Position numbers and translations under genes: made by a program. Source: Phycisphaera sp. (lineage in GTDB: Bacteria > Planctomycetota > Phycisphaerae > Phycisphaerales > SM1A02). From it: 64,000 bases of DNA. The stretch spans positions 1 through 64,000 of the forward strand of contig WGMP01000052.1 in NCBI GenBank assembly GCA_016124975.1, given 5' to 3'. Shown here in pieces: positions 1-64,000 of the stretch (position 1 is the first letter of the stretch; every line of letters starts with the position of its first letter). Under the pieces are notes generated by a model. That model ran no database searches. It was given only the letters and a program-made list of their open reading frames with translations, and was not told the origin of the DNA.

Positions 1-184
1 AACTCGCCGCAACACCAAAGCGAGCCGCCGCAGCGACGAGCGCTCAAACTCGCCGCAACACCAAAGCGAGCCGCCGCAGCGACGAGCGCTCAAACTCGCC
101 GCAACACCAAAGCGAGCCGCCGCAGCGACGAGCGCTCAAACTCGCCGCAACACCAAAGCGAGCCGCCGCAGCGGCGAGCGCTCC
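1..184. repeat. 46-bp tandem repeat, four copies
   Basis: Four head-to-tail units start at 1, 47, 93 and 139, an exact 46-bp period. The last copy has one visible change (cagcggcgag for cagcgacgag) and runs into the ssb stop codon. The array may continue left of the window. It lies directly downstream of ssb and no credible gene overlaps it. Confidence 0.9.
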
Positions 185-660
185 TAAAACGGAATCTCGT
201 CTTCCTGGATGCCCGAGTGGCCGCCGCGGCCACCGCCACCGCCGCCGCCCGACGAGCGAGACGGCGCGTAGCCGCCGCTGTCTTCGCGCGCGTAGTCGCC
301 GCCGCCGCCTCCACCGCCACCACCGCCGCCCTGGCCGCCGACGAACTGGAAGTCATCGACGACGACGCGGAGCTTGGAGCGCTTCTGGCCGTCCTTGTCT
401 TCCCAGGTGTCGAGCTTGAGACGCCCCTCGATGAAGATGGGCTTGCCCTTCGAGAAGTACTTGCTGATCACCTCGGCGCGAGGGCCCCAGCACTCGCAGT
501 CGACATAGGTGACCTCTTCGCGGTCCTGGCCGTCCTTCGTCTTGTACTTGCGGTTGAGCGCAAGACCGATCTCCGCGACGGACTGCCCGCCCGACGTGCT
601 CTTGAGCTGCACATCGCGGGTGAGGTTGCCCATGAGAAGGACCTTGTTGTAGCTGGCCAT
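184..660 (-). CDS. ssb: Single-stranded DNA-binding protein
   Basis: This 158-residue protein binds single-stranded DNA during replication, repair and recombination. The N-terminal OB fold starts MASYNKVLLMGNLTRD and fills about residues 1-110. It is followed by a very glycine-rich disordered linker and the acidic tip DEIPF, the conserved SSB tail that recruits partner proteins. Length is normal for the family. The start is supported by AAGGAGA six bases upstream of ATG. In many bacteria ssb sits in rpsF-ssb-rpsR-rplI; here it is transcribed away from rplI and neither rpsF nor rpsR is adjacent. The 46-bp repeat array follows its stop codon. Confidence 0.97.
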   Translation of the reverse strand: MASYNKVLLMGNLTRDVQLKSTSGGQSVAEIGLALNRKYKTKDGQDREEVTYVDCECWGPRAEVISKYFSKGKPIFIEGRLKLDTWEDKDGQKRSKLRVVVDDFQFVGGQGGGGGGGGGGGDYAREDSGGYAPSRSSGGGGGGGRGGHSGIQEDEIPF

Positions 661-1133
661 CGAATCTCTCCTTCAGGTTGGCGGCCGTTGCGGGTCTTCC
701 GCAAGGCCAGGTTGGTTCGGGGTTCTTTTCCCGTTTCGCGCGGTGGCACGCTTGATATCCGATTCGCCGCCCGTCCGACTTGGAACTGCTCGGCGGCGAT
801 CGCTCTTTCCACCCGCATCCTGCGAGCGTTCGGATTGGCTCGGCGCGACCCGAATGTCGCCGATGTTCGGATTCTACTAGGGTGTTCGGCGGTCCCGACG
901 GCGTTTGGGGGTTTTTCGCGAAGATTGTCCCGACCCCGTTCCGCCAGCGAACGCCCCTCGCGCCCGGCGAGCTGCTCCCCTTCCGTCATCCTCCCCCTCG
1001 CAAGCGCCTGTGGCCCTTCCCTTTGAAGAGGGTTTCGTCCATACTGCGCGGCTCGCCACTCGTTGGGCGCACTCGACCGCGTTGGTCGACCGCGTCCTAA
1101 CTCACGGGGCCCGACGCCCCAGGACAGCGACCT
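661..1133. other. Divergent intergenic region, ssb / rplI
   Basis: This 473-bp gap separates two divergent genes and must hold both promoters. I see no convincing sigma70 promoter pair and no coding potential. On the minus strand TAGAAT (plus-strand position about 875) could be a weak -10 for ssb. Upstream of rplI, AGGA lies nine bases before the start codon. Confidence 0.4.
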
Positions 1134-1724
1134 ATGGCACGACCTGTTGAACTGCTTCTTCTTCGCAATGTCGAGAACCTCGGCATCGTCGGCGACATCG
1201 TCAAGGTGCGCGCCGGCTTCGCCCGCAACTACCTGCTTCCGCACGCGCTCGCCGAGCACCCGACCGACGAGAAGGTCGAGGCGCTGAAGGAAGCCCGCGC
1301 GAAGGCGCTGGCCGAGCTCGCCGCGCAGCGCAAGCTTCGCGAGGAGACCATCGCCAAGCTCGAGGGCGTGGCCATCAAGCTCGTCCGCAGCTGTAACGAC
1401 CAGGGCGTCCTCTACGGCTCGATCACCCAGCGCGACATCGCCGACGCGCTCGTCGCGGCTGGCTATGCCGTCGACATGCGCGCCGTGCGCCTCGCGAACC
1501 CCTTCCGCCGCATCGGCAGCTACACCTGCACGATCCAGTTCGAGAAGGACCTCCGCGCCGATGTCACGATCGATGTCGCCGCAGACCGCGCGCTCGAGAT
1601 GCTGCAGGCCCAGAAGGAGGCCGAGGAGGCCGCCGCAGCCGCCGTCGAGGCCTCCGAGGCCGAGGACGCGGTCGAGGAAGCCAAGGGCCCGCGCCGTGGC
1701 AAGGCCAAGGCCGCGGCCGAGTGA
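1134..1724 (+). CDS. rplI: 50S ribosomal protein L9 (bL9)
   Basis: This 196-residue protein is bL9, a 23S rRNA-binding protein of the large subunit. The N-terminal rRNA-binding domain is clear: LLLRNVENLGIVGDIVKVRAG then FARNYLLP, a close match to the family signature. A helical linker (about residues 50-80) and the C-terminal domain ending near residue 150 follow. The last 45 residues are an Ala/Glu/Lys-rich extension that makes it longer than the usual roughly 150 residues. It is a single gene closed by a strong terminator 55 bases downstream. Confidence 0.96.
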   Translation: MARPVELLLLRNVENLGIVGDIVKVRAGFARNYLLPHALAEHPTDEKVEALKEARAKALAELAAQRKLREETIAKLEGVAIKLVRSCNDQGVLYGSITQRDIADALVAAGYAVDMRAVRLANPFRRIGSYTCTIQFEKDLRADVTIDVAADRALEMLQAQKEAEEAAAAAVEASEAEDAVEEAKGPRRGKAKAAAE

Positions 1725-1778
1725 CAACGATTTGACGACCGTCCGCAGGGCGCCCCTGCTGGCAGTCTGAACCAAAGA

Positions 1779-1810
1779 AGAACGCCCCGGCCGCAAGGTC
1801 GGGGCGTTCT
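1779..1810 (+). terminator. Rho-independent terminator after rplI
   Basis: Arms AGAACGCCCC (1779-1788) and GGGGCGTTCT (1801-1810) pair perfectly. Inner pairs extend the stem to a GCAA (GNRA) tetraloop at 1793-1796. The following T tract is weak. Confidence 0.8.
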
Positions 1811-1905
1811 CGTTGTGCCTTTCGAGGCGTCAATGAGGGAGAAGGTGAGGCCGACGGAAGAAGCCGACGGGCGCGCGACGCGCGCCTCGGGGTTGGCCGC
1901 CGCCT

Positions 1906-2298
1906 TCAGCGCGTCTCGCAGAACTCCGACTGCAGGTAGCGCGCGACATAGTCGAGAATGCTAGAGCACTCGGGGATCTCGGGGTTCGAGGTCGCGCCCA
2001 TCGGCTCGAAGCGCATGCCGCGGAACCGCTCGCAGGCCTCGTCGATCGGGAGCCCGTGCTGGAGGCAGAGGCTGAACGCCCGGCAGAAGCCTTGGATCAG
2101 GCCAGAGAGGGTCGAGCCCTCCTTCGACATCTTGATGAAGATCTCGCCAGGGCGGCCATCCTCGAAGAGTCCGATGCTGAGGTAGCCCTCGTGGCCGTTG
2201 ATCGCGAACTTGTGGGTGACGGAGCGACGGGTCTGCGGCAGGACTTCGCGTCGGGTCGTGGCGGTGGCGGGCATGGGTTCCATCCTTGGAGTGTTCAC
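1906..2298 (-). CDS. Stand-alone TSCPD-domain protein
   Basis: This protein of up to 130 residues matches the TSCPD domain, the C-terminal module of B12-dependent (class II, NrdJ) ribonucleotide reductases. Visible features are GYLSIGLFEDGRPGEIFI, a Gly/Ser helix start (STLSGLIQGFCRAFSLCL) and QHGLP. It stands alone with no catalytic RNR subunit nearby. It may be a split reductase component (NrdJb-like) or a regulator; I cannot decide from this window. The start is uncertain: GTG at 2298 has GGAAA just upstream, while an in-frame ATG eight codons in has AAGG nine bases before it. Confidence 0.75.
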   Translation of the reverse strand: MNTPRMEPMPATATTRREVLPQTRRSVTHKFAINGHEGYLSIGLFEDGRPGEIFIKMSKEGSTLSGLIQGFCRAFSLCLQHGLPIDEACERFRGMRFEPMGATSNPEIPECSSILDYVARYLQSEFCETR

Positions 2299-2423
2299 TT
2301 TCCGTCAACTCTGGGTGCGCGCCCGTTCAGGCGCCGTGGCTCGGGCGCTCCACGCCCGAGGCGGTGGAATGTATCGGCTCTGCCCCGCGAGGTGTCGCAG
2401 CATTTTGCCCTGCGCGTGCGCCC

Positions 2424-5400
2424 CTACACCGCGAGGCGCCTGCGCAGGACCGCGGAGAGCGACTTCGGCTCGAGGAACGCCTTCGGGGGGCGGAAGTAGA
2501 CATCGGTGAGGCCAGTGTCGTCGGGTGAGCCGACCACGCGCACGACGCCCTGCACGCCTGCGAAGAGCGCCTCGAGGTCGCGCGGCCGCGTGGTGCGGAG
2601 GATGACATCCTGATCCTTGCGCACGAGCGTGCGGATGCCGAGCGTGGCGGCGCGCAGGCGGATCTCGGCGAGCTCGAGGAGCTCGCGCGTCGCGAGGGGC
2701 GGCTCGCCATAGGCGCTCTCGAGGTCGGACGCGACCTTTGAGAGCGCTGCGAGCGTGTCGGCCTGCCCGATGCGGCGGTAGGCCTCCATGCGGCGGGCGT
2801 CGCTCGGGATCCACGCCTTCGGCACGCTTCCCGCGAGGCCGATGTCGACCACCGTGTCGAGCGGCGTGACCTTCACGGCGTTCGAGAGCGCGGCCACGGC
2901 CTGCTCGAGGAGGTGGCAGTACATCTCGTAGCCGACGGCGGCGATGTGGCCGCTCTGCTCCTCGCCGAGGAGGTTGCCCGCGCCGCGGATCTCGAGGTCG
3001 CGCATGGCGATGCGGAAGCCTGCGCCGAGCATCGAGAACTCCTCGAGGGCGTGCAGCCGCTTCAGCGCCTCCTCTCGCACGGGGCGGTCCTTCGGGAGGA
3101 CGAGGTAGCAGTACGCGCGGTGCTTCCAGCGCCCCACGCGGCCGCGCAGCTGGTGGAGCTCGGCGAGGCCGAACATGTGCGCGTTGTTGATGATCATCGT
3201 GTTCGCGGTCGGGATGTCGATGCCCGACTCGATGATCGTGGTCGACACGAGGATGTCGGCCTCGCGGCGCATGAAGCGCAGCATGGCGTCCTCGAGCTCC
3301 TTCGGCTGCATCTGGCCGTGCCCGACCACGATGCGCGCCTCGGGTGCGAGGCGCCGCAGGTCGTCGGCCACGGTGAAGAGGTCGCTGATCCTGTTGTGGA
3401 CGAAGAAGACCTGCCCCTCGCGCGCGAGCTCGCGCTGGAGCGCCTGCTGGATGCGGCGCTCGTTGTGCGGGATCACCTCGGTCACGATCGCGCGGCGGTC
3501 GGCGGGCGCCGTCGTCAGCGAGCTGATGTCGCGCAGGCCGAGCATCGACATGTGGAGCGTGCGCGGAATCGGCGTCGCCGAGAGCGTGAGCACATCGGCC
3601 GTGACGCGGAACTCGAGGAGGCGCTGCTTGTGCTCGACGCCGAAGCGCTGCTCCTCGTCGACGACGACGAGGCCGAGGTCCTTGAAGACGACATCCTTCG
3701 AGAGGAGGCGGTGCGTGCCGATGATCACATCGACCTCGCCGCGCGCGAGGGCGTCGAGCGTGGACTTCTGCTCGGCGTCGGTCTTGAAGCGGCTCACGCT
3801 CTCGACGCGGAAGGGGTATCCGCGGAATCGGTCGCGGAAGCTGCGCTCGTGCTGCTCGCAGAGGACCGTCGTCGGCACGAGGACCGCGACCTGCTTGCCC
3901 GAGTCGACCGCCTTGAACGCGGCGCGGATCGCGATCTCGGTCTTGCCGAAGCCGACATCGCCGCAGACGAGGCGGTCCATCGGCCGCGCGCGCTCCATGT
4001 CGCGCTTGGTGGCGCCGATCGCAGTCAGCTGGTCCTCGGTCTCCTCGTAGGGAAACTGCGCCTCGAACTCGCGCTGCCAGTCGCTGTCGGCGGGATAGGC
4101 GATGCCCTTGGTCGCGGCGCGCGCGGCCTGGACGCGCAGGAGCTCGCCCGCGAAGTCGCGCGCGCTCTCCTCCGCCTCCTCCTTCGCCTTCTTCCAGCGG
4201 CGACCGCCGAGGGTCGACAGCTTCGGCCGCGTGCCGCCCGCGCCGACATAGCGCTGGACGAGCTCGATGCGCGACGCGGGCACATGGATCTTGGCGCCTT
4301 GGTCGAACTCGAGCGTGAGGAACTCCTGCAGCGCCGCGCGGTCCGAGCCGCCTTCGCCCGCGCGCTGCCCGTCGGGCGAGAGGAGCTGCAGGCCGACGAA
4401 GCGCGCGATGCCGTGGTCGCGGTGGACGACATAGTCGCCCGCCTCGAAGGCGAGGAACGCGTCCTTCGCGCGCCCTCCCGCGAGCGACCTGCCGCGGCGA
4501 CGCACGGGGGCGCGATGGAGGAGCTCCGACGCTGGGACGAGGACGCAGGCGCCCTCGCCCTCGCCGATCGCAAACCCGCGCGCGAGGTGCGCGACGGGGC
4601 GCGACACCTCTGCGACGGGCATGTGCCGCGCGAGGATATCGCTGATGCGCGCGCGCTCGGCGTCGCTCTCGCAGAAGATCGCGCGCGCCGCGGCGCCCTC
4701 GGAGAGCGCCGCGAACTCCCCCGCCGCGCGATGCGCGTCTTCGTCGAACGCAGGCAGGACGCGCGCACCGAGGCGCTCGATGCCCGCGCCGCCGTGCCCG
4801 CCTCCGCCTGCCGAGCCGAAGGCGTGCAGCTCGAGCACGGCCGCCGCGCGGCGCACGAGGGCAGTCAGCGTCGCGGGCGGCGCGTAGACGCCGCGGCCGT
4901 CGCGCACGCGGTCCCAGTAGGCGCGCGCCTGCTCGAGAATCTCCGACATCTCCGCGAGGACGACGATGGATCCGTCGGGAAGGCCTTGTGCGAGCGGCCG
5001 CGCGCCCTTGCCTGTCTTTGCGTCGCCGAGGGCGGCATCGAGGTTGACCGCGACGAGCTCGACCGAGTCGACGCGCCGATCGGACGCCTGCGTGGCGAGA
5101 TCGATCTCGAAGATCCGCTCGATCTCGTCGCCGAAGAAGTCGAGTCGCACGGCCGCGCCGCCGCCTGGCGGGCAGACATCGACGATGCCGCCGCGCACGG
5201 CGACTTCGCCAGGCGATTCGACCGCGTCGACGCGCGCGTACCCGCCGTCGACGAGCCACGCGACGAGCTCGGTCGGCGAGACGCGTGCGCCCGCGCGCAG
5301 CGTGCGCACAAGCTTCGGCAGCCGGTCGGGTTCGGGAACGGCCTGCATGAGCGCCGCGAACGGCGCCACGATCGCGGCGGGCGCCGAACCTTCCGCGAGC

Positions 5401-5753
5401 TTGCGCACGACGGCGAGGCGCGCGACCGTGAGCTCTGCGCTCGGCGCGGATTCGCCTGGAAGGACCTCGATCGCGGGAAAGAGCGCCGCGTCGACGCCGA
5501 GCGCGCGCAGCTCCTCGACGGCGTCGTCGGCTTCGTCGAGATGGGCGACGACGAGCAGAACGGTGCCCGTCGGAACGCGGTCGGCCGATCGCGCCGCGGC
5601 GAGCGCGATGAAGGACGGAAGACTTCCCGCGGAGCCCTCGACGGCGACGGTGCCGCCACGCGCAAGGGCGCGCGCGACAAGCGTCGCGAGATGCCGCTCG
5701 AGGAGCGCAGCCACGGTCGGCTCGATGTCGGCGACGCCACTTGTCCCGCTCAT
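2424..5753 (-). CDS. mfd: Transcription-repair coupling factor
   Basis: Mfd displaces RNA polymerase stalled at lesions and recruits the Uvr excision system. The 1109-residue length is typical. The N-terminal UvrB-like domain begins after MSGTSGVADI. A CarD-like RNA polymerase interaction domain is near residue 440 (GDYVVHRDHGIARFVGL). RecG-like motor motifs follow: GDVGFGKTE (Walker A) near residue 600, DEEQRFG near 698, then STTIIESGIDIP and LRGRVGR. ATG at 5753 overlaps the TGA of the upstream HhH gene (ATGA), so it is translationally coupled and last in a three-gene operon. A longer in-frame reading upstream of 5753 is low-complexity shadow. Confidence 0.97.
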   Translation of the reverse strand: MSGTSGVADIEPTVAALLERHLATLVARALARGGTVAVEGSAGSLPSFIALAAARSADRVPTGTVLLVVAHLDEADDAVEELRALGVDAALFPAIEVLPGESAPSAELTVARLAVVRKLAEGSAPAAIVAPFAALMQAVPEPDRLPKLVRTLRAGARVSPTELVAWLVDGGYARVDAVESPGEVAVRGGIVDVCPPGGGAAVRLDFFGDEIERIFEIDLATQASDRRVDSVELVAVNLDAALGDAKTGKGARPLAQGLPDGSIVVLAEMSEILEQARAYWDRVRDGRGVYAPPATLTALVRRAAAVLELHAFGSAGGGGHGGAGIERLGARVLPAFDEDAHRAAGEFAALSEGAAARAIFCESDAERARISDILARHMPVAEVSRPVAHLARGFAIGEGEGACVLVPASELLHRAPVRRRGRSLAGGRAKDAFLAFEAGDYVVHRDHGIARFVGLQLLSPDGQRAGEGGSDRAALQEFLTLEFDQGAKIHVPASRIELVQRYVGAGGTRPKLSTLGGRRWKKAKEEAEESARDFAGELLRVQAARAATKGIAYPADSDWQREFEAQFPYEETEDQLTAIGATKRDMERARPMDRLVCGDVGFGKTEIAIRAAFKAVDSGKQVAVLVPTTVLCEQHERSFRDRFRGYPFRVESVSRFKTDAEQKSTLDALARGEVDVIIGTHRLLSKDVVFKDLGLVVVDEEQRFGVEHKQRLLEFRVTADVLTLSATPIPRTLHMSMLGLRDISSLTTAPADRRAIVTEVIPHNERRIQQALQRELAREGQVFFVHNRISDLFTVADDLRRLAPEARIVVGHGQMQPKELEDAMLRFMRREADILVSTTIIESGIDIPTANTMIINNAHMFGLAELHQLRGRVGRWKHRAYCYLVLPKDRPVREEALKRLHALEEFSMLGAGFRIAMRDLEIRGAGNLLGEEQSGHIAAVGYEMYCHLLEQAVAALSNAVKVTPLDTVVDIGLAGSVPKAWIPSDARRMEAYRRIGQADTLAALSKVASDLESAYGEPPLATRELLELAEIRLRAATLGIRTLVRKDQDVILRTTRPRDLEALFAGVQGVVRVVGSPDDTGLTDVYFRPPKAFLEPKSLSAVLRRRLAV

Positions 5754-6145
5754 GGCGCTTCCCGCGCGGCGTCGGGTTCCGATGCCTCGTCGTCTCCCGC
5801 CACGCGGACGCAGTCGGCGAGGAGCGCAAGCTTCGCGGGGCCGATGCCGCGCACGCGCAAGAGGTCGTCGACCGACTCGAACGCGCCGTGCGCGTCGCGG
5901 TCGGCGACGATCGTGGCCGCGAGGCGCGGGCCGATCTCGGGAAGAAGCGCGATCTCGTCGGCCTCGGCGTGCGCGAGATCGACGCGATGGACGGGCGGCG
6001 CCACGCGCGGCGCGGGCAACTCGCGGTCTGCGGGAGGCGAGGCGCGGGCGAGCGCGGCGGCCGACACGATGGCGACGACGACGGCCCACGCGCCGAACCC
6101 GGCTGCGGACGGTGCGCCCTGCGTGCTGGCTGCCTCCCCGCTCAC
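5750..6145 (-). CDS. Small membrane-anchored helix-hairpin-helix protein (ComEA-like)
   Basis: This 131-residue protein has one hydrophobic segment near residues 15-35 (FGAWAVVVAIVSAAALA) and a C-terminal double helix-hairpin-helix unit. HhH signatures are LLPEIGPRLAATIVADR and LLRVRGIGPAKLALL. This is the layout of ComEA-type DNA-binding proteins, which bind DNA non-specifically at the membrane, for example in transformation. The GTG start at 6145 overlaps the stop of the upstream GH10-like gene (GTGA), and the stop overlaps the mfd start. A role in uptake is only inferred from the family; operon partners hint at a repair link. Confidence 0.75.
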   Translation of the reverse strand: MSGEAASTQGAPSAAGFGAWAVVVAIVSAAALARASPPADRELPAPRVAPPVHRVDLAHAEADEIALLPEIGPRLAATIVADRDAHGAFESVDDLLRVRGIGPAKLALLADCVRVAGDDEASEPDAAREAP

Positions 6146-7755
6146 CGCGCCGACCTCGACGCCTGGTGCGCCCTCGCGTCGCGCTCGATCCGCTCGCGCA
6201 GCGCAAGGAGCCGCGCGAAGACGGGCTTCGGCTGCCCCTGCGCGTCGAGAACGCCGTCGCGCGGTCCCGTCGGAGCGTCCTGAAGCCGAGACCACCACGC
6301 GCCCTCGAGGAAGGTGCGCGCGAGGACGATCGAGAAGAGCGCCCCGCCCCACTCGGCCTGCGTGCGCGGAGACCACTTCGGCGGCGCGTCGTCGTGCGGC
6401 GGATCGGCTGGCGCGACTGCGCCCGCGCCCGCGTCGCCCACCCGACGCGGCGTCCACACCCCGCGTGCGAACGACATCGCGCTGCCATCGTCCGCGCTCG
6501 GAACGCCAAACCCCGTCACGAAGACGGGAAGCTCGCGCCCCACATAACCGTCGAGAAGCCCTGCGGTCGTCATGAGGTCGCGCACGGGGTCGCCCGATGC
6601 GCCCTGCGCGATGCGCACGCCTGCTGCCGCGAGGTTGAGGTTCTCGGCGACGAGCCGCTGCAGGAACGAGGTCGGCCACGCCGTGCCCTTCGTGCCGCGC
6701 CAGCTCTCGGCGGCGGGCGACTGGAGCTCGACGATGACCTTCGCCTCGCGCGCGACATCGCGGACGGCGGCGACCGCGGTTCGCGTGAGGTCGACCATGC
6801 GGTCGATGCCCTCGTCGTGCCAGCCCGCGCAGTTGGCGCCGCTCGCGGCGATCACGAGCGGGGTCGTGCGGGCGTAGCGCGCGGCGAGCGCGCGCACATG
6901 CGCCCACACGAGCTCTCGCATCCTCTTCGCGTCGCCGCGCGCGGCCAGCACATGATGCGGCAGCGCGTGCGGCTCGCCGTCGGTCGTGCCGAAGTCGACG
7001 AACGGCCCGAGCACGATGGGCTTCCGCTCGGCGAGGCAGCTCTTGACCCACGCATCGATGGGCGAGAAGTCGAGCTTGCCCTCGACGGGCTCGATGAGCC
7101 GCCACGGCGTCCGCACGCACGCGACATCGAAGCGGCGCAGCGCCGCGACGCTGGCGGCGTTCGGCGCGACCGCAGGGTCGATGCAGACGCCGAGCGTGGT
7201 CGCGCTGACGGCCTTGCGGCGCGCGCGCCGCGAGACGAGGTGATCGGCGTGATGGACCGCGAGCGCCTCTCCCGCGTCGAGGCCGTCGGCCACGGCGCGG
7301 CGCGCGAGGCGCTCGGCCTCCACGGGGTCGTCGCAGCGCAGGGCCTCGCGGAACGACGCGCGCGCGCGCTCCCAAAGCTCGATAGCGTCCTGGGCGAGCG
7401 CGGGGTTCCACATCTGCCAGGTCTCGCAGTCCTCGACGAACTGCTTGATGAGCCAGCGCGCGATCTCGAGGAAGAGCTCGTATGGCCGCTCGCGGGCGGG
7501 CAGGAAGCAGGTCTGCAGCATCATGCGCCCGCGCGGCCCGACATCGACCACAAGCGCGAGGCCGATCGGGGTGTCGTTCGCCGGGCGCGCGTAGATCGAC
7601 CCGTTCACCTGCTTGAACGCGCCGCGCGCGGGCCGTCCGTCGGGGCCGAGGAGGTGGCACGAGGAAAGGTCCCACTGCAGCTGGCCGCCTTCGCCGCGCG
7701 CGGCGGGCGCGTGCGGGTCGGGGCCGAGCGGATCATGGACGCGGAACTGGTGCAC
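6142..7755 (-). CDS. GH10-like (endo-beta-1,4-xylanase-related) protein
   Basis: This 537-residue protein has an N-terminal beta-rich region (about 1-140) and a C-terminal TIM-barrel-like part. It resembles a GH10-like family I associate with planctomycetes: LGVCIDP, then RRFDVACVRTPWRLIEPVEG, RIAQGASGDPVRDLMTTAGL, PVFVTGFGVPSA and an EWGGALFSIVLARTFLEGAWW end. The canonical GH10 acid/base motif is not obvious, and I see no signal peptide, so activity on xylan is unproven. It is first in an operon with the HhH gene and mfd, with a GTGA overlap. The start GTG at 7755 lacks a clear ribosome binding site. Confidence 0.65.
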   Translation of the reverse strand: MHQFRVHDPLGPDPHAPAARGEGGQLQWDLSSCHLLGPDGRPARGAFKQVNGSIYARPANDTPIGLALVVDVGPRGRMMLQTCFLPARERPYELFLEIARWLIKQFVEDCETWQMWNPALAQDAIELWERARASFREALRCDDPVEAERLARRAVADGLDAGEALAVHHADHLVSRRARRKAVSATTLGVCIDPAVAPNAASVAALRRFDVACVRTPWRLIEPVEGKLDFSPIDAWVKSCLAERKPIVLGPFVDFGTTDGEPHALPHHVLAARGDAKRMRELVWAHVRALAARYARTTPLVIAASGANCAGWHDEGIDRMVDLTRTAVAAVRDVAREAKVIVELQSPAAESWRGTKGTAWPTSFLQRLVAENLNLAAAGVRIAQGASGDPVRDLMTTAGLLDGYVGRELPVFVTGFGVPSADDGSAMSFARGVWTPRRVGDAGAGAVAPADPPHDDAPPKWSPRTQAEWGGALFSIVLARTFLEGAWWSRLQDAPTGPRDGVLDAQGQPKPVFARLLALRERIERDARAHQASRSAR

Positions 7756-7904
7756 GGCGGCGGGCGGAAGAGAGAACGCAGGAACGGGCGCGCGATGACG
7801 GATGCTGGCGGAAGGAGTCGAAAAAAGCGGTCCGTCGCCGACCCGCGGTCACCCCGGATCGGCCGCGGCCCGCGCGGCCGCGTTCAAGTGTACTCTCCCT
7901 GCGG

Positions 7905-8915
7905 ATGGCCTCTTCGATTCCTGCATGTTCTGCGGCACCATCGGCGGCGACCTCGCGCGAGGGCGTCTTCCGCACCGACCTCCCTCTTCCCGGCAGACGC
8001 CAGGGGAAGGTGCGCGATGTCTACCGCACCGCGACCGACCCCGCGTCGCCGCTTCTCATCGTGGCGACCGACCGGCTGAGCGCGTTCGATGTGGTGATGC
8101 CGACGCCCGTTCCAGGGAAGGGCCGGATCCTCACCACGATGAGCCTCGGTTGGTTCGCGTTCCTCAGGACGCGCGGGCTCGTCGGCGACCATGTGCTCGG
8201 CACAGACCTCTCGTCGGTCGCGGGGCTCTCCGACGCCGACCGCGCCATGCTCGCGGGCCGCTCGATGCTGTGCCGCGCGGCGAAGGTCGTGCCGATCGAG
8301 TGCGTAGCGCGCGGCTACCTCGCGGGAAGCGGCTGGGTCGAGTACCAGCGGTCGGGGACGGTCTGCGGCATTCCCCTGCCCGCAGGCCTGACCCAGTGCG
8401 CGCGCCTGCCCGAGCCGATCTTCACGCCCGCGACGAAGGCCGAGGAGGGCCACGACGAGAACATCCCGTTCGAGCGCGCGTGCGAACTCGTCGGCACGGA
8501 CCTCATGTCGCGCCTGCGCGCGCTCACCCTCGCGATCTACTCGGCGGCGGCGGACTACGCGCTTTCGCGCGGCGTGATCCTCGCGGACACCAAGTTCGAG
8601 TTCGGCTTCGCGCTTGGCGCCGACGGCCAAGCGACCGACGAGCTCATCCTCGTCGACGAGGTGCTCACGCCCGATTCGTCGCGCTACTGGCCTGCGGACG
8701 ACTATGCGGCGGGGCGCGACCAGCAGAGCTACGACAAGCAGTTCGTGCGGAACCATCTCCTGCGGCTCGTCGCGGAGAAGAAGTGGAACAAGGAGGCGCC
8801 CGGCCCGGAGCTACCCGCCGATGTCGTCGCTGCGACGATCGCGCGCTACGAGGAGGCGCTGGCGAAGCTCGCGCTGCCTGCGTTCGATGCGCGAGCCACG
8901 GGAGCCGCGCGATGA
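7905..8915 (+). CDS. purC: Phosphoribosylaminoimidazole-succinocarboxamide synthase
   Basis: SAICAR synthetase joins aspartate to CAIR in purine synthesis with ATP hydrolysis. The 336-residue chain has the family motifs GKVRDVY near residue 34, ATDRLSAFD, IECVARGYLAGSGW, the Lys/Glu substrate loop KAEEGHDENI, and ILADTKFEFG with ILVDEVLTPDSSRY. It is the longer, eukaryote-like SAICAR synthetase type. Its TGA overlaps the start of folD (ATGA), so purine synthesis and one-carbon folate supply are coupled here. Confidence 0.96.
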   Translation: MASSIPACSAAPSAATSREGVFRTDLPLPGRRQGKVRDVYRTATDPASPLLIVATDRLSAFDVVMPTPVPGKGRILTTMSLGWFAFLRTRGLVGDHVLGTDLSSVAGLSDADRAMLAGRSMLCRAAKVVPIECVARGYLAGSGWVEYQRSGTVCGIPLPAGLTQCARLPEPIFTPATKAEEGHDENIPFERACELVGTDLMSRLRALTLAIYSAAADYALSRGVILADTKFEFGFALGADGQATDELILVDEVLTPDSSRYWPADDYAAGRDQQSYDKQFVRNHLLRLVAEKKWNKEAPGPELPADVVAATIARYEEALAKLALPAFDARATGAAR

Positions 8916-9757
8916 CCGCCCAAGTCATCGACGGCAAGGAACTCAGCGCGCGCGTCCGCGAGAACCTCGTGTCGCGCATCAAGGCCGCGGGGCGACCCGT
9001 ACGGCTCGACGCGGTGCTCGTCGGCAGCGACCGCGCGGCCGCGATCTACGCCGAGAACCAGGCGAAGACCTGCGCCGCGGTCGGCATCGACTACCGCCTC
9101 CACCGCCTGCCCGACGGCGCAGGCTACGACGACATCGCGGGGCGCATCCTTCTTCTCAACACGGAAGACGACGTGCGCGCGATCATGCTGCACCTGCCGC
9201 TTCCCGCGGGCGTCGATGTCGAGCGCATCCAGTCGCTCATCGCGCCCGAGAAGGATGTCGAGGGCGTCAACCCCGCGAACATCGGCAATGTCGTCTATGG
9301 GCGACGCAGCCTCGTGCCCTGCACCGCGCTCGCGTCGGTCGAGATGATCGAGTCGACGGGCGTCGAGCTGCGCGGCGCGCGCTGCGTGATCGTGGGCGCC
9401 TCGAACATCGTCGGGAAGCCGATCGCGGTCCTCCTGATGCGCGCGGAGGCGACGGTGATCTCGACCAACAAGTTCACCCGCGGCATCGCAGACCTCACGC
9501 GCTCGGCCGATGTGCTTGTCGCGGCGGCGGGTGTTCCCGGCCTCATCAAGGGCGACATGGTGAAGCCGGGCGCCGTCGTCATCGATGTCGGCATCAACCG
9601 CATCGCCGGCCCCGACGGAAAGTCGATGACGGTCGGCGATGTCGCGTTCGACGAGGTGCGCGAGGTCGCGGGTTTCCTCTCCCCCGTTCCCGGCGGGGTC
9701 GGGCCGATGACGGTGGCGATGCTTCTTCGCAACACGGTCGAGGCCGCGCTGCGCTGA
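8912..9757 (+). CDS. folD: FolD-family methylene-THF dehydrogenase (cyclohydrolase Lys missing)
   Basis: FolD interconverts methylene-, methenyl- and formyl-tetrahydrofolate. The 281-residue length and the motifs MLHLPLPAGVD, APEKDVEGVNP, VIVGASNIVGKPIA and SPVPGGVGPMTVAMLL place it in the family. Two conserved sites differ. In the YxxxK motif the catalytic lysine (E. coli Lys54) is glutamine: IYAENQAKTC, codon CAG near 9061. The usual PCTP is PCTA. In human FolD loss of this lysine removes cyclohydrolase but spares dehydrogenase activity, so this enzyme may be dehydrogenase-only. It overlaps purC by four bases. Confidence 0.9.
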   Translation: MTAQVIDGKELSARVRENLVSRIKAAGRPVRLDAVLVGSDRAAAIYAENQAKTCAAVGIDYRLHRLPDGAGYDDIAGRILLLNTEDDVRAIMLHLPLPAGVDVERIQSLIAPEKDVEGVNPANIGNVVYGRRSLVPCTALASVEMIESTGVELRGARCVIVGASNIVGKPIAVLLMRAEATVISTNKFTRGIADLTRSADVLVAAAGVPGLIKGDMVKPGAVVIDVGINRIAGPDGKSMTVGDVAFDEVREVAGFLSPVPGGVGPMTVAMLLRNTVEAALR

Positions 9758-9868
9758 ACGCAGGCTGCACTGCGGCTGTTTCCTCGCGCAGACCTCGCGA
9801 AAGACAGGCTCAGCCCGCGGCGGTCGCGTGTACAGTGTGCGCTCGCACACAGTACGAAAGGCGACTTC

Positions 9869-11002
9869 ATGAAGATCCTGACCACGCTCTCGCTCGCGAC
9901 CGTCCTCAGCTTCGCACACACCACGCTCGCGCAGGACGCGGTGCCCGCGACCAAGATCGCGCCCGCCTCGCCCGCCGCGCAGGAGCGCCCCGCTGCGCCC
10001 GCGCCGCTCTCGGTCGGCGACAAGGCGCCCGCGTTCGCGGTCGACAGCTGGGTGAAGGGCGACCCCTTCGAGTCGCTCGAGTCGGGCAAGGTCCATGTGA
10101 TGGAGTTCTGGGCGACCTGGTGCGGACCGTGCATCGCCGCCATCCCGCACCTCACCGAGCTTCAGGCGAAGTACCCCGATGTCCGCTTCGTCGGCGTCGC
10201 CGCCAGCGAGCGCGGCCCTGACGAGGCCGCGAAGTTCGCGAAGGTGAAGGACTTCGTCGACGGCAAGGGCGACGGCATGGGCTACCGCGTGGCCTATGTT
10301 GGCGACCGCGAGAAGATGAGCCGTCCGTGGATGGAGGCCGCCGGACAGTCGGGCATCCCCTGCACCTTCATCGTCGACGGCGAAGGCCGCGTCGCGTGGA
10401 TCGGCCACCCGATGTCGATGGACGCGCCCCTCGAGAAGATCGTCGCGGGCAGCTGGGACATCGACGCCGCGAAGGCGGAGTTCAGCACGCGCCGCGAGGC
10501 CGAGGCCGCGCGCCGCGCGATCTCGATGGCGATGCGCGCCGCGCGCCAGAGCGGCGACTACACCGAGGTGCTCGCAGCGCTGCGCGAGCAGCTTGCGAAG
10601 CGGCCGAGCGACGACCTGCGCATGACGCTCGTCCAGGTGCTCGCGGGCCCCGCGAAGCTGCCCGCAGAGGCGTGGCCGATCGCGGAGGAGATCCTCGCGA
10701 ACGCAAACGGCAACGCCATGATGCTCAACGCGCTCGCGTGGACGATCGTCGACCCGAACGGCGGCGTCGCCGAGCCGAACCTCGCGATCGCGCACAAGGC
10801 CGCCTCGCGCGCGGTCGAGCTGACCAAGGAGAACGACGGGTCGATCCTCGACACCCTCGCCCGTGTCGAGTTCCGCATGGGGAACACGGTGCGCGCGATC
10901 GAGCTGCAGAAGTCCGCGATCGCAAAGTCCGCCGACGGCCGCATGAAGGACGAGATGGTCACCGTGCTCGCCGAGTACGAGGCCGCCCTCAAGAAGGGCT
11001 GA
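9869..11002 (+). CDS. Secreted thioredoxin-like (TlpA-type) protein with helical C-terminus
   Basis: This 377-residue protein has a signal peptide (about 1-22, MKILTTLSLATVLSFAHTTLA), a Pro/Ala linker, and a thioredoxin/TlpA domain (about 50-200) with the redox motif WCGPC at residues 84-88 and a cis-proline loop GIPCTFIVDG. The C-terminal 160 residues are helical and look like degenerate TPR repeats (LNALAWTIVD, DTLARVEFRMGNTVRAIELQ). It probably acts as an extracytoplasmic thiol-disulfide oxidoreductase. It is a single gene with a strong terminator downstream. Confidence 0.85.
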   Translation: MKILTTLSLATVLSFAHTTLAQDAVPATKIAPASPAAQERPAAPAPLSVGDKAPAFAVDSWVKGDPFESLESGKVHVMEFWATWCGPCIAAIPHLTELQAKYPDVRFVGVAASERGPDEAAKFAKVKDFVDGKGDGMGYRVAYVGDREKMSRPWMEAAGQSGIPCTFIVDGEGRVAWIGHPMSMDAPLEKIVAGSWDIDAAKAEFSTRREAEAARRAISMAMRAARQSGDYTEVLAALREQLAKRPSDDLRMTLVQVLAGPAKLPAEAWPIAEEILANANGNAMMLNALAWTIVDPNGGVAEPNLAIAHKAASRAVELTKENDGSILDTLARVEFRMGNTVRAIELQKSAIAKSADGRMKDEMVTVLAEYEAALKKG

Positions 11003-11025
11003 TTTCGACCGACCCGCAGCGCCCC

Positions 11026-11073
11026 GCGGAGCGGGCGTCGGCCTGGCGCCGGCGTCCGCTCCGCGCTCTTTTT
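11026..11073 (+). terminator. Rho-independent terminator
   Basis: A 17-bp stem pairs 11026-11042 with 11048-11064 with only two G-T wobbles and a five-base loop. It is followed by CTTTTT (11068-11073). It separates the thioredoxin-like gene from the next gene, whose start is 21 bases on. Confidence 0.9.
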
Positions 11074-11094
11074 GGCCGCGCTACCCTGCGCGGC

Positions 11095-12462
11095 ATGTCC
11101 GATCCAGGCGCGCCAGGTTCCTTCACGCACCACGCTCTCACCTCGGCGGCGGCTCCCGCGTCGCGCGGGCGCCATGTCGTCGTCGTCGGCGCGGGAATCG
11201 TGGGCGCGTCGACGGCGTGGCACCTCGCGAAGAAGGGCTTCGCCGTGACGCTCCTCGACCGCGAGCCGCCGCGCGCGATCGCGGACGGCGCGAGCGGCGG
11301 CAACGCGGGGCTTCTCTCGATCGGGCACTATCCGCTCACGCGCCCCGGGGTCTCGTGGCGCGGGCTGAAGTGGATGTTCTCGCGCACGGCGCCCCTCTAC
11401 ATCAAGCCGCGCGTCGACCGTGAGCTCGTCTCGTGGCTCTGGAACTTCCACCTCCACTGCAACCAGCGCCACCTCGACCGCTGCATGGAGGTGCTGTGCG
11501 CGATGGGCTGGCAGACGCTCGAGGTGCTCGAGGGGATCCTCGCCGAGGAGTCGATTCAGTGCGACTACGCGCGCGACGGCTGGCTCGATGTGGTGATGAA
11601 GCCTGAGAACATGGCGCACGCCGAGGCGGAGGCGAAGAGCCTCGAGCGGTTCGGCTACCGCTGGGAGCGGATCGAGGGTGACGACCTGCGGCACCGCGAC
11701 CCATGCTTCACGGGCGAAGTCGCGGGCGCGATCCACATGAAGGACAGCGCCCACTGCGCGCCGGACGACCTGATCGCGGGGCTCGTGCGCGCGCTGCCGA
11801 AGCACGGCGTCGCGCTGCGCTTCGACGCGACCGTGAAGGGATTCCGCCAGCGGCCCTCGGGCGCGGTCGACGGCGTCCTCCTCGAGTCGGGCGAGATGAT
11901 CGCGGCAGACGCCGTTGTCCTCGCCGCGGGAATCTGGAGCGACGCGCTCGGGCGTCTCGCGGGCGTCGCGATTCCCATGCAGGGCGCGCGCGGCTACCAC
12001 CTGCAGCTCGACTACCCAGCCGACGCGCCGCCGCCGAGCCCGTCGACGGGCATGGTGCTGCACGAGACCTTCGTCGCCGTGACGCCGATGGCGCGCGACG
12101 GGAAGCGCCAGCTTCGCCTCGCGGGCACGCTCGAGATCGGCCCGCTCGACGAGCCATGGATGCGCGAGCGGCTCGCGATGCTCATGCGCGGGAGCACGGC
12201 GTATCTCCGCGGGCTCGACAGGCTGAAGGTCGCCTCCGAGTGGGCGGGCTACCGGCCGTGCACCTCGGACGGCATGCCCGCGATCGGCGGCGTGCGCTCG
12301 AAGCCCGGACTCTTCGTCGCGACAGGCCACGCGATGATGGGCATGACGCTCGGCCCCGTCACGGGAAAGGCGATGGCCGAGCTCGTCGCAGGCGAGAAGC
12401 CCTGCTTCGACTGCTCGATGCTCGACCCCGAGCGGTTTGCAGCGCGGCGTTCCGCGGGGTGA
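11095..12462 (+). CDS. FAD-dependent D-amino-acid dehydrogenase-like (DadA/DAO family)
   Basis: This 455-residue flavoprotein has an FAD-binding Rossmann motif near residues 24-52 (VVVVGAGIVGASTAWHLAKK then LLDRE) and the DAO-family C-terminal motif GYRPCTSDGMPAIGG and GHAMMGMTLGP. It most resembles small-subunit D-amino-acid dehydrogenases, which oxidise D-amino acids to 2-oxo acids and pass electrons to the membrane. Substrate cannot be read from sequence. Its last codons and stop fall inside a copy of the dispersed hairpin repeat (12448-12495), so the native 3' end may have been replaced. Confidence 0.8.
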   Translation: MSDPGAPGSFTHHALTSAAAPASRGRHVVVVGAGIVGASTAWHLAKKGFAVTLLDREPPRAIADGASGGNAGLLSIGHYPLTRPGVSWRGLKWMFSRTAPLYIKPRVDRELVSWLWNFHLHCNQRHLDRCMEVLCAMGWQTLEVLEGILAEESIQCDYARDGWLDVVMKPENMAHAEAEAKSLERFGYRWERIEGDDLRHRDPCFTGEVAGAIHMKDSAHCAPDDLIAGLVRALPKHGVALRFDATVKGFRQRPSGAVDGVLLESGEMIAADAVVLAAGIWSDALGRLAGVAIPMQGARGYHLQLDYPADAPPPSPSTGMVLHETFVAVTPMARDGKRQLRLAGTLEIGPLDEPWMRERLAMLMRGSTAYLRGLDRLKVASEWAGYRPCTSDGMPAIGGVRSKPGLFVATGHAMMGMTLGPVTGKAMAELVAGEKPCFDCSMLDPERFAARRSAG

Positions 12463-12495
12463 AGCCCGCGGGCACGGATGATGTCAGCCGTCGAT
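12448..12495 (+). repeat. Degenerate or hybrid copy of the dispersed hairpin repeat
   Basis: The hairpin CCGCGGGGTGAAGCCCGCGG (12452-12471) is followed by GGATGATGTCAGCCGTCGAT, the core also seen at 13.7-14.1, 17.6 and 43.1-43.3 kb. Hairpin and core are in a different order from the other copies. The element supplies the stop codon of the DadA-like gene. Confidence 0.6.
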
Positions 12496-12566
12496 ACCGC
12501 CGCGCACAAACGCCAGCAGCGCTCGGCCGCGCCTGTCTCGTCACCAAAGCCACGCGGCGCCGCGCC

Positions 12567-13211
12567 TCACCGCCGCCTGCGGATCGCCGCGAGCGGCGCG
12601 AGGCCGAGCAACGCCACCGCCCCCGCAGCAGGCGCGGGGATGATCGTCTCGAAGGAGATGCTGCGGCCGACACCCCATCCGATGCTTGACGTATGGATGT
12701 TGATCCGATCGAAGCTGGCGGTGCTCGTCAAGCCGAAAAACTCGGTCTGGTAGGTCGGGTCGGGTGTCGGGATGAAAAAGCCCTGGCCGACCAGTTGATC
12801 TCCGAGCCTCAGATAGAAGTAAAAGCCAGCAAACAGCCGAAAGTCGAGCGCCACGGAGTGAATCGGCGCGGCAAACCGAACCGTGTTCGACATCGGCGAA
12901 GCCCCCGCGTAGAAGGCCACGGTTCCCGTGGGCACACCCCAGAAGTCGGCCTGCACCGCGTCGAGCGCAACGCCGTGCATCGTGAGGTTGGTCACCCCCA
13001 TCGGCGCGAAGTGGCCGCCGAAGCCGAAGGAAGTCTGCGGAATGTCGGGCATCCCGATCGTGGTCACAGCGCCCGTGACCGCCTCCCACTCCGCGCGGTC
13101 GCTGTACTGGACGACCTCCGCGGAGACCGTCTGCGCCGATGTGAGCGCGCCGATGGCGACCGCCGCGCCGTAGACAATCCCTGACCTCGCCTTGCGATTC
13201 CGTTGTGCCAT
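12567..13211 (-). CDS. Secreted protein with PEP-CTERM-like sorting tail
   Basis: This 214-residue protein has a signal peptide (residues 1-31, cleavage after QTVSA), a beta-rich body with no recognised enzyme motif, and a C-terminal tripartite tail: Pro/Ala motif IPAPAAG, a hydrophobic stretch AVALLGLAPLAA and terminal IRRRR. That layout matches PEP-CTERM/exosortase-type sorting signals common in planctomycetes. The start at 13211 is favoured over 13304 because AAGGGAGG lies six bases upstream and the signal peptide begins there. No exosortase gene is visible in the window. Confidence 0.8.
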   Translation of the reverse strand: MAQRNRKARSGIVYGAAVAIGALTSAQTVSAEVVQYSDRAEWEAVTGAVTTIGMPDIPQTSFGFGGHFAPMGVTNLTMHGVALDAVQADFWGVPTGTVAFYAGASPMSNTVRFAAPIHSVALDFRLFAGFYFYLRLGDQLVGQGFFIPTPDPTYQTEFFGLTSTASFDRINIHTSSIGWGVGRSISFETIIPAPAAGAVALLGLAPLAAIRRRR

Positions 13212-13332
13212 CACGAGCCTCCCTTTGCAATCGTCCAAACCACCTCGTCGAAGATCCCCCCGTGCGCCCCGAATCAGCGCCGGATTCGGGCTGCCAAGAG
13301 CCATCGATCGATCCCCACAGAGGCGATCGCGT

Positions 13333-13394
13333 GGTCCTTGGTACTTAGTCCTTGGTCCTTAGTCCTTGGTCCTTGGTCCTTGGTCCTTGGTCCC
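13333..13394. repeat. Heptanucleotide tandem array
   Basis: Eight full 7-bp units of consensus GGTCCTT, with variants GGTACTT and AGTCCTT, plus a partial unit. It lies about 120 bp upstream of the secreted-protein gene starting at 13211. A shorter relative (GGTCCTTCGTCCTGAGTCC) lies at about 17249, upstream of another minus-strand secreted-protein gene. Confidence 0.9.
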
Positions 13395-13650
13395 ATGCCG
13401 ATCCTCGCCCGAGTCATTGCCATCCGATCCTGCCTTTCCCGGCTGAGCCGATGCACCAATCTACGCAAGACGAGGCGAGCATCAAGTCATTGACGGATGA
13501 ATTCAAAAATTTGTCAAAGCCCTGCCCCGCGAAGGGCGGGATGCCCCCTGTTCAGGGCGTTTGGACAGTTGGAGCGATTGCGGAGAAGTCGATTGGAATG
13601 AGATCAATTGCCTTTGAAATGGAGATGCGCGCCTGAGCGTCGACTCTCTT
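13395..13650. other. Intergenic DNA without recognised gene
   Basis: No coding or structural feature is evident. The stretch 13401-13440 shares short blocks (CCTCGCCCGA, ATCCTGCCTTT) with 17285-17325, suggesting an old shared upstream element. Confidence 0.5.
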
Positions 13651-14160
13651 GGGTGCCCGCATGCTTCAGCATGCGGAACGGATGGTGTCAGCCTTCGACT
13701 CCGACGGTTGTCGTTCCGCAGGTTGAAACCTGCGGGCACCCCTGGTGAGCGACTCCGACGACCTGAACCGCACGCCACGAAAATCAGGGGTGCCCGCATG
13801 CTTCAGCATGCGGAACGGATGACGCCAGCCGTCGACTCCGACGGTTCGCGTTCCGCAGGTTGAAACCTGCGGGCACCCCTGGTGAACGACTCCGACGACC
13901 TGAACCTTGCGCCACGAAAATCAGGGGTGCCCGCATGCTTCAGCATGCGGAACGGATGACGCCAGCCGTCGACTCCGACGCGTGTCGTTCAGCAGGTTGA
14001 AACCTGCGGGCACCCCTGGTGAGCGACTCCCACGACCTGAACCTTGCGACACGAAAATCAGGGGTGCCCGCATGCTTCAGCATGCGGAACGGGTGATGTC
14101 AGCCGTCGACTCCGACGAGCGTCGCTCCGCAGACTTCGTCTGCGGGCACTCATGGCCTTC
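13651..14160. repeat. Four tandem 137-bp hairpin repeats
   Basis: Units start at 13651, 13788, 13925 and 14062, exactly 137 bp apart. Each has outer arms GGGTGCCCGCA and TGCGGGCACCC, an inner hairpin CCGCATGCTTCAGCATGCGG, a core GGATG(A/G)(T/C)G(T/C)CAGCC(G/T)TCGACTC, and a second hairpin CCGCAGGTTGAAACCTGCGG. The last unit instead ends in CCGCAGACTTCGTCTGCGG. It is not CRISPR: the units are long and have no spacers. Confidence 0.92.
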
Positions 14161-14224
14161 CGATTCCGGTGATCGTGATTCACGCCAGAGGGCGCCACCG
14201 CAGCGGCGGCAAGCGTCCGACGGG

Positions 14225-16068
14225 CTACCGAACGATCAGCCTTGGGAAGGACGGCTGTCCCGTCGAGGAAGAGAAGTAGCTGCTTGCATCGGGGAAGGGA
14301 ATGAGCGGCACCACGCGATGACGCGGACGCGTCGAGATGTCGCTCGAAAGCGGGCCGAACATGTCTGCGAGCATCCCGCCAACATAATAGTTCACCCAAT
14401 TCTGCCAGTTCGGGCTGCCCTTCGGCCACTGTCGCAAACTCATCCGGTCGTCCTCACTGATCCTCGCGGCGATCTCCCCGAGATACTGAAGCGCCTCCCG
14501 CTCCTTGTGAATGCCCGCAGGGCAGAGCGTCGCCGGCTGGAAGGGAGAGCTCACCGTGAGGCGGATCGCAGCAAGGACAGCCTCCGCGGCATCGTGGTTA
14601 CCGATCAGCGCAAGTGGCTCGCGCAGCGCCGCCTCAAACCGCGCCCGCTGCGCAGCGCGCGCCTCGAGGACCTCGCGAGGAAGCGCACCGCTGAGGTTCC
14701 ATGCCGCGGCGTACATCTCCCACACCACCGTGCGGGCCTGCACACGGTCGATGCCCTGCCGCATGCTTCCGTTCAACCGTGCCTCGAGATGCTCGGAGAT
14801 GGCCGACTGATCGCTCGCCGTCATCGACCAGCCGATGGGCAGGTTCGACTCCAGCATGGCGAAACGCATCTCGAGCTCATCGAGCGATTCCTGCGGGAAG
14901 CCGCCGAGCACCGCATACTTGCGCGCGAGTTCGTGCAGCCGCTCGACCAGCCGTCGTCGGGCGTCGACTCCCTGGGACACGGTGGCGGCGAGATCCCATG
15001 CATCGAGCGGGAAGTGCGGCGAGTGGGACCACGACTGGAAGCCGGCGGACCGAAGCGGGATTCGCATCGCGACCAGGTCGGCGCTGCGCGACGCGCCCGC
15101 GCTCCGCAACACATGGCGCAGATTCGCGACATCCGCATCGGCGCCGTCGATGTCGCCGTTCGCGCGCTTGAGCGCCTGCTGCCCATCCACTGCGACAGCC
15201 CATGCCACGAAGCCAAGTGGATGCCGCGGCGGGAGCAGCGGAAGCTCGCGTGCCTTTGCGTCAGGCTTCGAAGCGGCCGTCTCGGTCGCCGGCGGCGCGG
15301 GGGCAACGGCTTCCTCCCCTGGCGTGCTCGCGCGCGCGCGCGCGTCGGAAAGAAGCTTGACTCCGTGGCTCGCGAGCGCAGACGCCTCGGCGATCGCGGA
15401 CCCTTGCCAGCGCTCGATCTCCTCCTCGGTCTGCGCGGCGGTTCCACGCGGCGCGCAGCGGGCATCGAGCGCGACGAACGCCTGCAGGCTCGCGTACTCG
15501 AGAGACTTGTCGAGCGCGTCCGACGAGAGCGGCGCGGGCACGCCGAGCACGGCGGATGCGGGCTCCAGCACGACCTCGGCGTGGAAATGGCTTGCGGCCT
15601 GGGCGTTCGCGGCGACAGACGCCTGGGCGAACGAGAGCCCCAGCACCCGCTGGACGAGCGCCGCCTTTCGCGCCGCAGCGCCGTCGTTCGCCGCGGGCCG
15701 CAACGCGCCGCTCATCAGCACGGGCCCGAGCACCACGCGCGCCGCGCGCTCGGGAGTAGCCGCCTCGCGCCTCGCAACCACGATGGCAATGGTCTCGGCG
15801 GGCTGCCTCAGCGTCCATGTGCCGTCCGCGTCGATGAACCAGCACTGCTCCTCGGGTTGGCCGTCGTTGAGCGCGAGCGCGAGCCACGCCTCGAGCGAGC
15901 GCGCCGTTGGTACCGCGTCGACGGCCGTTCCCTCCTGCGCGGCAACAGGCGGATCTGATACCTGCGATGACGCCGGCGCGCCCGTCGCGAACAGGACCGC
16001 CCAGAGAACACACCCCAGCCCTCGCGTCCACTCGGCGCCCGACGCGATCGAGATCGGCTGGGATCGAA

Positions 16069-16072
<4 letters not shown>
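14225..16072 (-). CDS. Secreted protein of unknown function
   Basis: I do not recognise this 615-residue protein. After the GTG start (VIRSQPISIA) there is a hydrophobic segment near residues 20-36 (LGCVLWAVLFATGAPASSQ) consistent with a signal peptide, then a largely helical Ala/Glu-rich body with a Pro/Ala-rich stretch near residues 245-275. The C-terminal region contains WQNWVNYYVGGMLADMFG. The GTG overlaps the TGA of the upstream gene (GTGA) and has GGAGGAGGT upstream, so it is translationally coupled to the phase-variable gene at 16069-17187. Confidence 0.7.
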
Positions 16073-17187
<1,115 letters not shown>

Positions 17188-17582
17188 CCCATTCCGAACT
17201 CCTTGATCAATCGAAAGTTCTGATCTTTCTGGCACTGTCCCAGCACAATGGTCCTTCGTCCTGAGTCCCCAACCTCGCATCCTGAACCTCGCCCGATCGC
17301 CTGCAATCGGATCCTGCCTTTGCTGACCGCGGTTGCGCCTTGAAGATACGCAACTCCTGTGCCACGTCAAGTGCGCAATGGCACTTTGACGAGATTCTTG
17401 GAGAAGTCGGCGTGGCCCTCTTATCGGGGCGTCTGGGCATGCCGAAACCTCGGTAGTGCATGCACCTCTCGCCAACATGGTCATGTTGGACCACGCGAAG
17501 CACTTGCGCAACAAACTGGCGCGATGAACAATCCGATGGATCACGGGCGTGAGCCCCAGTGACTCTCGCGCGACGAACGCCC
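17188..17582. other. Upstream region of the phase-variable operon
   Basis: It holds the ribosome binding site AAGGAG (about 17198-17203) and a second ATG at 17190-17192. A degenerate heptamer stretch near 17249 resembles the 13.33-kb array. I see no gene; small ORFs here lack ribosome binding sites. Confidence 0.4.
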
Positions 17583-17584
17583 GG

Positions 17585-17677
17585 GTTCCTTGGGCGAGGT
17601 CCAAGGAACGGATGGTGTCAGCCGTCGACTCCGACGATCGACGTTCCGCAGACTTCGTCTGCGGGCACTCATGGCCC
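17585..17677. repeat. Single dispersed hairpin repeat
   Basis: Arms TTCCTTGG and CCAAGGAA (loop GCGAGGT), then the core GGATGGTGTCAGCCGTCGAC, then hairpin CCGCAGACTTCGTCTGCGG followed by GCACTCATGGCC. Same architecture as the 137-bp units, with a different first stem. Confidence 0.85.
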
Positions 17678-17727
17678 ATCGACTTCGTTGACCCGAGTTC
17701 ACGCCGACGGCGCTGGAACGCGCAGCC

Positions 17728-18651
17728 TCACCAGAGCCATGCGGCGCCGACGACGCCCGCGCTGTCGCCGAGTTCGGCGCGGCGGATCGGGGTCGTGAAG
17801 CTGTCGCCGAAGACGGCACGCGCGACGAGGGCGGGCACGGCGTCCGTGGCGGCGCGCAGGTTGCTCGCGCCGCCGCCGAGGACGATTGCGTCGGGGTCGA
17901 GGAGATTGACGACATCCGCAAGCGACACCGCGAGCCGCGCGCTCCAGCGCGCGATCGCGGCCTGCGCATCGACATCGCCCGCATCCGCCGCGCGCTCGAT
18001 CTCGGGAAGCCGCAGCGTGCGGCCCGTAGCGCGCGCGAACTCGCGCTCGACGGAGGGGCCCGAGAGATACTGCTCGCGGCAGTCGACCAGGCCGCAGTAG
18101 CAGGCGCGCGGGGCGTGCGGCGCGCCCGACGCCAGCGCCTCGCGCGCGAGCCCCTGCTGCTCGCCGTGGCCGAACTCGCCGCCGACCGCGTTGCGGCCTT
18201 CGCGGGCGATGCGGTCGATGACGACGCCCCCGCCGACGCCCGTGCCGAGGATCACGCCGAAGACGACGCGCGCCTCGCGCGCGGCGCCCGCGACCGCCTC
18301 GGCGAGCGCGAAGCAGTTCGCGTCGTTCGCCATGCGCACGGGCCGCGCGAGGGCGCGAGAGAGATCCTCGACGAACGGGCGACCGTTGAGGCAGGTCGAG
18401 TTCGAGTTCCGCTGCAGGCCAGAGACGGGAGAGATCGACCCTGGCGCGCCGAGTCCGACGGGGGTCGCCCCATCGAGCGCACAGTCTGCGGCAAGCCGCG
18501 CGACGAGCGACGCCACGGCACGCACGGTGCCCTCGTAGTCGCCTTGCGGCGTCGGCACCCGCTCGCGCCACAGGATCTCCGACTCGCCGCGCACCGCGGC
18601 TGCCTCGATCTTCGTGCCGCCGAGATCGACGCCGATCCTGATCGCGCTCAC
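17728..18651 (-). CDS. ROK-family sugar kinase
   Basis: This 307-residue protein is a ROK kinase, most like fructokinase or glucokinase. The ATP-binding motif is at residues 9-14 (DLGGTK), the catalytic region is MANDANCFALAE, the phosphate loop is ILGTGVGGGVV, and the ROK zinc motif near residue 184 reads CYCGLVDCREQ, a variant of CxCGxxGCxE. Substrate specificity cannot be read. GTG at 18651 overlaps the TGA of the ureohydrolase gene (GTGA), so three genes (AsmA-like, ureohydrolase, ROK) form a coupled operon. Confidence 0.88.
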   Translation of the reverse strand: MSAIRIGVDLGGTKIEAAAVRGESEILWRERVPTPQGDYEGTVRAVASLVARLAADCALDGATPVGLGAPGSISPVSGLQRNSNSTCLNGRPFVEDLSRALARPVRMANDANCFALAEAVAGAAREARVVFGVILGTGVGGGVVIDRIAREGRNAVGGEFGHGEQQGLAREALASGAPHAPRACYCGLVDCREQYLSGPSVEREFARATGRTLRLPEIERAADAGDVDAQAAIARWSARLAVSLADVVNLLDPDAIVLGGGASNLRAATDAVPALVARAVFGDSFTTPIRRAELGDSAGVVGAAWLW

Positions 18652-19733
18652 GGCTCTTCCTCGGCGGGCCCACGCGGACCGTCACCGTCGCCGCCTGCAT
18701 CGCCGTCCGCATCTCCGTCGACGCCGTCCGCAGGCGCGCTGTGCTCCTTCTCGACCTCCGCAAGCGCGATCGCGACCTCGTAGATGAGCGCCGCGCCAAG
18801 CCGCGCGGTGCGGTCGTCTTGATCGAGCGGCGGCGAGAGCTCGGCGATCTCGATCCCGATCATGCGCTCGCTTTCGAGAAGACCCCTGTAGATCCTGCGG
18901 AACGCCGCATCGGGCACGAGGCCCATCGCGGTCGGCGCGCTGACGCCCGGCGCGTAGGCAGAGGCGAACACATCGAGATCGACGGACAGGCAGATCTCCG
19001 CGTCGCCGACCTCGTCGTTGAGCGCCTCCATCACCTCCTCGATGGTGTCGAGGGCGAAGCCGTCGACATCGACGAGAAGCGAGCCTGCCTCGATGGCGCG
19101 GCTGAAGAGCCGCTCGGTGTTGCCGAGCCGCTGCACGCCGAACGCTGCATAGAGGAACCGCTTGCCGTTCGCCTGGCACCACTCCCACGCCTGCGTGAAG
19201 GGCGTGCCGGAGTTCGGGCCCGACTCGGGGATCGGCCTGAGGTCGAGGTGCGCGTCGAAGTTGACGCACGCGGGCGCCGCACCGCGCGCGCGTGCGGCGC
19301 CGAGGAAGTGGCCATACGCCATGTCGTGGCCACCGCCGAGGATGACGGGCATGGCGCCCGCACGCACGATGCGCTCGACGGCCCACGCGAGCGCCTCCTG
19401 CGTCTCGAGGACGGTGCGGCCCTCGACGATGTCGCCTGCGTCGAGCAGCGTGATGCCCTCGACCGCGGGAAACGCGGCCATGCGCGCGCGAAGCCTGGCG
19501 GGCCCCTCCGCGGCACCCGCGCGTCCGAGGTTCTGCCGGACGCCGAGGTCGCTCGCGTAGCCGATGAAGACGATCGTCGGATCAAAGAAGTGCTCGAGCT
19601 CGCCGCGGAGGTCGAGGAACGAGACGAGCTGGTGCCAGCGCGCGAGATCGGCGTCGGTGCCGTCGATGCGGCCGGACCAGAGCGCGCGGTGCGCGGCGCC
19701 CGCAGCGGCGTAGGCCGCGGGAACCTCGCTCAC
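18648..19733 (-). CDS. Ureohydrolase (formimidoylglutamase/agmatinase-like)
   Basis: This 361-residue arginase-superfamily enzyme hydrolyses a guanidino- or formimino-group using two Mn ions. Metal-site motifs are [20 protein letters not shown] with NSGTPF, and [18 protein letters not shown]. The NSGTPF loop and overall layout fit HutG formimidoylglutamase better than agmatinase, but no other hut gene is nearby. The last 35 residues are an acidic Asp/Gly-rich tail without known function. ATG at 19733 overlaps the upstream stop (ATGA). Confidence 0.8.
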
Positions 19734-20680
19734 TTCTTGCCTCCGAAGATGCCGTCGATCGCGTCGCCGACGCCCTTCTTGACCGCATCACCAGCGCCCT
19801 CGAGCGCCTTGCCCGCCTCTTCGCCGAGCTTCTTGCCCACATCGCCGAGTCCCTTGCCGACATCCTTGAGCGCGGCGGCCGCGCCTTCGATGCCCTTGCC
19901 GACCGCGTCCTTGAGCGGACCGCCGATCGCTTCGCCAAGCCCGTCGACGGCGCCCTGGAGACCGCCGAGGACATCGGCGCCGAGGCCCTCGATGTTGGCG
20001 GCGACGACCGCCTGCATGACGGATGCGATTACGACGCCCGACACCTCGCTTGCGAGGACATCGACACCGCCCTTCGAGGAAAGGTCGCGCAGCACGATGT
20101 CGGGGAGCTTCACCTCGACGACGCCGTCCTTGCCACCGACGAGGTTTCGCAGGTTGACCTGCACCTTCTCGAGGCGGAGCTCTTTGATGAGCGCTTCCTT
20201 CGACTCGCCCGCGGGCTTGTCGGCGGGCTGGTCCGCGGGCTTGCCGGCACCCGTGACCTTCTTGATGCTGTCGACGACCGCGTTCACATTGAGCGTTCCG
20301 TCGGCACCCTTCTCGATGTCGACCACGAGGTTCGAGAGCGCCACGCGGTCGATCACGATCTTCTCGCCCGTCAGGTTCCCAAGGGTCGCGTCGACCGCAA
20401 TCTCGCCGAGCGTGACGAACTTCACCTCCTGCGCGTAGCCCTTCGGATTGTCAACCTCGAGCCCGCGGATCGCGGTCTTGCCCGACATGATTCCGATCGA
20501 CGCCTCTGCGACCGATGTCTTCGCGCCGAGCGCGTAGGTGCCCGCTGCGGCGATGCCCGCGCGCGCGACCGAGTCGATGAGGAGGATGCCGCCGCCAACC
20601 ACCAATACGACGAGAAGGACGAGGACGACGAGGACTTTCGTGAGGGCGCCGCCACGGCGCGGGGAGGTCGAAGTGCGCAT
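19730..20680 (-). CDS. AsmA-like single-pass membrane protein
   Basis: This 316-residue protein has one N-terminal membrane segment (about 15-36, [20 protein letters not shown]) followed by an extracytoplasmic AsmA-like region: TALRG-type turn ([16 protein letters not shown]), [20 protein letters not shown] and [19 protein letters not shown]. The last 90 residues are Gly/Ala/Lys amphipathic near-repeats ([20 protein letters not shown]). AsmA-type proteins act in envelope lipid transport or biogenesis; the precise role here is unknown. It is first in the operon with the ureohydrolase and ROK genes. Confidence 0.75.
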
Positions 20681-20758
20681 GGGCGCAGGATACGGCGTTC
20701 TCGGAGCCTTGGCACAGGTGCGCCACCCCGATCGCCGCGCTACCATCTGCCCCTTCCC

Positions 20759-21352
20759 ATGCAGGAACCAGACCTCAACTCGCCCGAAGCGAAGGCCGCC
20801 ATGGCGCATGTGCGGGCGCTGCTTGGCTACATCGGCGACGACCCCGACCGCGAGGGGCTCCTCGACACCCCCGCCCGCGTGGTCAAGGCCATGCACGAGC
20901 ACTTCTGGGGCTATTCGGCCGACCCGATCGAGCCCCTGCAGCGGACCTTCGGCGAGATCGAGGGCTACGACGAGCTCGTGCTCCTGCAGGACATCGAGGT
21001 CCACAGCCACTGCGAGCACCACATGGTGCCGTTCGTCGGGAAGGCGCATGTCGCCTACATCCCGAACGGGCGCGTGGTCGGACTGTCAAAGCTCGCCCGC
21101 GTGGTCGACATCTACTCGAAGCGCCTCCAGGTCCAGGAGAAGCTGACCGCGCAGATCGCGAACGCGATCAACACCACCCTGCGCCCCCACGGCGTCGCGG
21201 TCGTGATCCAGGCGCGGCACTTCTGCATGTGCTACCGCGGCGTCCGCCAGCCTGGCGCCGTCACCACCACCTCGAAGCTCCACGGCTCGTTCCTCACGAA
21301 CCCCGCCGCGCGCATGGAGCTCTTCACGCTGATCGGCCTCAAGCCGTCGTGA
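20759..21352 (+). CDS. folE: GTP cyclohydrolase I
   Basis: FolE converts GTP to 7,8-dihydroneopterin triphosphate, the first step of folate synthesis. The 197-residue protein has the zinc and active-site motifs [11 protein letters not shown] and [10 protein letters not shown], the QEKLT motif, and [19 protein letters not shown] with the second zinc cysteine. Length is typical. It is divergent from the AsmA-like gene with 78 bases between starts, and is followed after 77 bases by glyS. Confidence 0.97.
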
Positions 21353-21429
21353 CGAGAAACCCGCGGGAATCCCTGCACTCGGGGCCGCGACCCGAGCCGA
21401 TATCCTGCGTTCCCCCTGAGGAAGCCACC

Positions 21430-22983
21430 ATGTCCGAAGTCACCTCCCCTTCGCCCACCCCCGCCGCCCCGAAGAAGATGGACGACATCGTCGCCCTCTG
21501 CCGCCGCCGCGGCTTCATCTTCCAGTCCTCCGAGATCTACGGCGGCATCAACGGCTTCTGGGATTACGGGCCGATGGGCGCCGCGCTCAAGCGAAACCTG
21601 AAGAACGCGTGGTGGAACGACGTGGTCGAGCGCGAGCTCATCGGACCCGATGGGAACGCCGTCGACATCGTCGGGCTCGAGACCACGATCATCATGAACC
21701 CGAAGACCTGGGTCGCCTCTGGCCATGTCGGCGGGTTCAACGACCCGATGGTCGACTGCAAGGAGAGCAAGCAGCGCTACCGCGCCGACCATCTCGCGGT
21801 GCTCGGCTCGACCGCCGCGGGTGCGCGGCTCTATGCGTTCGTCGAGAACGACGACGAGCAGCGTGCGGCCGCGACGAAGGCGCTCACCAAGTATGAGAAG
21901 CGCGACGGCCTTGACCCCGCGGTGCATGCGCTGCGCCCCTTCCTTTCGATCTCGGCCGAGGAGCGCGCGCGTACCGTCGGCCCGCATGCGAAGGAGGCGG
22001 GCACGCTGACCGAGCCGCGCATGTTCAACCTGATGTTCGAGACCCACTGCGGCGCCATCCGCGACGAGAACTCGCTCGCGTACCTGCGGCCCGAGACGGC
22101 GCAGGGCATCTTCGTGAACTTCTGGAACGTGGTCGACTCATCGCGCGTGCGCGTTCCGTTCGGCATCGCGCAGATGGGCAAGTCCTTCCGCAACGAGGTC
22201 ACGCCGCGCAACTTCACCTTCCGCAGCCGCGAGTTCGAGCAGATGGAGATCGAGTTCTTCATCCGCCCCGACACCGCGAACGAGTGGTACAGGTGGTGGC
22301 GCGACTGGCGCTTCTCGTGGTGGCAGAAGATCGGCCTCGCGGGAGAGAACCTCATCCTCCGCGAGCATGACCGCGACGAACTCGCGCACTATGCGAAGGA
22401 AGGCGCGGGAACGAGCGACATCGAGTACCGCTTCCCGTTCACGGCGCCAGGCTTCGGCGAGCTCGAGGGGATCGCCCACCGCGCCGACTTCGACCTGAAG
22501 GCGCACGCCACCCACTGCGGCAAGGGCGACAAGATGCGCTACTTCGACCAGGAGCGCGCCGAGCGCTACTTCCCGCATGTGATCGAGCCGTCGGCGGGCG
22601 CCGACCGCGGCACGCTCGCGCTCCTCTGCGAGGCCTACACGGCCGATCCGTCGCGCGCGTCGGGCGTCTACATGAACTTCACGCCGCGCATGGCGCCCGT
22701 GAAGGCGGGCGTCTTCCCGCTCGTCAACAAGGACGGCCTTCCCGAGATCGCGGAGCGCCTCTACCGCGACCTGCGCAGGAAGCACGCGGTCGAGTTCGAC
22801 GAGAAGCAGTCGATCGGCAAGCGCTATGCGCGCATGGACGAGGTGGGAACGCCCTTCTGCATCACCATCGACCACGACGGCGCCGCGAACGGCACCGCGA
22901 CGATCCGCCACCGCGACACGCAGGCGCAGGACCGCGTGGCGCTTGACCAGATCCCCGCGTGGCTCGACGAGCGAGTGGGCTGA
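21430..22983 (+). CDS. glyS: Glycyl-tRNA synthetase, dimeric type
   Basis: This 517-residue class II synthetase charges tRNA-Gly. It is the single-chain homodimeric type, not the two-subunit GlyQ/GlyS enzyme. Class II motif 1 is near residue 35-60 (SSEIYGGINGFWDYGPMG). Motif 2 includes GKSFRNEVTPRNFTFRSREF and EQMEIEFF. Motif 3 lies near GTPFCITIDHD. An insert with a cysteine-free helical stretch occupies about residues 130-200. The start at 21430 follows GAGGAAGCC. Confidence 0.96.
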   Translation: MSEVTSPSPTPAAPKKMDDIVALCRRRGFIFQSSEIYGGINGFWDYGPMGAALKRNLKNAWWNDVVERELIGPDGNAVDIVGLETTIIMNPKTWVASGHVGGFNDPMVDCKESKQRYRADHLAVLGSTAAGARLYAFVENDDEQRAAATKALTKYEKRDGLDPAVHALRPFLSISAEERARTVGPHAKEAGTLTEPRMFNLMFETHCGAIRDENSLAYLRPETAQGIFVNFWNVVDSSRVRVPFGIAQMGKSFRNEVTPRNFTFRSREFEQMEIEFFIRPDTANEWYRWWRDWRFSWWQKIGLAGENLILREHDRDELAHYAKEGAGTSDIEYRFPFTAPGFGELEGIAHRADFDLKAHATHCGKGDKMRYFDQERAERYFPHVIEPSAGADRGTLALLCEAYTADPSRASGVYMNFTPRMAPVKAGVFPLVNKDGLPEIAERLYRDLRRKHAVEFDEKQSIGKRYARMDEVGTPFCITIDHDGAANGTATIRHRDTQAQDRVALDQIPAWLDERVG

Positions 22984-23017
22984 GACGCGCCGCGAGCGGG
23001 CCGAGACGCGCGAGGCC

Positions 23018-25153
23018 TTACGGCGGCGACACGCGGATGCCGTCCATCTGCATGTGCATGCGGGTGCGCGAACCTTCGCCATAGCCCGCCGCCGCGAAGC
23101 GCACGATGAATGCGCCGTCCTTCGGCGCATGGACGCCGATGTCGACGAGTTCGCTCGGCTCGGGCGTCGGCGAGGTCAGTGCGATCTCGCCAGGCACGCG
23201 CGTGCCGTTCACCGTGACCGCGATCTTCGCAGCCTCGAGGAGCTGCGCGAAGCGCACCTCGAGCCGCCGCGGGCCCGCGTCGCGCGCGGGCACCACGAAC
23301 TCGATGAAGTCGCCGACTCCGATCGCCTGCATGCCGATGCACCACCCGTTGCCCCACGCATGCTGCGGAGAGCTCGTCCCGAACGGTCGCGGCGCCCAGT
23401 AGGCCGACTGGACCCACCGCGAGATCGGAAGCTGCTCGAACTCAAACCACTCTGCGCCAGGTGCCGGCGGAAAGGTCTCGCGAAGCGGCGCGAGGTTTCT
23501 CGGCGTCGCGACCCCGGGCATCGCGGCGGGGTCGTCGAACCCGACCCCGCGGCTTGCGCCTGCGGCGGCGTACCAGAGGACGCCGTGTGCGAGGCTGATC
23601 TCGCAGTCGGGAATGGCGGTCGGAGCCGCGACGGGAAAGAGCTCCATCGAGCCGACGAGCGACTGCGAGAACCGCAGCGCATCGAGCCTGCGCACGCGCG
23701 CAGCGCTCCAGCGGATCGCGCCGTGGTGGTCGGCGCGCGCGGGAATCGCGACGAGCGTGCCGCGCGAGAGACGCGGCAGCCCCGGAGCGCTGCCGAAGGC
23801 CAGATCGAACGACGGCCCCGCGAGCTCGTCGCGGCCGTCGATGCGCCAGCGGTCGTCGCCCGTCGGCCACCAGTTCGGCATCGCCGCGAAGTGGGCATGG
23901 GTCTCGGCGACGAGCACGCCACTTCCCTCGATGCGCGCGAGCTCGACCTCGATCGGCGCCGACACGGCGAGGCGGTTGTGAAAGCGGACGGCGCCATGCA
24001 GGAGCTGCGGCGGCCCCGCCGCTTCAGGAGGAGTGAGCTCGAGGATCGCGAGGGCGCAACCGAGCGGCGCTGCGCCGCGGTTCGCGATCGCGACGCGGGC
24101 GCTTCGCGCAAACGGCATGGGCAGGCGAAACTCCATCGACCCGTCGGCGCCGACCGCGCGGAACGCGTCCGCGGTCGGCCCGGATCCTTCGCCGAGCCCT
24201 ATGAAGTGCCCGAGCGGCATGCGGAGAGAGGCCTCGCCGTCGAAGTCGCACTCGACCCAGAGTTCGCGCACCGCGCGCAGCGCCTGCATGGGATCGATCC
24301 TGACCGCGAGGCGACGGATCACGCCGCCCGTCTCCACCACGCGCTCGATGCGCGCCGCCGGCGCAAGTGGCTCGGCGACGAGACCGGTGGAACCTGCGTT
24401 CGGACGGCTGTCCACGCGGGCTTGCATCGCCTCGCCCGCCGTGCGCAGCTCGGGCATCGATCGGGCGAGGTCCGTTTGTGCGAGCGGCGTCACGCGCACG
24501 CCCTCCGCAAACGCGACCGACTCGATGCGATAGAGGTCGGGGCGTCTATCAAGCGTGACCACGCACGAGCGCGCGAACGGAATCGGCAAGCTGCAGTCGA
24601 CCGTCCCGACGCCTGGCTCGGCGCGAATGGTGGGCGCGGGCCCGAGGGGCGGAAGGGGCTCGGGCTCCCACGACAGGAACGGCGCGAGGAGGGGCGCGAC
24701 TTCGCCCTCGATGTCGCGAAGCCGCCACTCGACCACAGGTTCGGGGCCCCCGTCGAGCCGAATGCGCAGCACCGCATCGCGCGTGCCCACCGTGGCGTTG
24801 AGCACGAGACGCGTCAGCGCTCCCGAACCCTTCAGTTCCGCAAGGACCCATTCCGAGCGGCCGTCGATGCGCTCGACGCGGATCGCGTTGCCCGAGTCGG
24901 CCTCGGAGAACCATGAGATCGGCTCGTCGGGCGCGATCGAGCCGAGGTCGCGCGACGAGTGGATCGCGCTCGAGAAGACGACACCAGGGATCGCGATGCC
25001 GCGCGACTCGTCTGCGACCGCGCGCACGAGCGAGAGGAAGTCGACGGCGGCCGCGCCGTCGTCGCCGCGCGGCTCGATGTCCAACTGCGCAGACGCCGCG
25101 CCCGCGATCGCGACGGTGCAGGCCGCTGCAAGCATGCGAAGGAGCCCCGTCAT
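23018..25153 (-). CDS. Secreted DUF2961-family protein (GH172-like)
   Basis: This 711-residue protein has a signal peptide (about 1-22, MTGLLRMLAAACTVAIAGAA) and then a DUF2961-type beta-rich hydrolase body with several signature stretches: RGIAIPGVVFSSAIHSSRDLG, RFHNRLAVSAPIEVEL, WPTGDDRWRIDGRDELAG and QSAYWAPRPFG. DUF2961 includes fructan-active glycoside hydrolases (GH172), so a sugar substrate is likely. ATG at 25153 overlaps the stop of the Ser/Thr kinase gene (ATGA). Coupling a secreted hydrolase to a kinase and sigma factor suggests it is an output of that signalling set. Confidence 0.72.
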   Translation of the reverse strand: MTGLLRMLAAACTVAIAGAASAQLDIEPRGDDGAAAVDFLSLVRAVADESRGIAIPGVVFSSAIHSSRDLGSIAPDEPISWFSEADSGNAIRVERIDGRSEWVLAELKGSGALTRLVLNATVGTRDAVLRIRLDGGPEPVVEWRLRDIEGEVAPLLAPFLSWEPEPLPPLGPAPTIRAEPGVGTVDCSLPIPFARSCVVTLDRRPDLYRIESVAFAEGVRVTPLAQTDLARSMPELRTAGEAMQARVDSRPNAGSTGLVAEPLAPAARIERVVETGGVIRRLAVRIDPMQALRAVRELWVECDFDGEASLRMPLGHFIGLGEGSGPTADAFRAVGADGSMEFRLPMPFARSARVAIANRGAAPLGCALAILELTPPEAAGPPQLLHGAVRFHNRLAVSAPIEVELARIEGSGVLVAETHAHFAAMPNWWPTGDDRWRIDGRDELAGPSFDLAFGSAPGLPRLSRGTLVAIPARADHHGAIRWSAARVRRLDALRFSQSLVGSMELFPVAAPTAIPDCEISLAHGVLWYAAAGASRGVGFDDPAAMPGVATPRNLAPLRETFPPAPGAEWFEFEQLPISRWVQSAYWAPRPFGTSSPQHAWGNGWCIGMQAIGVGDFIEFVVPARDAGPRRLEVRFAQLLEAAKIAVTVNGTRVPGEIALTSPTPEPSELVDIGVHAPKDGAFIVRFAAAGYGEGSRTRMHMQMDGIRVSPP

Positions 25154-28100
25154 GGCCGTGGCTCCTTCGGCTCGGCCGCCGCACCCGCCTCGATGATGCG
25201 CACGCTTCCGTCGGCGAATCGCACCGCCAGCGCGCGGTCGTCGGGCGACATGCAGAGCGCGACGGCCTCGCGATCGATGTTCCACGGCGCGAAGTCGGCC
25301 GCCACGAAGATGTTCGCGCCGAGCGCCAGCTCGAAGACCCCGAGGGCGTTGGCCCCCCATACGGCGAACGCGCAGCCGCCGTCGGCGGAGATCGCGGCGA
25401 CCTCGAGCACGCCGTCCTTCGCACGCGTCAGCGGTCGCTGCCACGACTGCGACATGGATCCGCGGCCGTTCGCGGTCAACGCGATCAACTGCGGGTTCGC
25501 ATCGCCACGCCCATCGATGGTCGCTACCAGCGCGTCCCCCTCGGGGGTCGAGGCGACGCTGCGCACCGTGCCCTCGCACTCGGTCGCCGCGATCCGCTCG
25601 GCGCGCACCGCCGTGCCCGACGGGAGCACGGCGTAGGACATGATCCGCCTGCCCGCGCCGACGACGAAGCCGCGCCGCGTGGGCGCGATCGAGACGGGCG
25701 CATCGCGCGAAGACAGCGCATCGATCGCCGCGTCGCCGACCGCCGTGCCCGACTCGTCGAAGAACCGCACCCGCGCCGTGTCGCGGTCGACCACGGCGAG
25801 CATCGCCCGCCGCTCGCCGCCGGGGGCGTCACGCTCGACCGAAATCACCGCGAAGGGCCGGCCTGCGATCGCCTCGCTCGGCAAGGGCCAGCGCTCGAGC
25901 CGCACGCGCGAGGCCTGCCGATCGCGGTCCCAGTCCCACCAGAACACTCCCTCCGCCGTCGACACGACCATGCGGCCGTCGCCCGCGAACGCCATGTGCT
26001 CGACGCGCATCGACGGCCCGCCGATGGCCGGGGCCAGCAGGTCGCGCTCGACGGAGATCCGCCTCAACTCGCCGTACGCCTCGCCGAGGAAGAGCATCTC
26101 GCCGTCGTCGGAGAAGTCGACCGACACCGCCCAGGATCGCGTCGCAAGCGTCCCCACTGGTTCGCCGGTCGCGAGATCCCACGCCTGCATGGTGCCCACA
26201 CGCCTGTCGGCGCGCTCGCCGCATCCTGCGAACACAAGCCCACGCCGCGGCTCGATCGCAACGGCCATGATCGGACTCGACGCAAAGTCGAGCCTGCGCT
26301 CCACCTCGCCGCGCTCGATCTCGATGAGGGCGACGGCGCCCTGCTCGGTGCCCACCGCGGCATGCAGCGCCCCGTCGATCCGCGCCGCATCGAGGCGCGA
26401 CGCGGTGAACTCGCCGAGCGGGATCCTGCGAAGCTCGCCCAGCCCGCCGAGGGTCGGGAGGCGCCACGCGTGGATCGCGCCGTCGCCCTCGATCGCGGCG
26501 AGGACGGTGTGGTCCACGATGCGGATGTCCACGACCTTGCCATCGGCCTGCGCCCACCCCGTCTCGACCCGCCGTGCGTCTCCGCTCGCGAGATCGATCG
26601 CACCGAGTTCTCCGCGCCGATTCGCCAGCGCGAGCGTCGACCCATCGTCCGACCACGCGAGCGCGTCGATCTGCACGAGCGGGCTTGCCAGCACATCGAG
26701 GGTTGCGCCGTCCTCCGTCGAGCACACGATCAGCCGACCATCACTCAGGAACCCGCGCACCATCCGCGCGCCGTCGGGCGACACCGCAAGCGCGACATCT
26801 TCCGCGGTGACATCGAGGGGCTTCCGCGTTCCGCCGCGAAGGTCGTACATCGCGGCGTGCCCGCCGTTGGCCGCCTCGCGGACGAAGACGCGATTCCCGC
26901 AGGCGTGGAGCTCGTTCGGGTAGTAGAAGACGAAAGACACGAGCGAGCCGCGGCCGAAGTGACGGTCGACCGCGCGCCACGCCCAGTTGCGCCGGCTCTC
27001 CTCGATCCGCTCCAGCGCCTGGATCGCGGCGATGGGCTGCCCGCGCCCGACCGCGAATGCCGCGGCCGAGAGCTCGGCCCTCATCGCATCGACCTCGGAC
27101 TCGACGCGACGCGCCGCGATAAACCGCTCCTCCGCGACGAGATAGCCCGCGTAGCCGAGCGACCCGAGCGCGACGAGCGCGAGGAACGAAGAGACGGCGA
27201 CATACGCGGGATAGCGCCTCGCGAAGCGCGCCGCGCGGACATGCATCGGGATCCGGCGGATCCGCGTCCGCTGGCCCCGCAGGTACCTATCGAGGTCCTC
27301 GAGCAGCTCCTGCGCGCTCTGGTAGCGGTCCACGGGGCGCTTCTCGAGGAGGCGCGACACCATGACCTCGAGGTCGCCGCGCAGGCTGCGGTCGATGCGG
27401 CCAATCGTCGTGGGGATCTCGCTGCGGATCACAAGCGCAGCGTCGGTCAGCGAGCGCAGCGAGAGGTCGTAGGGCAGCCTTCCGCAGAGCGCCTCGTACA
27501 TCATCACGCCGAGCGCATAGAGATCGCTCCGCGCATCCACCGTCTGCGTGCCCGAGATCTGCTCAGGAGACATATACGGAAGCGTTCCGACGACGGCGCC
27601 CTCGGCGGTTCCTGCGCTCCCGCCCGCAGCCGCGCCGTCGGCATGGCGCGTGCGGCCGAGCTGAAGCATCATCGTCAGGGTGCGCAAGGGGTCGAGCGCT
27701 GGATCGGCGCCCGTCGCCACGGACGCCACGCCGAAGTCGAGGATCTTCGGGTGGCCGTCGGTGGTCACGAGGATGTTGCTCGGCTTCAGGTCGCGGTGCG
27801 TGATGCCGCGCGCGTGCGAGTATGCCACCGCCTCGACGATCTCCGCGAAGAGCGCCACCACCTCGCGCGGCGTGCGCGGCGCCGCGCGGCGCCACGCCGA
27901 CAGCGACGCTCCGTCCACGAACTCCATCACGAAGTAGGGGTGCGGCGAAACCCCAGAGCGATCGGTGCCCGCATCGAGGATCCGCGCGATGCCCGGGTGC
28001 GAGAGGTGCCCGAGCAGCTTCACCTCCTGGCGGAAACGACCGAGCGCGCGGCTGCTCCACGCGCCGATTCCGAGCACCTTGATCGCCACCGTTTCGCCCG

Positions 28101-28437
28101 ACTTCGGGCAGGTCCCCTTCAGCACCACCCCGCCGCCGCCCTGGCCGAGGAGGCCCGTCACGGAGTAGTCGCCGATCCGCGTCGGGATCTCGCTCGGCGC
28201 CGAAGCCTCGTCGATCGCGCCGACCACATCCACGATCGTCCGCAGCGGGCTCTCGTTCCTGCGGTCGGCCTCGAGCATCTCGAGCACCTCGCCGCGGACC
28301 TCGGCCGACGGGTGCTGCCCGATGCTTGCGCGCGCCTGCGCATCGGGGAGGTCACGGATCGCGTCGAACAGCGCGGTCACCTCGCGATAGCGCTGCGCGG
28401 CGTCGTTCGAGGAGGGCGGGCGTGCGGAAGAGTCCAT
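25150..28437 (-). CDS. Membrane Ser/Thr protein kinase with WD40-like C-terminus
   Basis: This 1095-residue receptor-type kinase has an N-terminal cytoplasmic kinase domain (about 90-390): glycine loop LLGQGGGGVVLKG, catalytic Lys in VAIKVLG, HRDLKPSNIL near residue 214, DFGVAS and APE-like SPEQ. A membrane segment is near residue 416 (AVSSFLALVALGSLGYAGYL). The remaining 650 residues form WD40-like beta-propeller repeats outside the membrane. This layout is widespread in planctomycetes. It lies downstream of an ECF sigma gene (67-bp gap) and overlaps the DUF2961 gene. A start at 28437 is preferred over upstream in-frame options. Confidence 0.9.
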   Translation of the reverse strand: MDSSARPPSSNDAAQRYREVTALFDAIRDLPDAQARASIGQHPSAEVRGEVLEMLEADRRNESPLRTIVDVVGAIDEASAPSEIPTRIGDYSVTGLLGQGGGGVVLKGTCPKSGETVAIKVLGIGAWSSRALGRFRQEVKLLGHLSHPGIARILDAGTDRSGVSPHPYFVMEFVDGASLSAWRRAAPRTPREVVALFAEIVEAVAYSHARGITHRDLKPSNILVTTDGHPKILDFGVASVATGADPALDPLRTLTMMLQLGRTRHADGAAAGGSAGTAEGAVVGTLPYMSPEQISGTQTVDARSDLYALGVMMYEALCGRLPYDLSLRSLTDAALVIRSEIPTTIGRIDRSLRGDLEVMVSRLLEKRPVDRYQSAQELLEDLDRYLRGQRTRIRRIPMHVRAARFARRYPAYVAVSSFLALVALGSLGYAGYLVAEERFIAARRVESEVDAMRAELSAAAFAVGRGQPIAAIQALERIEESRRNWAWRAVDRHFGRGSLVSFVFYYPNELHACGNRVFVREAANGGHAAMYDLRGGTRKPLDVTAEDVALAVSPDGARMVRGFLSDGRLIVCSTEDGATLDVLASPLVQIDALAWSDDGSTLALANRRGELGAIDLASGDARRVETGWAQADGKVVDIRIVDHTVLAAIEGDGAIHAWRLPTLGGLGELRRIPLGEFTASRLDAARIDGALHAAVGTEQGAVALIEIERGEVERRLDFASSPIMAVAIEPRRGLVFAGCGERADRRVGTMQAWDLATGEPVGTLATRSWAVSVDFSDDGEMLFLGEAYGELRRISVERDLLAPAIGGPSMRVEHMAFAGDGRMVVSTAEGVFWWDWDRDRQASRVRLERWPLPSEAIAGRPFAVISVERDAPGGERRAMLAVVDRDTARVRFFDESGTAVGDAAIDALSSRDAPVSIAPTRRGFVVGAGRRIMSYAVLPSGTAVRAERIAATECEGTVRSVASTPEGDALVATIDGRGDANPQLIALTANGRGSMSQSWQRPLTRAKDGVLEVAAISADGGCAFAVWGANALGVFELALGANIFVAADFAPWNIDREAVALCMSPDDRALAVRFADGSVRIIEAGAAAEPKEPRP

Positions 28438-28504
28438 GAAGGCTTGGGAGACGCTCCCGTACTCGTCGAGACAAGAACCGAGGCGGGAACACCCAGCCGT
28501 TCGG

Positions 28505-29161
28505 TCACGGATTTCGCCGATTCCCGCCGTCTGCGCCATCGACGCACGGCGCGCGCATCTCCTTGGCAAACCACGCCCGAGCGGTCCTCCAGTCGCTGTC
28601 GACGGTCGACAGCGACACCCCAAGCACCTCGGCGATCTGCTCGTTGGTCAGCCCGCCGAAGACCTTCGCCTCGACCACCGCCGCACGGCGCGGGTCGAAC
28701 CCCTCGAGCCGCTCGAGCGCCTCGTGGAGCGCGAGGATCTCGAGCCAGTCGTACTCGACCGTTGCGGCCCCGGCCGACCTGCCCGCGACCGCAGCACCCC
28801 CCGCCAAGCCACCTTCGACCGACTCGAGCGAGACACGCGTGGCACCGCCTCCGCGCTTGGTGGTCTTCTTGGCGATCGCGTGGTTGATGAGCACCTGCCG
28901 CATCGCCTTGGCCGCCACCGCGACGAAATGGGAGCGGCTGCGGAGCGCCTCGGGTGAACTCGACGCGAGACGGATGTAGGCCTCGTTCACAAGGGCCGTC
29001 GGTTGGAGGGTGTGCTCGCGCGGCTGCCCCCGCATGAAGGCCGCCGCCAGCGCGCGCAGCTCGGCATAGACAAGCGGCGCGAGCTCGTCGGTCTTCGCGC
29101 CAGCGTCTGCGGCGGGCCCCTTCCGAAGCTCGCCTTCTTGATGTCCAGTGTCTTCATTCAC
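28505..29161 (-). CDS. ECF-type RNA polymerase sigma factor
   Basis: This sigma factor of about 218 residues has region 2 (APLVYAELRALAAAFMRG, TLQPTALVNEAYIRL, HFVAVAAKAMRQVLINHA) and region 4 with a helix-turn-helix (GGLTNEQIAEVLGVSLSTVDSDW). It matches the planctomycete ECF group usually encoded beside Ser/Thr kinases. The kinase gene follows directly, so signalling probably passes from kinase to sigma factor by phosphorylation rather than by an anti-sigma factor; this is inference. The GTG start at 29161 gives the normal family length but has no strong ribosome binding site. Confidence 0.88.
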   Translation of the reverse strand: MNEDTGHQEGELRKGPAADAGAKTDELAPLVYAELRALAAAFMRGQPREHTLQPTALVNEAYIRLASSSPEALRSRSHFVAVAAKAMRQVLINHAIAKKTTKRGGGATRVSLESVEGGLAGGAAVAGRSAGAATVEYDWLEILALHEALERLEGFDPRRAAVVEAKVFGGLTNEQIAEVLGVSLSTVDSDWRTARAWFAKEMRAPCVDGADGGNRRNP

Positions 29162-29248
29162 GCCCGCATGCACCCCGCGCAGTCCATCGTTCTGAGCCGT
29201 TTCCGACGGAGCATTCTCGGTTCTCCGAGGGAGACGACCCCATCGATC

Positions 29249-29293
29249 AAGTCCCCACCGAAGAAGTCCCCACCGAAGAAGTCCCCGTCGATG
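29249..29293. repeat. 15-bp tandem repeat, three copies
   Basis: AAGTCCCCACCGAAG at 29249 and 29264, then a diverged copy at 29279. It lies about 90 bp upstream of the sigma factor start. Confidence 0.9.
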
Positions 29294-29457
29294 GAACGCC
29301 CCGTGAAGGTAGCCTCCGACGGGACCAGCGCCAATCCGCCCCGATCGGATTGGGCGCAATCGAACGGACAGGCCTGTGGCCTGCCCGAGAACCCCGACGG
29401 ATCGTGCGGCGGAGTGCGACGAGGCGCGCGAAGCTTCGACGGAGCCCCGCGGCTCCC

Positions 29458-29529
29458 GCGCGCGGATGTCACCGCGCTGCCGCGCAAGAATGTCAGCGCG
29501 CTGCCGCGCAAGAATGTCAGCGCGCTGCC
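29458..29529. repeat. 24-bp tandem repeat, three copies
   Basis: Two identical 24-bp units (starts 29482 and 29506, beginning GCGCAAGAATGTCAGCGC) follow a diverged copy at 29458. Confidence 0.9.
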
Positions 29530-29827
29530 GCGCGGGGTCCTCCGAAGCGATGTCCTGGAGCGCGAGCGGCGGTGCGGCGGGCGCGAACGCCGTTGATACC
29601 CGCAAAAAGGCGGCGCGGCGCCGTGTGCCTTTCCGCAGCACGCGACGCCGCACCATCGAGAGTTCGGTTGTGGCGGGTTCGGTCCCGCGGGGCTGTCCGA
29701 TGCGCCCGACCGAGGCAGACATCGACACTTCGGGTGAGAGTACGAGAGCCGCGGGCGGAATCTCTCACCGAGAAACCGAATAGGCGCGCTTTTCCTCGAT
29801 TCGCCCCTCGGCCGTCGCCTCCAATGG

Positions 29828-31342
29828 CTACGCCGAGGCACCGAGCGCGCGTGCGTCGACCAGCATCCCCTGCGGGACGACGGGCTCGGCGAGGTCGATC
29901 ATCGTGGCCACGGGGTAGGCCACGGAATCGACCGCGAACGCCCCCGCCGGCCTGTGGTTCCCCGAGCGCCCGAGGCCGCCGAACGGCAGTTTGCTGCTCG
30001 CCCCCGCCGTTCCCGCGTTCCAATTGAGGCATCCCGCGCGGACACCCGCGAAGAAGGCCTCCCACTCGGACCGGTCGTCGGTGAAGACGCTCGCTGCGAG
30101 GCCGAAGTTCGTGGCGTTCGCCTGCGCGATCGCGTCGTCAAGGTCACGCGCGCGGGAAATCTGGACGAAAGGTCCGAAGATTTCTTCTTCGTCGGCGCGG
30201 CGCTCGAAGCGCTCGACCTCGACGGCGCCGGGCGACAGGAAGAACCCCTCGCGTTCAAGCGCCGAGGCCTCGAGGAGCAGGCGCCCGCGCGCGGCGAGCG
30301 CGGCCTGCGCGCGAAGGACCGCGTCGCGCGCCTCCGCGGTCACGAGCGGCCCCATGAAGGCGGGAACGCCGTCGTCGGCCGCCGCGACGACGAGCGTCGA
30401 CGCGAGTCGCAGCACCATCGGGACGAATCGGTCCGCGACGGAGTCGGCGACGACGATGCGGCGCGTGCAGGTGCAGCGCTGGCCCGTGGTCGCGAACGCG
30501 GCGCGCACGCACTCGATCGCGGCGCGGCGGAGATCGGCCTTCGCGGTCACGACAGCGGGGTTCGACCCGCCCATCTCGAGCGCGACGAGGCGCCCCGGCG
30601 TGTCGAGGTTCGCCTCGAGGATGCGCCGACCGACGGGAAACGACCCCGTGAAGAGGACACCGTCGACCTCGGGGTGCGTGGCAAGCCGCGACGCGATCGC
30701 GCCGCCGCCCTGGACGACATTGAAGACGCCCGCGGGGAACCCCGCCTCGTGCGCAAGCTCGGCCAGCAGCTGCCCGACCGACGCGCCCTTCTCGCTTGGC
30801 TTGAAGACGATCGTGTTGCCCGCGAGGAGCGCGGGCACGATGTGGCCGTTCGGAAGGTGCGCGGGAAAGTTGTAGGGCCCGAGCACGGTCATCACGCCGT
30901 GCGGCCTGAAGGTGCAGACGCCCGTCTTGCCCGCGCCCGCAGCGACCTCGAAGCCCGCGATGCGCGCGAGGACACGCTCCTCGAGCGTGATCGTGACCTT
31001 CTCGGCGACGATCTTCGCCTCGAGCTCCGCCTCCCACTTCACCTTGCCGATTTCGCGCGAGATCGCGGCGGCGAGCCGCCCCGCGTGCTTCACGCAGGTC
31101 TCGCGCCAGCGCTCGAGGTGCGCGCGCCGCGTGTCAAGGGGAAGCGCCGCCCACGCGGGAAACGCGCGCCGCGCGGCGGCCACGGCATCCTCCGCGTGCG
31201 CCGCCACGGGCGAACCAGCCCACACGACGCCGCTCGGCCGCGCGGGGTCGCGCGTCACGATGCCGTCGCCCGAGAGCGGGCGGAACGCGCCGTCGATGTA
31301 GTCGCTCGGAGCCTGCGCGAGATACGCCTCGGAAAGAAGCAT
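29828..31342 (-). CDS. astD: Succinylglutamate-semialdehyde dehydrogenase
   Basis: AstD oxidises N-succinylglutamate semialdehyde to succinylglutamate with NAD in the arginine succinyltransferase pathway. The 504-residue aldehyde dehydrogenase has VMTVLGPYNFPAHLPNGHIV, FTGSFPVGRRI (NAD loop), the general base in LEMGGSNPAVV, the catalytic Cys in FATTGQRCTCTRR, and EIFGPFVQI. The first three motifs are AstD-like rather than general ALDH. It is last in astC-astA-astD, three bases after astA. Confidence 0.93.
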   Translation of the reverse strand: MLLSEAYLAQAPSDYIDGAFRPLSGDGIVTRDPARPSGVVWAGSPVAAHAEDAVAAARRAFPAWAALPLDTRRAHLERWRETCVKHAGRLAAAISREIGKVKWEAELEAKIVAEKVTITLEERVLARIAGFEVAAGAGKTGVCTFRPHGVMTVLGPYNFPAHLPNGHIVPALLAGNTIVFKPSEKGASVGQLLAELAHEAGFPAGVFNVVQGGGAIASRLATHPEVDGVLFTGSFPVGRRILEANLDTPGRLVALEMGGSNPAVVTAKADLRRAAIECVRAAFATTGQRCTCTRRIVVADSVADRFVPMVLRLASTLVVAAADDGVPAFMGPLVTAEARDAVLRAQAALAARGRLLLEASALEREGFFLSPGAVEVERFERRADEEEIFGPFVQISRARDLDDAIAQANATNFGLAASVFTDDRSEWEAFFAGVRAGCLNWNAGTAGASSKLPFGGLGRSGNHRPAGAFAVDSVAYPVATMIDLAEPVVPQGMLVDARALGASA

Positions 31343-31345
31343 GAT

Positions 31346-32401
31346 TCAGCCCTTCTTCGCGCCACGGCGCTTCGGAGACTTCGACTCCGGCAGCGGCGTG
31401 AAGCCAACCACGGCGTCGTGCGGCGCGCCGATCGCCTCGAGCGTGGCGACGGGAAGCGCGATGCGCTCGCCCGCGAGGTCGTAGCGGCTGCGCGTCGCGC
31501 GGAACCCGCCGCGGCCCTTGTAGCTGACGAACGCCTCCTGCGACGAGCCCGCCTCGCGGATCGCGGTCACATGGCGCGTGGCCGTCGCCTTCACGATCGG
31601 CACCTCCGCGATCGCGGCGTCGAGATACGGACCGCCGTCGAACGGGTCGACATGCCCGTGGTGCTTGAAGCCCTGCTTCTCGAGCATGCGCTTCGCGGGC
31701 TCCGTCTCCTCGCCGACCTTGCCGATCAGGGCGCGCGCCTCGGGCGGCAGGAGCGACGCGTAGATCTCGCCCTTCGGCCACAGGGAAAGCAGGAACTCCT
31801 TCGAGCGCGAGCTGAAGAGGTCTGCCTCCTTGTACGACAGGTTGATGAAGCGCCGCCCGAGGTACTCCCAGAGGAGCGTGCCCGAGTCTGGCGTGAGCGG
31901 GCCCATCATCTCGGCGAGGATCCGCTCTGCGAACATCTCGCGGTGAAGCCCGATGAAGTGGAAGCGGATGAGCGAGAGGAGCGACCCGAGCCGCTCCGGG
32001 CGACCGCGGAACCCAGGCGCGAGGATCAGGCCGCCGACCTCGCTCGGCCCGCTCGTGTCGGTCCCGAGCTCGAGCGTCACATGCGTCTGCCCGAGCTGGA
32101 GGTCCTCGCTGTAGAACGAGCGCTTGCCCGTCTTCAGATAGATGTGCGGCCGCCCTTCCCACGAGACGCAGCAGAGGATCGAGCAGGTCCCGACGACCTC
32201 GTCCGACTCGCCGTCCTCGAGCACGAACATGAACTCGCGGTGGCGGATGTCGTCGACGTCGCCCGCGAAGCTGCGGCGGCTGCGGCCGATCTTCGAGGCG
32301 AGCAGCTCCTTGTCCGCGGGAAGATTGATGAAGTGCACCATCTTCGCGAGCTTGAGAAGCGTCGGCAGGTCGTCGAGGATGGCGGGTCTGATGATGAACA
32401 T
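31346..32401 (-). CDS. astA: Arginine N-succinyltransferase
   Basis: AstA transfers succinyl from succinyl-CoA to arginine, the entry step of the AST pathway. The 351-residue GNAT-fold protein opens MFIIRPAILDDLPTLLKLA and carries family stretches SEVGGLILAPGFRG, LLSLIRFHFIGLHREMFA, SGTLLWEYLGRRFINLSYKEAD and EKQGFKHHGHVDPFDGGPY. It sits between astC and astD with short gaps (24 and 3 bases), consistent with one transcript. astB is not in the window. Confidence 0.95.
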   Translation of the reverse strand: MFIIRPAILDDLPTLLKLAKMVHFINLPADKELLASKIGRSRRSFAGDVDDIRHREFMFVLEDGESDEVVGTCSILCCVSWEGRPHIYLKTGKRSFYSEDLQLGQTHVTLELGTDTSGPSEVGGLILAPGFRGRPERLGSLLSLIRFHFIGLHREMFAERILAEMMGPLTPDSGTLLWEYLGRRFINLSYKEADLFSSRSKEFLLSLWPKGEIYASLLPPEARALIGKVGEETEPAKRMLEKQGFKHHGHVDPFDGGPYLDAAIAEVPIVKATATRHVTAIREAGSSQEAFVSYKGRGGFRATRSRYDLAGERIALPVATLEAIGAPHDAVVGFTPLPESKSPKRRGAKKG

Positions 32402-32425
32402 GCGTCTTCCTCCGCGCGGCGCGGC

Positions 32426-33865
32426 TCAGGCCGTGCGCGCGAACGACTTCTCCATGATCTCGAAGACAGGCGCGAACTCCTCGGGCTTCATCACGCCGAC
32501 GGGCGGGAGGAAGCGCAGGTGGTACGGTCCGTGGCCGCAGCTGAAGGCGATCACGCCGTCCTCGAAGAGGTTCGCGAGGAGGCGGCCGATCTTCTCGCGG
32601 TTTCCGCCGAAGGGCGTCAGGCGCATCATGCCGCCCGTGCCCGCGACGAGTTCCGTCGTCGGGCGCCCGAGCGAGTTCAACGCGGGCGGGAACCACTCGG
32701 GGTGCTTCGCGACGAACGCCATGGCGTGCTGGCGATAGGCCGCGTGCAGGCGCGCGATGCGGCCATCAGGCCCGTAGTAGCCGCCCGACTGGAGGCGCCG
32801 CAGGATCGAGAGCCCCGTGCCGAACGCGCTCGACGACGCTGCGAAAGTGCCCGAGAGGAGCCCTGGGCCCGGGTTCATGTCGGCCGTGTAGAGGCACGCG
32901 CAGGCCTGGGTGATCTTGCCGACGGTGACGACATCGATGTACTCGCCGAGATCGAGCCGCTCGAAGCAGTACATGCTCTCGGTGCGGCCGAAGGTCTGCA
33001 CCTCATCGTCCCAGATCGGGATGCCAGCGCGGCGCGCTTCCTCGAAGAGCTTCACGAAGAACTCGCGCGGCGCGGTGTTGAAGCCGCCCTCGCCCTGCAC
33101 GAGCTCGGCGATCAGGCAGCAGTGTTCGCCCGGATAGCGATGGATGAGCTGCTTCAGGTGCCAGAGCGTCATGTCGATCGAGCGCTCGACCCCCATCGAT
33201 GCGTCGAAGAACGGCAGGTAGTCGACGAGGATGTTGAGCGCGAGGCCCTGTCGATAGGCGGCCGTGTCGCCGATCTGCGACATCGTGGTCGAGCGGCCCA
33301 TGAAGCAGTCTGCGAAGGCGATGATGCGGGGTGCACCGCTCGTCTTCTGCTGGCAGACCTTGAGCGCTGCCTCGTTCGCCATGCAGCCCGAGTTCGTGAT
33401 GAAGCAGTGCTTGAGACGCGAGCTGCGCGCGGCCTCCTGCGCGAGGAACTCGCCGAAGAGGATCGCGTCTTCGTTGTACTGCAGGTTTCCCTGCATCACG
33501 AGGTCTGAGAGCGACGCGCGCAGCGAGGCCTCGATGAGCCCCGGATCGCTGTGCCCGAACATGTGCACGCCGATTCCGTTGATGAGGTCCCACTTGACGC
33601 TGCCGTCGACGAGCTCGACGAGCGCGCCGTTCCCGAGGCCTGAGCCGAGATAGGGGTAGAGCGGTCCGCGTCCGCGCACTTCGGTCGCGCGCTTGAGCCA
33701 GCCCGCGAGCGTCTCCTTCGCACCCTCGCGCGCGGGGCGCGCGCCCGTGAGCAGGCGGCTCTTCGCGACGACCTCCGCGACGATGTCGCGAATCGATGCG
33801 TCGATGGCGGCGTTGGAACGGAGCGAGGCGCCGAGCGCCTCGGTTGGGTCGAGCGTGGAGTGCAT
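32426..33865 (-). CDS. astC: Class III aminotransferase (AstC-like, succinylornithine transaminase)
   Basis: This 479-residue PLP enzyme fits class III aminotransferases: FITNSGCMANEAALKV (cofactor phosphate loop), IAELVQGEGGFNTAP, WDDEVQTFGRTESMY (Asp contacting the PLP ring) and the Schiff-base Lys in VTVGKITQACACLYT. Position directly upstream of astA and astD supports succinylornithine transaminase, but the sequence is longer and more divergent than enterobacterial AstC and could belong to another ornithine or lysine aminotransferase branch. Confidence 0.75.
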   Translation of the reverse strand: MHSTLDPTEALGASLRSNAAIDASIRDIVAEVVAKSRLLTGARPAREGAKETLAGWLKRATEVRGRGPLYPYLGSGLGNGALVELVDGSVKWDLINGIGVHMFGHSDPGLIEASLRASLSDLVMQGNLQYNEDAILFGEFLAQEAARSSRLKHCFITNSGCMANEAALKVCQQKTSGAPRIIAFADCFMGRSTTMSQIGDTAAYRQGLALNILVDYLPFFDASMGVERSIDMTLWHLKQLIHRYPGEHCCLIAELVQGEGGFNTAPREFFVKLFEEARRAGIPIWDDEVQTFGRTESMYCFERLDLGEYIDVVTVGKITQACACLYTADMNPGPGLLSGTFAASSSAFGTGLSILRRLQSGGYYGPDGRIARLHAAYRQHAMAFVAKHPEWFPPALNSLGRPTTELVAGTGGMMRLTPFGGNREKIGRLLANLFEDGVIAFSCGHGPYHLRFLPPVGVMKPEEFAPVFEIMEKSFARTA

Positions 33866-33973
33866 GGGGTTCTCTGAAGGCGACGCGCGCGGGCCAACCG
33901 CGCGCGCACGGGACTGTTTTCGTCCGTCCGCGCGGGGTGGCTGTAGCCTAGGCGAAGCGAATTCGCGTGGTTA

Positions 33974-35194
33974 TCAGGCTTTCGCCGCGCGCGAGAGCAT
34001 GACGGCGAGCATGGCAGCCCGCGGCGCGAGCGAGTCGAGGTCGATGTACTCGTCGGTGCGGTGCAGGTTTCCGCCGCGCGGGCCCATGGTGTCGAGCGTG
34101 GGCAGCCCCTCGGCCTGCATGAGGTTTCCGTCGGAGACACCGCCCGACTTCCCGAAGCCGACCTTCTCACCAAGCGCCTCGCCGATCGCGCGCACCTCGT
34201 CGGCGAGCGCGCGCACCGCTGGCGTCTCGGGCTTCGCGGGACGGTTCGACTCGTATTCGACGCGCGTGCGCGGCAGCGGCGCGTCGGCGGCGCTCGCGAG
34301 CGACACGAGCCCCTTCTTCACGAGTTCTTCACGCGCGGCGTCGCGGAACCGCGCGTTCCCCCACGCGCGGGCGCGGTCGGCCACGATGTTGGTCGCCTTC
34401 GCCCCTTCGAGCGGCCCGATGTTGACGACCGTCCCTGCGTCGAGGTCGACGAGCTTGGCGGCGTCGAGGATCTTCGCGGCGAGCGCATTCACGGCGGAGA
34501 CCCCCTGCGCGAAATCGCGCCCTGCGTGCGCGGCGCGGCCCTCGCACTCGATGCGGAAGGTCGCGCTTCCGAGCCGCTCGAGGACGAGCGACCCATCGGG
34601 AAGCGACGGCTCCATCGCGAGGCCGAAGCCCCCGCGCGTGGCGCACGCGCGGGCTTCGGCGCGGATCGCGCGCTGGCTGTGCAGGCTGCCCGTCTCTTCG
34701 TCCGAGTTGAGGAGCACCGTCCACGCGACGGGCACCTTCGTGGCGGCGAGCGCCTCGAGCGCGAAGAGCATCGCCACGAGCCCGCCCTTCATGTCGATGG
34801 CGCCGGGGCCGACGGCGCGGTCGGACGACTCGCGCGCAAGCGTCTGGAACGAGCCGAACGGGTCGTGCACGGTGTCGAGGTGGCCCGTGATGAGGACGCT
34901 TCGGCCAGCGCCGCCGTGCTTCGCCGCGCGAAGCGATGGCGGCGGCGGCGCATCCGCGCGCTGCCCCGGCTGCACGATCCACGCGGGCCGCGGGTCGCCT
35001 GGAATCTCATCGATGTCGGCGCCGAGCGCCTCAAGCCGCGCGCGCATGATGGCGCGGAACTCCGCGAGCCCCGTCTCGTGGCCCGTGCCCGTCGGAATCG
35101 CCACGAAGCGCTCGAGATCGCGCTCCATCGCCGCGCGGCGCGAGGCGATCCACGCTGCGAGCGCCGTCTCCTCGTTCGAAAGCGCGCTAGACAT
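33974..35194 (-). CDS. M20-family metallo-hydrolase (peptidase/deacylase)
   Basis: This 406-residue protein is an M20 di-zinc hydrolase of the carboxypeptidase G2/ArgE/DapE superfamily. Metal and catalytic motifs are ITGHLDTVHDP, GPGAIDMKGGL, LNSDEETGS and GRAAHAG, with the C-terminal metal His in GGNLHRTDEY. It overlaps the end of dapF by eight bases and precedes astC by 108 bases. Because no AstE is present and DapE shows M20 enzymes can remove succinyl groups, it may act as the succinylglutamate desuccinylase; this is inference. Confidence 0.8.
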   Translation of the reverse strand: MSSALSNEETALAAWIASRRAAMERDLERFVAIPTGTGHETGLAEFRAIMRARLEALGADIDEIPGDPRPAWIVQPGQRADAPPPPSLRAAKHGGAGRSVLITGHLDTVHDPFGSFQTLARESSDRAVGPGAIDMKGGLVAMLFALEALAATKVPVAWTVLLNSDEETGSLHSQRAIRAEARACATRGGFGLAMEPSLPDGSLVLERLGSATFRIECEGRAAHAGRDFAQGVSAVNALAAKILDAAKLVDLDAGTVVNIGPLEGAKATNIVADRARAWGNARFRDAAREELVKKGLVSLASAADAPLPRTRVEYESNRPAKPETPAVRALADEVRAIGEALGEKVGFGKSGGVSDGNLMQAEGLPTLDTMGPRGGNLHRTDEYIDLDSLAPRAAMLAVMLSRAAKA

Positions 35195-36194
35195 GTGCCG
35201 CTCCTGCCGTCGACGGCGCCAACGACTGCGACGCGGCCAGGCTCTCGAGATCGACCTCGCCCTCGTAGACCTCTGTCGCGGGCCCCGTCATGTGCACCTG
35301 CTCGCCCTCCCCTGGCCACTCGAGCGAGAGCGCGCCGCCTGGAAGCGTCGCCTCGAGCGTGCGGCCGCACTTCCCAAGGAGAACACCCGCCACGCACACG
35401 GCGCTGGCGCCTGTGCCGCAGGCAAGGGTGATGCCCGAGCCACGCTCCCAGGTGCGCATGAGCGCCTCGGCGATGGCTATCCCGGCTTCGCCTCGTGCTT
35501 TCCCGGCTTCGCCTCGTGCTTTCCCGGCTTCGCCTGTTGGCGGCCCGAACCGCACGAAGTGCGCGTTGATGCGCGCGGGAAACCACGCGTCGCGCTCGAT
35601 GCGCGGCCCGACGAGTTCAAGCGGCACCTTCCACGGGTCTTCGCACGCGAAGACGACATGCGGGTTTCCCATCGAGACAAGCGTGATGTGCGGTTCGACG
35701 CCCGCCGCCTGCCACCAGCCTTCGCCCCATCGCGCGAGATCGACCGCGCGCCCCGCCACGCGCGCATCGGGCGCCACGCCCTCGATGCGTGCGGGAATGC
35801 GCGCATGCTCGAGGATCGGCGCCCCCATCAAGACGCTCGCGCGCCCGACCCTGCCGTCTGCGCCGCGCTCCCACCAGACCTCGAGCACGCCGCGCCCCGT
35901 CTCGACGCGCAGCGGGTTCGCGTTCGCCATGCCGCGGTCGACCGCGAACTTCGCGACGCAGCGGATGCCGTTGCCGCACATCTCGCCTTCGCTTCCGTCT
36001 GCGTTGAACATGCGCATGCGGATGTCGGCGTCCCGCGACGACGGCGCGCACACCGCGATGAGCCCGTCGCTTCCGACCGCGAAGTGGCGGTCGCTCACGA
36101 GCCGCGCGGCGCGCGCGTAGTCGAGCGACGGATCGTGCGAACCGTCGATGTACACATAGTCGTTGCCGAGTCCATGCATCTTCGTGAAGCGCAT
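35187..36194 (-). CDS. dapF: Diaminopimelate epimerase
   Basis: DapF converts LL- to meso-diaminopimelate for lysine and peptidoglycan synthesis. The 335-residue protein has both catalytic cysteines in canonical motifs, GEMCGNGIRCVAKF and ACGTGASAVCVAG, and FTKMHGLGNDYVYIDG at the start. It is about 55 residues longer than E. coli DapF. Part of this is a low-complexity insertion, two and a half copies of GEAGKAR near residues 223-240, encoded by 21-bp repeats. Coupled to the M20 gene by an eight-base overlap. Confidence 0.95.
   Translation of the reverse strand: MRFTKMHGLGNDYVYIDGSHDPSLDYARAARLVSDRHFAVGSDGLIAVCAPSSRDADIRMRMFNADGSEGEMCGNGIRCVAKFAVDRGMANANPLRVETGRGVLEVWWERGADGRVGRASVLMGAPILEHARIPARIEGVAPDARVAGRAVDLARWGEGWWQAAGVEPHITLVSMGNPHVVFACEDPWKVPLELVGPRIERDAWFPARINAHFVRFGPPTGEAGKARGEAGKARGEAGIAIAEALMRTWERGSGITLACGTGASAVCVAGVLLGKCGRTLEATLPGGALSLEWPGEGEQVHMTGPATEVYEGEVDLESLAASQSLAPSTAGAAHV
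35480..35534. repeat. 21-bp in-frame repeats inside dapF
   Basis: Two identical units TCCCGGCTTCGCCTCGTGCT(T) at 35480 and 35501, then a partial one at 35522. The period is a multiple of three, so copy-number change keeps dapF in frame. Confidence 0.9.
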
Positions 36195-36210
36195 GGGGCG
36201 AGTGTACCCG

Positions 36211-37641
36211 TCACATGCCTTCCGTCACGGCGGTCGCCGCGGCGTGCCAGTTCCACGCGATCGCGAGAAGCACGATCGCCACCGAGCTCCACCCAAGGAA
36301 CGACACGAAGCGGTCGACCGCGAGCGGGCCGAGCGGAACGCCCGCAAGCGTCGCGAGATGGCGCCGCCGCCACGCGATCGAGCCGTGGCGCCAGCTCGGC
36401 CGCTCGGGCGGAACCCTGTTCAGGAACGCAACCGACGCAAGCGCGCCCGACATCGCGGCCACGGCGGCGGGCGTCGCCTCGGCGCTTCCCGCGCGCTCGC
36501 TCAGGAGCCGCACGGCGTCGGTGTCGGCCTGGCGCTCGAAGCGGCGGCTCGCATAGCCAAAGGCCGCGAGCCCGAGGACGAGCACAGCGGCATCGCGCGC
36601 GAGGACGAGCGCGCCGACGAGCGACTCGCGCGACGATTCGCCCATCTCGGGCGCGACCGCGTGATACGCCCACTCCGCAAGCGGCGCCGCGACGAAGCCC
36701 GCGACCGACCAGCACGCGAGGATCACGGGAAGAAGCCAGAGAAGGTGCCTGCGCGTCACATGCCCGAGCTCGTGCGCCATGACCGCAAGCACCTGCTCGC
36801 GCGGCATGCACTCGAGGAGCGCGTCGGAGAGCATGACGCAGCGGAGCCTCGGGAAGACGCCGATCACGGCCGCGTTCGCCACGAGTCCGTCGGTCGGCCA
36901 GACCCAGATCTCGCGCACGCCGACGCCCGCGTCGCGCGCGAGCGCCTCGAGGTCGTCGCGCAGCGGGCCGGGTGCAAGCCGCACGAGCCCGAGGATCGGC
37001 GGAATGAGGATGGGAACGCTCAGGAAGACGATCGCGATTCCCACGACAGCCCCTGCGAACTGCCCGATCGCCTCGTCGCCCGGCGCATGCACCGCAGCGA
37101 TCGCACGCCCCGCCTCAGAGAGCGCCACGGGCACGACGAGCGGCGCGAGGACAGGGAGGAGCCCCGCGCGCGCCTGCGCCAGCACATACGCCATGCGCGA
37201 GGGCATCGGCACAAGCGGCCGCGCCTCGTCGAGCGTGCGGATGATGGTCGCCTCGCGAATCCGCCGCTCGATCCGCCATGCGTTCCAATGGCCCGCGAGG
37301 ATCGAGGCGATTCCGCACGCGAAGAGAAACGCGGACACGCCGAATGCGCCAAGTGCACCGGGCGCCACGCGCGGAAGCTCGCTCGACGCGCCGATCGCCA
37401 TGCAGAAGGCCGCAAGCCACGGCCCCTTCGACTGGAACGCGAAGAAGCGCTCGGGCCCGCCAGACTCGATCGCGTCCATGCTCGCTTCCGCACGCGCCGC
37501 GAGCGCGCGGCCCACGAGAAGCACAAGAAGAGGCCCCGCCGCCGCGGCGATCGCGCCCGTCCACGCGCCGAGCCCGCTCGTCCCCGCGAGTTCGCCCGCG
37601 AGGAGCGCGATCGAAAGCTGGAAGATCAGGGCAAGTTGCAT
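36211..37641 (-). CDS. M48-family membrane zinc metalloprotease
   Basis: This 476-residue protein is an integral-membrane protease of the M48 (HtpX/Ste24-like) family. The zinc motif HELGHVTRRH is near residue 290, with a downstream Glu in RRFERQADTDAV as third ligand. At least six hydrophobic segments are visible: the N-terminus, about 80-110, 155-180, 195-220, 300-320 and 340-360, plus one at the very C-terminus. It probably degrades damaged membrane proteins. It ends 16 bases before dapF on the same strand, so the two may be co-transcribed. Confidence 0.87.
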   Translation of the reverse strand: MQLALIFQLSIALLAGELAGTSGLGAWTGAIAAAAGPLLVLLVGRALAARAEASMDAIESGGPERFFAFQSKGPWLAAFCMAIGASSELPRVAPGALGAFGVSAFLFACGIASILAGHWNAWRIERRIREATIIRTLDEARPLVPMPSRMAYVLAQARAGLLPVLAPLVVPVALSEAGRAIAAVHAPGDEAIGQFAGAVVGIAIVFLSVPILIPPILGLVRLAPGPLRDDLEALARDAGVGVREIWVWPTDGLVANAAVIGVFPRLRCVMLSDALLECMPREQVLAVMAHELGHVTRRHLLWLLPVILACWSVAGFVAAPLAEWAYHAVAPEMGESSRESLVGALVLARDAAVLVLGLAAFGYASRRFERQADTDAVRLLSERAGSAEATPAAVAAMSGALASVAFLNRVPPERPSWRHGSIAWRRRHLATLAGVPLGPLAVDRFVSFLGWSSVAIVLLAIAWNWHAAATAVTEGM

Positions 37642-37683
37642 GGCGCCACCGCTCGGGAGCGTCCCGTCCGCCTCGCGTGCATC

Positions 37684-39186
37684 TCAGCCGCGCGGCCTTC
37701 GCACGCCGCCGAGGTCGACGACGACCCGTCCATGGCGGTAGAAGTCGACGCCGAGGAGATCCGCCGAGAGGAAGGTGAAGACGAGACCGTTCGCGCGCGA
37801 ACTGTCGGCGAAGGCGAAGTCGCCGAGGTGCGGCCCCGCGTAGCGCGTGTTCTCGTAGTTCTGCGCGTGGAAGTGCACATGGAAGAGCCCCGTGTAGAGC
37901 GCGTCGAAGAGCGCCTGCGGGCTCTCGTAGCGGAGGTCGCCCGTCTTCGCGCGCGGCGCGAACTCGAGGAACTCGCCAGACGACCCTTCCCCGAGCGCGA
38001 CGACGCCGCCGTACTCGGTCGAGCGGTCCTCACGGTCGCGGTCCGCGACCTCGAAGAGGTGGGTGAGAAGCGCGGGCTCGTCGAGGAGGTCGAGCGCGAG
38101 GCACATCGCGAGGAGGTCGCTCCACACGAGCTTCTCGCGCACCTGGTAGAGCGTCTCCGAGAACCCGTCGCCGTAGCCCGTGAAGTCGGGCGCGACCTTC
38201 TTGCGGCCCTTCGTGCGCGCCTCGACCTCCGCGAAGAGCTCGCTCTCCGACGCCTCGAGAAGCGAGGGCCGCCGCCGCGCGGCCGCGACGACGGCGGGAA
38301 TCGCGCGCAGCTCGAGCGCCTCGCGGCGCTCCTTGGGAAGCAGCGCGAGCGCGGCCTGCGCCTCGTCGAATGCGAGCGCGCGCGACGGCGCGCACAGTGC
38401 GCGCGCCCACAGGATCTCCTCGCGCGTGGTCGGAAGGACGCCGAGCGACACGGCGACGCGCGAGAGGTCGATGAGCATGGCGTCGTCGCGAATCGATGCG
38501 GGGTCCGCAAGCAACCCGCGCAAGGTCGCAGCGTCGCCAGACTTCATCAGGAGCTCCCAGCAGCGCGCGCGCAGGTTCGCCTGCGTCAGCGGGTTCGCCT
38601 CGCGCATGGTGCGGAGGAGCGTCGGCCCGACCTGCGGCTCGCCGACGAGCGCGCCAAGCGCCGCGCGCTCGGGCCGCACATCGTCGCCCGCGAGGCCGGG
38701 CACCGTGTTCGCCCACGCGCGGATCAGGGTCGGCACGAGCTCGGTCATGCCGCGCTCGCCGATCAGCTCGCACACGCGGCGTCGCCAGGTGACATCGCCC
38801 ATGCGCGGCAGGCTGTTCTCAAGCGCCGCGACGACCGCAGCGCGATCCGTCTCGAAGAGAAGGTCGAACGCACGCTCGCGCGCGTCGATCGGGTAGCCGT
38901 CTGCCGCGATCATGCGCCGCAGCGCCGACTTCGTGGCCTCGTCGACACCGCGCAGGCGCGCCGCGTCGATCGCGTCGAAGTAGCGCTCGCGCCCGCGCCC
39001 TGTCACCGAGAGCACCGCCGCGGGGTCGTCGACGCTCTCGGGGCCCTGCGTGCAGGATCCGAGGCCAAGCACCGCGCACATCGCAATGAGGAGGGGCGCA
39101 CGGAGGAGCGGCGCGCGCAGGCCTGCACCCGACCGCACGACGCATCCGACACAGACTTCGTCACCCGAACGCGACATCCTTCGCAT
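37684..39186 (-). CDS. Probable lipoprotein with HEAT-like helical body
   Basis: I do not recognise a named family for this 500-residue protein. The N-terminus has a basic start and a lipobox-like end (LLIAMCAVLGLGSC), so it is likely lipid-anchored. The body has alpha-helical near-repeats (ERAFDLLFETDRAAVVAALE, RRRVCELIGERGMTELVPTL). The C-terminal part is beta-rich and aromatic (GLFHVHFHAQNYENTRYAG, FADSSRANGLVFTFLSADLL). ATG at 39186 is chosen because AGGAGG lies eight bases upstream. It is the gene upstream of the M48 protease, 42 bases apart. Confidence 0.65.
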   Translation of the reverse strand: MRRMSRSGDEVCVGCVVRSGAGLRAPLLRAPLLIAMCAVLGLGSCTQGPESVDDPAAVLSVTGRGRERYFDAIDAARLRGVDEATKSALRRMIAADGYPIDARERAFDLLFETDRAAVVAALENSLPRMGDVTWRRRVCELIGERGMTELVPTLIRAWANTVPGLAGDDVRPERAALGALVGEPQVGPTLLRTMREANPLTQANLRARCWELLMKSGDAATLRGLLADPASIRDDAMLIDLSRVAVSLGVLPTTREEILWARALCAPSRALAFDEAQAALALLPKERREALELRAIPAVVAAARRRPSLLEASESELFAEVEARTKGRKKVAPDFTGYGDGFSETLYQVREKLVWSDLLAMCLALDLLDEPALLTHLFEVADRDREDRSTEYGGVVALGEGSSGEFLEFAPRAKTGDLRYESPQALFDALYTGLFHVHFHAQNYENTRYAGPHLGDFAFADSSRANGLVFTFLSADLLGVDFYRHGRVVVDLGGVRRPRG

Positions 39187-39215
39187 GGTTCTCGCCTCCT
39201 GCTGCGGTTGCACCC

Positions 39216-39276
39216 GACCTCGTCGCCTCATGACCTCGCGGCCACATGACCTCGTCGCCACATGGCCTCGTCGCGG
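39216..39276. repeat. 16-bp tandem repeat, about 3.8 copies
   Basis: Units of consensus GACCTCGTCGCCACAT start at 39216, 39232, 39248 and 39264 (partial). They fill the gap between divergent genes just upstream of the lipoprotein gene. Confidence 0.9.
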
Positions 39277-39352
39277 TTCCCGGCTGGTTCCGCGCCGCCA
39301 TCGGCCCGGCACAGCCTACATCCCGCCGCCAAGACCGTATCATCGGCCGTCC

Positions 39353-39643
39353 ATGGCATCGGCGCGCAACCAACACGAAGAAGGACAAGGCCACGGCGCC
39401 CGCGCGGCGAGCCCTGAGTTCGTGGCCAAGGTCGAGCGCCTCCTCGGGCTGATCCGCCCCGCCATCCAGGACGACGGCGGCGATGTCGAGCTCGTGTCCG
39501 TCACCGACGACGGGCTCGTGCGCATCCGCCTCCACGGCGCCTGCGTCGGCTGCCCGTCCGCGCACATGACCCTCCACCACGGCATCGAGCGCACCCTCCG
39601 ATCGGAGCTCGGCGAGTCGATCAGGGTCGAGGCCATCTCGTAA
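39353..39643 (+). CDS. NifU C-terminal-domain Fe-S scaffold protein
   Basis: This 96-residue protein is a Nfu/NifU C-terminal domain. The diagnostic CxxC is in LHGACVGCPSAHMTL, preceded by IRPAIQDDGGDVELVSV. Such proteins carry a bridging Fe-S cluster and deliver it to apo-enzymes. The first 20 residues are a hydrophilic extension. No other Fe-S assembly genes are adjacent. An earlier in-frame start at 39050 would add an unlikely Arg/Ser-rich leader. Confidence 0.92.
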   Translation: MASARNQHEEGQGHGARAASPEFVAKVERLLGLIRPAIQDDGGDVELVSVTDDGLVRIRLHGACVGCPSAHMTLHHGIERTLRSELGESIRVEAIS

Positions 39644-39894
39644 GGACCCGTGCGAACTCCTTGAAACCCGGGCCCCGCGCGAGATCCGGCCCGCCCGAAG
39701 CGCCCTCGCGCTCCGCGCAAGACAGGTTCTCAGCCCGTCGCAGGCTCCAAACCCTGTCCTCGGCAGAAATTGCATCGGTCGCCGCCTCGGGGAAACTCGC
39801 TCTTCGCGCTTCCGATTCCCCGAAACCTCGGGTAGTCTCTCTGAGTCCGCCAAGTGGCGGAGAGGCCGCTCGGCCTGGGCAGGAGGTCCCCACC

Positions 39895-40128
39895 ATGCTT
39901 GTGATCACCCGACGCGAGAACGAAGAGGTTGTGATCGGTGACCCCGCGTCGCCGATCGGAGTCGTGCGCATCGTGTCGATCAAGGGCGACCGCGTGCGGG
40001 TGGCCTTCGACTTCCCCCGCACCGTGCAGGTCCACCGCCGCGAGGTCGCCGACCAGATCGTCTCGAGCGGCGCGGAAGAGGGCGCGAATGTGATCGGCTC
40101 GATCCGCCCCGCCACAGAAGGCGGCTGA
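39895..40128 (+). CDS. csrA: Carbon storage regulator CsrA
   Basis: CsrA is a dimeric RNA-binding protein that blocks or stabilises mRNAs by binding ANGGA in hairpin loops, often over the ribosome binding site. The 77-residue protein starts MLVITRRENEEVVIGD and has the family core VVRIVSIKGDRVRVAFDFP and VHRREVADQI, with the C-terminal RNA-contact Arg/Glu region. AGGAGG at 39881-39886 lies eight bases before ATG; the leader itself contains GGCAGGAGG, a possible autoregulatory site. The gene is closed by a terminator. A putative CsrA-binding RNA is encoded convergently downstream. Confidence 0.96.
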   Translation: MLVITRRENEEVVIGDPASPIGVVRIVSIKGDRVRVAFDFPRTVQVHRREVADQIVSSGAEEGANVIGSIRPATEGG

Positions 40129-40158
40129 GCGCGCTCGCGACCAGCTCGACACGCACAC

Positions 40159-40187
40159 GACGCCGCCATTCGCGGCGTCTTTTCTTT
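40159..40187 (+). terminator. Rho-independent terminator of csrA
   Basis: GACGCCGC (40159-40166) pairs with GCGGCGTC (40172-40179) across a five-base loop, followed by TTTTCTTT. Confidence 0.92.
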
Positions 40188-40215
40188 GCGCGCGGGACGG
40201 TGTGCGGAGCGAAGC

Positions 40216-40254
40216 AAAAGAAAAGCGGCCCCGGTCTGCGAAGACCGAGGCCGC
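40216..40254 (-). terminator. Rho-independent terminator of the putative sRNA / mraZ transcript
   Basis: On the minus strand GCGGCCTCGGTC pairs with GACCGGGGCCGC (one mismatch, loop TTCGCA), followed by TTTTCTTTTG. Confidence 0.92.
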
Positions 40255-40545
40255 GCATCGTGCCAGCCGGCGATCCGTGCCGGCCGCATCGAAGGCCTGG
40301 CCGTCCTTGGCCAGGCAGAGCGAAGCGCAGGATGCCTGCGCGCACCCGGTGCGCAGGCTGGCGCGGGATTTCAGCCGTTTCCGGCCTTGCAGAGGCGCAT
40401 CCGTGCGCTTCCGCGATCCCGCCGCCGCGCGAGGCGGCGTCCCTTGCGACCGCTGACACGACGATCCGTGTCGAGCCAGCGGCTTGTTCGTTCCAATCGC
40501 CTCCGCGCCCCTTCGGGCTCGGCCGCGCCATCCACGCTTTCACAC
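40216..40545 (-). ncRNA. Putative CsrB/RsmZ-like CsrA-binding RNA
   Basis: No gene fits this stretch, but the minus strand is a run of hairpins ending in a strong terminator. Four carry a CsrA-type loop: CCGCTG/CAGCGG with CGAC-ACGGATC-GTCG (40450-40482), GCGC-ACGGAT-GCGC (40395-40408), CCTGGCC-AAGGAC-GGCCAGG (40296-40315) and GCCGGC-ACGGATC-GCCGGC (40266-40284). Further GGA sites occur in single-stranded parts (AAGGGA, TTGGAA, GTGGAT). A GCCG-GAAA-CGGC hairpin lies between. csrA itself is 90 bases away, convergent. The family role would be titrating CsrA. The 5' end is a guess; the RNA may be its own transcript or the mraZ 3' UTR. Confidence 0.6.
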
Positions 40546-40589
40546 CTTTCGCTTGCCTTCGCGTGTGCCTTCGCGCTCACGCACCCGGC

Positions 40590-40997
40590 TCACGCGCCCG
40601 CCATCGCAGCCATCTCGCGCACCCGCTGCTCGCGGGTCGTCAGCTCGAGGTGGTCGCGCACGCCGAGGATCACCACCGTGCCGCTCAGGCCAAACTCCTG
40701 CAGCAGCCGATCGGGAATGCGCACGCGCCCCGAACTGTCGAAGGGCACCCTCGCCGCGCGCGAGAAGAGCTGGCGGTTGTGCCGCGCCACTTCCTCTTGC
40801 GTCACCAGACCGCTCTCGATGCGGTCGGCGTACTCCTCGAACTTCTTCTCAGGCCAAAGCCAGAGACCACCCGTTTGTCCTGGCGCGGCGATGAACATCG
40901 ATCCGTGCCGCTCAGGCTTCCACTCGTCGCGAATCTCCACGGGAATCGCCAACCGCTGCTTCGAGTCGAGGGAATGTTCGTACTCGCCGAGAAACAT
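40590..40997 (-). CDS. mraZ: MraZ, transcriptional regulator of the division/cell-wall cluster type
   Basis: This 135-residue protein has the two SpoVT/AbrB-like MraZ domains with their DxxxR motifs, SLDSKQRLAIP and PFDSSGRVRIP. MraZ normally heads the dcw cluster and represses it. Here rsmH (mraW), ftsL and ftsZ are absent and the putative CsrA-binding RNA follows instead. ATG at 40997 gives the standard MF.GEY start. The frame is open upstream to 41240 with an in-frame ATG at about 41142; a perfect AAGGAGGTGA (41160-41169) lies about 20 bases before that ATG, too far for normal use. Confidence 0.93.
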   Translation of the reverse strand: MFLGEYEHSLDSKQRLAIPVEIRDEWKPERHGSMFIAAPGQTGGLWLWPEKKFEEYADRIESGLVTQEEVARHNRQLFSRAARVPFDSSGRVRIPDRLLQEFGLSGTVVILGVRDHLELTTREQRVREMAAMAGA

Positions 40998-41287
40998 GGT
41001 TGGCGCCCGCTCGGACGCGGGGAAGGTACTGCACCTCGCCCCACCTTGCAACACCTCGGGACACGCTTCTGCACTTTTTGTTGCAACTATTTTTGCCGCT
41101 CTCAGGCACTCCCGTTTGGAACTTGCTCGTAAATGCCCCATATTTCTGGGGTTAGATCTCACCTCCTTGTGCCGCGTCCGTGCCACTCCGTCCGTGGCCC
41201 GACCCGCGCCCGCGACCGACATCCCCCACCACCGCCCCACCGCAGCGAGCGCCCCGATGCGCTCGACTGGATCGACCAGACCGCCCC
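40998..41287. other. AT-richer divergent region upstream of mraZ
   Basis: It is 290 bp with lower GC than its surroundings (41080-41160). It has the minus-strand hairpin CCCC-AGAAATAT-GGGG and a free Shine-Dalgarno-like AAGGAGGTGA at 41160-41169. TGGGG pentamers occur twice but not in the triple spaced array of known MraZ operators. Promoters for mraZ and the plus-strand gene must lie here. Confidence 0.45.
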
Positions 41288-41884
41288 ATGATTCCGCCCC
41301 CCACCGAGGAGACCTTGTCCGCGCTCACCCGCATCCCGTCGGGCGAGTACCTGCTCACCTCGGGCCATGGCGAGGTGCGCGACGGCAGGCTCGTGCATCG
41401 GGTGCAGCAGTGCGGAACGGTGCCACCGATGCTGCTCGTCGCGATGGAGAAGGGACACCCCCTTTCGCCGCTGATCCGCGACAGCCGCACCTTCGCGCTC
41501 TCGCTTCTTGACCCGAACGAGCGGCTCGTCCAACGCGTCTTCGGGCCCGACCGCCGCATCGGCGAGGACCCGTTCCTCACCTATCCGCACAAGGTCGGCG
41601 TGCTCGGCGCGCCGATCGTGACCCGCGCCGTGGCGTGGTTCGACTGCGAGGTGGTCCGCCACCTCGACATGGAGACGAACTTCGAGCTCTACATCGGGCT
41701 CGTGCACGCGGCGGGAATCGGCGACGCACCCGCGCAACGGCTTCACGCCGCGCTGCACGCGGCGCGTGCGGGCGACACGCGCGGCCGACGCCTGCGCGCC
41801 CCCGCGGACCTCGCCACCGCGGCGGAGTCGCCTGCCGAGCGCCCGCGCACGAAGGGCGCGCAGCGCGGCGCACGCACGCGCTGA
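41288..41884 (+). CDS. Flavin-reductase-like (FMN-binding split-barrel) protein
   Basis: This 198-residue protein fits the flavin reductase-like domain: IPSGEYLLTSGHGEVRDG, TVPPMLLVAMEKGHPLSPLI (flavin phosphate region) and FALSLLDPNERLVQRVFG. The C-terminal 30 residues are a basic Ala/Arg tail. Family members reduce FMN or bind it in a partner oxygenase system; the substrate is unknown. ATG at 41288 was chosen since upstream sequence is Pro/Arg-rich shadow. The amidohydrolase follows 22 bases later and is likely co-transcribed. Confidence 0.75.
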   Translation: MIPPPTEETLSALTRIPSGEYLLTSGHGEVRDGRLVHRVQQCGTVPPMLLVAMEKGHPLSPLIRDSRTFALSLLDPNERLVQRVFGPDRRIGEDPFLTYPHKVGVLGAPIVTRAVAWFDCEVVRHLDMETNFELYIGLVHAAGIGDAPAQRLHAALHAARAGDTRGRRLRAPADLATAAESPAERPRTKGAQRGARTR

Positions 41885-41906
41885 GGGTCGCCTAGAGTCC
41901 GCGCCC

Positions 41907-43007
41907 ATGCAGATGCCCACGCATGCGCGGGTCGCGCGCCCCGACGCACCTTCGAATCGACTCGGCCTCGACTACGGCGCGGAGGCGACGCGCCTCCCGC
42001 AGCTTGGCTACGGCATCATCGATGTCCACGCCCACATCAACGGCCTCGAGGCGAGCGCGCTGTGGGCGCCGATCGCGAGGGCCTACGGCGTCGAGCGCAC
42101 CTACTCGATGAGCCGCGTCGAGGACATTCCCGCGCTGCGCGAGCGGTTCGGCGACGCGCTCGAGTTCATCGCCTTCCCCGACTTCATGCATCCAGACCGC
42201 CGCGAGGGCCACGGCGACGGCTATCTGCGCCGCATCGAGCGCTATCGCGAGCACGGCGTGCGCATCGTGAAGTTCTGGAACGCGCCGCGCATCACGGAGC
42301 TCGCCGCCGAAGCGGGCGACCCGCGCCTCTTCGACCTCGGCGAGCCCGCGCGGCTCGAGCAGATGAAGCTCGCGGAGAGGCTCGGGATGATGTGCATGGT
42401 GCATGTCGCGGACCCCGACACCTGGTTCAGGACGAAGTACAAGGACGCCGCGCGCTACGGCGCCAAGCTCGACCACTACACGCCGCTCCGCCGCGCGCTT
42501 GACCGATTCGCCATGCCGTGGATCGCGGCGCACATGGGCGGATTTCCCGAGGACCTCGCGTTCCTCGACGCACTGCTCGAGGCGCACCCGAACCTCCATC
42601 TCGACACGAGCGCGACCAAGTGGATGGTGCGCGAGCTCGGGCGGCACCCGCGCGACGAGGTCGTGTCGTTCCTCGCGAAGTGGCGCGGCCGCATCCTCTT
42701 CGGCACCGACACTGTGACGACCGACGACCACCTGCGCGCGGGCGACAAGGCAAGCGAGATGGCGAAGAAGGCGACGAGCCGCGACGAGGCGCACGACCTC
42801 TACGCAAGCCGCTACTGGGCGCTGCGCATGATGTGGGAGGCGTCGGGCGAGTGCGCGTCGCCGATCTCGGATCCCGACCTCCACATGGTCGACCCCGAGC
42901 GCCACACGCCGCTCGATGCGCCGCCTCTCAAGGGCCTCGCCCTTCCGAGCGATCTCCTCAGGAGCCTGTATCGCGACGCGGCGATCAAGCTCTTCGGGTC
43001 TCTCTGA
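41907..43007 (+). CDS. Amidohydrolase-superfamily metal-dependent hydrolase
   Basis: This 366-residue protein is an amidohydrolase 2-type TIM barrel. Metal ligands are visible as IIDVHAHING near residue 40, MVHVADP, IAAHMGGFPEDL and ILFGTDTVTTDDH. The layout suggests a decarboxylase/hydrolase of the ACMSD-like branch, but the substrate cannot be read. It lies just after the flavin-reductase-like gene, so the pair could act on one substrate. Two dispersed hairpin repeats begin about 90 bases after its stop. Confidence 0.8.
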   Translation: MQMPTHARVARPDAPSNRLGLDYGAEATRLPQLGYGIIDVHAHINGLEASALWAPIARAYGVERTYSMSRVEDIPALRERFGDALEFIAFPDFMHPDRREGHGDGYLRRIERYREHGVRIVKFWNAPRITELAAEAGDPRLFDLGEPARLEQMKLAERLGMMCMVHVADPDTWFRTKYKDAARYGAKLDHYTPLRRALDRFAMPWIAAHMGGFPEDLAFLDALLEAHPNLHLDTSATKWMVRELGRHPRDEVVSFLAKWRGRILFGTDTVTTDDHLRAGDKASEMAKKATSRDEAHDLYASRYWALRMMWEASGECASPISDPDLHMVDPERHTPLDAPPLKGLALPSDLLRSLYRDAAIKLFGSL

Positions 43008-43098
43008 GCCGAGCAGCGGCCTGAAGGGCAGCGCTGCGGCAGCCGACATGGCTCGATGGCGACCCGGACGACGCGAACCGCGCGACGCGACACGCACA

Positions 43099-43187
43099 GG
43101 TGCCCTTGGACGAAGTCCGAGGAACGGGCGATGTCAGCCGTCGACTCCGACGATCTGCGTTCCGCATGCTGAAGCATGCGGGCACCC
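43099..43187. repeat. Dispersed hairpin repeat, copy A
   Basis: First hairpin CTTGGACGAAGTCCGAGG, core GGGCGATGTCAGCCGTCGAC, second hairpin CCGCATGCTGAAGCATGCGG, then GCACCC. Same architecture as at 13.65-14.16 kb. Confidence 0.85.
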
Positions 43188-43277
43188 ATGATGAGGGACT
43201 CCGACGATCCGAATCGTGCGAGACGACGACCAAGGGTGGGGACTCTGACGATCCGAATCGTGCGACACGAGAATCAT

Positions 43278-43367
43278 GGGTGCCCGTGGACTTCAGTCCG
43301 CGGAACGGGTGGTGTCAGCCTTCAACTCCGACGATTGGCGTTCCGGGGACTTCGTCCCCGGGCACCC
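43278..43367. repeat. Dispersed hairpin repeat, copy B
   Basis: Outer arms GGGTGCCCG and CGGGCACCC. First hairpin GTGGACTTCAGTCCGCGG, core GGGTGGTGTCAGCC, second hairpin CCGGGGACTTCGTCCCCGG. Stem bases differ from other copies yet stay paired. Confidence 0.88.
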
Positions 43368-43426
43368 TTGATGAGCGACCCCGATGGTCGGGACCGTGCG
43401 AGACCGCAATCCCGGGCATCAATCCC

Positions 43427-44563
43427 TCAGGGTTTGCCCGCGCATGCGAGCCTGCGCGCGAGCTCCGCGACATCGCGGTCGAAGCGCGACACGAGGGCGT
43501 GCCCCGCGTGCGCACCGAGGTCGATCGACGCATGCACGAGCGCGGGCACGCCGCAGGCGAGCGCCCACAGCGCGGGGAGCGACGAGACTGCGTCCCCCGC
43601 AGCGGCGACCGAGCGCGGCAGGCGTTCGGGCGGACGCCAGCCCGCGCAGACATCGGGTCGCTCAAGCGCGCCGTCGCGGTCGAGCACGCAGGCGTCGAGC
43701 GCGGGAAGAAGTTCCCACGGCCGCTCGACGCGCGCGTCGACGACGATCGGCTTGCCGTTCGCAGCGCCGCGCAGGAACGCGTCGATCTCCTGCCAGCGCG
43801 GCGTCTCGGGCGACACCACGAGACGGATTGGCGCACCTCCGACGACCGTCATGCCCACGCCGCGCGTGAGGAAGGAGAGATCGACCGTCTCGGCGCGCTC
43901 GCAGCCGACGAGCACCGCGATGTCGCGCGGGGCGAGGCCGAGCTCGCGGCGGATACGCGCGCGGCGCCCCTCGGGCCATGCGGGCGCGGGCGGAAGCGCG
44001 CAGGGCACGCCTGCGCGGCGGAGTCCGTCGCGCGGGTCGTCGTCGGAGGGCGGTCCCGACTGCCGATGCGCGATCACCAAGGCTTCCGCGATCGGGCCGT
44101 GCACGACGGTGATGGCGTCCGGCTGCAGGAACGCGGGCATCGACTGAAACCACGCATCGTGCGCGAGGCCGATCGAGCCGTCTTCGCCCGCGTGCTTCCG
44201 CAGTTCCGACAGGCTCGTCGGCCCGGGCATGAGTTCAGTCCAATGTCGCGGCCCTCCGCGCGCCGTGACGGCGCGGCGCGGCGCAAGCATGGCGTAGTTC
44301 ACGCCGCCGATGCGCGCGATCTGCTCGATGGCGCCCGCGCACTTTGGCGCATAGGCGTGGATCCGCGCCGCGAATGCCGCAGGCCCGAGGATCTCGACGC
44401 CGTCATGCTCGCCCGCCTCGCGGGCGATCCGCTCGAGCGTGCACTCGCCCGACTCCTCGAAGCAGACGACATGAAGCGTCGCGGGCTGCGACCTCGGCAG
44501 GTCCTCACGCGCGTCCACACGCTCACGCTCGGCCAGATCCGCAGCGCCCGCCCCGCCGTTCAC
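43427..44563 (-). CDS. Probable glycosyltransferase (GT-B-like)
   Basis: This 378-residue protein looks like a divergent GT-B glycosyltransferase. The N-terminal half starts LHVVCFEESGECTLERIARE with a possible first Rossmann domain; the second half has IRRELGLAPRDIAVLVGCER, typical of GT4 inter-domain starts, and a late SSLPALWALACGVPALVHAS motif resembling the nucleotide-sugar-binding region. The usual E(x7)E signature is not clear, so confidence is limited. The GTG start overlaps the stop of the lipoprotein gene (GTGA). Confidence 0.55.
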   Translation of the reverse strand: MNGGAGAADLAERERVDAREDLPRSQPATLHVVCFEESGECTLERIAREAGEHDGVEILGPAAFAARIHAYAPKCAGAIEQIARIGGVNYAMLAPRRAVTARGGPRHWTELMPGPTSLSELRKHAGEDGSIGLAHDAWFQSMPAFLQPDAITVVHGPIAEALVIAHRQSGPPSDDDPRDGLRRAGVPCALPPAPAWPEGRRARIRRELGLAPRDIAVLVGCERAETVDLSFLTRGVGMTVVGGAPIRLVVSPETPRWQEIDAFLRGAANGKPIVVDARVERPWELLPALDACVLDRDGALERPDVCAGWRPPERLPRSVAAAGDAVSSLPALWALACGVPALVHASIDLGAHAGHALVSRFDRDVAELARRLACAGKP

Positions 44564-45246
44564 CGCCTGCGCGTCCCGAGGTTCTCGCCGAGGTCGACGC
44601 GGTCGTGCTTGTAGAAGAGCCGCGAAACCTCGAGGGCCGCGCGCTGCACGAGACGGTCCTCGACCGCGATGATGTTCGAGCGCGACATCGCGCCACCGAG
44701 CGAGGTCTCGCGGATCGTCGCCATGACCTCGCGGCCCTCGGGCTGCGACTCGGCGGCGGGGAAGACGCGCGCCTTCGCGTCGAGATCGAGCACCTTCACG
44801 CGCACGCTGATCGTCGGGCGAAGGCCCTGGCTGTCGCTGCGGCCGTAGAGGTCGAAGATGAACGGCTGGATGTGGATCACCTGCGCGCAGTCGAGCGCGC
44901 GGCCGATCTTCTCGATCGACGCGAGGTTGCGCGCATCGCCGCCCGACATGCTGCGCGCGACGGAGATCGCCTGCGCGGTCGACACCGTCGAGGAGAGGAT
45001 CTCGCGCTCCATGAGGTCGAAGCTCACGCCGTCGCCGATCGCGGTGAGAAGCGCGCTGCGAGGAAGGATGTTGCGCGGGTCGTCGACGAAGACCACCGTC
45101 TTCTTGTCGGCGAGCGTGAACTCCGCCTCGATCTGCCCCGGGCCCTCGATGACATACGCGACGGGCGTGACGATGTTGCACGAAGTGAGGGCGGGCGCCG
45201 AGAGCGCCAGCGCACCGAGCGAGAGGAGGACGCGCGCCGTCTTCAT
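44560..45246 (-). CDS. Lipoprotein of unknown function, paralogue of the upstream one
   Basis: This 228-residue protein has a lipoprotein signal peptide (MKTARVLLSLGALALSAPALTSC; lipobox LTSC). The body has a domain with KTVVFVDDPRNILPRSAL, DCAQVIHIQPFIFDLYGRSD and a C-terminal helix LVQRAALEVSRLFYKHDRV. The last segment is similar to LFIQRTSWLFYRHIEDKYP in the neighbouring lipoprotein, so the two look like diverged paralogues. No known family is recognised. It is coupled to the downstream glycosyltransferase gene. Confidence 0.72.
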   Translation of the reverse strand: MKTARVLLSLGALALSAPALTSCNIVTPVAYVIEGPGQIEAEFTLADKKTVVFVDDPRNILPRSALLTAIGDGVSFDLMEREILSSTVSTAQAISVARSMSGGDARNLASIEKIGRALDCAQVIHIQPFIFDLYGRSDSQGLRPTISVRVKVLDLDAKARVFPAAESQPEGREVMATIRETSLGGAMSRSNIIAVEDRLVQRAALEVSRLFYKHDRVDLGENLGTRRR

Positions 45247-45351
45247 GGGATTGGTCTTCGTTCGGTCATGCATGGCGTGTCTCGTCGTCGTTCGTCTCTG
45301 CCCGTCGCGACTCGGCCTGCGCCGCGGCGCGTCAGTGCGCACCGCCGCGCC

Positions 45352-46074
45352 TCAGCGGTTCGGATACTTGTCCTCGATGTGGCGGTAGAAGAGCCACGAG
45401 GTGCGCTGGATGAACAGCGTCAGCAGCCCGCGCTCGATGTCCTCGCGTCGCGCGGCCTCGCGGCCCACGCCTTCCTTGTCGGGGAAGCGCACCATGATGT
45501 TCGTGGTGTAGACGAACTCGTCGGGCGCGAAGGTGTCTGCCTCGATCACGCCGATCGTCGCGCCCGCTGCGCCGTCCCAGAGATAGCTGTTGCCCGTCGG
45601 ATGCAGGCGGAACTCGTAGAGGTCGATGTGGACGAGGCGGTTGACGCCGAGCTCGCGCGCGATCTCGCCGTAGGCGAGCGCACGCCACTGCGGGGTGCGG
45701 TACTGCCAGTCGAGGACCTCGCCAGGCGGGAGCACAGAGGCGCCCTTCACGAACGCGCGGATGCGCGCCGCGACGTTCGCGGTGATCTGGCCGATCACGG
45801 TCGGGTGCTCGACGAGCGTGGCGTAGTCGGCGTTGACGACGACGGCGACGGTCTGGTTCTCGAGGCCGTCGTACTCCGCGGGAACATCGAGCTTCTTGCC
45901 GCGCTCGATCTGTTCGCCGAGGGCGCCGATCGCGCCCGCGACGCATCCAGGCGCCGCGACGAGCGCCGTCACGGCCAAGAGCGCCGCGGCGCATCGAGCG
46001 GCGAGCGGCGTGCGGCTCGTCCGCGCGGAAGCGGACGGCGAAAGGGCGTCTCTCTGTCGTGGCATCGTTCGCAT
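45352..46074 (-). CDS. Lipoprotein of unknown function
   Basis: This protein of about 240 residues has a lipoprotein signal (AALLAVTALVAAPGC, lipobox AAPGC) and a body with QTVAVVVNADYATLVEHPTV, ELGVNRLVHIDLYEFRLHP and a C-terminal helix near LFIQRTSWLFYRHIEDKYP. ATG codons at 46074 and 46065 are both possible; neither has a strong ribosome binding site. It lies 105 bases upstream of the paralogous lipoprotein gene on the same strand. No family name can be given. Confidence 0.7.
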   Translation of the reverse strand: MRTMPRQRDALSPSASARTSRTPLAARCAAALLAVTALVAAPGCVAGAIGALGEQIERGKKLDVPAEYDGLENQTVAVVVNADYATLVEHPTVIGQITANVAARIRAFVKGASVLPPGEVLDWQYRTPQWRALAYGEIARELGVNRLVHIDLYEFRLHPTGNSYLWDGAAGATIGVIEADTFAPDEFVYTTNIMVRFPDKEGVGREAARREDIERGLLTLFIQRTSWLFYRHIEDKYPNR

Positions 46075-46102
46075 CGTTCTTTCGTTCGAGGCCTGCGGCC
46101 CG

Positions 46103-46648
46103 TCACTCCATCCAGCCGCGCATCATCGCGGCCTTGTATCCCCAGGCGAGGAGCGCAACGAGGCCGACCAGCCACGCGCTGCGCGCATTCCAGAGGCGCT
46201 CGTAGACGGGGAGGACCGTCTTGCCCGAGACAAGCGTCCACACCGAGGCCACGAACGCCATGCCCGCCGCGACCGCAAGCAGGCAACCGAGAGGCTGCGT
46301 CATGAAGCTCGCGACGAGGTCGCCCTTCGCCGCATAGGCGAAGGCGGTCGTCATGCCGCAGGAAGGGCATGGTATCCCGAACTGCGCGGGCCACGAACAC
46401 GGCGGAAGCCCAAGCGCCTCGTGCGTCCCAAAACCACGGTTCGAGGGCTTCAACGACCACGCCGTCGATAGGAGCGCGCCCGTCGCGCCCGCCACGATGA
46501 GCGCCGCGAAGCGCCTGCGGCGCCTGTCCTCCGCGCGGGCGAACTCGGTTGCATCCACCGCTCCCGCACCCGCGGGGCGGTCGGGCGGAGCGAGCGGCGG
46601 CGCGGGGTCTGCCGCCAGCGGAGGAGTTGGCTCGGATCCCTCTGGCAC
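46103..46648 (-). CDS. DUF2752 membrane protein
   Basis: This 181-residue protein has a disordered Pro-rich N-terminus (about 1-40) and the DUF2752 signature FGIPCPSCGMTTAFAYAAKG near residue 95, with a CPSCG motif. Two or three membrane segments flank it (about 46-63, 120-142, 158-172). DUF2752 proteins are small membrane proteins of unknown role. It lies 28 bases upstream of the lipoprotein gene and is divergent from the dipeptidase gene. Confidence 0.85.
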   Translation of the reverse strand: MPEGSEPTPPLAADPAPPLAPPDRPAGAGAVDATEFARAEDRRRRRFAALIVAGATGALLSTAWSLKPSNRGFGTHEALGLPPCSWPAQFGIPCPSCGMTTAFAYAAKGDLVASFMTQPLGCLLAVAAGMAFVASVWTLVSGKTVLPVYERLWNARSAWLVGLVALLAWGYKAAMMRGWME

Positions 46649-46709
46649 GGCGGAGAGCGTAGCGCCCTCGCCGACCTCCTGCGCGCCCCACCGCTACCGT
46701 GCCGAAACC

Positions 46710-47717
46710 ATGACGCACACGCCCTTCTGGGCCGACGGCCACCTCGACCTCGCCTATCTCGCCGTCAACGGGCGCGACATGCGCGCCGCGGTTCCCGACG
46801 ACGCGCCGCACGCGCTCACTCTCGCGTCGATGCGGCAAGGCCGCGTGCGCGTCGCGCTCGGCACGATCTTCACCGAGCTCGGCGGCGACCCCGCGAAGGA
46901 CCGCGCCGCCTACCGCGACTCGCTCGACCAGGAGGGCGCGCACCGCGCGGGTCTCCTCCAGCTCGAGTGGTACGAGGCGATGGAGCGCGCGGGCGAGATC
47001 GCGATCGTCCGCACACGCGGCGACCTCGCGCGCGCAGCGGCGGGCGAAGGCGCCCCGGGGATCGTGATCCTCATGGAGTGCGCCGATCCGATCCGCTCGC
47101 CCGACGAGGTGGCGTGGTGGCACGCGCGCGGGCTGCGCGTCGTGGGCATGAGCTGGGGACACGGCAGCCGCTACGCGGGGGGCAACGCGCGCGCGGGCGG
47201 CCTGACCGATGTCGGGCGGCGCTTCGTCGAGGCGCTCGATGCGTGCGGCGTCCTGCACGATGCGTCGCACCTCTCGCGCGCGGCGTTCGACGATCTTCTC
47301 GCGGCGACGGACGCGCGCGTGATCGCGTCGCACTCGAACGCGCAGGCGCTGCTTCCCGAGAGCGAGCGCCACATCACCGACGCGCAGATCGCCGCGATCC
47401 GCGACCGCGACGGCTGGATCGGCCTCAATCTCTACGGGAGGTTCCTCGCCGCCGATCGTCGCGCGACGATCCATGACTGCGTGGCGCACACGATGCATGT
47501 GGCGCGCATCGTAGGCACGGACCGCGTGGGCCTCGGCAGCGACCTCGACGGCGGATTCGGGCGCGAGTCGCTGCCGCTCGAGGTGCAGTCGACGGGCGAC
47601 TACGCGAAGCTGCTCGAGGCGCTCGAAGCGGCGGGCTTCGCGGCGCTTGGCGGCACCCGCGAGGGATTCGCGCACGCGAACCTGATGCGCGTGCTCGAGG
47701 CCGTGCTTCCCGCCTGA
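46710..47717 (+). CDS. Membrane dipeptidase (M19 family)
   Basis: This 335-residue enzyme is a renal-dipeptidase-type zinc hydrolase. Motifs are DGHLDLAYL (first zinc pair) at residues 9-17, VILMECADPI (bridging Glu), DASHLSRAAFDDLL, ARVIASHSNAQAL (zinc His) and VGLGSDLDGGF (catalytic Asp). Family members cleave dipeptides, including D-amino-acid-containing ones. The start at 46710 is ATG close to the divergent DUF2752 gene, with 61 bases between starts. It is a single gene. Confidence 0.9.
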   Translation: MTHTPFWADGHLDLAYLAVNGRDMRAAVPDDAPHALTLASMRQGRVRVALGTIFTELGGDPAKDRAAYRDSLDQEGAHRAGLLQLEWYEAMERAGEIAIVRTRGDLARAAAGEGAPGIVILMECADPIRSPDEVAWWHARGLRVVGMSWGHGSRYAGGNARAGGLTDVGRRFVEALDACGVLHDASHLSRAAFDDLLAATDARVIASHSNAQALLPESERHITDAQIAAIRDRDGWIGLNLYGRFLAADRRATIHDCVAHTMHVARIVGTDRVGLGSDLDGGFGRESLPLEVQSTGDYAKLLEALEAAGFAALGGTREGFAHANLMRVLEAVLPA

Positions 47718-47758
47718 TCAGGGCCGCGCCGCGCAGAGTCGCGCCGAGCGGGCGCGCG

Positions 47759-49183
47759 TCACGCGGGCACGAGCTGCGCGAGGTATCCGCGCCTGCCGCC
47801 GATCTCGACGAGCGTGAGGAGATGCACGCGCGCGCCGTCGACCGCACGGGCGTCGCGGAGGTCGGCGACGACGAGGTCGACGAGCGGCTCCTTTCGCACG
47901 ACGCGTGCATCGGCCATCGCGAGAAGTTCGGCGTGCTCGCGCGCCCACGCGGCGACGCGCAGGATCGCGGCCGCATCGCGCGCGCGACCGACGACATGCA
48001 GCACGCCTTCGCCATCGAGCGCAAGCTCGACGGACTTGTCGCGCGGCGCGCGGATCGCGAGGGGCGCCAGGCCGTCGAGGAGCGCAACGAGCGCATCGGG
48101 AAGGTCCGACTCGACCTCTCGTGCGCGGCCGATCGTGGCGCTCGCGGCGGGCGCGGGGGCCAGCGCGGCGGGTGCTGCAGCGGGCGCTGCGGCCGAGGGC
48201 ATGACGGAGGCGGAACGCGCGGGCTTCGGTTCGACGACGGCGTCGTCCGCGCGTGCTGCACGCGACCGCGGAAACGGCAGCGTGGGCGCAAGACGCGCCT
48301 CAAGCTCGGCGGACGGCGTGGCCGCTGCACCCGCCGCGCCATTGATCGCCGCGCTCGGCGTGGCGGCGGGTCGGCGCGGCGGCAGACGCTCGGGGCGCGA
48401 CGCAAATCGCTCGCGCACGGGCTGCTCAAGAGGCGCTGTCGCGTGCAGCGCGGGCGACGATTCGGCGGCGGCCTCAGCCGCGTCGATCTCGGCGAAGAGG
48501 TCCTCGAGCGACATCTCGCGCGCGTCGAATGTCCCACGCAGAACGCTCTCGACCGCTGCGACCCGCTGCAGGCCGCCGCGCACGGGAAGCTCCACCTTGA
48601 GGAACGCGCGCATGGTGCGGTCGAGCGTGCTCGAGACGGCGCGGCACGCGTCGTCGTCCGCGCCGAGCACCGCCACCGACACGCGTGGCGCAGAGCCAGG
48701 CAGCGCGGCCCGTGCGGCGCCGGCGCGTGAGGGACGCGCACGCATGCGCTCGACGGAGTCCTTTACAAGGGTGTATGCCGCGACAACGGCAGGTTCGTCC
48801 GCGCCCGTCAGAACCACGACCTCCTCGGTCGCGTCGGGAATCGACACCCCCGACGGCGTCGGCGGCACGATGAACCACGCTCCGACGAGCGGCGCAACCG
48901 CGCGCAGCGCCTCCGCAAGCGTCGCCTGCGGACGAACCGCGGGCCGCGCGCCACCCGTGCGGAAGACCTCGACCTGCACCGCGTCGCGCTCCATGCGCAG
49001 AAGACACACGGGGCCCCTGTCGCGGGCCTCGCGGTCTGCGTACTGCGAGATCCACAGCCCGCTCATCATGGGCAGGTTGCCCACGAGAAGCACAGTCCGC
49101 GGGCGCGACACGGCCGCGGCCTGTGCGGGGCCGAGGAAGGCGTCGAGGTTTCGGTCAAACGGATTCTCGCGGGCGATCGTCAT
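47759..49183 (-). CDS. Unknown protein, coupled partner of the ParA-CBM48 protein
   Basis: I do not recognise this 474-residue protein. The N-terminal part (about 1-190) looks like an alpha/beta nucleotide-binding-like fold: RTVLLVGNLPMMSGLWISQYA, GPVCLLRMERDAVQVEVF, EEVVVLTGADEPAVVAAYTLV. It lacks a Walker A, so a degenerate P-loop is possible. A long Pro/Ala-rich linker (about 240-340) leads to a C-terminal domain (345-470) with KSVELALDGEGVLHVVGR and RGYLAQLVPA. ATG overlaps the stop of the ParA gene by four bases, so they are translated together. Confidence 0.65.
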   Translation of the reverse strand: MTIARENPFDRNLDAFLGPAQAAAVSRPRTVLLVGNLPMMSGLWISQYADREARDRGPVCLLRMERDAVQVEVFRTGGARPAVRPQATLAEALRAVAPLVGAWFIVPPTPSGVSIPDATEEVVVLTGADEPAVVAAYTLVKDSVERMRARPSRAGAARAALPGSAPRVSVAVLGADDDACRAVSSTLDRTMRAFLKVELPVRGGLQRVAAVESVLRGTFDAREMSLEDLFAEIDAAEAAAESSPALHATAPLEQPVRERFASRPERLPPRRPAATPSAAINGAAGAAATPSAELEARLAPTLPFPRSRAARADDAVVEPKPARSASVMPSAAAPAAAPAALAPAPAASATIGRAREVESDLPDALVALLDGLAPLAIRAPRDKSVELALDGEGVLHVVGRARDAAAILRVAAWAREHAELLAMADARVVRKEPLVDLVVADLRDARAVDGARVHLLTLVEIGGRRGYLAQLVPA

Positions 49184-50622
49184 CGGCGGTACTCCGCTGC
49201 ATGAAGCGCGGCGCGGTGGTCGGGCGCGGCGGGCGCGGGGACCTCGACGAGGTTCACGCCGAGTTCGCCAGGCTGCGCGGTGCGGTGGAGGTTGAACTCA
49301 TCGAGCGTCTCCACGCCGTCGACGACGATGCGGTAGGCATGGCGGCCCGGCGGAAGCGCGACCTGCGCCTCAAGCCGCGCGCCATCGGTGGTCGCGCGGA
49401 AGGGAAGCGCATCGTGCCGCCATCCGTTGAACGCGCCGACGACGCTCATCGTCCGCGGCGACGAGGGCTGCGTGAAGACAACGACGCCGTCGCGCCCCGC
49501 GCGGACACCGAAGCCTCCGCCAGCTGGTGCAGCGGTCCGCGCGCGGTCGGGCAGCATGCGAAGGCGCGCGGCGAGATCGGTGGCGCGATCGGTGGCGCGA
49601 TCGGTGGCGCGATCGGCGACACGATCCGTCGCGCGATCAGGCAGACGGTCCGAGCCTGAGGAGACGCCCCCGCGCGCCGTCGGCGCACTGGCAGCGAATT
49701 CGGCATGTGCGGCAGGCTCGGGCTGCAGAGTCGGCTCTGGGCGCACCGCGAAGGTCTCGATCACGGGTGGTTCGCGCAAGGGGTCGCGCTCGAGCGCGAC
49801 GCGTACCGACGCGGACATCCCGTCGTACCCATCGAGCGCGCGACCGTCCGGCACTTCCTCACGGAGCCATCGCGCCAGCGCGTCGAAGTCGCGAACGGCC
49901 TCGGATTCGGGCGCGAACTCGGTGATCGCCTGCCCATAGCTCGCGGCGTCGCGGAGTTCCTCGTGTTCCCGCACCGAGAGCGGAAGAAGCGCATCGGGGA
50001 AGCGGCGCGCCAGCGTCGCGACGACATCGCGCGAGAGGGCGCGCGACTCGTTCACGAGCGTCGGAAGCAGGCGGAAGGGAATGTCCCGCCCGAATCGGCG
50101 CACGACCGCCTGGATCGTCTCGATCTGCCTCTCGGCGCCCTTCAGGCTGAAGTACCCCGTCTCGACGGGGACGAGCACGAGGTCGGCGGCGCGCAGCGCA
50201 TTGAAGGTCAGGAGGCCGATGGTCGGCGGGCAGTCGACGACGCACCAGTCGAAGCCCCCGCGCCACGCTGAGAGGACGCGCGCGAGGCGCCTGTCGCGGT
50301 CGAGTCGCGAGGCGAGCGGGCCGCTCGGCGCTTCGAGCGCCGCAAGCGAGACGCTCGACGGAAGGAGCCGCAGGTTGCGCGCGACATCCCAGAGATAGTC
50401 GTCGGCCGAGGGCGCCGACGCGTGGTCCGCCAGGATTGCGTCGGCGACGGTGCGCTCGAGCGTCTGCTCGGGCACGCCGAGACCAGCCGCGCAGTGCGAC
50501 TGTGGATCCATGTCGACGAGCAGCGTGCGGGCGCCGTCGCGGGCAAGGACCGCGGCGAGGTTGACGGCGGTCGTGGTCTTGCCACAGCCGCCCTTCTGGT
50601 TCACGATCGCAACAACGCGCAT
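49180..50622 (-). CDS. ParA-family ATPase fused to a CBM48-like domain
   Basis: This 480-residue protein joins two modules. Residues 1-260 are a ParA/MinD-type ATPase: deviant Walker A KGGCGKTT at 10-17, LLVDMDPQ (Walker A' region), VVDCPPTIGLLTFNAL and a VNESRALSRDV tail. A repeat-rich linker (about 260-370, with DRATDRATDRA) leads to a C-terminal beta-sandwich domain (about 378-465) resembling CBM48/AMPK glycogen-binding modules: VVGAFNGWRHDALPF, LPPGRHAYRIVVDGV. The fusion suggests positioning of a polysaccharide or starch/glycogen-like cargo. No parB or parS is seen. Coupled to the unknown gene downstream. Confidence 0.85.
   Translation of the reverse strand: MRVVAIVNQKGGCGKTTTAVNLAAVLARDGARTLLVDMDPQSHCAAGLGVPEQTLERTVADAILADHASAPSADDYLWDVARNLRLLPSSVSLAALEAPSGPLASRLDRDRRLARVLSAWRGGFDWCVVDCPPTIGLLTFNALRAADLVLVPVETGYFSLKGAERQIETIQAVVRRFGRDIPFRLLPTLVNESRALSRDVVATLARRFPDALLPLSVREHEELRDAASYGQAITEFAPESEAVRDFDALARWLREEVPDGRALDGYDGMSASVRVALERDPLREPPVIETFAVRPEPTLQPEPAAHAEFAASAPTARGGVSSGSDRLPDRATDRVADRATDRATDRATDLAARLRMLPDRARTAAPAGGGFGVRAGRDGVVVFTQPSSPRTMSVVGAFNGWRHDALPFRATTDGARLEAQVALPPGRHAYRIVVDGVETLDEFNLHRTAQPGELGVNLVEVPAPAAPDHRAALHAAEYRR
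49575..49646. repeat. 12-bp in-frame repeats in the ParA linker
   Basis: Six units of consensus GATCGGTGGCGC start every 12 bp from 49575; the first three are identical. They encode DRAT-type tetrapeptides, so copy-number change would lengthen the linker without frameshift. Confidence 0.9.
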
Positions 50623-50701
50623 CGCGCGGGATATCGGTCAAATCTGAGAAGCGACGGCATTTTTCGCAGGGCGCGGCGCAGCATCCAGCGTGTACGCCGA
50701 C

Positions 50702-51859
50702 TCAATGGCCGGCGCCGATCGAGGCGAGGCCCGCGGCGACCGCCCGCTCGGGCGCATCCGCGACGATCTCGACCGTTCCGATCGCGCTCGGCAAGACGAG
50801 GCGGAGCGTGCGCGTCCCCCCGATTCCGTCATTCTTCTTGTCGAACCCCATGCGGCGGCGGATGTCGGCGGCAGAGGCGGCGCTCGGAAGGCTCGTGGAA
50901 AGCCCCGTGGAAAGCCTCGTGGGCAGGCGAAGCGCGTGAAGGAGCGCCTCGATCCTGGCAGCCGTTCCGTCGTCGAGGCGGCCCGCGGCGGCCGCGCAGC
51001 GACAGGCCGCGACCATTCCGATGGCGACGGCCTCGCCGTGGAGAAGCCCGAGCTCGGGAATCGTCTCGATCGCGTGTCCGAAGGTGTGGCCGAGGTTGAG
51101 TTGCGCGCGTTCGCCGCGCTCGAAGGGGTCGCGTGAGACGATCCGCGCCTTGATCGACGCCGATGCGGGGATAAGCCGGTCGAGCGCCGCAGGGTCGCCC
51201 TCGGCGAGAGCAGAGGCATCGCGCTCGAGCGCCGCAAAGGAGTCCTCCCCCGCGATCACAGCGTGCTTAGCGCATTCCGCGAGGCCCGCGCGCAGCTCGC
51301 GGATCGGCAGCGTCGAGAGCGTGTCCGCATCCGCGACCGTCACCTTCGGCTGCCAAAAAGCGCCCGCGAGGTTCTTCCCGAGCCCGCCGCCCGGCAGCTC
51401 GAGGTTGACGCCCGTCTTCCCGCCGATCGATGCATCGACCATGGCAAGGAGCGTCGTCGGCACCTGCACGAGGTCGATACCGCGCATGTAGGTCGCAGCA
51501 GCGAAGCCCGCGAGGTCGCCGACGAGGCCGCCGCCGAGCGCAACGACGAGGGAGCCTCGGTCGGCTCCGGCCGCGAGCGCGGCGGACCAGACTTCCTCGA
51601 CCGCGCGCATCGACTTCCTGCGCTCGTCCGCCGTCAGCGCAACGGTGGCCACGCGCGCACCCGCGGCGGCGAGCGCTCGCTCGGCGCGAGCGCCGTGGGA
51701 CCCATGCACCGCGTTATCGACGGCGAGGACGACGACGCGCCCCTCGACCCGCACGCGCTCCGCCGCCAGCACCTCTCCCAACCGCGACACCGCGCCGCGC
51801 TCCACGACCACACTCGTCGGCGCATTGGGGATGTCGATCGGGATTCGGAGCGCGGTCAC
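50702..51859 (-). CDS. aroB: 3-dehydroquinate synthase
   Basis: AroB closes DAHP to dehydroquinate, step two of the shikimate pathway, using NAD and a metal. The 385-residue protein has GGGLVGDLAGFAAATYMRG, PTTLLAMVDASIGGKTGVN, GLAECAKHAVIAG, LNLGHTFGHAIE and LLHGEAVAIGM, the last with metal-binding histidines. An extra LSTGLSTSLPS stretch near residue 330 is encoded by imperfect 12-bp repeats. A possible operon partner on the same strand is the ParA gene, 79 bases downstream; the link is weak. Confidence 0.96.
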   Translation of the reverse strand: MTALRIPIDIPNAPTSVVVERGAVSRLGEVLAAERVRVEGRVVVLAVDNAVHGSHGARAERALAAAGARVATVALTADERRKSMRAVEEVWSAALAAGADRGSLVVALGGGLVGDLAGFAAATYMRGIDLVQVPTTLLAMVDASIGGKTGVNLELPGGGLGKNLAGAFWQPKVTVADADTLSTLPIRELRAGLAECAKHAVIAGEDSFAALERDASALAEGDPAALDRLIPASASIKARIVSRDPFERGERAQLNLGHTFGHAIETIPELGLLHGEAVAIGMVAACRCAAAAGRLDDGTAARIEALLHALRLPTRLSTGLSTSLPSAASAADIRRRMGFDKKNDGIGGTRTLRLVLPSAIGTVEIVADAPERAVAAGLASIGAGH

Positions 51860-51978
51860 GGTGGGTCTATCGGCGGATCTCCCGCTCGGTGCGCGGAAAT
51901 GCGCGCCGAGCCGAGACTCCGCTCAGGCTCGACCCACGGGCAGCGCCCGTGAAGCCGCGACGCGCACTCGGACGACGG

Positions 51979-53292
51979 TCATGCGACGCTGCGCGGAGCG
52001 CTTGCGAGCGCGAGCTCGGGCTCGGCCTCGGATGCGGGCAGCATCTGCAGGGCGGCCGCGACGCGCGAAGGCATGCTCGGTGCAGGGCGAAGGCGCAGCG
52101 GAGCGGTTGGGACGGTCTCGACGGGCACGCCGATCGCCTCGAAGAAGAGCTCGCGGCTCTCGGCCGTCCCAGCGCGATTTTCGATGTAGTCGCGCGCAAA
52201 CTCGAGCGCGTTCTCATGACGCGACTGCCACTCGCCACGATCAAGCGTGGCCCACCGCTCAATGGCATCGCGCCACAGCGTCTTGTCGCCGAGCGGAAGC
52301 ACCTCGAGCGCACCATCGCCCTCCTGCCGCCACGGCGTCTGGTCGCTCACGAGGACAGGAGTCCCCGCCGTCAGCGACTCGAGGACGACATGGCCGAAGT
52401 TCTCTCCACGGCTCGGGAAGACGAACAGGTCATGCCCCGCGAACGCCTCGAGAACGCTCTCGGGCGCCACTCCACCCGCATAGGACGCACGCACGTTCGC
52501 AGGCAGCGCCGACATGAGCGACTCGCAGCGCGACCAGTACTCCGGCACATCGCGCAGACCGTAGATGGTCAGCTCGACATCGCGACGCACGGTCGAGAGG
52601 ACCTCGAGCAGGAAGTCGAGGTTCTTGACGGGGGCGATTCGACCGAGGAACACCAGCTTGAGCGGCCGGTCCGCGCCAGCAGAGAGGTCGACTCGGCCGA
52701 AGTCCGCGTCCCGCGCGGGACGGGGAAGGTCAGGGGCCACGACGATGTCCGCCGCACGCGCGCCCATCACGCGACGAATGTCCGCGGCCTCATGGGGCGC
52801 CGACGCCTGCCACACCAAGCCCTCGTAGAGTCCGCTCATCTTGGCCGCAGCCAGATACGCGCGCTTCTTCGCCGCTTTCTGCGTCAACGCGCTCATGGCG
52901 AGCTCGCCGCGCGGCGCGATGATCCAAGGACGGTTCGGAACCTGCTTGAGTCGACGCAGCATGAGCGGGATGCTCGTCATCCTCGGGCTCATGAAGCTGT
53001 TCAGGTAGACCGCGTCGTGCGGCGTGCCCCGGATGACCTCGCGCAGCCCCCGCATCGAGAGCTTCGCGGGGCTCGCGTAGAACACCTTGGCCTTGCCCAC
53101 GGTGTTCCACCCGTCGATGCGGACGCCCTCGTAGGGCTTCTGGTCGCCACAGTCGCGATCGCGGGTCACGATGCGGAAGTCGATCTCGTCGCCAAGCGTG
53201 TCGACGAGGTTCGCAATGGTTCGAGTCGGACCTCCCGCGCGGAAGCCCGGGAGGTAGTAGTCCAGAAAGCACAGGACGACGGGTCGTTCCAT
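51979..53292 (-). CDS. Glycosyltransferase family 4
   Basis: This 437-residue protein is a GT4 retaining glycosyltransferase. The N-terminal domain opens VVLCFLDYYLPGFRAGGPTR with the acceptor-binding Gly-rich loop; the C-terminal domain starts LKLVFLGRIAPVKNLDFLLE and carries the E(x7)E site in PSRGENFGHVVLESLTAGTP. GT4 enzymes build exopolysaccharide, lipopolysaccharide or glycoprotein chains. No other polysaccharide genes are adjacent. ATG at 53292 is chosen because the protein start matches the family and upstream sequence is low quality. Confidence 0.87.
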   Translation of the reverse strand: MERPVVLCFLDYYLPGFRAGGPTRTIANLVDTLGDEIDFRIVTRDRDCGDQKPYEGVRIDGWNTVGKAKVFYASPAKLSMRGLREVIRGTPHDAVYLNSFMSPRMTSIPLMLRRLKQVPNRPWIIAPRGELAMSALTQKAAKKRAYLAAAKMSGLYEGLVWQASAPHEAADIRRVMGARAADIVVAPDLPRPARDADFGRVDLSAGADRPLKLVFLGRIAPVKNLDFLLEVLSTVRRDVELTIYGLRDVPEYWSRCESLMSALPANVRASYAGGVAPESVLEAFAGHDLFVFPSRGENFGHVVLESLTAGTPVLVSDQTPWRQEGDGALEVLPLGDKTLWRDAIERWATLDRGEWQSRHENALEFARDYIENRAGTAESRELFFEAIGVPVETVPTAPLRLRPAPSMPSRVAAALQMLPASEAEPELALASAPRSVA

Positions 53293-53877
53293 GTTCGTTT
53301 GCTCCCCGATGCTGCGCTCGCCGAAAGCCGCTTCGCCGTTGGGGCCCGCTGCAGGAACACCTTCAGCGGGAGCCCGCCTGAGGGCTTCGACGGCGAAGGC
53401 CGTGGAATCACGCAGGCGACGACGCGTTTTCGATGAGTCAGACCGTTTCAGGACACCGTGCCAAAGAGCCACAGCCCGCTCCGCAGTGCGGAGAGCCCGT
53501 CCAACCCGTGCGAAACCCCAACCACAGCGCGGCTGCAAAACCTGCCGCGTGCATGCAGGGCCTTCACGAGTCCACAGACTCGGGTGGCAACTCTCAGAAT
53601 GTGTCCAGTGAGCGCGTTTCCAGCGCGCTCGCCCCTTTCTCGCTCACGCGACTCGGCACAGCGCCAAATCGCGACATTCTCCCTCCGTCGCGGAGGCTAA
53701 CCCTGATTCAGGGACGGGGCAAGCGTCTCGGCCGCAGGTTGTGCAAGTTCGAAGAGAATTTGATTCCTCTACCGGAGGTTTCGAGACCTCTGGGCCTTGA
53801 GGATGCGCCAAGGGGGAACTCGGCATGGCCCATCGACCCTCGGCTGGGTCGGCGGAGGGCCGCCCTTCGCAGCTCAG
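53293..53877. other. Intergenic region with no gene
   Basis: This 585-bp gap upstream of the glycosyltransferase has only short palindromes such as CCCTGATTCAGGG near 53702. ORFs in it lack ribosome binding sites and recognisable composition. Confidence 0.4.
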
Positions 53878-55023
53878 CTACGGATTGCGCGCGACGCGGA
53901 AGCCTCGGTCGAACGAAGCCCCATCTTGGGTGCCCCCATCACGGAGCGAGGTGCGCGGGTAGCAGGCGATGATCGGGACGCAGCCATCGGACGCCCACGC
54001 ACCACCGCGTATCACGCGAAGGGTCCCCGAGCCAGGCCCCGCCGGATTGGTCTGCGCATCAGGCGCGTAGAAGCCGAACCAATCGTCCACCCATTCCCAG
54101 GTGTTGCCGAGCATGTCATGGAGGCCGAGCGCGTTCGCCGCCTTCTGCCCCACGGGCCGCGTCTGGCCGCCCGCATTCGGCCCGAACCACGCGATCGTCC
54201 CAAGCTGTGCGTCATCGCTCGTGCCGTTCGGGAACCGGGGCATGGAGTGGAACGCCGTGTCGGTGCCCGCGCGGCATGCAAACTCCCACTCCGCCTCGGT
54301 TGGAAGCCGAAGCCCCGACCCCGCGAGAAAGGGTTGGATTGAGAGCCAAGAGACCCGATCGACCGGCCGGCTCGCCGCATCGGGATAGGCGGGGCCTTGG
54401 AAGAACGAGGGATTCGCGCCCATGCGCGCGGTCCACTGGGCCTGCGTCACCTCGAAGCGTCCCATGTAGAACGCGTTGGTGAGGGTCACCTGGTGGATCG
54501 GCGACTCGATGGTCGCGCACTCGTAGTTGATCGACGACGAGCAGCCCATGCTGAGTGTTCCCGGCGGGACGAGCACCATCTCGATTCCCGTGGCGTCGTC
54601 GCGCACGCGCCACGGCAGGCCCGTCGCGGCGATCGCTTTGCGCAGGGTGACATCCGTCACGACCGCGGGGTTCGGCGCTGGCTCAAGCACGGTCGCCCAC
54701 GGGAGCGGCGAACAGAAGGCGCCCCACAGCCCGAGCAGGGTGCTGAGGTCGGCGCCGTCGACGACGCCGTCGGCCGTGATGTCGGCGCCGCAACCCGCGC
54801 AGCCCCCCCATGCACCGAGCAGGAGGGCGAGGTCCGCAGGACCCACGGCGCCATCGCCGTCGATGTCGGCGTCGCAGGCGGTCTGCGCGTGCGATTGACT
54901 GCAAACGGCGAGGGCGACAGCCGAGACGACGACCACGCTCGCGGCGCGTGAGATGCAGGCGAGGCGGGGCGACGCCGCGGTGATCCGAGCGGACGAGGTA
55001 AGGGATCTCTGCGGGCCGTTCAC
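53878..55023 (-). CDS. Secreted FGE-sulfatase-type protein with dockerin-like pair
   Basis: This 381-residue protein has a signal peptide (about 20-46, ISRAASVVVVSAVALAVCSQS), then two dockerin-like/EF-hand-type repeats (DADIDGDGAVGPADLALLLGAW; ADITADGVVDGADLSTLLGLW). Residues about 115-380 are an FGE-sulfatase (SUMF1) domain: GMRIEMVLVPPG-type start (DATGIEMVLVPPGTLSMGC), YMGRFEVTQAQW, LPTEAEWEFACRAG, LGNTWEWVDDWF and RVIRGGAWASDG. Most bacterial members are not true formylglycine enzymes. The GTG start at 55023 is supported by AGGAGC five bases upstream. Confidence 0.85.
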   Translation of the reverse strand: MNGPQRSLTSSARITAASPRLACISRAASVVVVSAVALAVCSQSHAQTACDADIDGDGAVGPADLALLLGAWGGCAGCGADITADGVVDGADLSTLLGLWGAFCSPLPWATVLEPAPNPAVVTDVTLRKAIAATGLPWRVRDDATGIEMVLVPPGTLSMGCSSSINYECATIESPIHQVTLTNAFYMGRFEVTQAQWTARMGANPSFFQGPAYPDAASRPVDRVSWLSIQPFLAGSGLRLPTEAEWEFACRAGTDTAFHSMPRFPNGTSDDAQLGTIAWFGPNAGGQTRPVGQKAANALGLHDMLGNTWEWVDDWFGFYAPDAQTNPAGPGSGTLRVIRGGAWASDGCVPIIACYPRTSLRDGGTQDGASFDRGFRVARNP

Positions 55024-55376
55024 ATGAAGCTCCTGAAGGCTGTGCGCGGCCTTCGTGTCGAGGCCGTTGGAAAGAAAGACAGGAACCCGCGCGACTGCGC
55101 TTGGTGGAGTGGCGAACTTTCCGCTCGAGTCATCCCCTTCTGCCCTGCTCGCGCGGCCCACGCGAACATCGCGCGCGCCCCGTCGGCCGCGTCACGGCAG
55201 GCGTCCCGACGGGCGTCGGGCACGGGCGTCGGGCGCGGGCGCGGGCGGAGACTGGCGACCTGCGAGGCTCGTGGCGTCGGCTCGGACGAGGCAGGCGCGC
55301 GGGACAGCGCGTCAACCTCGATTCGGGCCAACTGCACGCTGCAGGCTTGCGCGACCCGAGCGTGCACGAGCTGCTG

Positions 55377-55414
55377 AAAACGACAACGCCCGCGGCTGTG
55401 CCGCGGGCGCGTCG
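55377..55414 (-). terminator. Terminator downstream of tRNA-Glu
   Basis: On the minus strand CGCCCGCGGC pairs with GCCGCGGGCG across ACA; outer GACG/CGTC extends it; TTGTCGTTTT follows. Confidence 0.85.
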
Positions 55415-55420
55415 TTTCAG

Positions 55421-55495
55421 TGACCCCAAGGGGATTCGAACCCCTGTTCTATCCGTGAGAGGGATATGTCCTGAACCAGGCTAGACGATGGGGCC
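55421..55495 (-). tRNA. tRNA-Glu (anticodon CTC)
   Basis: The minus strand folds as a 75-nt cloverleaf: acceptor GGCCCCA with TGGGGTC plus discriminator A, D-arm TCTAGCCTGGTTCAGGA, anticodon loop CTCTCAC (anticodon CTC, reading GAG), T-arm AGGGGTTCGAATCCCCT. No CCA is encoded. A terminator follows. Confidence 0.97.
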
Positions 55496-55890
55496 AGACA
55501 TCACGCGTTCCCTTGCGGGCCCGCGTGTCACGGGTCGCGGAGTATAGCAAAGCCCTTCTTGCGAAGCGTCGCTCCCGCGCGGACTCGCGTCGCGGTCATC
55601 CGCAGCAGACCTGATGCCTCGTCGAAGGGCCGCAGCATCGCCTCGAAGAGACCGCGGATCGCGCACCCCCGCCATGCCGGTCGCGGCCGCGTTGGGAGGA
55701 CGCGCTGCGCCATCACTCTCGTTCTCGGACGGCGTCTCGTGGCTGCGCTCGAGCAATCGCCCGAACTTCGTGATTTCAACGGTTCTTGGAAGCATCGATT
55801 CTGAAACGAGTTAGGTTCGGATCTTGGCGCATGGGCCCTCTGCGGACGGCCCGTGCGCCGTGTCCGATCGATCCGAACTTGACCCCACGC
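55496..55890. other. Divergent intergenic region, tRNA-Glu / Cys-rich protein
   Basis: This 395-bp gap carries the possible tRNA promoter. It shows no gene; the ATG at 55786 is in frame with the downstream protein but adds a poor leader before the true signal peptide. Confidence 0.4.
55541..55546 (-). promoter_or_regulatory. Possible -10 element for tRNA-Glu
   Basis: TATACT lies 46 bases upstream of the tRNA. No good -35 is seen at 16-18 bases, so the call is tentative. Confidence 0.35.
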
Positions 55891-57654
55891 ATGCACCTCC
55901 GCGTCGTCTTCCTCACCGTCGCACTGCTGTCGGCCGTGGTCTGGCCGATTCGGTTCGCCCACGCCCAGTGCGGGTCGAACCCCGCGAGCTGCTGCATCGC
56001 CCACGCAAGCCCGGGCTGCTCGGACCAAGCGTGCTGCCAGGTGATCTGCGGCGCCGATCCCTTCTGCTGCGGCGTGCAATGGGACGCAGTCTGCGCGGCG
56101 CTCGCGCAGGCGAACTGCGGCGTCTGCGGCGTCGGCTGCGGCGTGCCCTCGGCGGGCGGGTGCTGCGCGCCCAAGCTCACGCCGGCGTGCTCGAACGCGC
56201 CCTGCTGCACGCTCGTCTGCGCGTCCGACAGCTTCTGCTGCGACGTCGAGTGGGACCAGTTCTGCGCCCAGACCGCCGCGCAGTTCTGCGGCGTCTGCTC
56301 GAGTCCGTGCGGCGGCGGTTCAAGCGAAGACTGCTGCGTGCCGCACGAGGGACCCGGCTGCTCGAACGCGGACTGCTGCGAGGCGATCTGCGATGTCGAC
56401 CCGTTCTGCTGCGAGGGCGAGTGGGACACGGTCTGCGCGGGGCAGGCGCAGCTTGCCTGCGGTGTCTGCGGCGTCGGCTGCGGCGCTCCCAACTCGGGCG
56501 ACTGCTGCGAGGCGAAGACCACGCCTGCGTGCAACGACACCTTCTGCTGCACGCTGATCTGCGCGGCAGACAGCTTCTGCTGCGATGTCCAGTGGGACGA
56601 GAAGTGCGCGACGGCTGCGATCGAGTTCTGCGGCACCTGTGCCGACGAGTGCGGCAGCCCCGCCGCGGGCGAGTGCTGCATCGCGCGCGCGGCGCCGTCG
56701 TGTTCGGATGCGACCTGCTGCGAGCGGGTCTGCGCCGCGGATCCCTTCTGCTGCTCCGACGCGTGGGATGCGGTGTGCGCGAACGCTGCGCTCGACTCGT
56801 GCGGTATCTGCGGAATCGGCTGCGGTGCGCCAGGCTCAGGCGACTGCTGCTCGCCCCATGCGACCCCGAGCTGCTCGGACGGCCTCTGCTGCGAGGCGGT
56901 GTGCGCGTTCGACGGCCTCTGCTGCGAGGTCGCATGGGACGCGGCTTGCGCCGAGGCCGCGGGAATCCTCTGCGGAGACTGCGGCGGAGTCTGCGGCGTG
57001 TCGGGCGGCGCGAACTGCTGCCAGCCCTCGAACTCGCCTGGCTGCGCCGACGCGAACTGCTGCCTCGCGGTGTGCGTGCTCGACCCGTTCTGCTGCGTCG
57101 AGTCGTGGGACCAGTTCTGCGCGAACATCGCGGCCGAGGGCTGCACGGTCTGCACCACAGGCTGCGGCCTCCCCGATGCGGGCGACTGCTGCGAGGCCCG
57201 CACCACGCCCGCCTGTTCGGACAGCGAGTGCTGCCTCGCGATCTGCACCGCCGACCCCTTCTGCTGCGAAGGGGCGTGGGACCAGGCCTGCGCCGATGAA
57301 GCGATCCTCGTCTGCGGCGCGTGCTCGGAGCGCTGCGGCAGCCCGCTCGCGGGCGACTGCTGCAGCGCGAACGGGACGCCCTCGTGCTCGGACGCTGCGT
57401 GCTGCGAACTCGTCTGCACGGCCGACGCCTTCTGCTGCAGCTTCGAGTGGGACACGCTCTGCGCCGACGCGGCGGCCGACCTCTGCAAGGAGTGCGGCAC
57501 CACGACCCCCGGCGACCTGAACGGCGACGGCATCGTGAACGCCGCAGACCTCACCCTGCTCCTCGACAGCTGGGGCTCGGCCGCGGCCGACCTCGACGGC
57601 GACGGCACCACGGGCGCGGCGGACCTCGGCATCCTGCTCAACAACTGGAACTGA
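55891..57654 (+). CDS. Secreted protein with nine 57-residue Cys-rich repeats and dockerin-like end
   Basis: This 587-residue protein has a signal peptide (MHLRVVFLTVALLSAVVWPI, about 1-25) and nine tandem repeats of 57 residues, the last partial. Each repeat carries the pattern CC-P-C(S/N)D-CC-(V/I)C-DxFCC-WDxxCA-C-C-CG, about a dozen cysteines each. A C-terminal dockerin-like pair follows (GDLNGDGIVNAADLTLLLDS; ADLDGDGTTGAADLGILLNN). It is probably an extracellular, heavily disulfide-bonded scaffold or adhesive protein. The start at 55891 is chosen over 55786 because the signal peptide begins there. Confidence 0.85.
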   Translation: MHLRVVFLTVALLSAVVWPIRFAHAQCGSNPASCCIAHASPGCSDQACCQVICGADPFCCGVQWDAVCAALAQANCGVCGVGCGVPSAGGCCAPKLTPACSNAPCCTLVCASDSFCCDVEWDQFCAQTAAQFCGVCSSPCGGGSSEDCCVPHEGPGCSNADCCEAICDVDPFCCEGEWDTVCAGQAQLACGVCGVGCGAPNSGDCCEAKTTPACNDTFCCTLICAADSFCCDVQWDEKCATAAIEFCGTCADECGSPAAGECCIARAAPSCSDATCCERVCAADPFCCSDAWDAVCANAALDSCGICGIGCGAPGSGDCCSPHATPSCSDGLCCEAVCAFDGLCCEVAWDAACAEAAGILCGDCGGVCGVSGGANCCQPSNSPGCADANCCLAVCVLDPFCCVESWDQFCANIAAEGCTVCTTGCGLPDAGDCCEARTTPACSDSECCLAICTADPFCCEGAWDQACADEAILVCGACSERCGSPLAGDCCSANGTPSCSDAACCELVCTADAFCCSFEWDTLCADAAADLCKECGTTTPGDLNGDGIVNAADLTLLLDSWGSAAADLDGDGTTGAADLGILLNNWN

Positions 57655-57734
57655 TCCGCGCGATTTCCCGCCCCGAAAGGCGGAGTCCCGCGCTAGCATC
57701 GCCTCCTCACTGGCACAAACAGAAGGAGGCCAAC

Positions 57735-59351
57735 ATGGTGGATGCCCACGGTGGATTGATCGGATCGATCGCGCTCTGCGCGGCGACCGCGTTCGTTCTC
57801 CCGACCACTCTTGCGACGACGCACGCCGCAGAGCCCCCCGTCCTGCTCCGCGCCCCAGACGCGGATTCCATCGTCCGCTATCGCGGCCCCGTCGCCGCCG
57901 CGGACACGGTCGGCGGCCATCGCTCCGATGCGATCCTCGTGAAGCTCGCGCCGCGTGCGGCCCTGCGCCTCGCGGGAGGCACGCCCGAGCTCCGGTGCGC
58001 CACCGGCACACGCGCCACCGAGATGAACACGCTCCTCCGCGACGCAGGTGCGTCGAAGGTCGCGCGCGCTTTCGCGGTCCTTCCGACCAATGCCGCCGTC
58101 GAGGCCACCGTCGGACTCGCGCGCTGGCACCGCATCGAGCTCCCCGCGGGAACCGACACGCCCGCGCTCGTCGACGCGCTTCGCACCGCAAGCCGCGCGC
58201 TGGCAGCGCCCGCCGTCGAACGCATCGAGCTCGAAGGTCTCGGTGGAGTCCTCGGTGCGGGCACCGTCATGCCGAACGACGCGAGTTTCTCCTTGCAGTA
58301 CGGCCTCCACAACACCGGCCAGACAATCCAGGGCATTGCGGGCGTCGCGGACTCCGACCTCGATCTTCCTGAGGCATGGTCGCTCCACACGGGCGGCGCC
58401 GATGTGACCATCGCCATCATCGACACGGGCGTCAGCGCGAGCCACCCCGACCTCAACGACAAGCTCGTCGCGGGACGCAACACGATCAACGACAACTCGA
58501 GCACCGACGACAGCTGGCTCATCAGCCACGGCACGCACTGCGCAGGAATCGCGGCGGCGGAGAGCAACAACGGCGTCGGCATCGCGGGCGTCTCGTGGGG
58601 AGCACGGATCATGCCCGTCAAGGTGCTGACCACGCTCGGAAGCGGCACGGAGGGCGATGTCGCGGAAGGCATCGCATGGGCCGCGGACAACGGCGCAGAT
58701 GTGCTCTCGATGTCGCTTGGGTTCCCGGGACTGAGCGCGATCATCGAGGACGCGGTCGAGTACGCCGCGGCCGCGGGCAAGGTGATCGTCGCAGCGAGCG
58801 GGAACACCGCGGGGGCCCCGATCGGCGCGCCAGCGGTGTACGCACCCGTGATCGCCGTGGGGGCGACCGACAACCGAGACCTGATCGCATCGTTCACGAC
58901 GACGGGACCCGAGCTCGATGTGGTCGCGCCCGGCGTCGATGTCTACTCGACCTACGACACGCTCTTCCAGGCGAACTCCTACACCTGGCAGTCGGGAACG
59001 AGCATGGCGTGCCCGCATGTCGCGGGCCTTGCCGCGCTCATCTGGTCTGCGAATCCTGAGCTCGACGCAGCAGGCGTACGGTCCATCCTCGAGTCGACCG
59101 CGGACGACCGCGGCGCGACCGGCTGGGACCCGACCTTCGGTCACGGCCGCGTCAACGCGCTGAAGGCCGTCGAGGCGGCGCTGGCATCCCGCTGCGTCGC
59201 AGGCGACCTCGACTGCGACGGCGCCGTCGACGCCGAGGACCTCACGGCCCTGCTCGCCGCATGGGGAACCGCCGACCCGAGCGCAGACATCGAGCCGGAC
59301 GGCGTGGTGGACGGCAGCGACCTCGCGGTGCTCCTCGGAAACTGGAGCTGA
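57735..59351 (+). CDS. Secreted subtilisin-like (S8) protease with dockerin-like end
   Basis: This 538-residue protease has a signal peptide (about 1-36), a prodomain-like segment (37-190) and an S8 catalytic domain. The triad is visible as D230 in IAIIDTGVSASHPDL, H265 in SHGTHCAGI and S422 in SGTSMACPHVAGL. The C-terminus has a dockerin-like pair (GDLDCDGAVDAEDLTALLAA; ADIEPDGVVDGSDLAVLLGN). AAGGAGG at 57723-57729 supports the start. It follows the Cys-rich protein by 80 bases on the same strand and could process or share anchoring with it. Confidence 0.93.
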   Translation: MVDAHGGLIGSIALCAATAFVLPTTLATTHAAEPPVLLRAPDADSIVRYRGPVAAADTVGGHRSDAILVKLAPRAALRLAGGTPELRCATGTRATEMNTLLRDAGASKVARAFAVLPTNAAVEATVGLARWHRIELPAGTDTPALVDALRTASRALAAPAVERIELEGLGGVLGAGTVMPNDASFSLQYGLHNTGQTIQGIAGVADSDLDLPEAWSLHTGGADVTIAIIDTGVSASHPDLNDKLVAGRNTINDNSSTDDSWLISHGTHCAGIAAAESNNGVGIAGVSWGARIMPVKVLTTLGSGTEGDVAEGIAWAADNGADVLSMSLGFPGLSAIIEDAVEYAAAAGKVIVAASGNTAGAPIGAPAVYAPVIAVGATDNRDLIASFTTTGPELDVVAPGVDVYSTYDTLFQANSYTWQSGTSMACPHVAGLAALIWSANPELDAAGVRSILESTADDRGATGWDPTFGHGRVNALKAVEAALASRCVAGDLDCDGAVDAEDLTALLAAWGTADPSADIEPDGVVDGSDLAVLLGNWS

Positions 59352-59373
59352 GCCCGGCGCCCAGCACGAGCGA

Positions 59374-59413
59374 AAGCGCCCAAGCACCAAAGGAAGCGCC
59401 CAAGCACCGAAGG
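59374..59413. repeat. 20-bp tandem repeat, two copies
   Basis: AAGCGCCCAAGCACCAAAGG at 59374 and a one-mismatch copy at 59394, just after the protease gene. Confidence 0.85.
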
Positions 59414-59444
59414 AAGCGGCCGCAGCCGCGACCGCTCAATCACG

Positions 59445-59475
59445 ACAGCGCCCGCGGCTTCGCCGCGGGCGCTGT
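59445..59475. terminator. Perfect 14-bp hairpin next to the tRNA remnant
   Basis: ACAGCGCCCGCGGC pairs fully with GCCGCGGGCGCTGT across TTC. It is nearly the same as the tRNA-Glu terminator stem at 55387-55409, and probably terminated the tRNA whose 3' end remains at 59479-59505. No T tract is present. Confidence 0.75.
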
Positions 59476-59477
59476 GA

Positions 59478-59678
59478 GTGACCCCAGAGGGATTCGAAGC
59501 CCGCCCTAAAACATCGGGAAAGTCCACTCAAGCCGATGAGCGCATCGCAGATTGCATCGCAGTCGATCGTGAACTTCCTCCCGAGCTCGCGGAACTCGTC
59601 AAGGCGTGGCCGAGGCTGCGCCGCGAGATTCGTGCGGCGATCGTGGCGTTGCTCAAGGTCGGGCTCGCACCTCGATAA
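59478..59678 (+). CDS. Short ORF reading out of the tRNA remnant
   Basis: This 66-codon frame begins on the tRNA remnant (MTPEGFEARP) and ends with LPPELAELVKAWPRLRREIRAAIVALL. That Pro/Glu-Leu-AWPxL-IRAxIxAL end recurs, as I recall, in small ORFs next to integrated elements in planctomycetes. It might be a real gene-terminal fragment, for example of a recombinase-associated protein, with an unknown start. No ribosome binding site is visible. Confidence 0.4.
   Translation: MTPEGFEARPKTSGKSTQADERIADCIAVDRELPPELAELVKAWPRLRREIRAAIVALLKVGLAPR
59479..59505 (-). pseudogene. 3' tRNA remnant, likely island attachment site
   Basis: On the minus strand GCTTCGAATCCC and CTGGGGTCA match the T-arm and acceptor 3' half of a tRNA, like tRNA-Glu at 55421. 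The rest of the tRNA is absent and foreign-looking sequence begins. This is expected when an element integrates into a tRNA 3' end; the intact tRNA would then lie beyond the right edge. Confidence 0.65.
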
Positions 59679-59729
59679 GTGTCGCTCAGCATCGATCCAT
59701 TGCCGCGCGTCGCCCACCGAGGACCCTCA

Positions 59730-59823
59730 GGACTTGCGTACGTTCTATGAAGGTAGAACCTAGAGGTAAATCCTGAGGAAGAACCCAAGGTTCTAAACAG
59801 GCTCAACCAACGTACGCAAGTCC
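59730..59823. repeat. 15-bp perfect inverted repeat with nested hairpins
   Basis: GGACTTGCGTACGTT (59730-59744) and AACGTACGCAAGTCC (59809-59823) are exact inverse repeats 64 bases apart. Between them are TTCTA/TAGAA, AGAACC-CAA-GGTTCT and CTCAGG/CCTGAG stems. The region has lower GC than the host. Candidate roles are recombinase or replication-initiator binding sites. Confidence 0.9.
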
Positions 59824-60033
59824 AGGGGATCAGCGCCGCCGTTCGGACACTCGGCAAACCCGCTCGACCTGCCCCAAGTCTCCGAGGCTGCGGCCTTGAC
59901 AGTCGCGGCGAGGGTCGTCACGGTCGTCACGGCCGTCACTGGGGGTCGTGGAATCGGGAAACCCGAGCCGACCCAGCCAGTGCTCGAAGGGCCGAGTTCT
60001 GTCGTGACATTTCTTGCCAGGGGGCTTGAGAAA

Positions 60034-60061
60034 TGGACATCAAAAGTCAAAGGGGTACAAT
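60034..60061 (+). promoter_or_regulatory. Sigma70-like promoter of the island operon
   Basis: TGGACA (60034-60039), a 16-base spacer and TACAAT (60056-60061). It is a good fit to the sigma70 consensus and lies 85 bases upstream of the AlpA-like gene. Confidence 0.65.
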
Positions 60062-60146
60062 GTCCTTCATGCCAAAAGTTATAGGACTTATGCAGACGCA
60101 GAACCCCTTCGTCCGCCTCGTACCCGCCCAAAGGAGCCCCGACCCC

Positions 60147-60326
60147 ATGAGACCTCACTTCTACACGGCAGCCTCCCTCGCAGAGTCCCTTGATGTCTCC
60201 CGCCGCACGGTCAGCCGGTGGTGCGCCAAGGGCGATCTCCCTCAGCCCGTCCGAATCGGCCGCAGCCGCTTCTGGCGCGTCGAGGACGTCCATGAGGCGC
60301 TTCGCGCCAAGGGGGCCCGCCCATGA
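60147..60326 (+). CDS. AlpA/excisionase-like helix-turn-helix protein
   Basis: This 59-residue protein is a MerR/AlpA-type DNA-binding protein of the excisionase family: FYTAASLAESLDVSRRTVSR then WCAKGDLPQPVRIGRSRFWRV. Such proteins control integration or excision and phage-satellite transcription. ATG at 60147 is chosen because AAGGAG lies ten bases upstream and length fits; earlier in-frame ATGs fall at or before the promoter's -10. Its stop overlaps the next start (ATGA). No integrase gene is in the window. Confidence 0.85.
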   Translation: MRPHFYTAASLAESLDVSRRTVSRWCAKGDLPQPVRIGRSRFWRVEDVHEALRAKGARP

Positions 60327-61204
60327 GCAACCCCCACCGCTGGCTTCGCGTCACGCGAGCCTTGCCATGCTCCGTCTGCGGGCACCCCGACTGGTGCATG
60401 ACGAGCCCCTTCGGCGACGAAGTGATCTGCTGCCGCGAGGAGTCGAAGCTCCCGGCACCGCTCTTCGACGGCTGGTTCCACTCGATCCCGCCGCGCCAAC
60501 GCCGCATGCCCCAGGCGGTACGCGCGAAGGCCAAGCCGACCACGCCTCACGCCGTCAAGGACTTCGGGGCAGAGCTCCGTCGCTGCGTCGAAGCGTTCGA
60601 CGCACGGCAGCGCATGCGGGCTGCCGCAAGCCTCGGCCTCTCGCACGAGGTGTTCGACGCATTCCCGGTCGGCTTCAACGAGACGCTCGACGCCATGGCG
60701 TTCCCTGCGCTCCAGCTCAGCCCCCCTGCCGCGATCGGGATCCGCTACCGCAAGGTCGCGCCGAAGCCCGGGGCGCTGAAGTGGATCTGCGAGCCGAACT
60801 CGACCGCCGGGCTCCTGCTGCCGAAGCACCGGCCCGACCACGACGACATGATCTTCGCCTGCGAAGGTCCGAGCGACACGCTCGCCGCGACGCAGCTCGG
60901 ACTGCACGCGGTCGGCCGCTGGAGCTGCGGCATCGACGCCCGACAGATCGACTGCCTCAAGGCGCACGCGGCCGGGCTCTCGACGCCGAGGATCGTGGTC
61001 GTCGGCGACAACGACGGCGAGCGCCGCACCGGCGCGCGCGCCGCGGACGGCGTGGCGCAGCTCGTCGGCGAGGCGATGCCCCACGCGACGATCCATCGCC
61101 TCCAGCCACCGCCTGACATCAAAGACGTGCGAGCGTGGGTGATCGCGGGGGCAAGCCGCGAGGACGTCATGAACGCCGCGAAGGAGGTCCGCCGTGCTTC
61201 GTGA
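60323..61204 (+). CDS. Primase-like protein (zinc finger and Toprim)
   Basis: This 293-residue protein has a CHC2-like N-terminal zinc region (LPCSVCGHPDWC and VICCREE) and a Toprim-like region from about residue 180: IFACEGPSDTLAATQLG, then RIVVVGDNDGERRTGARAAD with the conserved Asp pair. It would make primers for an element's replication. ATG at 60323 overlaps the upstream stop, and its end overlaps the next gene by 11 bases. No known mobile-element family name can be assigned. Confidence 0.8.
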   Translation: MSNPHRWLRVTRALPCSVCGHPDWCMTSPFGDEVICCREESKLPAPLFDGWFHSIPPRQRRMPQAVRAKAKPTTPHAVKDFGAELRRCVEAFDARQRMRAAASLGLSHEVFDAFPVGFNETLDAMAFPALQLSPPAAIGIRYRKVAPKPGALKWICEPNSTAGLLLPKHRPDHDDMIFACEGPSDTLAATQLGLHAVGRWSCGIDARQIDCLKAHAAGLSTPRIVVVGDNDGERRTGARAADGVAQLVGEAMPHATIHRLQPPPDIKDVRAWVIAGASREDVMNAAKEVRRAS

Positions 61205-62954
61205 TCTCACCGAGAACCTGGGCGGTGCGCCGATCGCCTCGAACATCGAGCTGCCCGGCCGCGAGGCCGCCGTCGAGCAGCCTTCACCGGGTCCAGTCGG
61301 CGAACCCGCCCGATCGGACTCGGGCCCGACCACCGCCGCATCGCATCCGCAGTCCGACCGGCCCGCGCTCCGAAACATCGCCCCAGGCAAGCTCGCCTAC
61401 GAGGTCGCGGACCTCACCGAAGGACTCGAGCTTCGCCATGGAACGATCGGCAACGCGTCGCTGGTCTTTGCAAGGCTCGGCTCACTCGGCGCCGAGGCCG
61501 GGATTCGAGAATCCGACCGGTGGTTCTGCACGCGTGACGACCGGTTCCTGAAGGGGTTCCGCGAACTCTGCTACAAGCGCCTCGGCCGCGGTCCAGGGGC
61601 GTCGATGGTCGCCGAGGCGATCGCGCACCTCGAAGCCCGCGGTTTCGGGTGCGAACGCGAGCCCGTCGCATCCCGCATCGCGGCGAAGGATGGTGCGATC
61701 TGGCTCTCGCTCGGCCCCGCCACGAACGAGGTCGTCAAGATCACCCCGCAGGGATGGGAGGTCGTCGAGGGCGGCCCAGTGCTCTTCCGCCACGCCGACA
61801 ACGCGGACACGCTTCCGACCCCCGCACGCGGGGGGAGCGTCGACCTGCTGCGGCGACACCTCCCGAACGTGTCGGAAGCGCACTGGCCTGCGCTCGTCGG
61901 ATTCATCGTCGCGACCTTCGTGCCCGAGGGTGCGTTCCCGATCCTCTGCCTCTCGGGGCCGGCCGAGTCAGGCAAGTCCTTCACGACCGAGCTCGTGCGC
62001 GCGATCTGCGATCCCGTCGTGGGGCTCGACGCGCGCGGGGAGTTCCCCGAGAAGGAGGAGGATCTCTTCACGATCGCGTCGGGCCAGCACGTGCTGAGCT
62101 TCGACAACCTCTCCCGGGTCGACGCTGACATCAGCGACGCGCTCTGCTGTCTCACCACCGGCGCCGCGCGGCAGGTCCGGCTTCTCTATAGCCAAGGCAA
62201 CCTGCACACGCTGCGGGTTCGGAACCCGGTCGTCCTGAACGGCATCACGCCGGGCATCCAGCGCGAGGACCTCGTGAGCCGGTCCATCTTCATCGAGCAC
62301 GAACTGCCGCCCGACGCCAAGCGGAAGGAGTCGCAGGTCCGACGCGAGTTCCGGCAGGACCTCCCGCTCATCCTCGGGGCGATCCTCGATGCCGCCGCCC
62401 TCGCGCTCCGCGATGGCGAGGACACGACGGTCACGCCGCGCCACCGGCTCGAGGATGCCGCGTGCTTCGCGACGGCTGCAGAGCCCGCCCTCGGCTTCGC
62501 GGACGGGGCGATCGTCGCGGCATGGAAGAGCTCGCAGGAGACGACGCACGCCGACCTGTGCGGCGCCGATCCCGTTGTCGAAGGTATCACCCGCGTGCTC
62601 AAGAGTTCCATGGAGTGGAACGGAACGGCGACCGACCTCCTTGCGCAGGCCCGCGACACCGAATTGGGAAATGGGGGCATACCGCTCTCGAAGGACTTCC
62701 CCCGAACCGCAAGTGGGCTGGGCGACGCGCTGAAGCGCAAGACGAAGATCCTCGAGCAGGCCGGCTACGTGGTCGAAAAGGAGCGAGGCCGCGACAAGCG
62801 TCGAATCACGATCACGCGGCAAGTGGATCTCGTCGTCGCCGCAGCCAACGGTCGACAGAGCCCGGTCATCAAGGTCAGCCGGCCGCAACGGCCGCCCTCC
62901 GACGACGCAGCAGCCGTGCCGAGCGCGCCCGCCGAGGGGGGTGGCAAGGTCTGA
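61194..62954 (+). CDS. Phage/island ATPase (helicase-like)
   Basis: This 586-residue protein has a P-loop: ILCLSGPAESGKSFTTELV near residue 265 (Walker A GPAESGKS), and a Walker B-like VLSFDNLSRVDADIS. The pattern fits replicative helicase/AAA-type proteins found downstream of primases in satellites and integrative elements (D5/DUF927-like), but I cannot name a family. The N-terminal 80 residues are low complexity. GTG at 61194 overlaps the primase gene by 11 bases. Confidence 0.75.
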   Translation: MLRDLTENLGGAPIASNIELPGREAAVEQPSPGPVGEPARSDSGPTTAASHPQSDRPALRNIAPGKLAYEVADLTEGLELRHGTIGNASLVFARLGSLGAEAGIRESDRWFCTRDDRFLKGFRELCYKRLGRGPGASMVAEAIAHLEARGFGCEREPVASRIAAKDGAIWLSLGPATNEVVKITPQGWEVVEGGPVLFRHADNADTLPTPARGGSVDLLRRHLPNVSEAHWPALVGFIVATFVPEGAFPILCLSGPAESGKSFTTELVRAICDPVVGLDARGEFPEKEEDLFTIASGQHVLSFDNLSRVDADISDALCCLTTGAARQVRLLYSQGNLHTLRVRNPVVLNGITPGIQREDLVSRSIFIEHELPPDAKRKESQVRREFRQDLPLILGAILDAAALALRDGEDTTVTPRHRLEDAACFATAAEPALGFADGAIVAAWKSSQETTHADLCGADPVVEGITRVLKSSMEWNGTATDLLAQARDTELGNGGIPLSKDFPRTASGLGDALKRKTKILEQAGYVVEKERGRDKRRITITRQVDLVVAAANGRQSPVIKVSRPQRPPSDDAAAVPSAPAEGGGKV

Positions 62955-63248
62955 CCGTGGATGCCCACGGATGCCCCTATGGCCCCCGGAAATCTGACTT
63001 GGTCTAGACGCCACAACGCGACACCGGAGGACACGGCTTGAGATTGCCCCGCTCCTGCCTGACCCTGCCCCACCATCAAAGGAAGAGGGCCCGCCGACTC
63101 GACCAGAGCCGGCGGGCCCCTTTGAACAACTACGATGCGCGAACCTGCGCTGATGCTTCCACCCGCATGCGTCTACGGATGGTTGCCCCCCCCTTCACCC
63201 GCGACCCCCGTGACTCCCCTCCTCGGCGTCTTCGTAAGCGCGGCGCCG
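62955..63248. other. Gap between the island operon and the minus-strand pair
   Basis: This 294-bp stretch holds the bidirectional terminator at 63088 and no gene that I can support. Confidence 0.45.
63088..63125. terminator. Bidirectional terminator
   Basis: GGGCCCGCCG (63088-63097) pairs with CGGCGGGCCC (63111-63120), extended by CTC/GAG within; CTTTG follows on the plus strand. It separates convergent operons. Confidence 0.75.
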
Positions 63249-63620
63249 CTACTCGGCCGGCTTCGTCTGCACAGGAGCATCGGCAGCACCCCGAAGGCGC
63301 GTGCGAACGAGCGCTGCGCCCTCGTGGACGCTCCCGCCAGCCGAGATGAGGCGATCCGCCTCGGCGAACGCGGCGCGGGTTCGCTCGCACTCGCCGGCAT
63401 CCAACGCACCCGCTGTCTCACGAAGGAGCTGCAGCAGCGCAATATCCCCTCGATACTGCGGCCCGATGCCCCCGATGGAGTAACCGATCACAGACACGAT
63501 CGCTGTCCAACCAGTCGCGAGAAACGCGAAGCCAACCTGCTTACGGCGAGGAAGGTCTCGCAGCATGACTGCGCCAACGGCGATCGCAAGGAACAGTAGG
63601 AGAAGGAGTGCAATGGCCAT
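63249..63620 (-). CDS. Small membrane protein, possible immunity protein
   Basis: This 123-residue protein has two hydrophobic segments near the N-terminus (about 2-20, MAIALLLLLFLAIAVGAV; 28-50, VGFAFLATGWTAIVSVIGYS) and a hydrophilic helical C-terminal domain (DIALLQLLRETAGALDAGEC). Its ATG overlaps the stop of the upstream gene (TAATG), so the two are coupled. Being coupled behind an effector-like C-terminus suggests an immunity role; this is inference, and homology is not established. Confidence 0.6.
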   Translation of the reverse strand: MAIALLLLLFLAIAVGAVMLRDLPRRKQVGFAFLATGWTAIVSVIGYSIGGIGPQYRGDIALLQLLRETAGALDAGECERTRAAFAEADRLISAGGSVHEGAALVRTRLRGAADAPVQTKPAE

Positions 63621-64000
63621 TAGTAGACAAGGTACGGCAGATAGCTGCCTTCAAGACAGCATGCGTCGAGGATATCCATGACCCAATCTCCGCAGTTGTT
63701 GCATATCTCGTGATACTGCTGGCAAACTCCGCCTGCCATCGCCAGATCCTTGACGCACCGCTGAATCTGCTCGATGGTCGCGTCTTCGCAATTGATTACA
63801 GCGCCGCCGACGGTCATTGAGCCCGTGCTCCTCTTCCTCGCTTCCCAGCACTTCCGAGACCGTCCATCGTTGAGGCTCTCAACTGGATTTCCGCCGAAGC
63901 CCTGTGTCCAATCTCCGATCTGGAGGTAGGCATGGCAGAACGGCGCCAGGTACCAGGGCCAGTTCCAGTACGGACCGTCCTTTGGTCTCGCGCAGTAGAA
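63620..64000 (-). CDS. C-terminal fragment of an effector/hydrolase-like protein (partial)
   Basis: The frame is open from the window edge (64000) to the stop at 63620, giving 126 residues of a longer protein whose start lies outside. Visible features are YWNWPWYLAPFCHAYLQIGD, WTQGFGGNP, CWEARKRSTGS, INCEDATIEQIQRCVKD and a late YHEICNNCGDWVMDIL. The Cys, His and Asn around CHAYL and CNNCGDW recall papain- or NlpC/P60-like fold toxin ends found in RHS and other polymorphic toxins, though the family is uncertain. The downstream membrane gene may confer immunity. Confidence 0.6.
   Translation of the reverse strand, partial: FYCARPKDGPYWNWPWYLAPFCHAYLQIGDWTQGFGGNPVESLNDGRSRKCWEARKRSTGSMTVGGAVINCEDATIEQIQRCVKDLAMAGGVCQQYHEICNNCGDWVMDILDACCLEGSYLPYLVY

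Follow-up and report, generated by a model that had tools for sequence, protein, structure and literature searches.

A putative CsrA-titrating decoy in the mraZ 3′ untranslated region of Phycisphaerales

Within the 64,000-nucleotide stretch of Phycisphaera sp. DNA analyzed here (the window), a cluster of hairpins with GGA in their loops lies beside a csrA gene, raising the question of whether a planctomycete makes an RNA that sequesters CsrA and, if so, from which transcript and for which CsrA protein. To our knowledge, RNA antagonists of CsrA have been described almost only from gammaproteobacteria. A first-pass annotation had claimed four minus-strand ANGGA hairpins, an intrinsic terminator behind them, and a csrA gene in convergent orientation; all four hairpins, the terminator, and the arrangement of csrA facing mraZ are indeed there (Table 1).

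A hairpin cluster between mraZ and csrA2

The stems of all four hairpins are perfect, apart from the imperfect outer stem of H1. The stretch has two further conserved elements: the CGGGUGCG hairpin is kept in the genus and can be traced further in the family as GGGUG, while GATTGGAACGAA, located 5′ of the first hairpin, is GATTGRA-like in 23 of 77 loci and might serve as a site for processing or for a protein.

Table 1. Features of the mraZ-csrA2 locus, by position in the window
Feature	Position	Strand	Remarks
mraZ 3′ UTR bearing CsrA-decoy hairpins (putative)	40215..40589	-	From mraZ stop to U-tract
Hairpin H1, cgac-ACGGATC-gtcg	Core 40473-40459; outer imperfect stem 40482-40450	-	A-N-GGA loop
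Hairpin H2, gcgca-CGGA-tgcgc	40408-40395	-	A-N-GGA hairpin
Hairpin H3, gcctggcc-AAGGAC-ggccaggc	40316-40295	-	A-N-GGA loop
Hairpin H4, cggccggc-ACGGATC-gccggctg	40286-40264	-	A-N-GGA loop
Intrinsic terminator of decoy RNA, TTTTCTTTT	40254-40225	-	Predicted; 13-bp stem
mraZ, transcript carrying the RNA	40590..40997	-	Converges with csrA2
Sigma70-like promoter of mraZ, TTGCAA-17-TACCTT	41051-41023	-	RRGTG repeats (putative MraZ boxes) overlap it at 10-bp spacing
csrA2, divergent CsrA paralog	39895..40128	+	RNA-contact residues kept
Terminator of csrA2	40159..40179	+	
Hairpin with invariant CGGGUGCG loop	40335..40357	-	Non-GGA; conserved
Leader element GATTGGAACGAA	40487..40498	-	Conserved

On the minus strand, the stretch folds better than 100 of 100 shuffled versions (z = -4.2), but its opposite strand likewise outdoes shuffles; folding energy alone is therefore not decisive, and we dropped it as evidence. 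Loop content is more telling. Against a genomic background of 40 stretches (864 kb of the same genome, both strands), the window locus is the top-ranked A-N-GGA hairpin cluster. Four such hairpins within 300 nt occur in one other place, where the stems are shorter, and nowhere else does the background hold more than two loops of the CsrA type (CANGGAN1-2G). A repeat or mobile-element origin was rejected, as BLAST gave no second copy in the genome; the only other match of a covariance model in G000 is weak (22 bits).

Conservation of the hairpins and of their loops

We located mraZ in 141 of 151 related genomes (Planctomycetota, largely Phycisphaerales MAGs). Behind the 79 mraZ loci of the window's family, the mraZ strand bears 254 A-N-GGA hairpins, versus 10 antisense, 21.6 in shuffled sequence, and 13 upstream of mraZ. 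Similar excesses appear in the rest of the order (51 loci; 112 sense versus 13 antisense, 14.1 shuffled, and 18 upstream of mraZ) and in other families of the class (19 loci; 35 versus 4 and 6.5). Outside the class the signal fades and is no longer clear (16 sense versus 0 antisense and 8.3 shuffled), and on that ground we reject phylum-wide occurrence. Within the family, at least one sense hairpin is present at 77 of 79 loci and at least three at 62 (antisense, 0; shuffled, 0.2), while none of the 79 loci has two or more antisense hairpins. Terminator-like hairpins, the 3′ ends typical of CsrA-sequestering RNAs, follow at 54 of 79 loci (shuffled, 2.4). The richest copy seen has eight A-N-GGA hairpins in 500 nt behind mraZ (L255, genome G095). 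At another locus (L016, genome G014), about 350 extra bases resembling a transposase remnant separate the RNA terminator from csrA, and the RNA is intact.

Covariation was assessed in an alignment of 15 congeneric sequences covering the 3′ half of the RNA. Its four helices comprise 34 base pairs, at which 93.7% of cells are paired, versus 29 to 43% when one side is slid; two-sided changes occur at 16 of the 34 pairs, a level reached by 0 of 500 shuffles. The first-pass annotation had named conserved ANGGA loops and covarying stems in relatives' intergenic regions as what a genuine element should display, and both are present. The covariance model gives one strong match (113 to 151 bits) per genome in 16 of 16 congeners, and each lies directly downstream of mraZ.

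Across the family, stem sequences are rewritten and the loop is kept. The CANGGANG loop context occurs in 169 of 253 family hairpins, versus 111 of 757 genomic hairpins (15%) and 87 of 695 shuffled ones, and equally stable GANGGANC is depleted (5/253, or 2%, versus 152/757, or 20%, of genomic chance hairpins). CANGGANG matches the core of RUACARGGAUGU, the SELEX consensus of Escherichia coli CsrA (PMC3856055), and the region has the several GGA loop motifs in a CsrA consensus context that mark CsrA-sequestering small RNAs. Of the sequence evidence, it is this loop specificity that points most strongly to CsrA as ligand. That the hairpins instead serve another RNA-binding protein or merely protect the 3′ end, with incidental GGA loops, is very improbable: the ANGGA loop and its C-G closing pair stay constant while stems change, and the hairpins are missing from planctomycete genomes that have no CsrA. 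In ten genomes without detectable CsrA, we found 1 hairpin in total behind mraZ where about 3 were expected, a control confounded by phylogeny because nearly all of these genomes lie outside the class.

Probable transcription together with mraZ

A stock-tool scan for sigma70 promoters found no match, because the tool demands close consensus. We therefore rely on a looser scan for sigma70-type promoters only, anchored on TTG and TANNNT (TTG-N16-18-TANNNT) with shuffle controls. Such a promoter precedes mraZ at 63 of 76 family loci (4.6 shuffled) and at 31 of 51 other loci of the order (3.75 expected); most congeners have it as TTGAAA-17-TATTCT or TATCTT. Over it lie RRGTG repeats with a 10-bp period, two at 41 of 78 loci (versus 1.2) and three at 26 (versus 0). 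They are similar to the AAAGTG[T/G] repeats to which MraZ binds in Mollicutes (PMC8475190), and MraZ possibly autorepresses the transcript that comprises mraZ and its tail.

The hairpins themselves have no such promoter: in the 200 nt that precede the first hairpin, we found a sigma70-type promoter at 0 of 77 family loci (0.7 expected) and 0 of 51 other loci of the order (0.45 expected), so the scan shows no promoter of the kind that would mark a free-standing CsrA-sequestering RNA gene. Since the hairpin RNA is without a detectable promoter of its own while one precedes mraZ, it is most likely the mraZ 3′ UTR, and a single transcript of mraZ plus tail is the simplest reading of the sequence. 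Where the first-pass annotation had left the RNA as either free-standing or made from the mraZ transcript, the promoter counts favor the latter. An independent CsrB-like small RNA, transcribed from between mraZ and the hairpins and dedicated to the adjoining CsrA, would fit the RNA's own terminator and the fact that it stops before csrA at codirectional loci; it is nonetheless improbable, given these promoter results and a distance from the mraZ stop to the first A-N-GGA loop that is as short as 20 nt at some loci. An own promoter is in any case not obligatory for a CsrA-sequestering RNA, as illustrated by RsmU of Xanthomonas, a genus-restricted RsmA-sequestering RNA processed from the 3′ UTR of comEA mRNA (PMC7694677). 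RsmU is the closest known RNA by origin; the present one differs in being carried by mraZ and in being order-wide. Processing of the mraZ tail into a small RNA is likewise possible.

Which CsrA the RNA may serve

The genome holds two CsrA proteins, CsrA1 (84.6 bits) and CsrA2 (54 bits). The gene for CsrA1, the canonical one, adjoins fliW and apparently also a flagellin gene on another contig, and the csrA of the window encodes the divergent paralog CsrA2, which passes the PF02599 profile cut-off and has RNA-contact residues R6, R48 (R44 in E. coli), and E50 in 72 of 72 sequences. In one planctomycete family (f47; G297, G317, G334, and G351), CsrA has undergone an unusually large expansion, with 9 to 17 matches per genome. 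Adjacency of csrA2 to the RNA is confined to the window's family, in a subset of whose loci csrA is codirectional with the RNA. That codirectional layout, together with the two terminators that separate the transcripts, led us to reject an antisense role toward csrA. At four codirectional loci (L023, L025, L037, and L040), csrA2 is preceded by A-N-GGA sites and a CAGGAGG Shine-Dalgarno sequence, which suggests CsrA autoregulation.

In other families of the order, CsrA2 is encoded elsewhere, with no hairpin cluster beside csrA2, and a dedicated RNA-csrA2 pairing by position was rejected on that ground. The RNA stays behind mraZ where csrA sits elsewhere, and in family f5, which has CsrA1 only, 16 hairpins still follow mraZ (antisense, 3; shuffled, 1.75). 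Because CsrA2 occurs elsewhere without the RNA and f5 keeps the hairpins with CsrA1 alone, the RNA is probably older than its adjacency to csrA2, and it may serve either CsrA protein. Within the window's family, FliW is absent from all 17 genomes that have the divergent CsrA2 type alone and present in all 23 CsrA1-bearing genomes tested. At least two hairpins are found in 13 of the 15 FliW-less genomes whose RNA region was read; the other two (L031 and L032) score 0 to 1 hairpins in a strict scan. A pairing of the RNA with CsrA2 is thus plausible in the family, since genomes without FliW and CsrA1 keep CsrA2 and, where read, mostly keep the RNA. The earlier proposal that the RNA titrates the neighboring CsrA therefore divides: conservation, covariation, and loop context speak strongly for a decoy, while family-only adjacency and the hairpins of CsrA1-only f5 speak against a dedicated neighbor.

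CsrA might also act solely in cis, stabilizing or destabilizing mraZ mRNA as an ordinary target, with nothing titrated. As such control would have it, the RNA never occurs apart from mraZ, wherever csrA lies, and shares the mraZ promoter; its several sites, far from the ribosome-binding site, are more decoy-like than single regulated sites, and csrA2 came to adjoin the RNA in one family. We regard control in cis alone as unlikely.

A probable decoy alongside FliW

We consider it probable that the region is a structured 3′ UTR of mraZ mRNA acting as a CsrA-titrating decoy; that it is transcribed, binds CsrA, titrates CsrA in trans, and is linked to MraZ activity is what we infer from the comparisons above. 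Transcription, probably autorepressed by MraZ, would start from the mraZ promoter, pass through mraZ, and stop at the 40254-40225 terminator. The tail would offer four hairpins whose loops carry the CsrA-binding core (C)ANGGAN(G), and CsrA dimers, most likely of CsrA2 and possibly also of FliW-linked CsrA1, would bind these loops and be withdrawn from their mRNA targets, with the decoy acting either while still part of the whole mRNA or after processing into a 3′ fragment. Two features count against such a decoy: the CGGGUGCG hairpin and GATTGGAACGAA have no role in its plain form, and about four sites are fewer than in CsrB. Only tentatively do we propose the wider scheme, in which mraZ mRNA has two products, MraZ protein and, in the 3′ UTR, a CsrA decoy shared across the order. 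Cell division control would thereby be wired to the Csr network, with FliW restraining CsrA1 and the mraZ tail restraining a dedicated paralog, CsrA2.

The RNA resembles CsrB, CsrC, and RsmX/Y/Z of gammaproteobacteria in its repeated GGA-loop hairpins, CsrA SELEX-like context, and terminator, and differs from them in being planctomycete, most likely part of the mraZ transcript, and coexistent with FliW. No Rfam covariance model reached threshold; among CsrB, CsrC, RsmX, RsmY, RsmZ, RsmW, and TwoAYGGAY, none matched at gathering score, and the best was RsmW (19.9 versus 52 bits). The TwoAYGGAY motif, whose reported sources are human gut, gammaproteobacteria, and Clostridiales (PMC2864571), is alike in its AYGGAY-type hairpin loop, as judged from the motif name. 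The FliW-CsrA partner switch likewise antagonizes CsrA, but through a protein. Either FliW or BarA-UvrY, the system producing CsrB/C, is found in 340 of 346 csrA genomes; the two are nearly mutually exclusive, BarA-UvrY has been proposed rarely or never to make such RNAs outside gammaproteobacteria, and Planctomycetes are among the lineages that may use FliW (Zere et al., PMC4682653). Our search of the open literature, with subscription journals mostly outside it and a prior description possible, returned no CsrA decoy in Planctomycetes or Phycisphaerae and no decoy in an mraZ 3′ UTR.

The main surprise is to find FliW and an RNA decoy side by side: a whole planctomycete order appears to have such a decoy in addition to FliW, and to have it in genomes with two CsrA paralogs. 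The decoy would tie Csr to mraZ, a widespread regulator of the division cluster, and give mraZ transcription a testable consequence. As a 3′ UTR in which hairpins are conserved and sequence drifts, it is of a kind that BLAST-type searches can miss, and like decoys may therefore be overlooked in other phyla.
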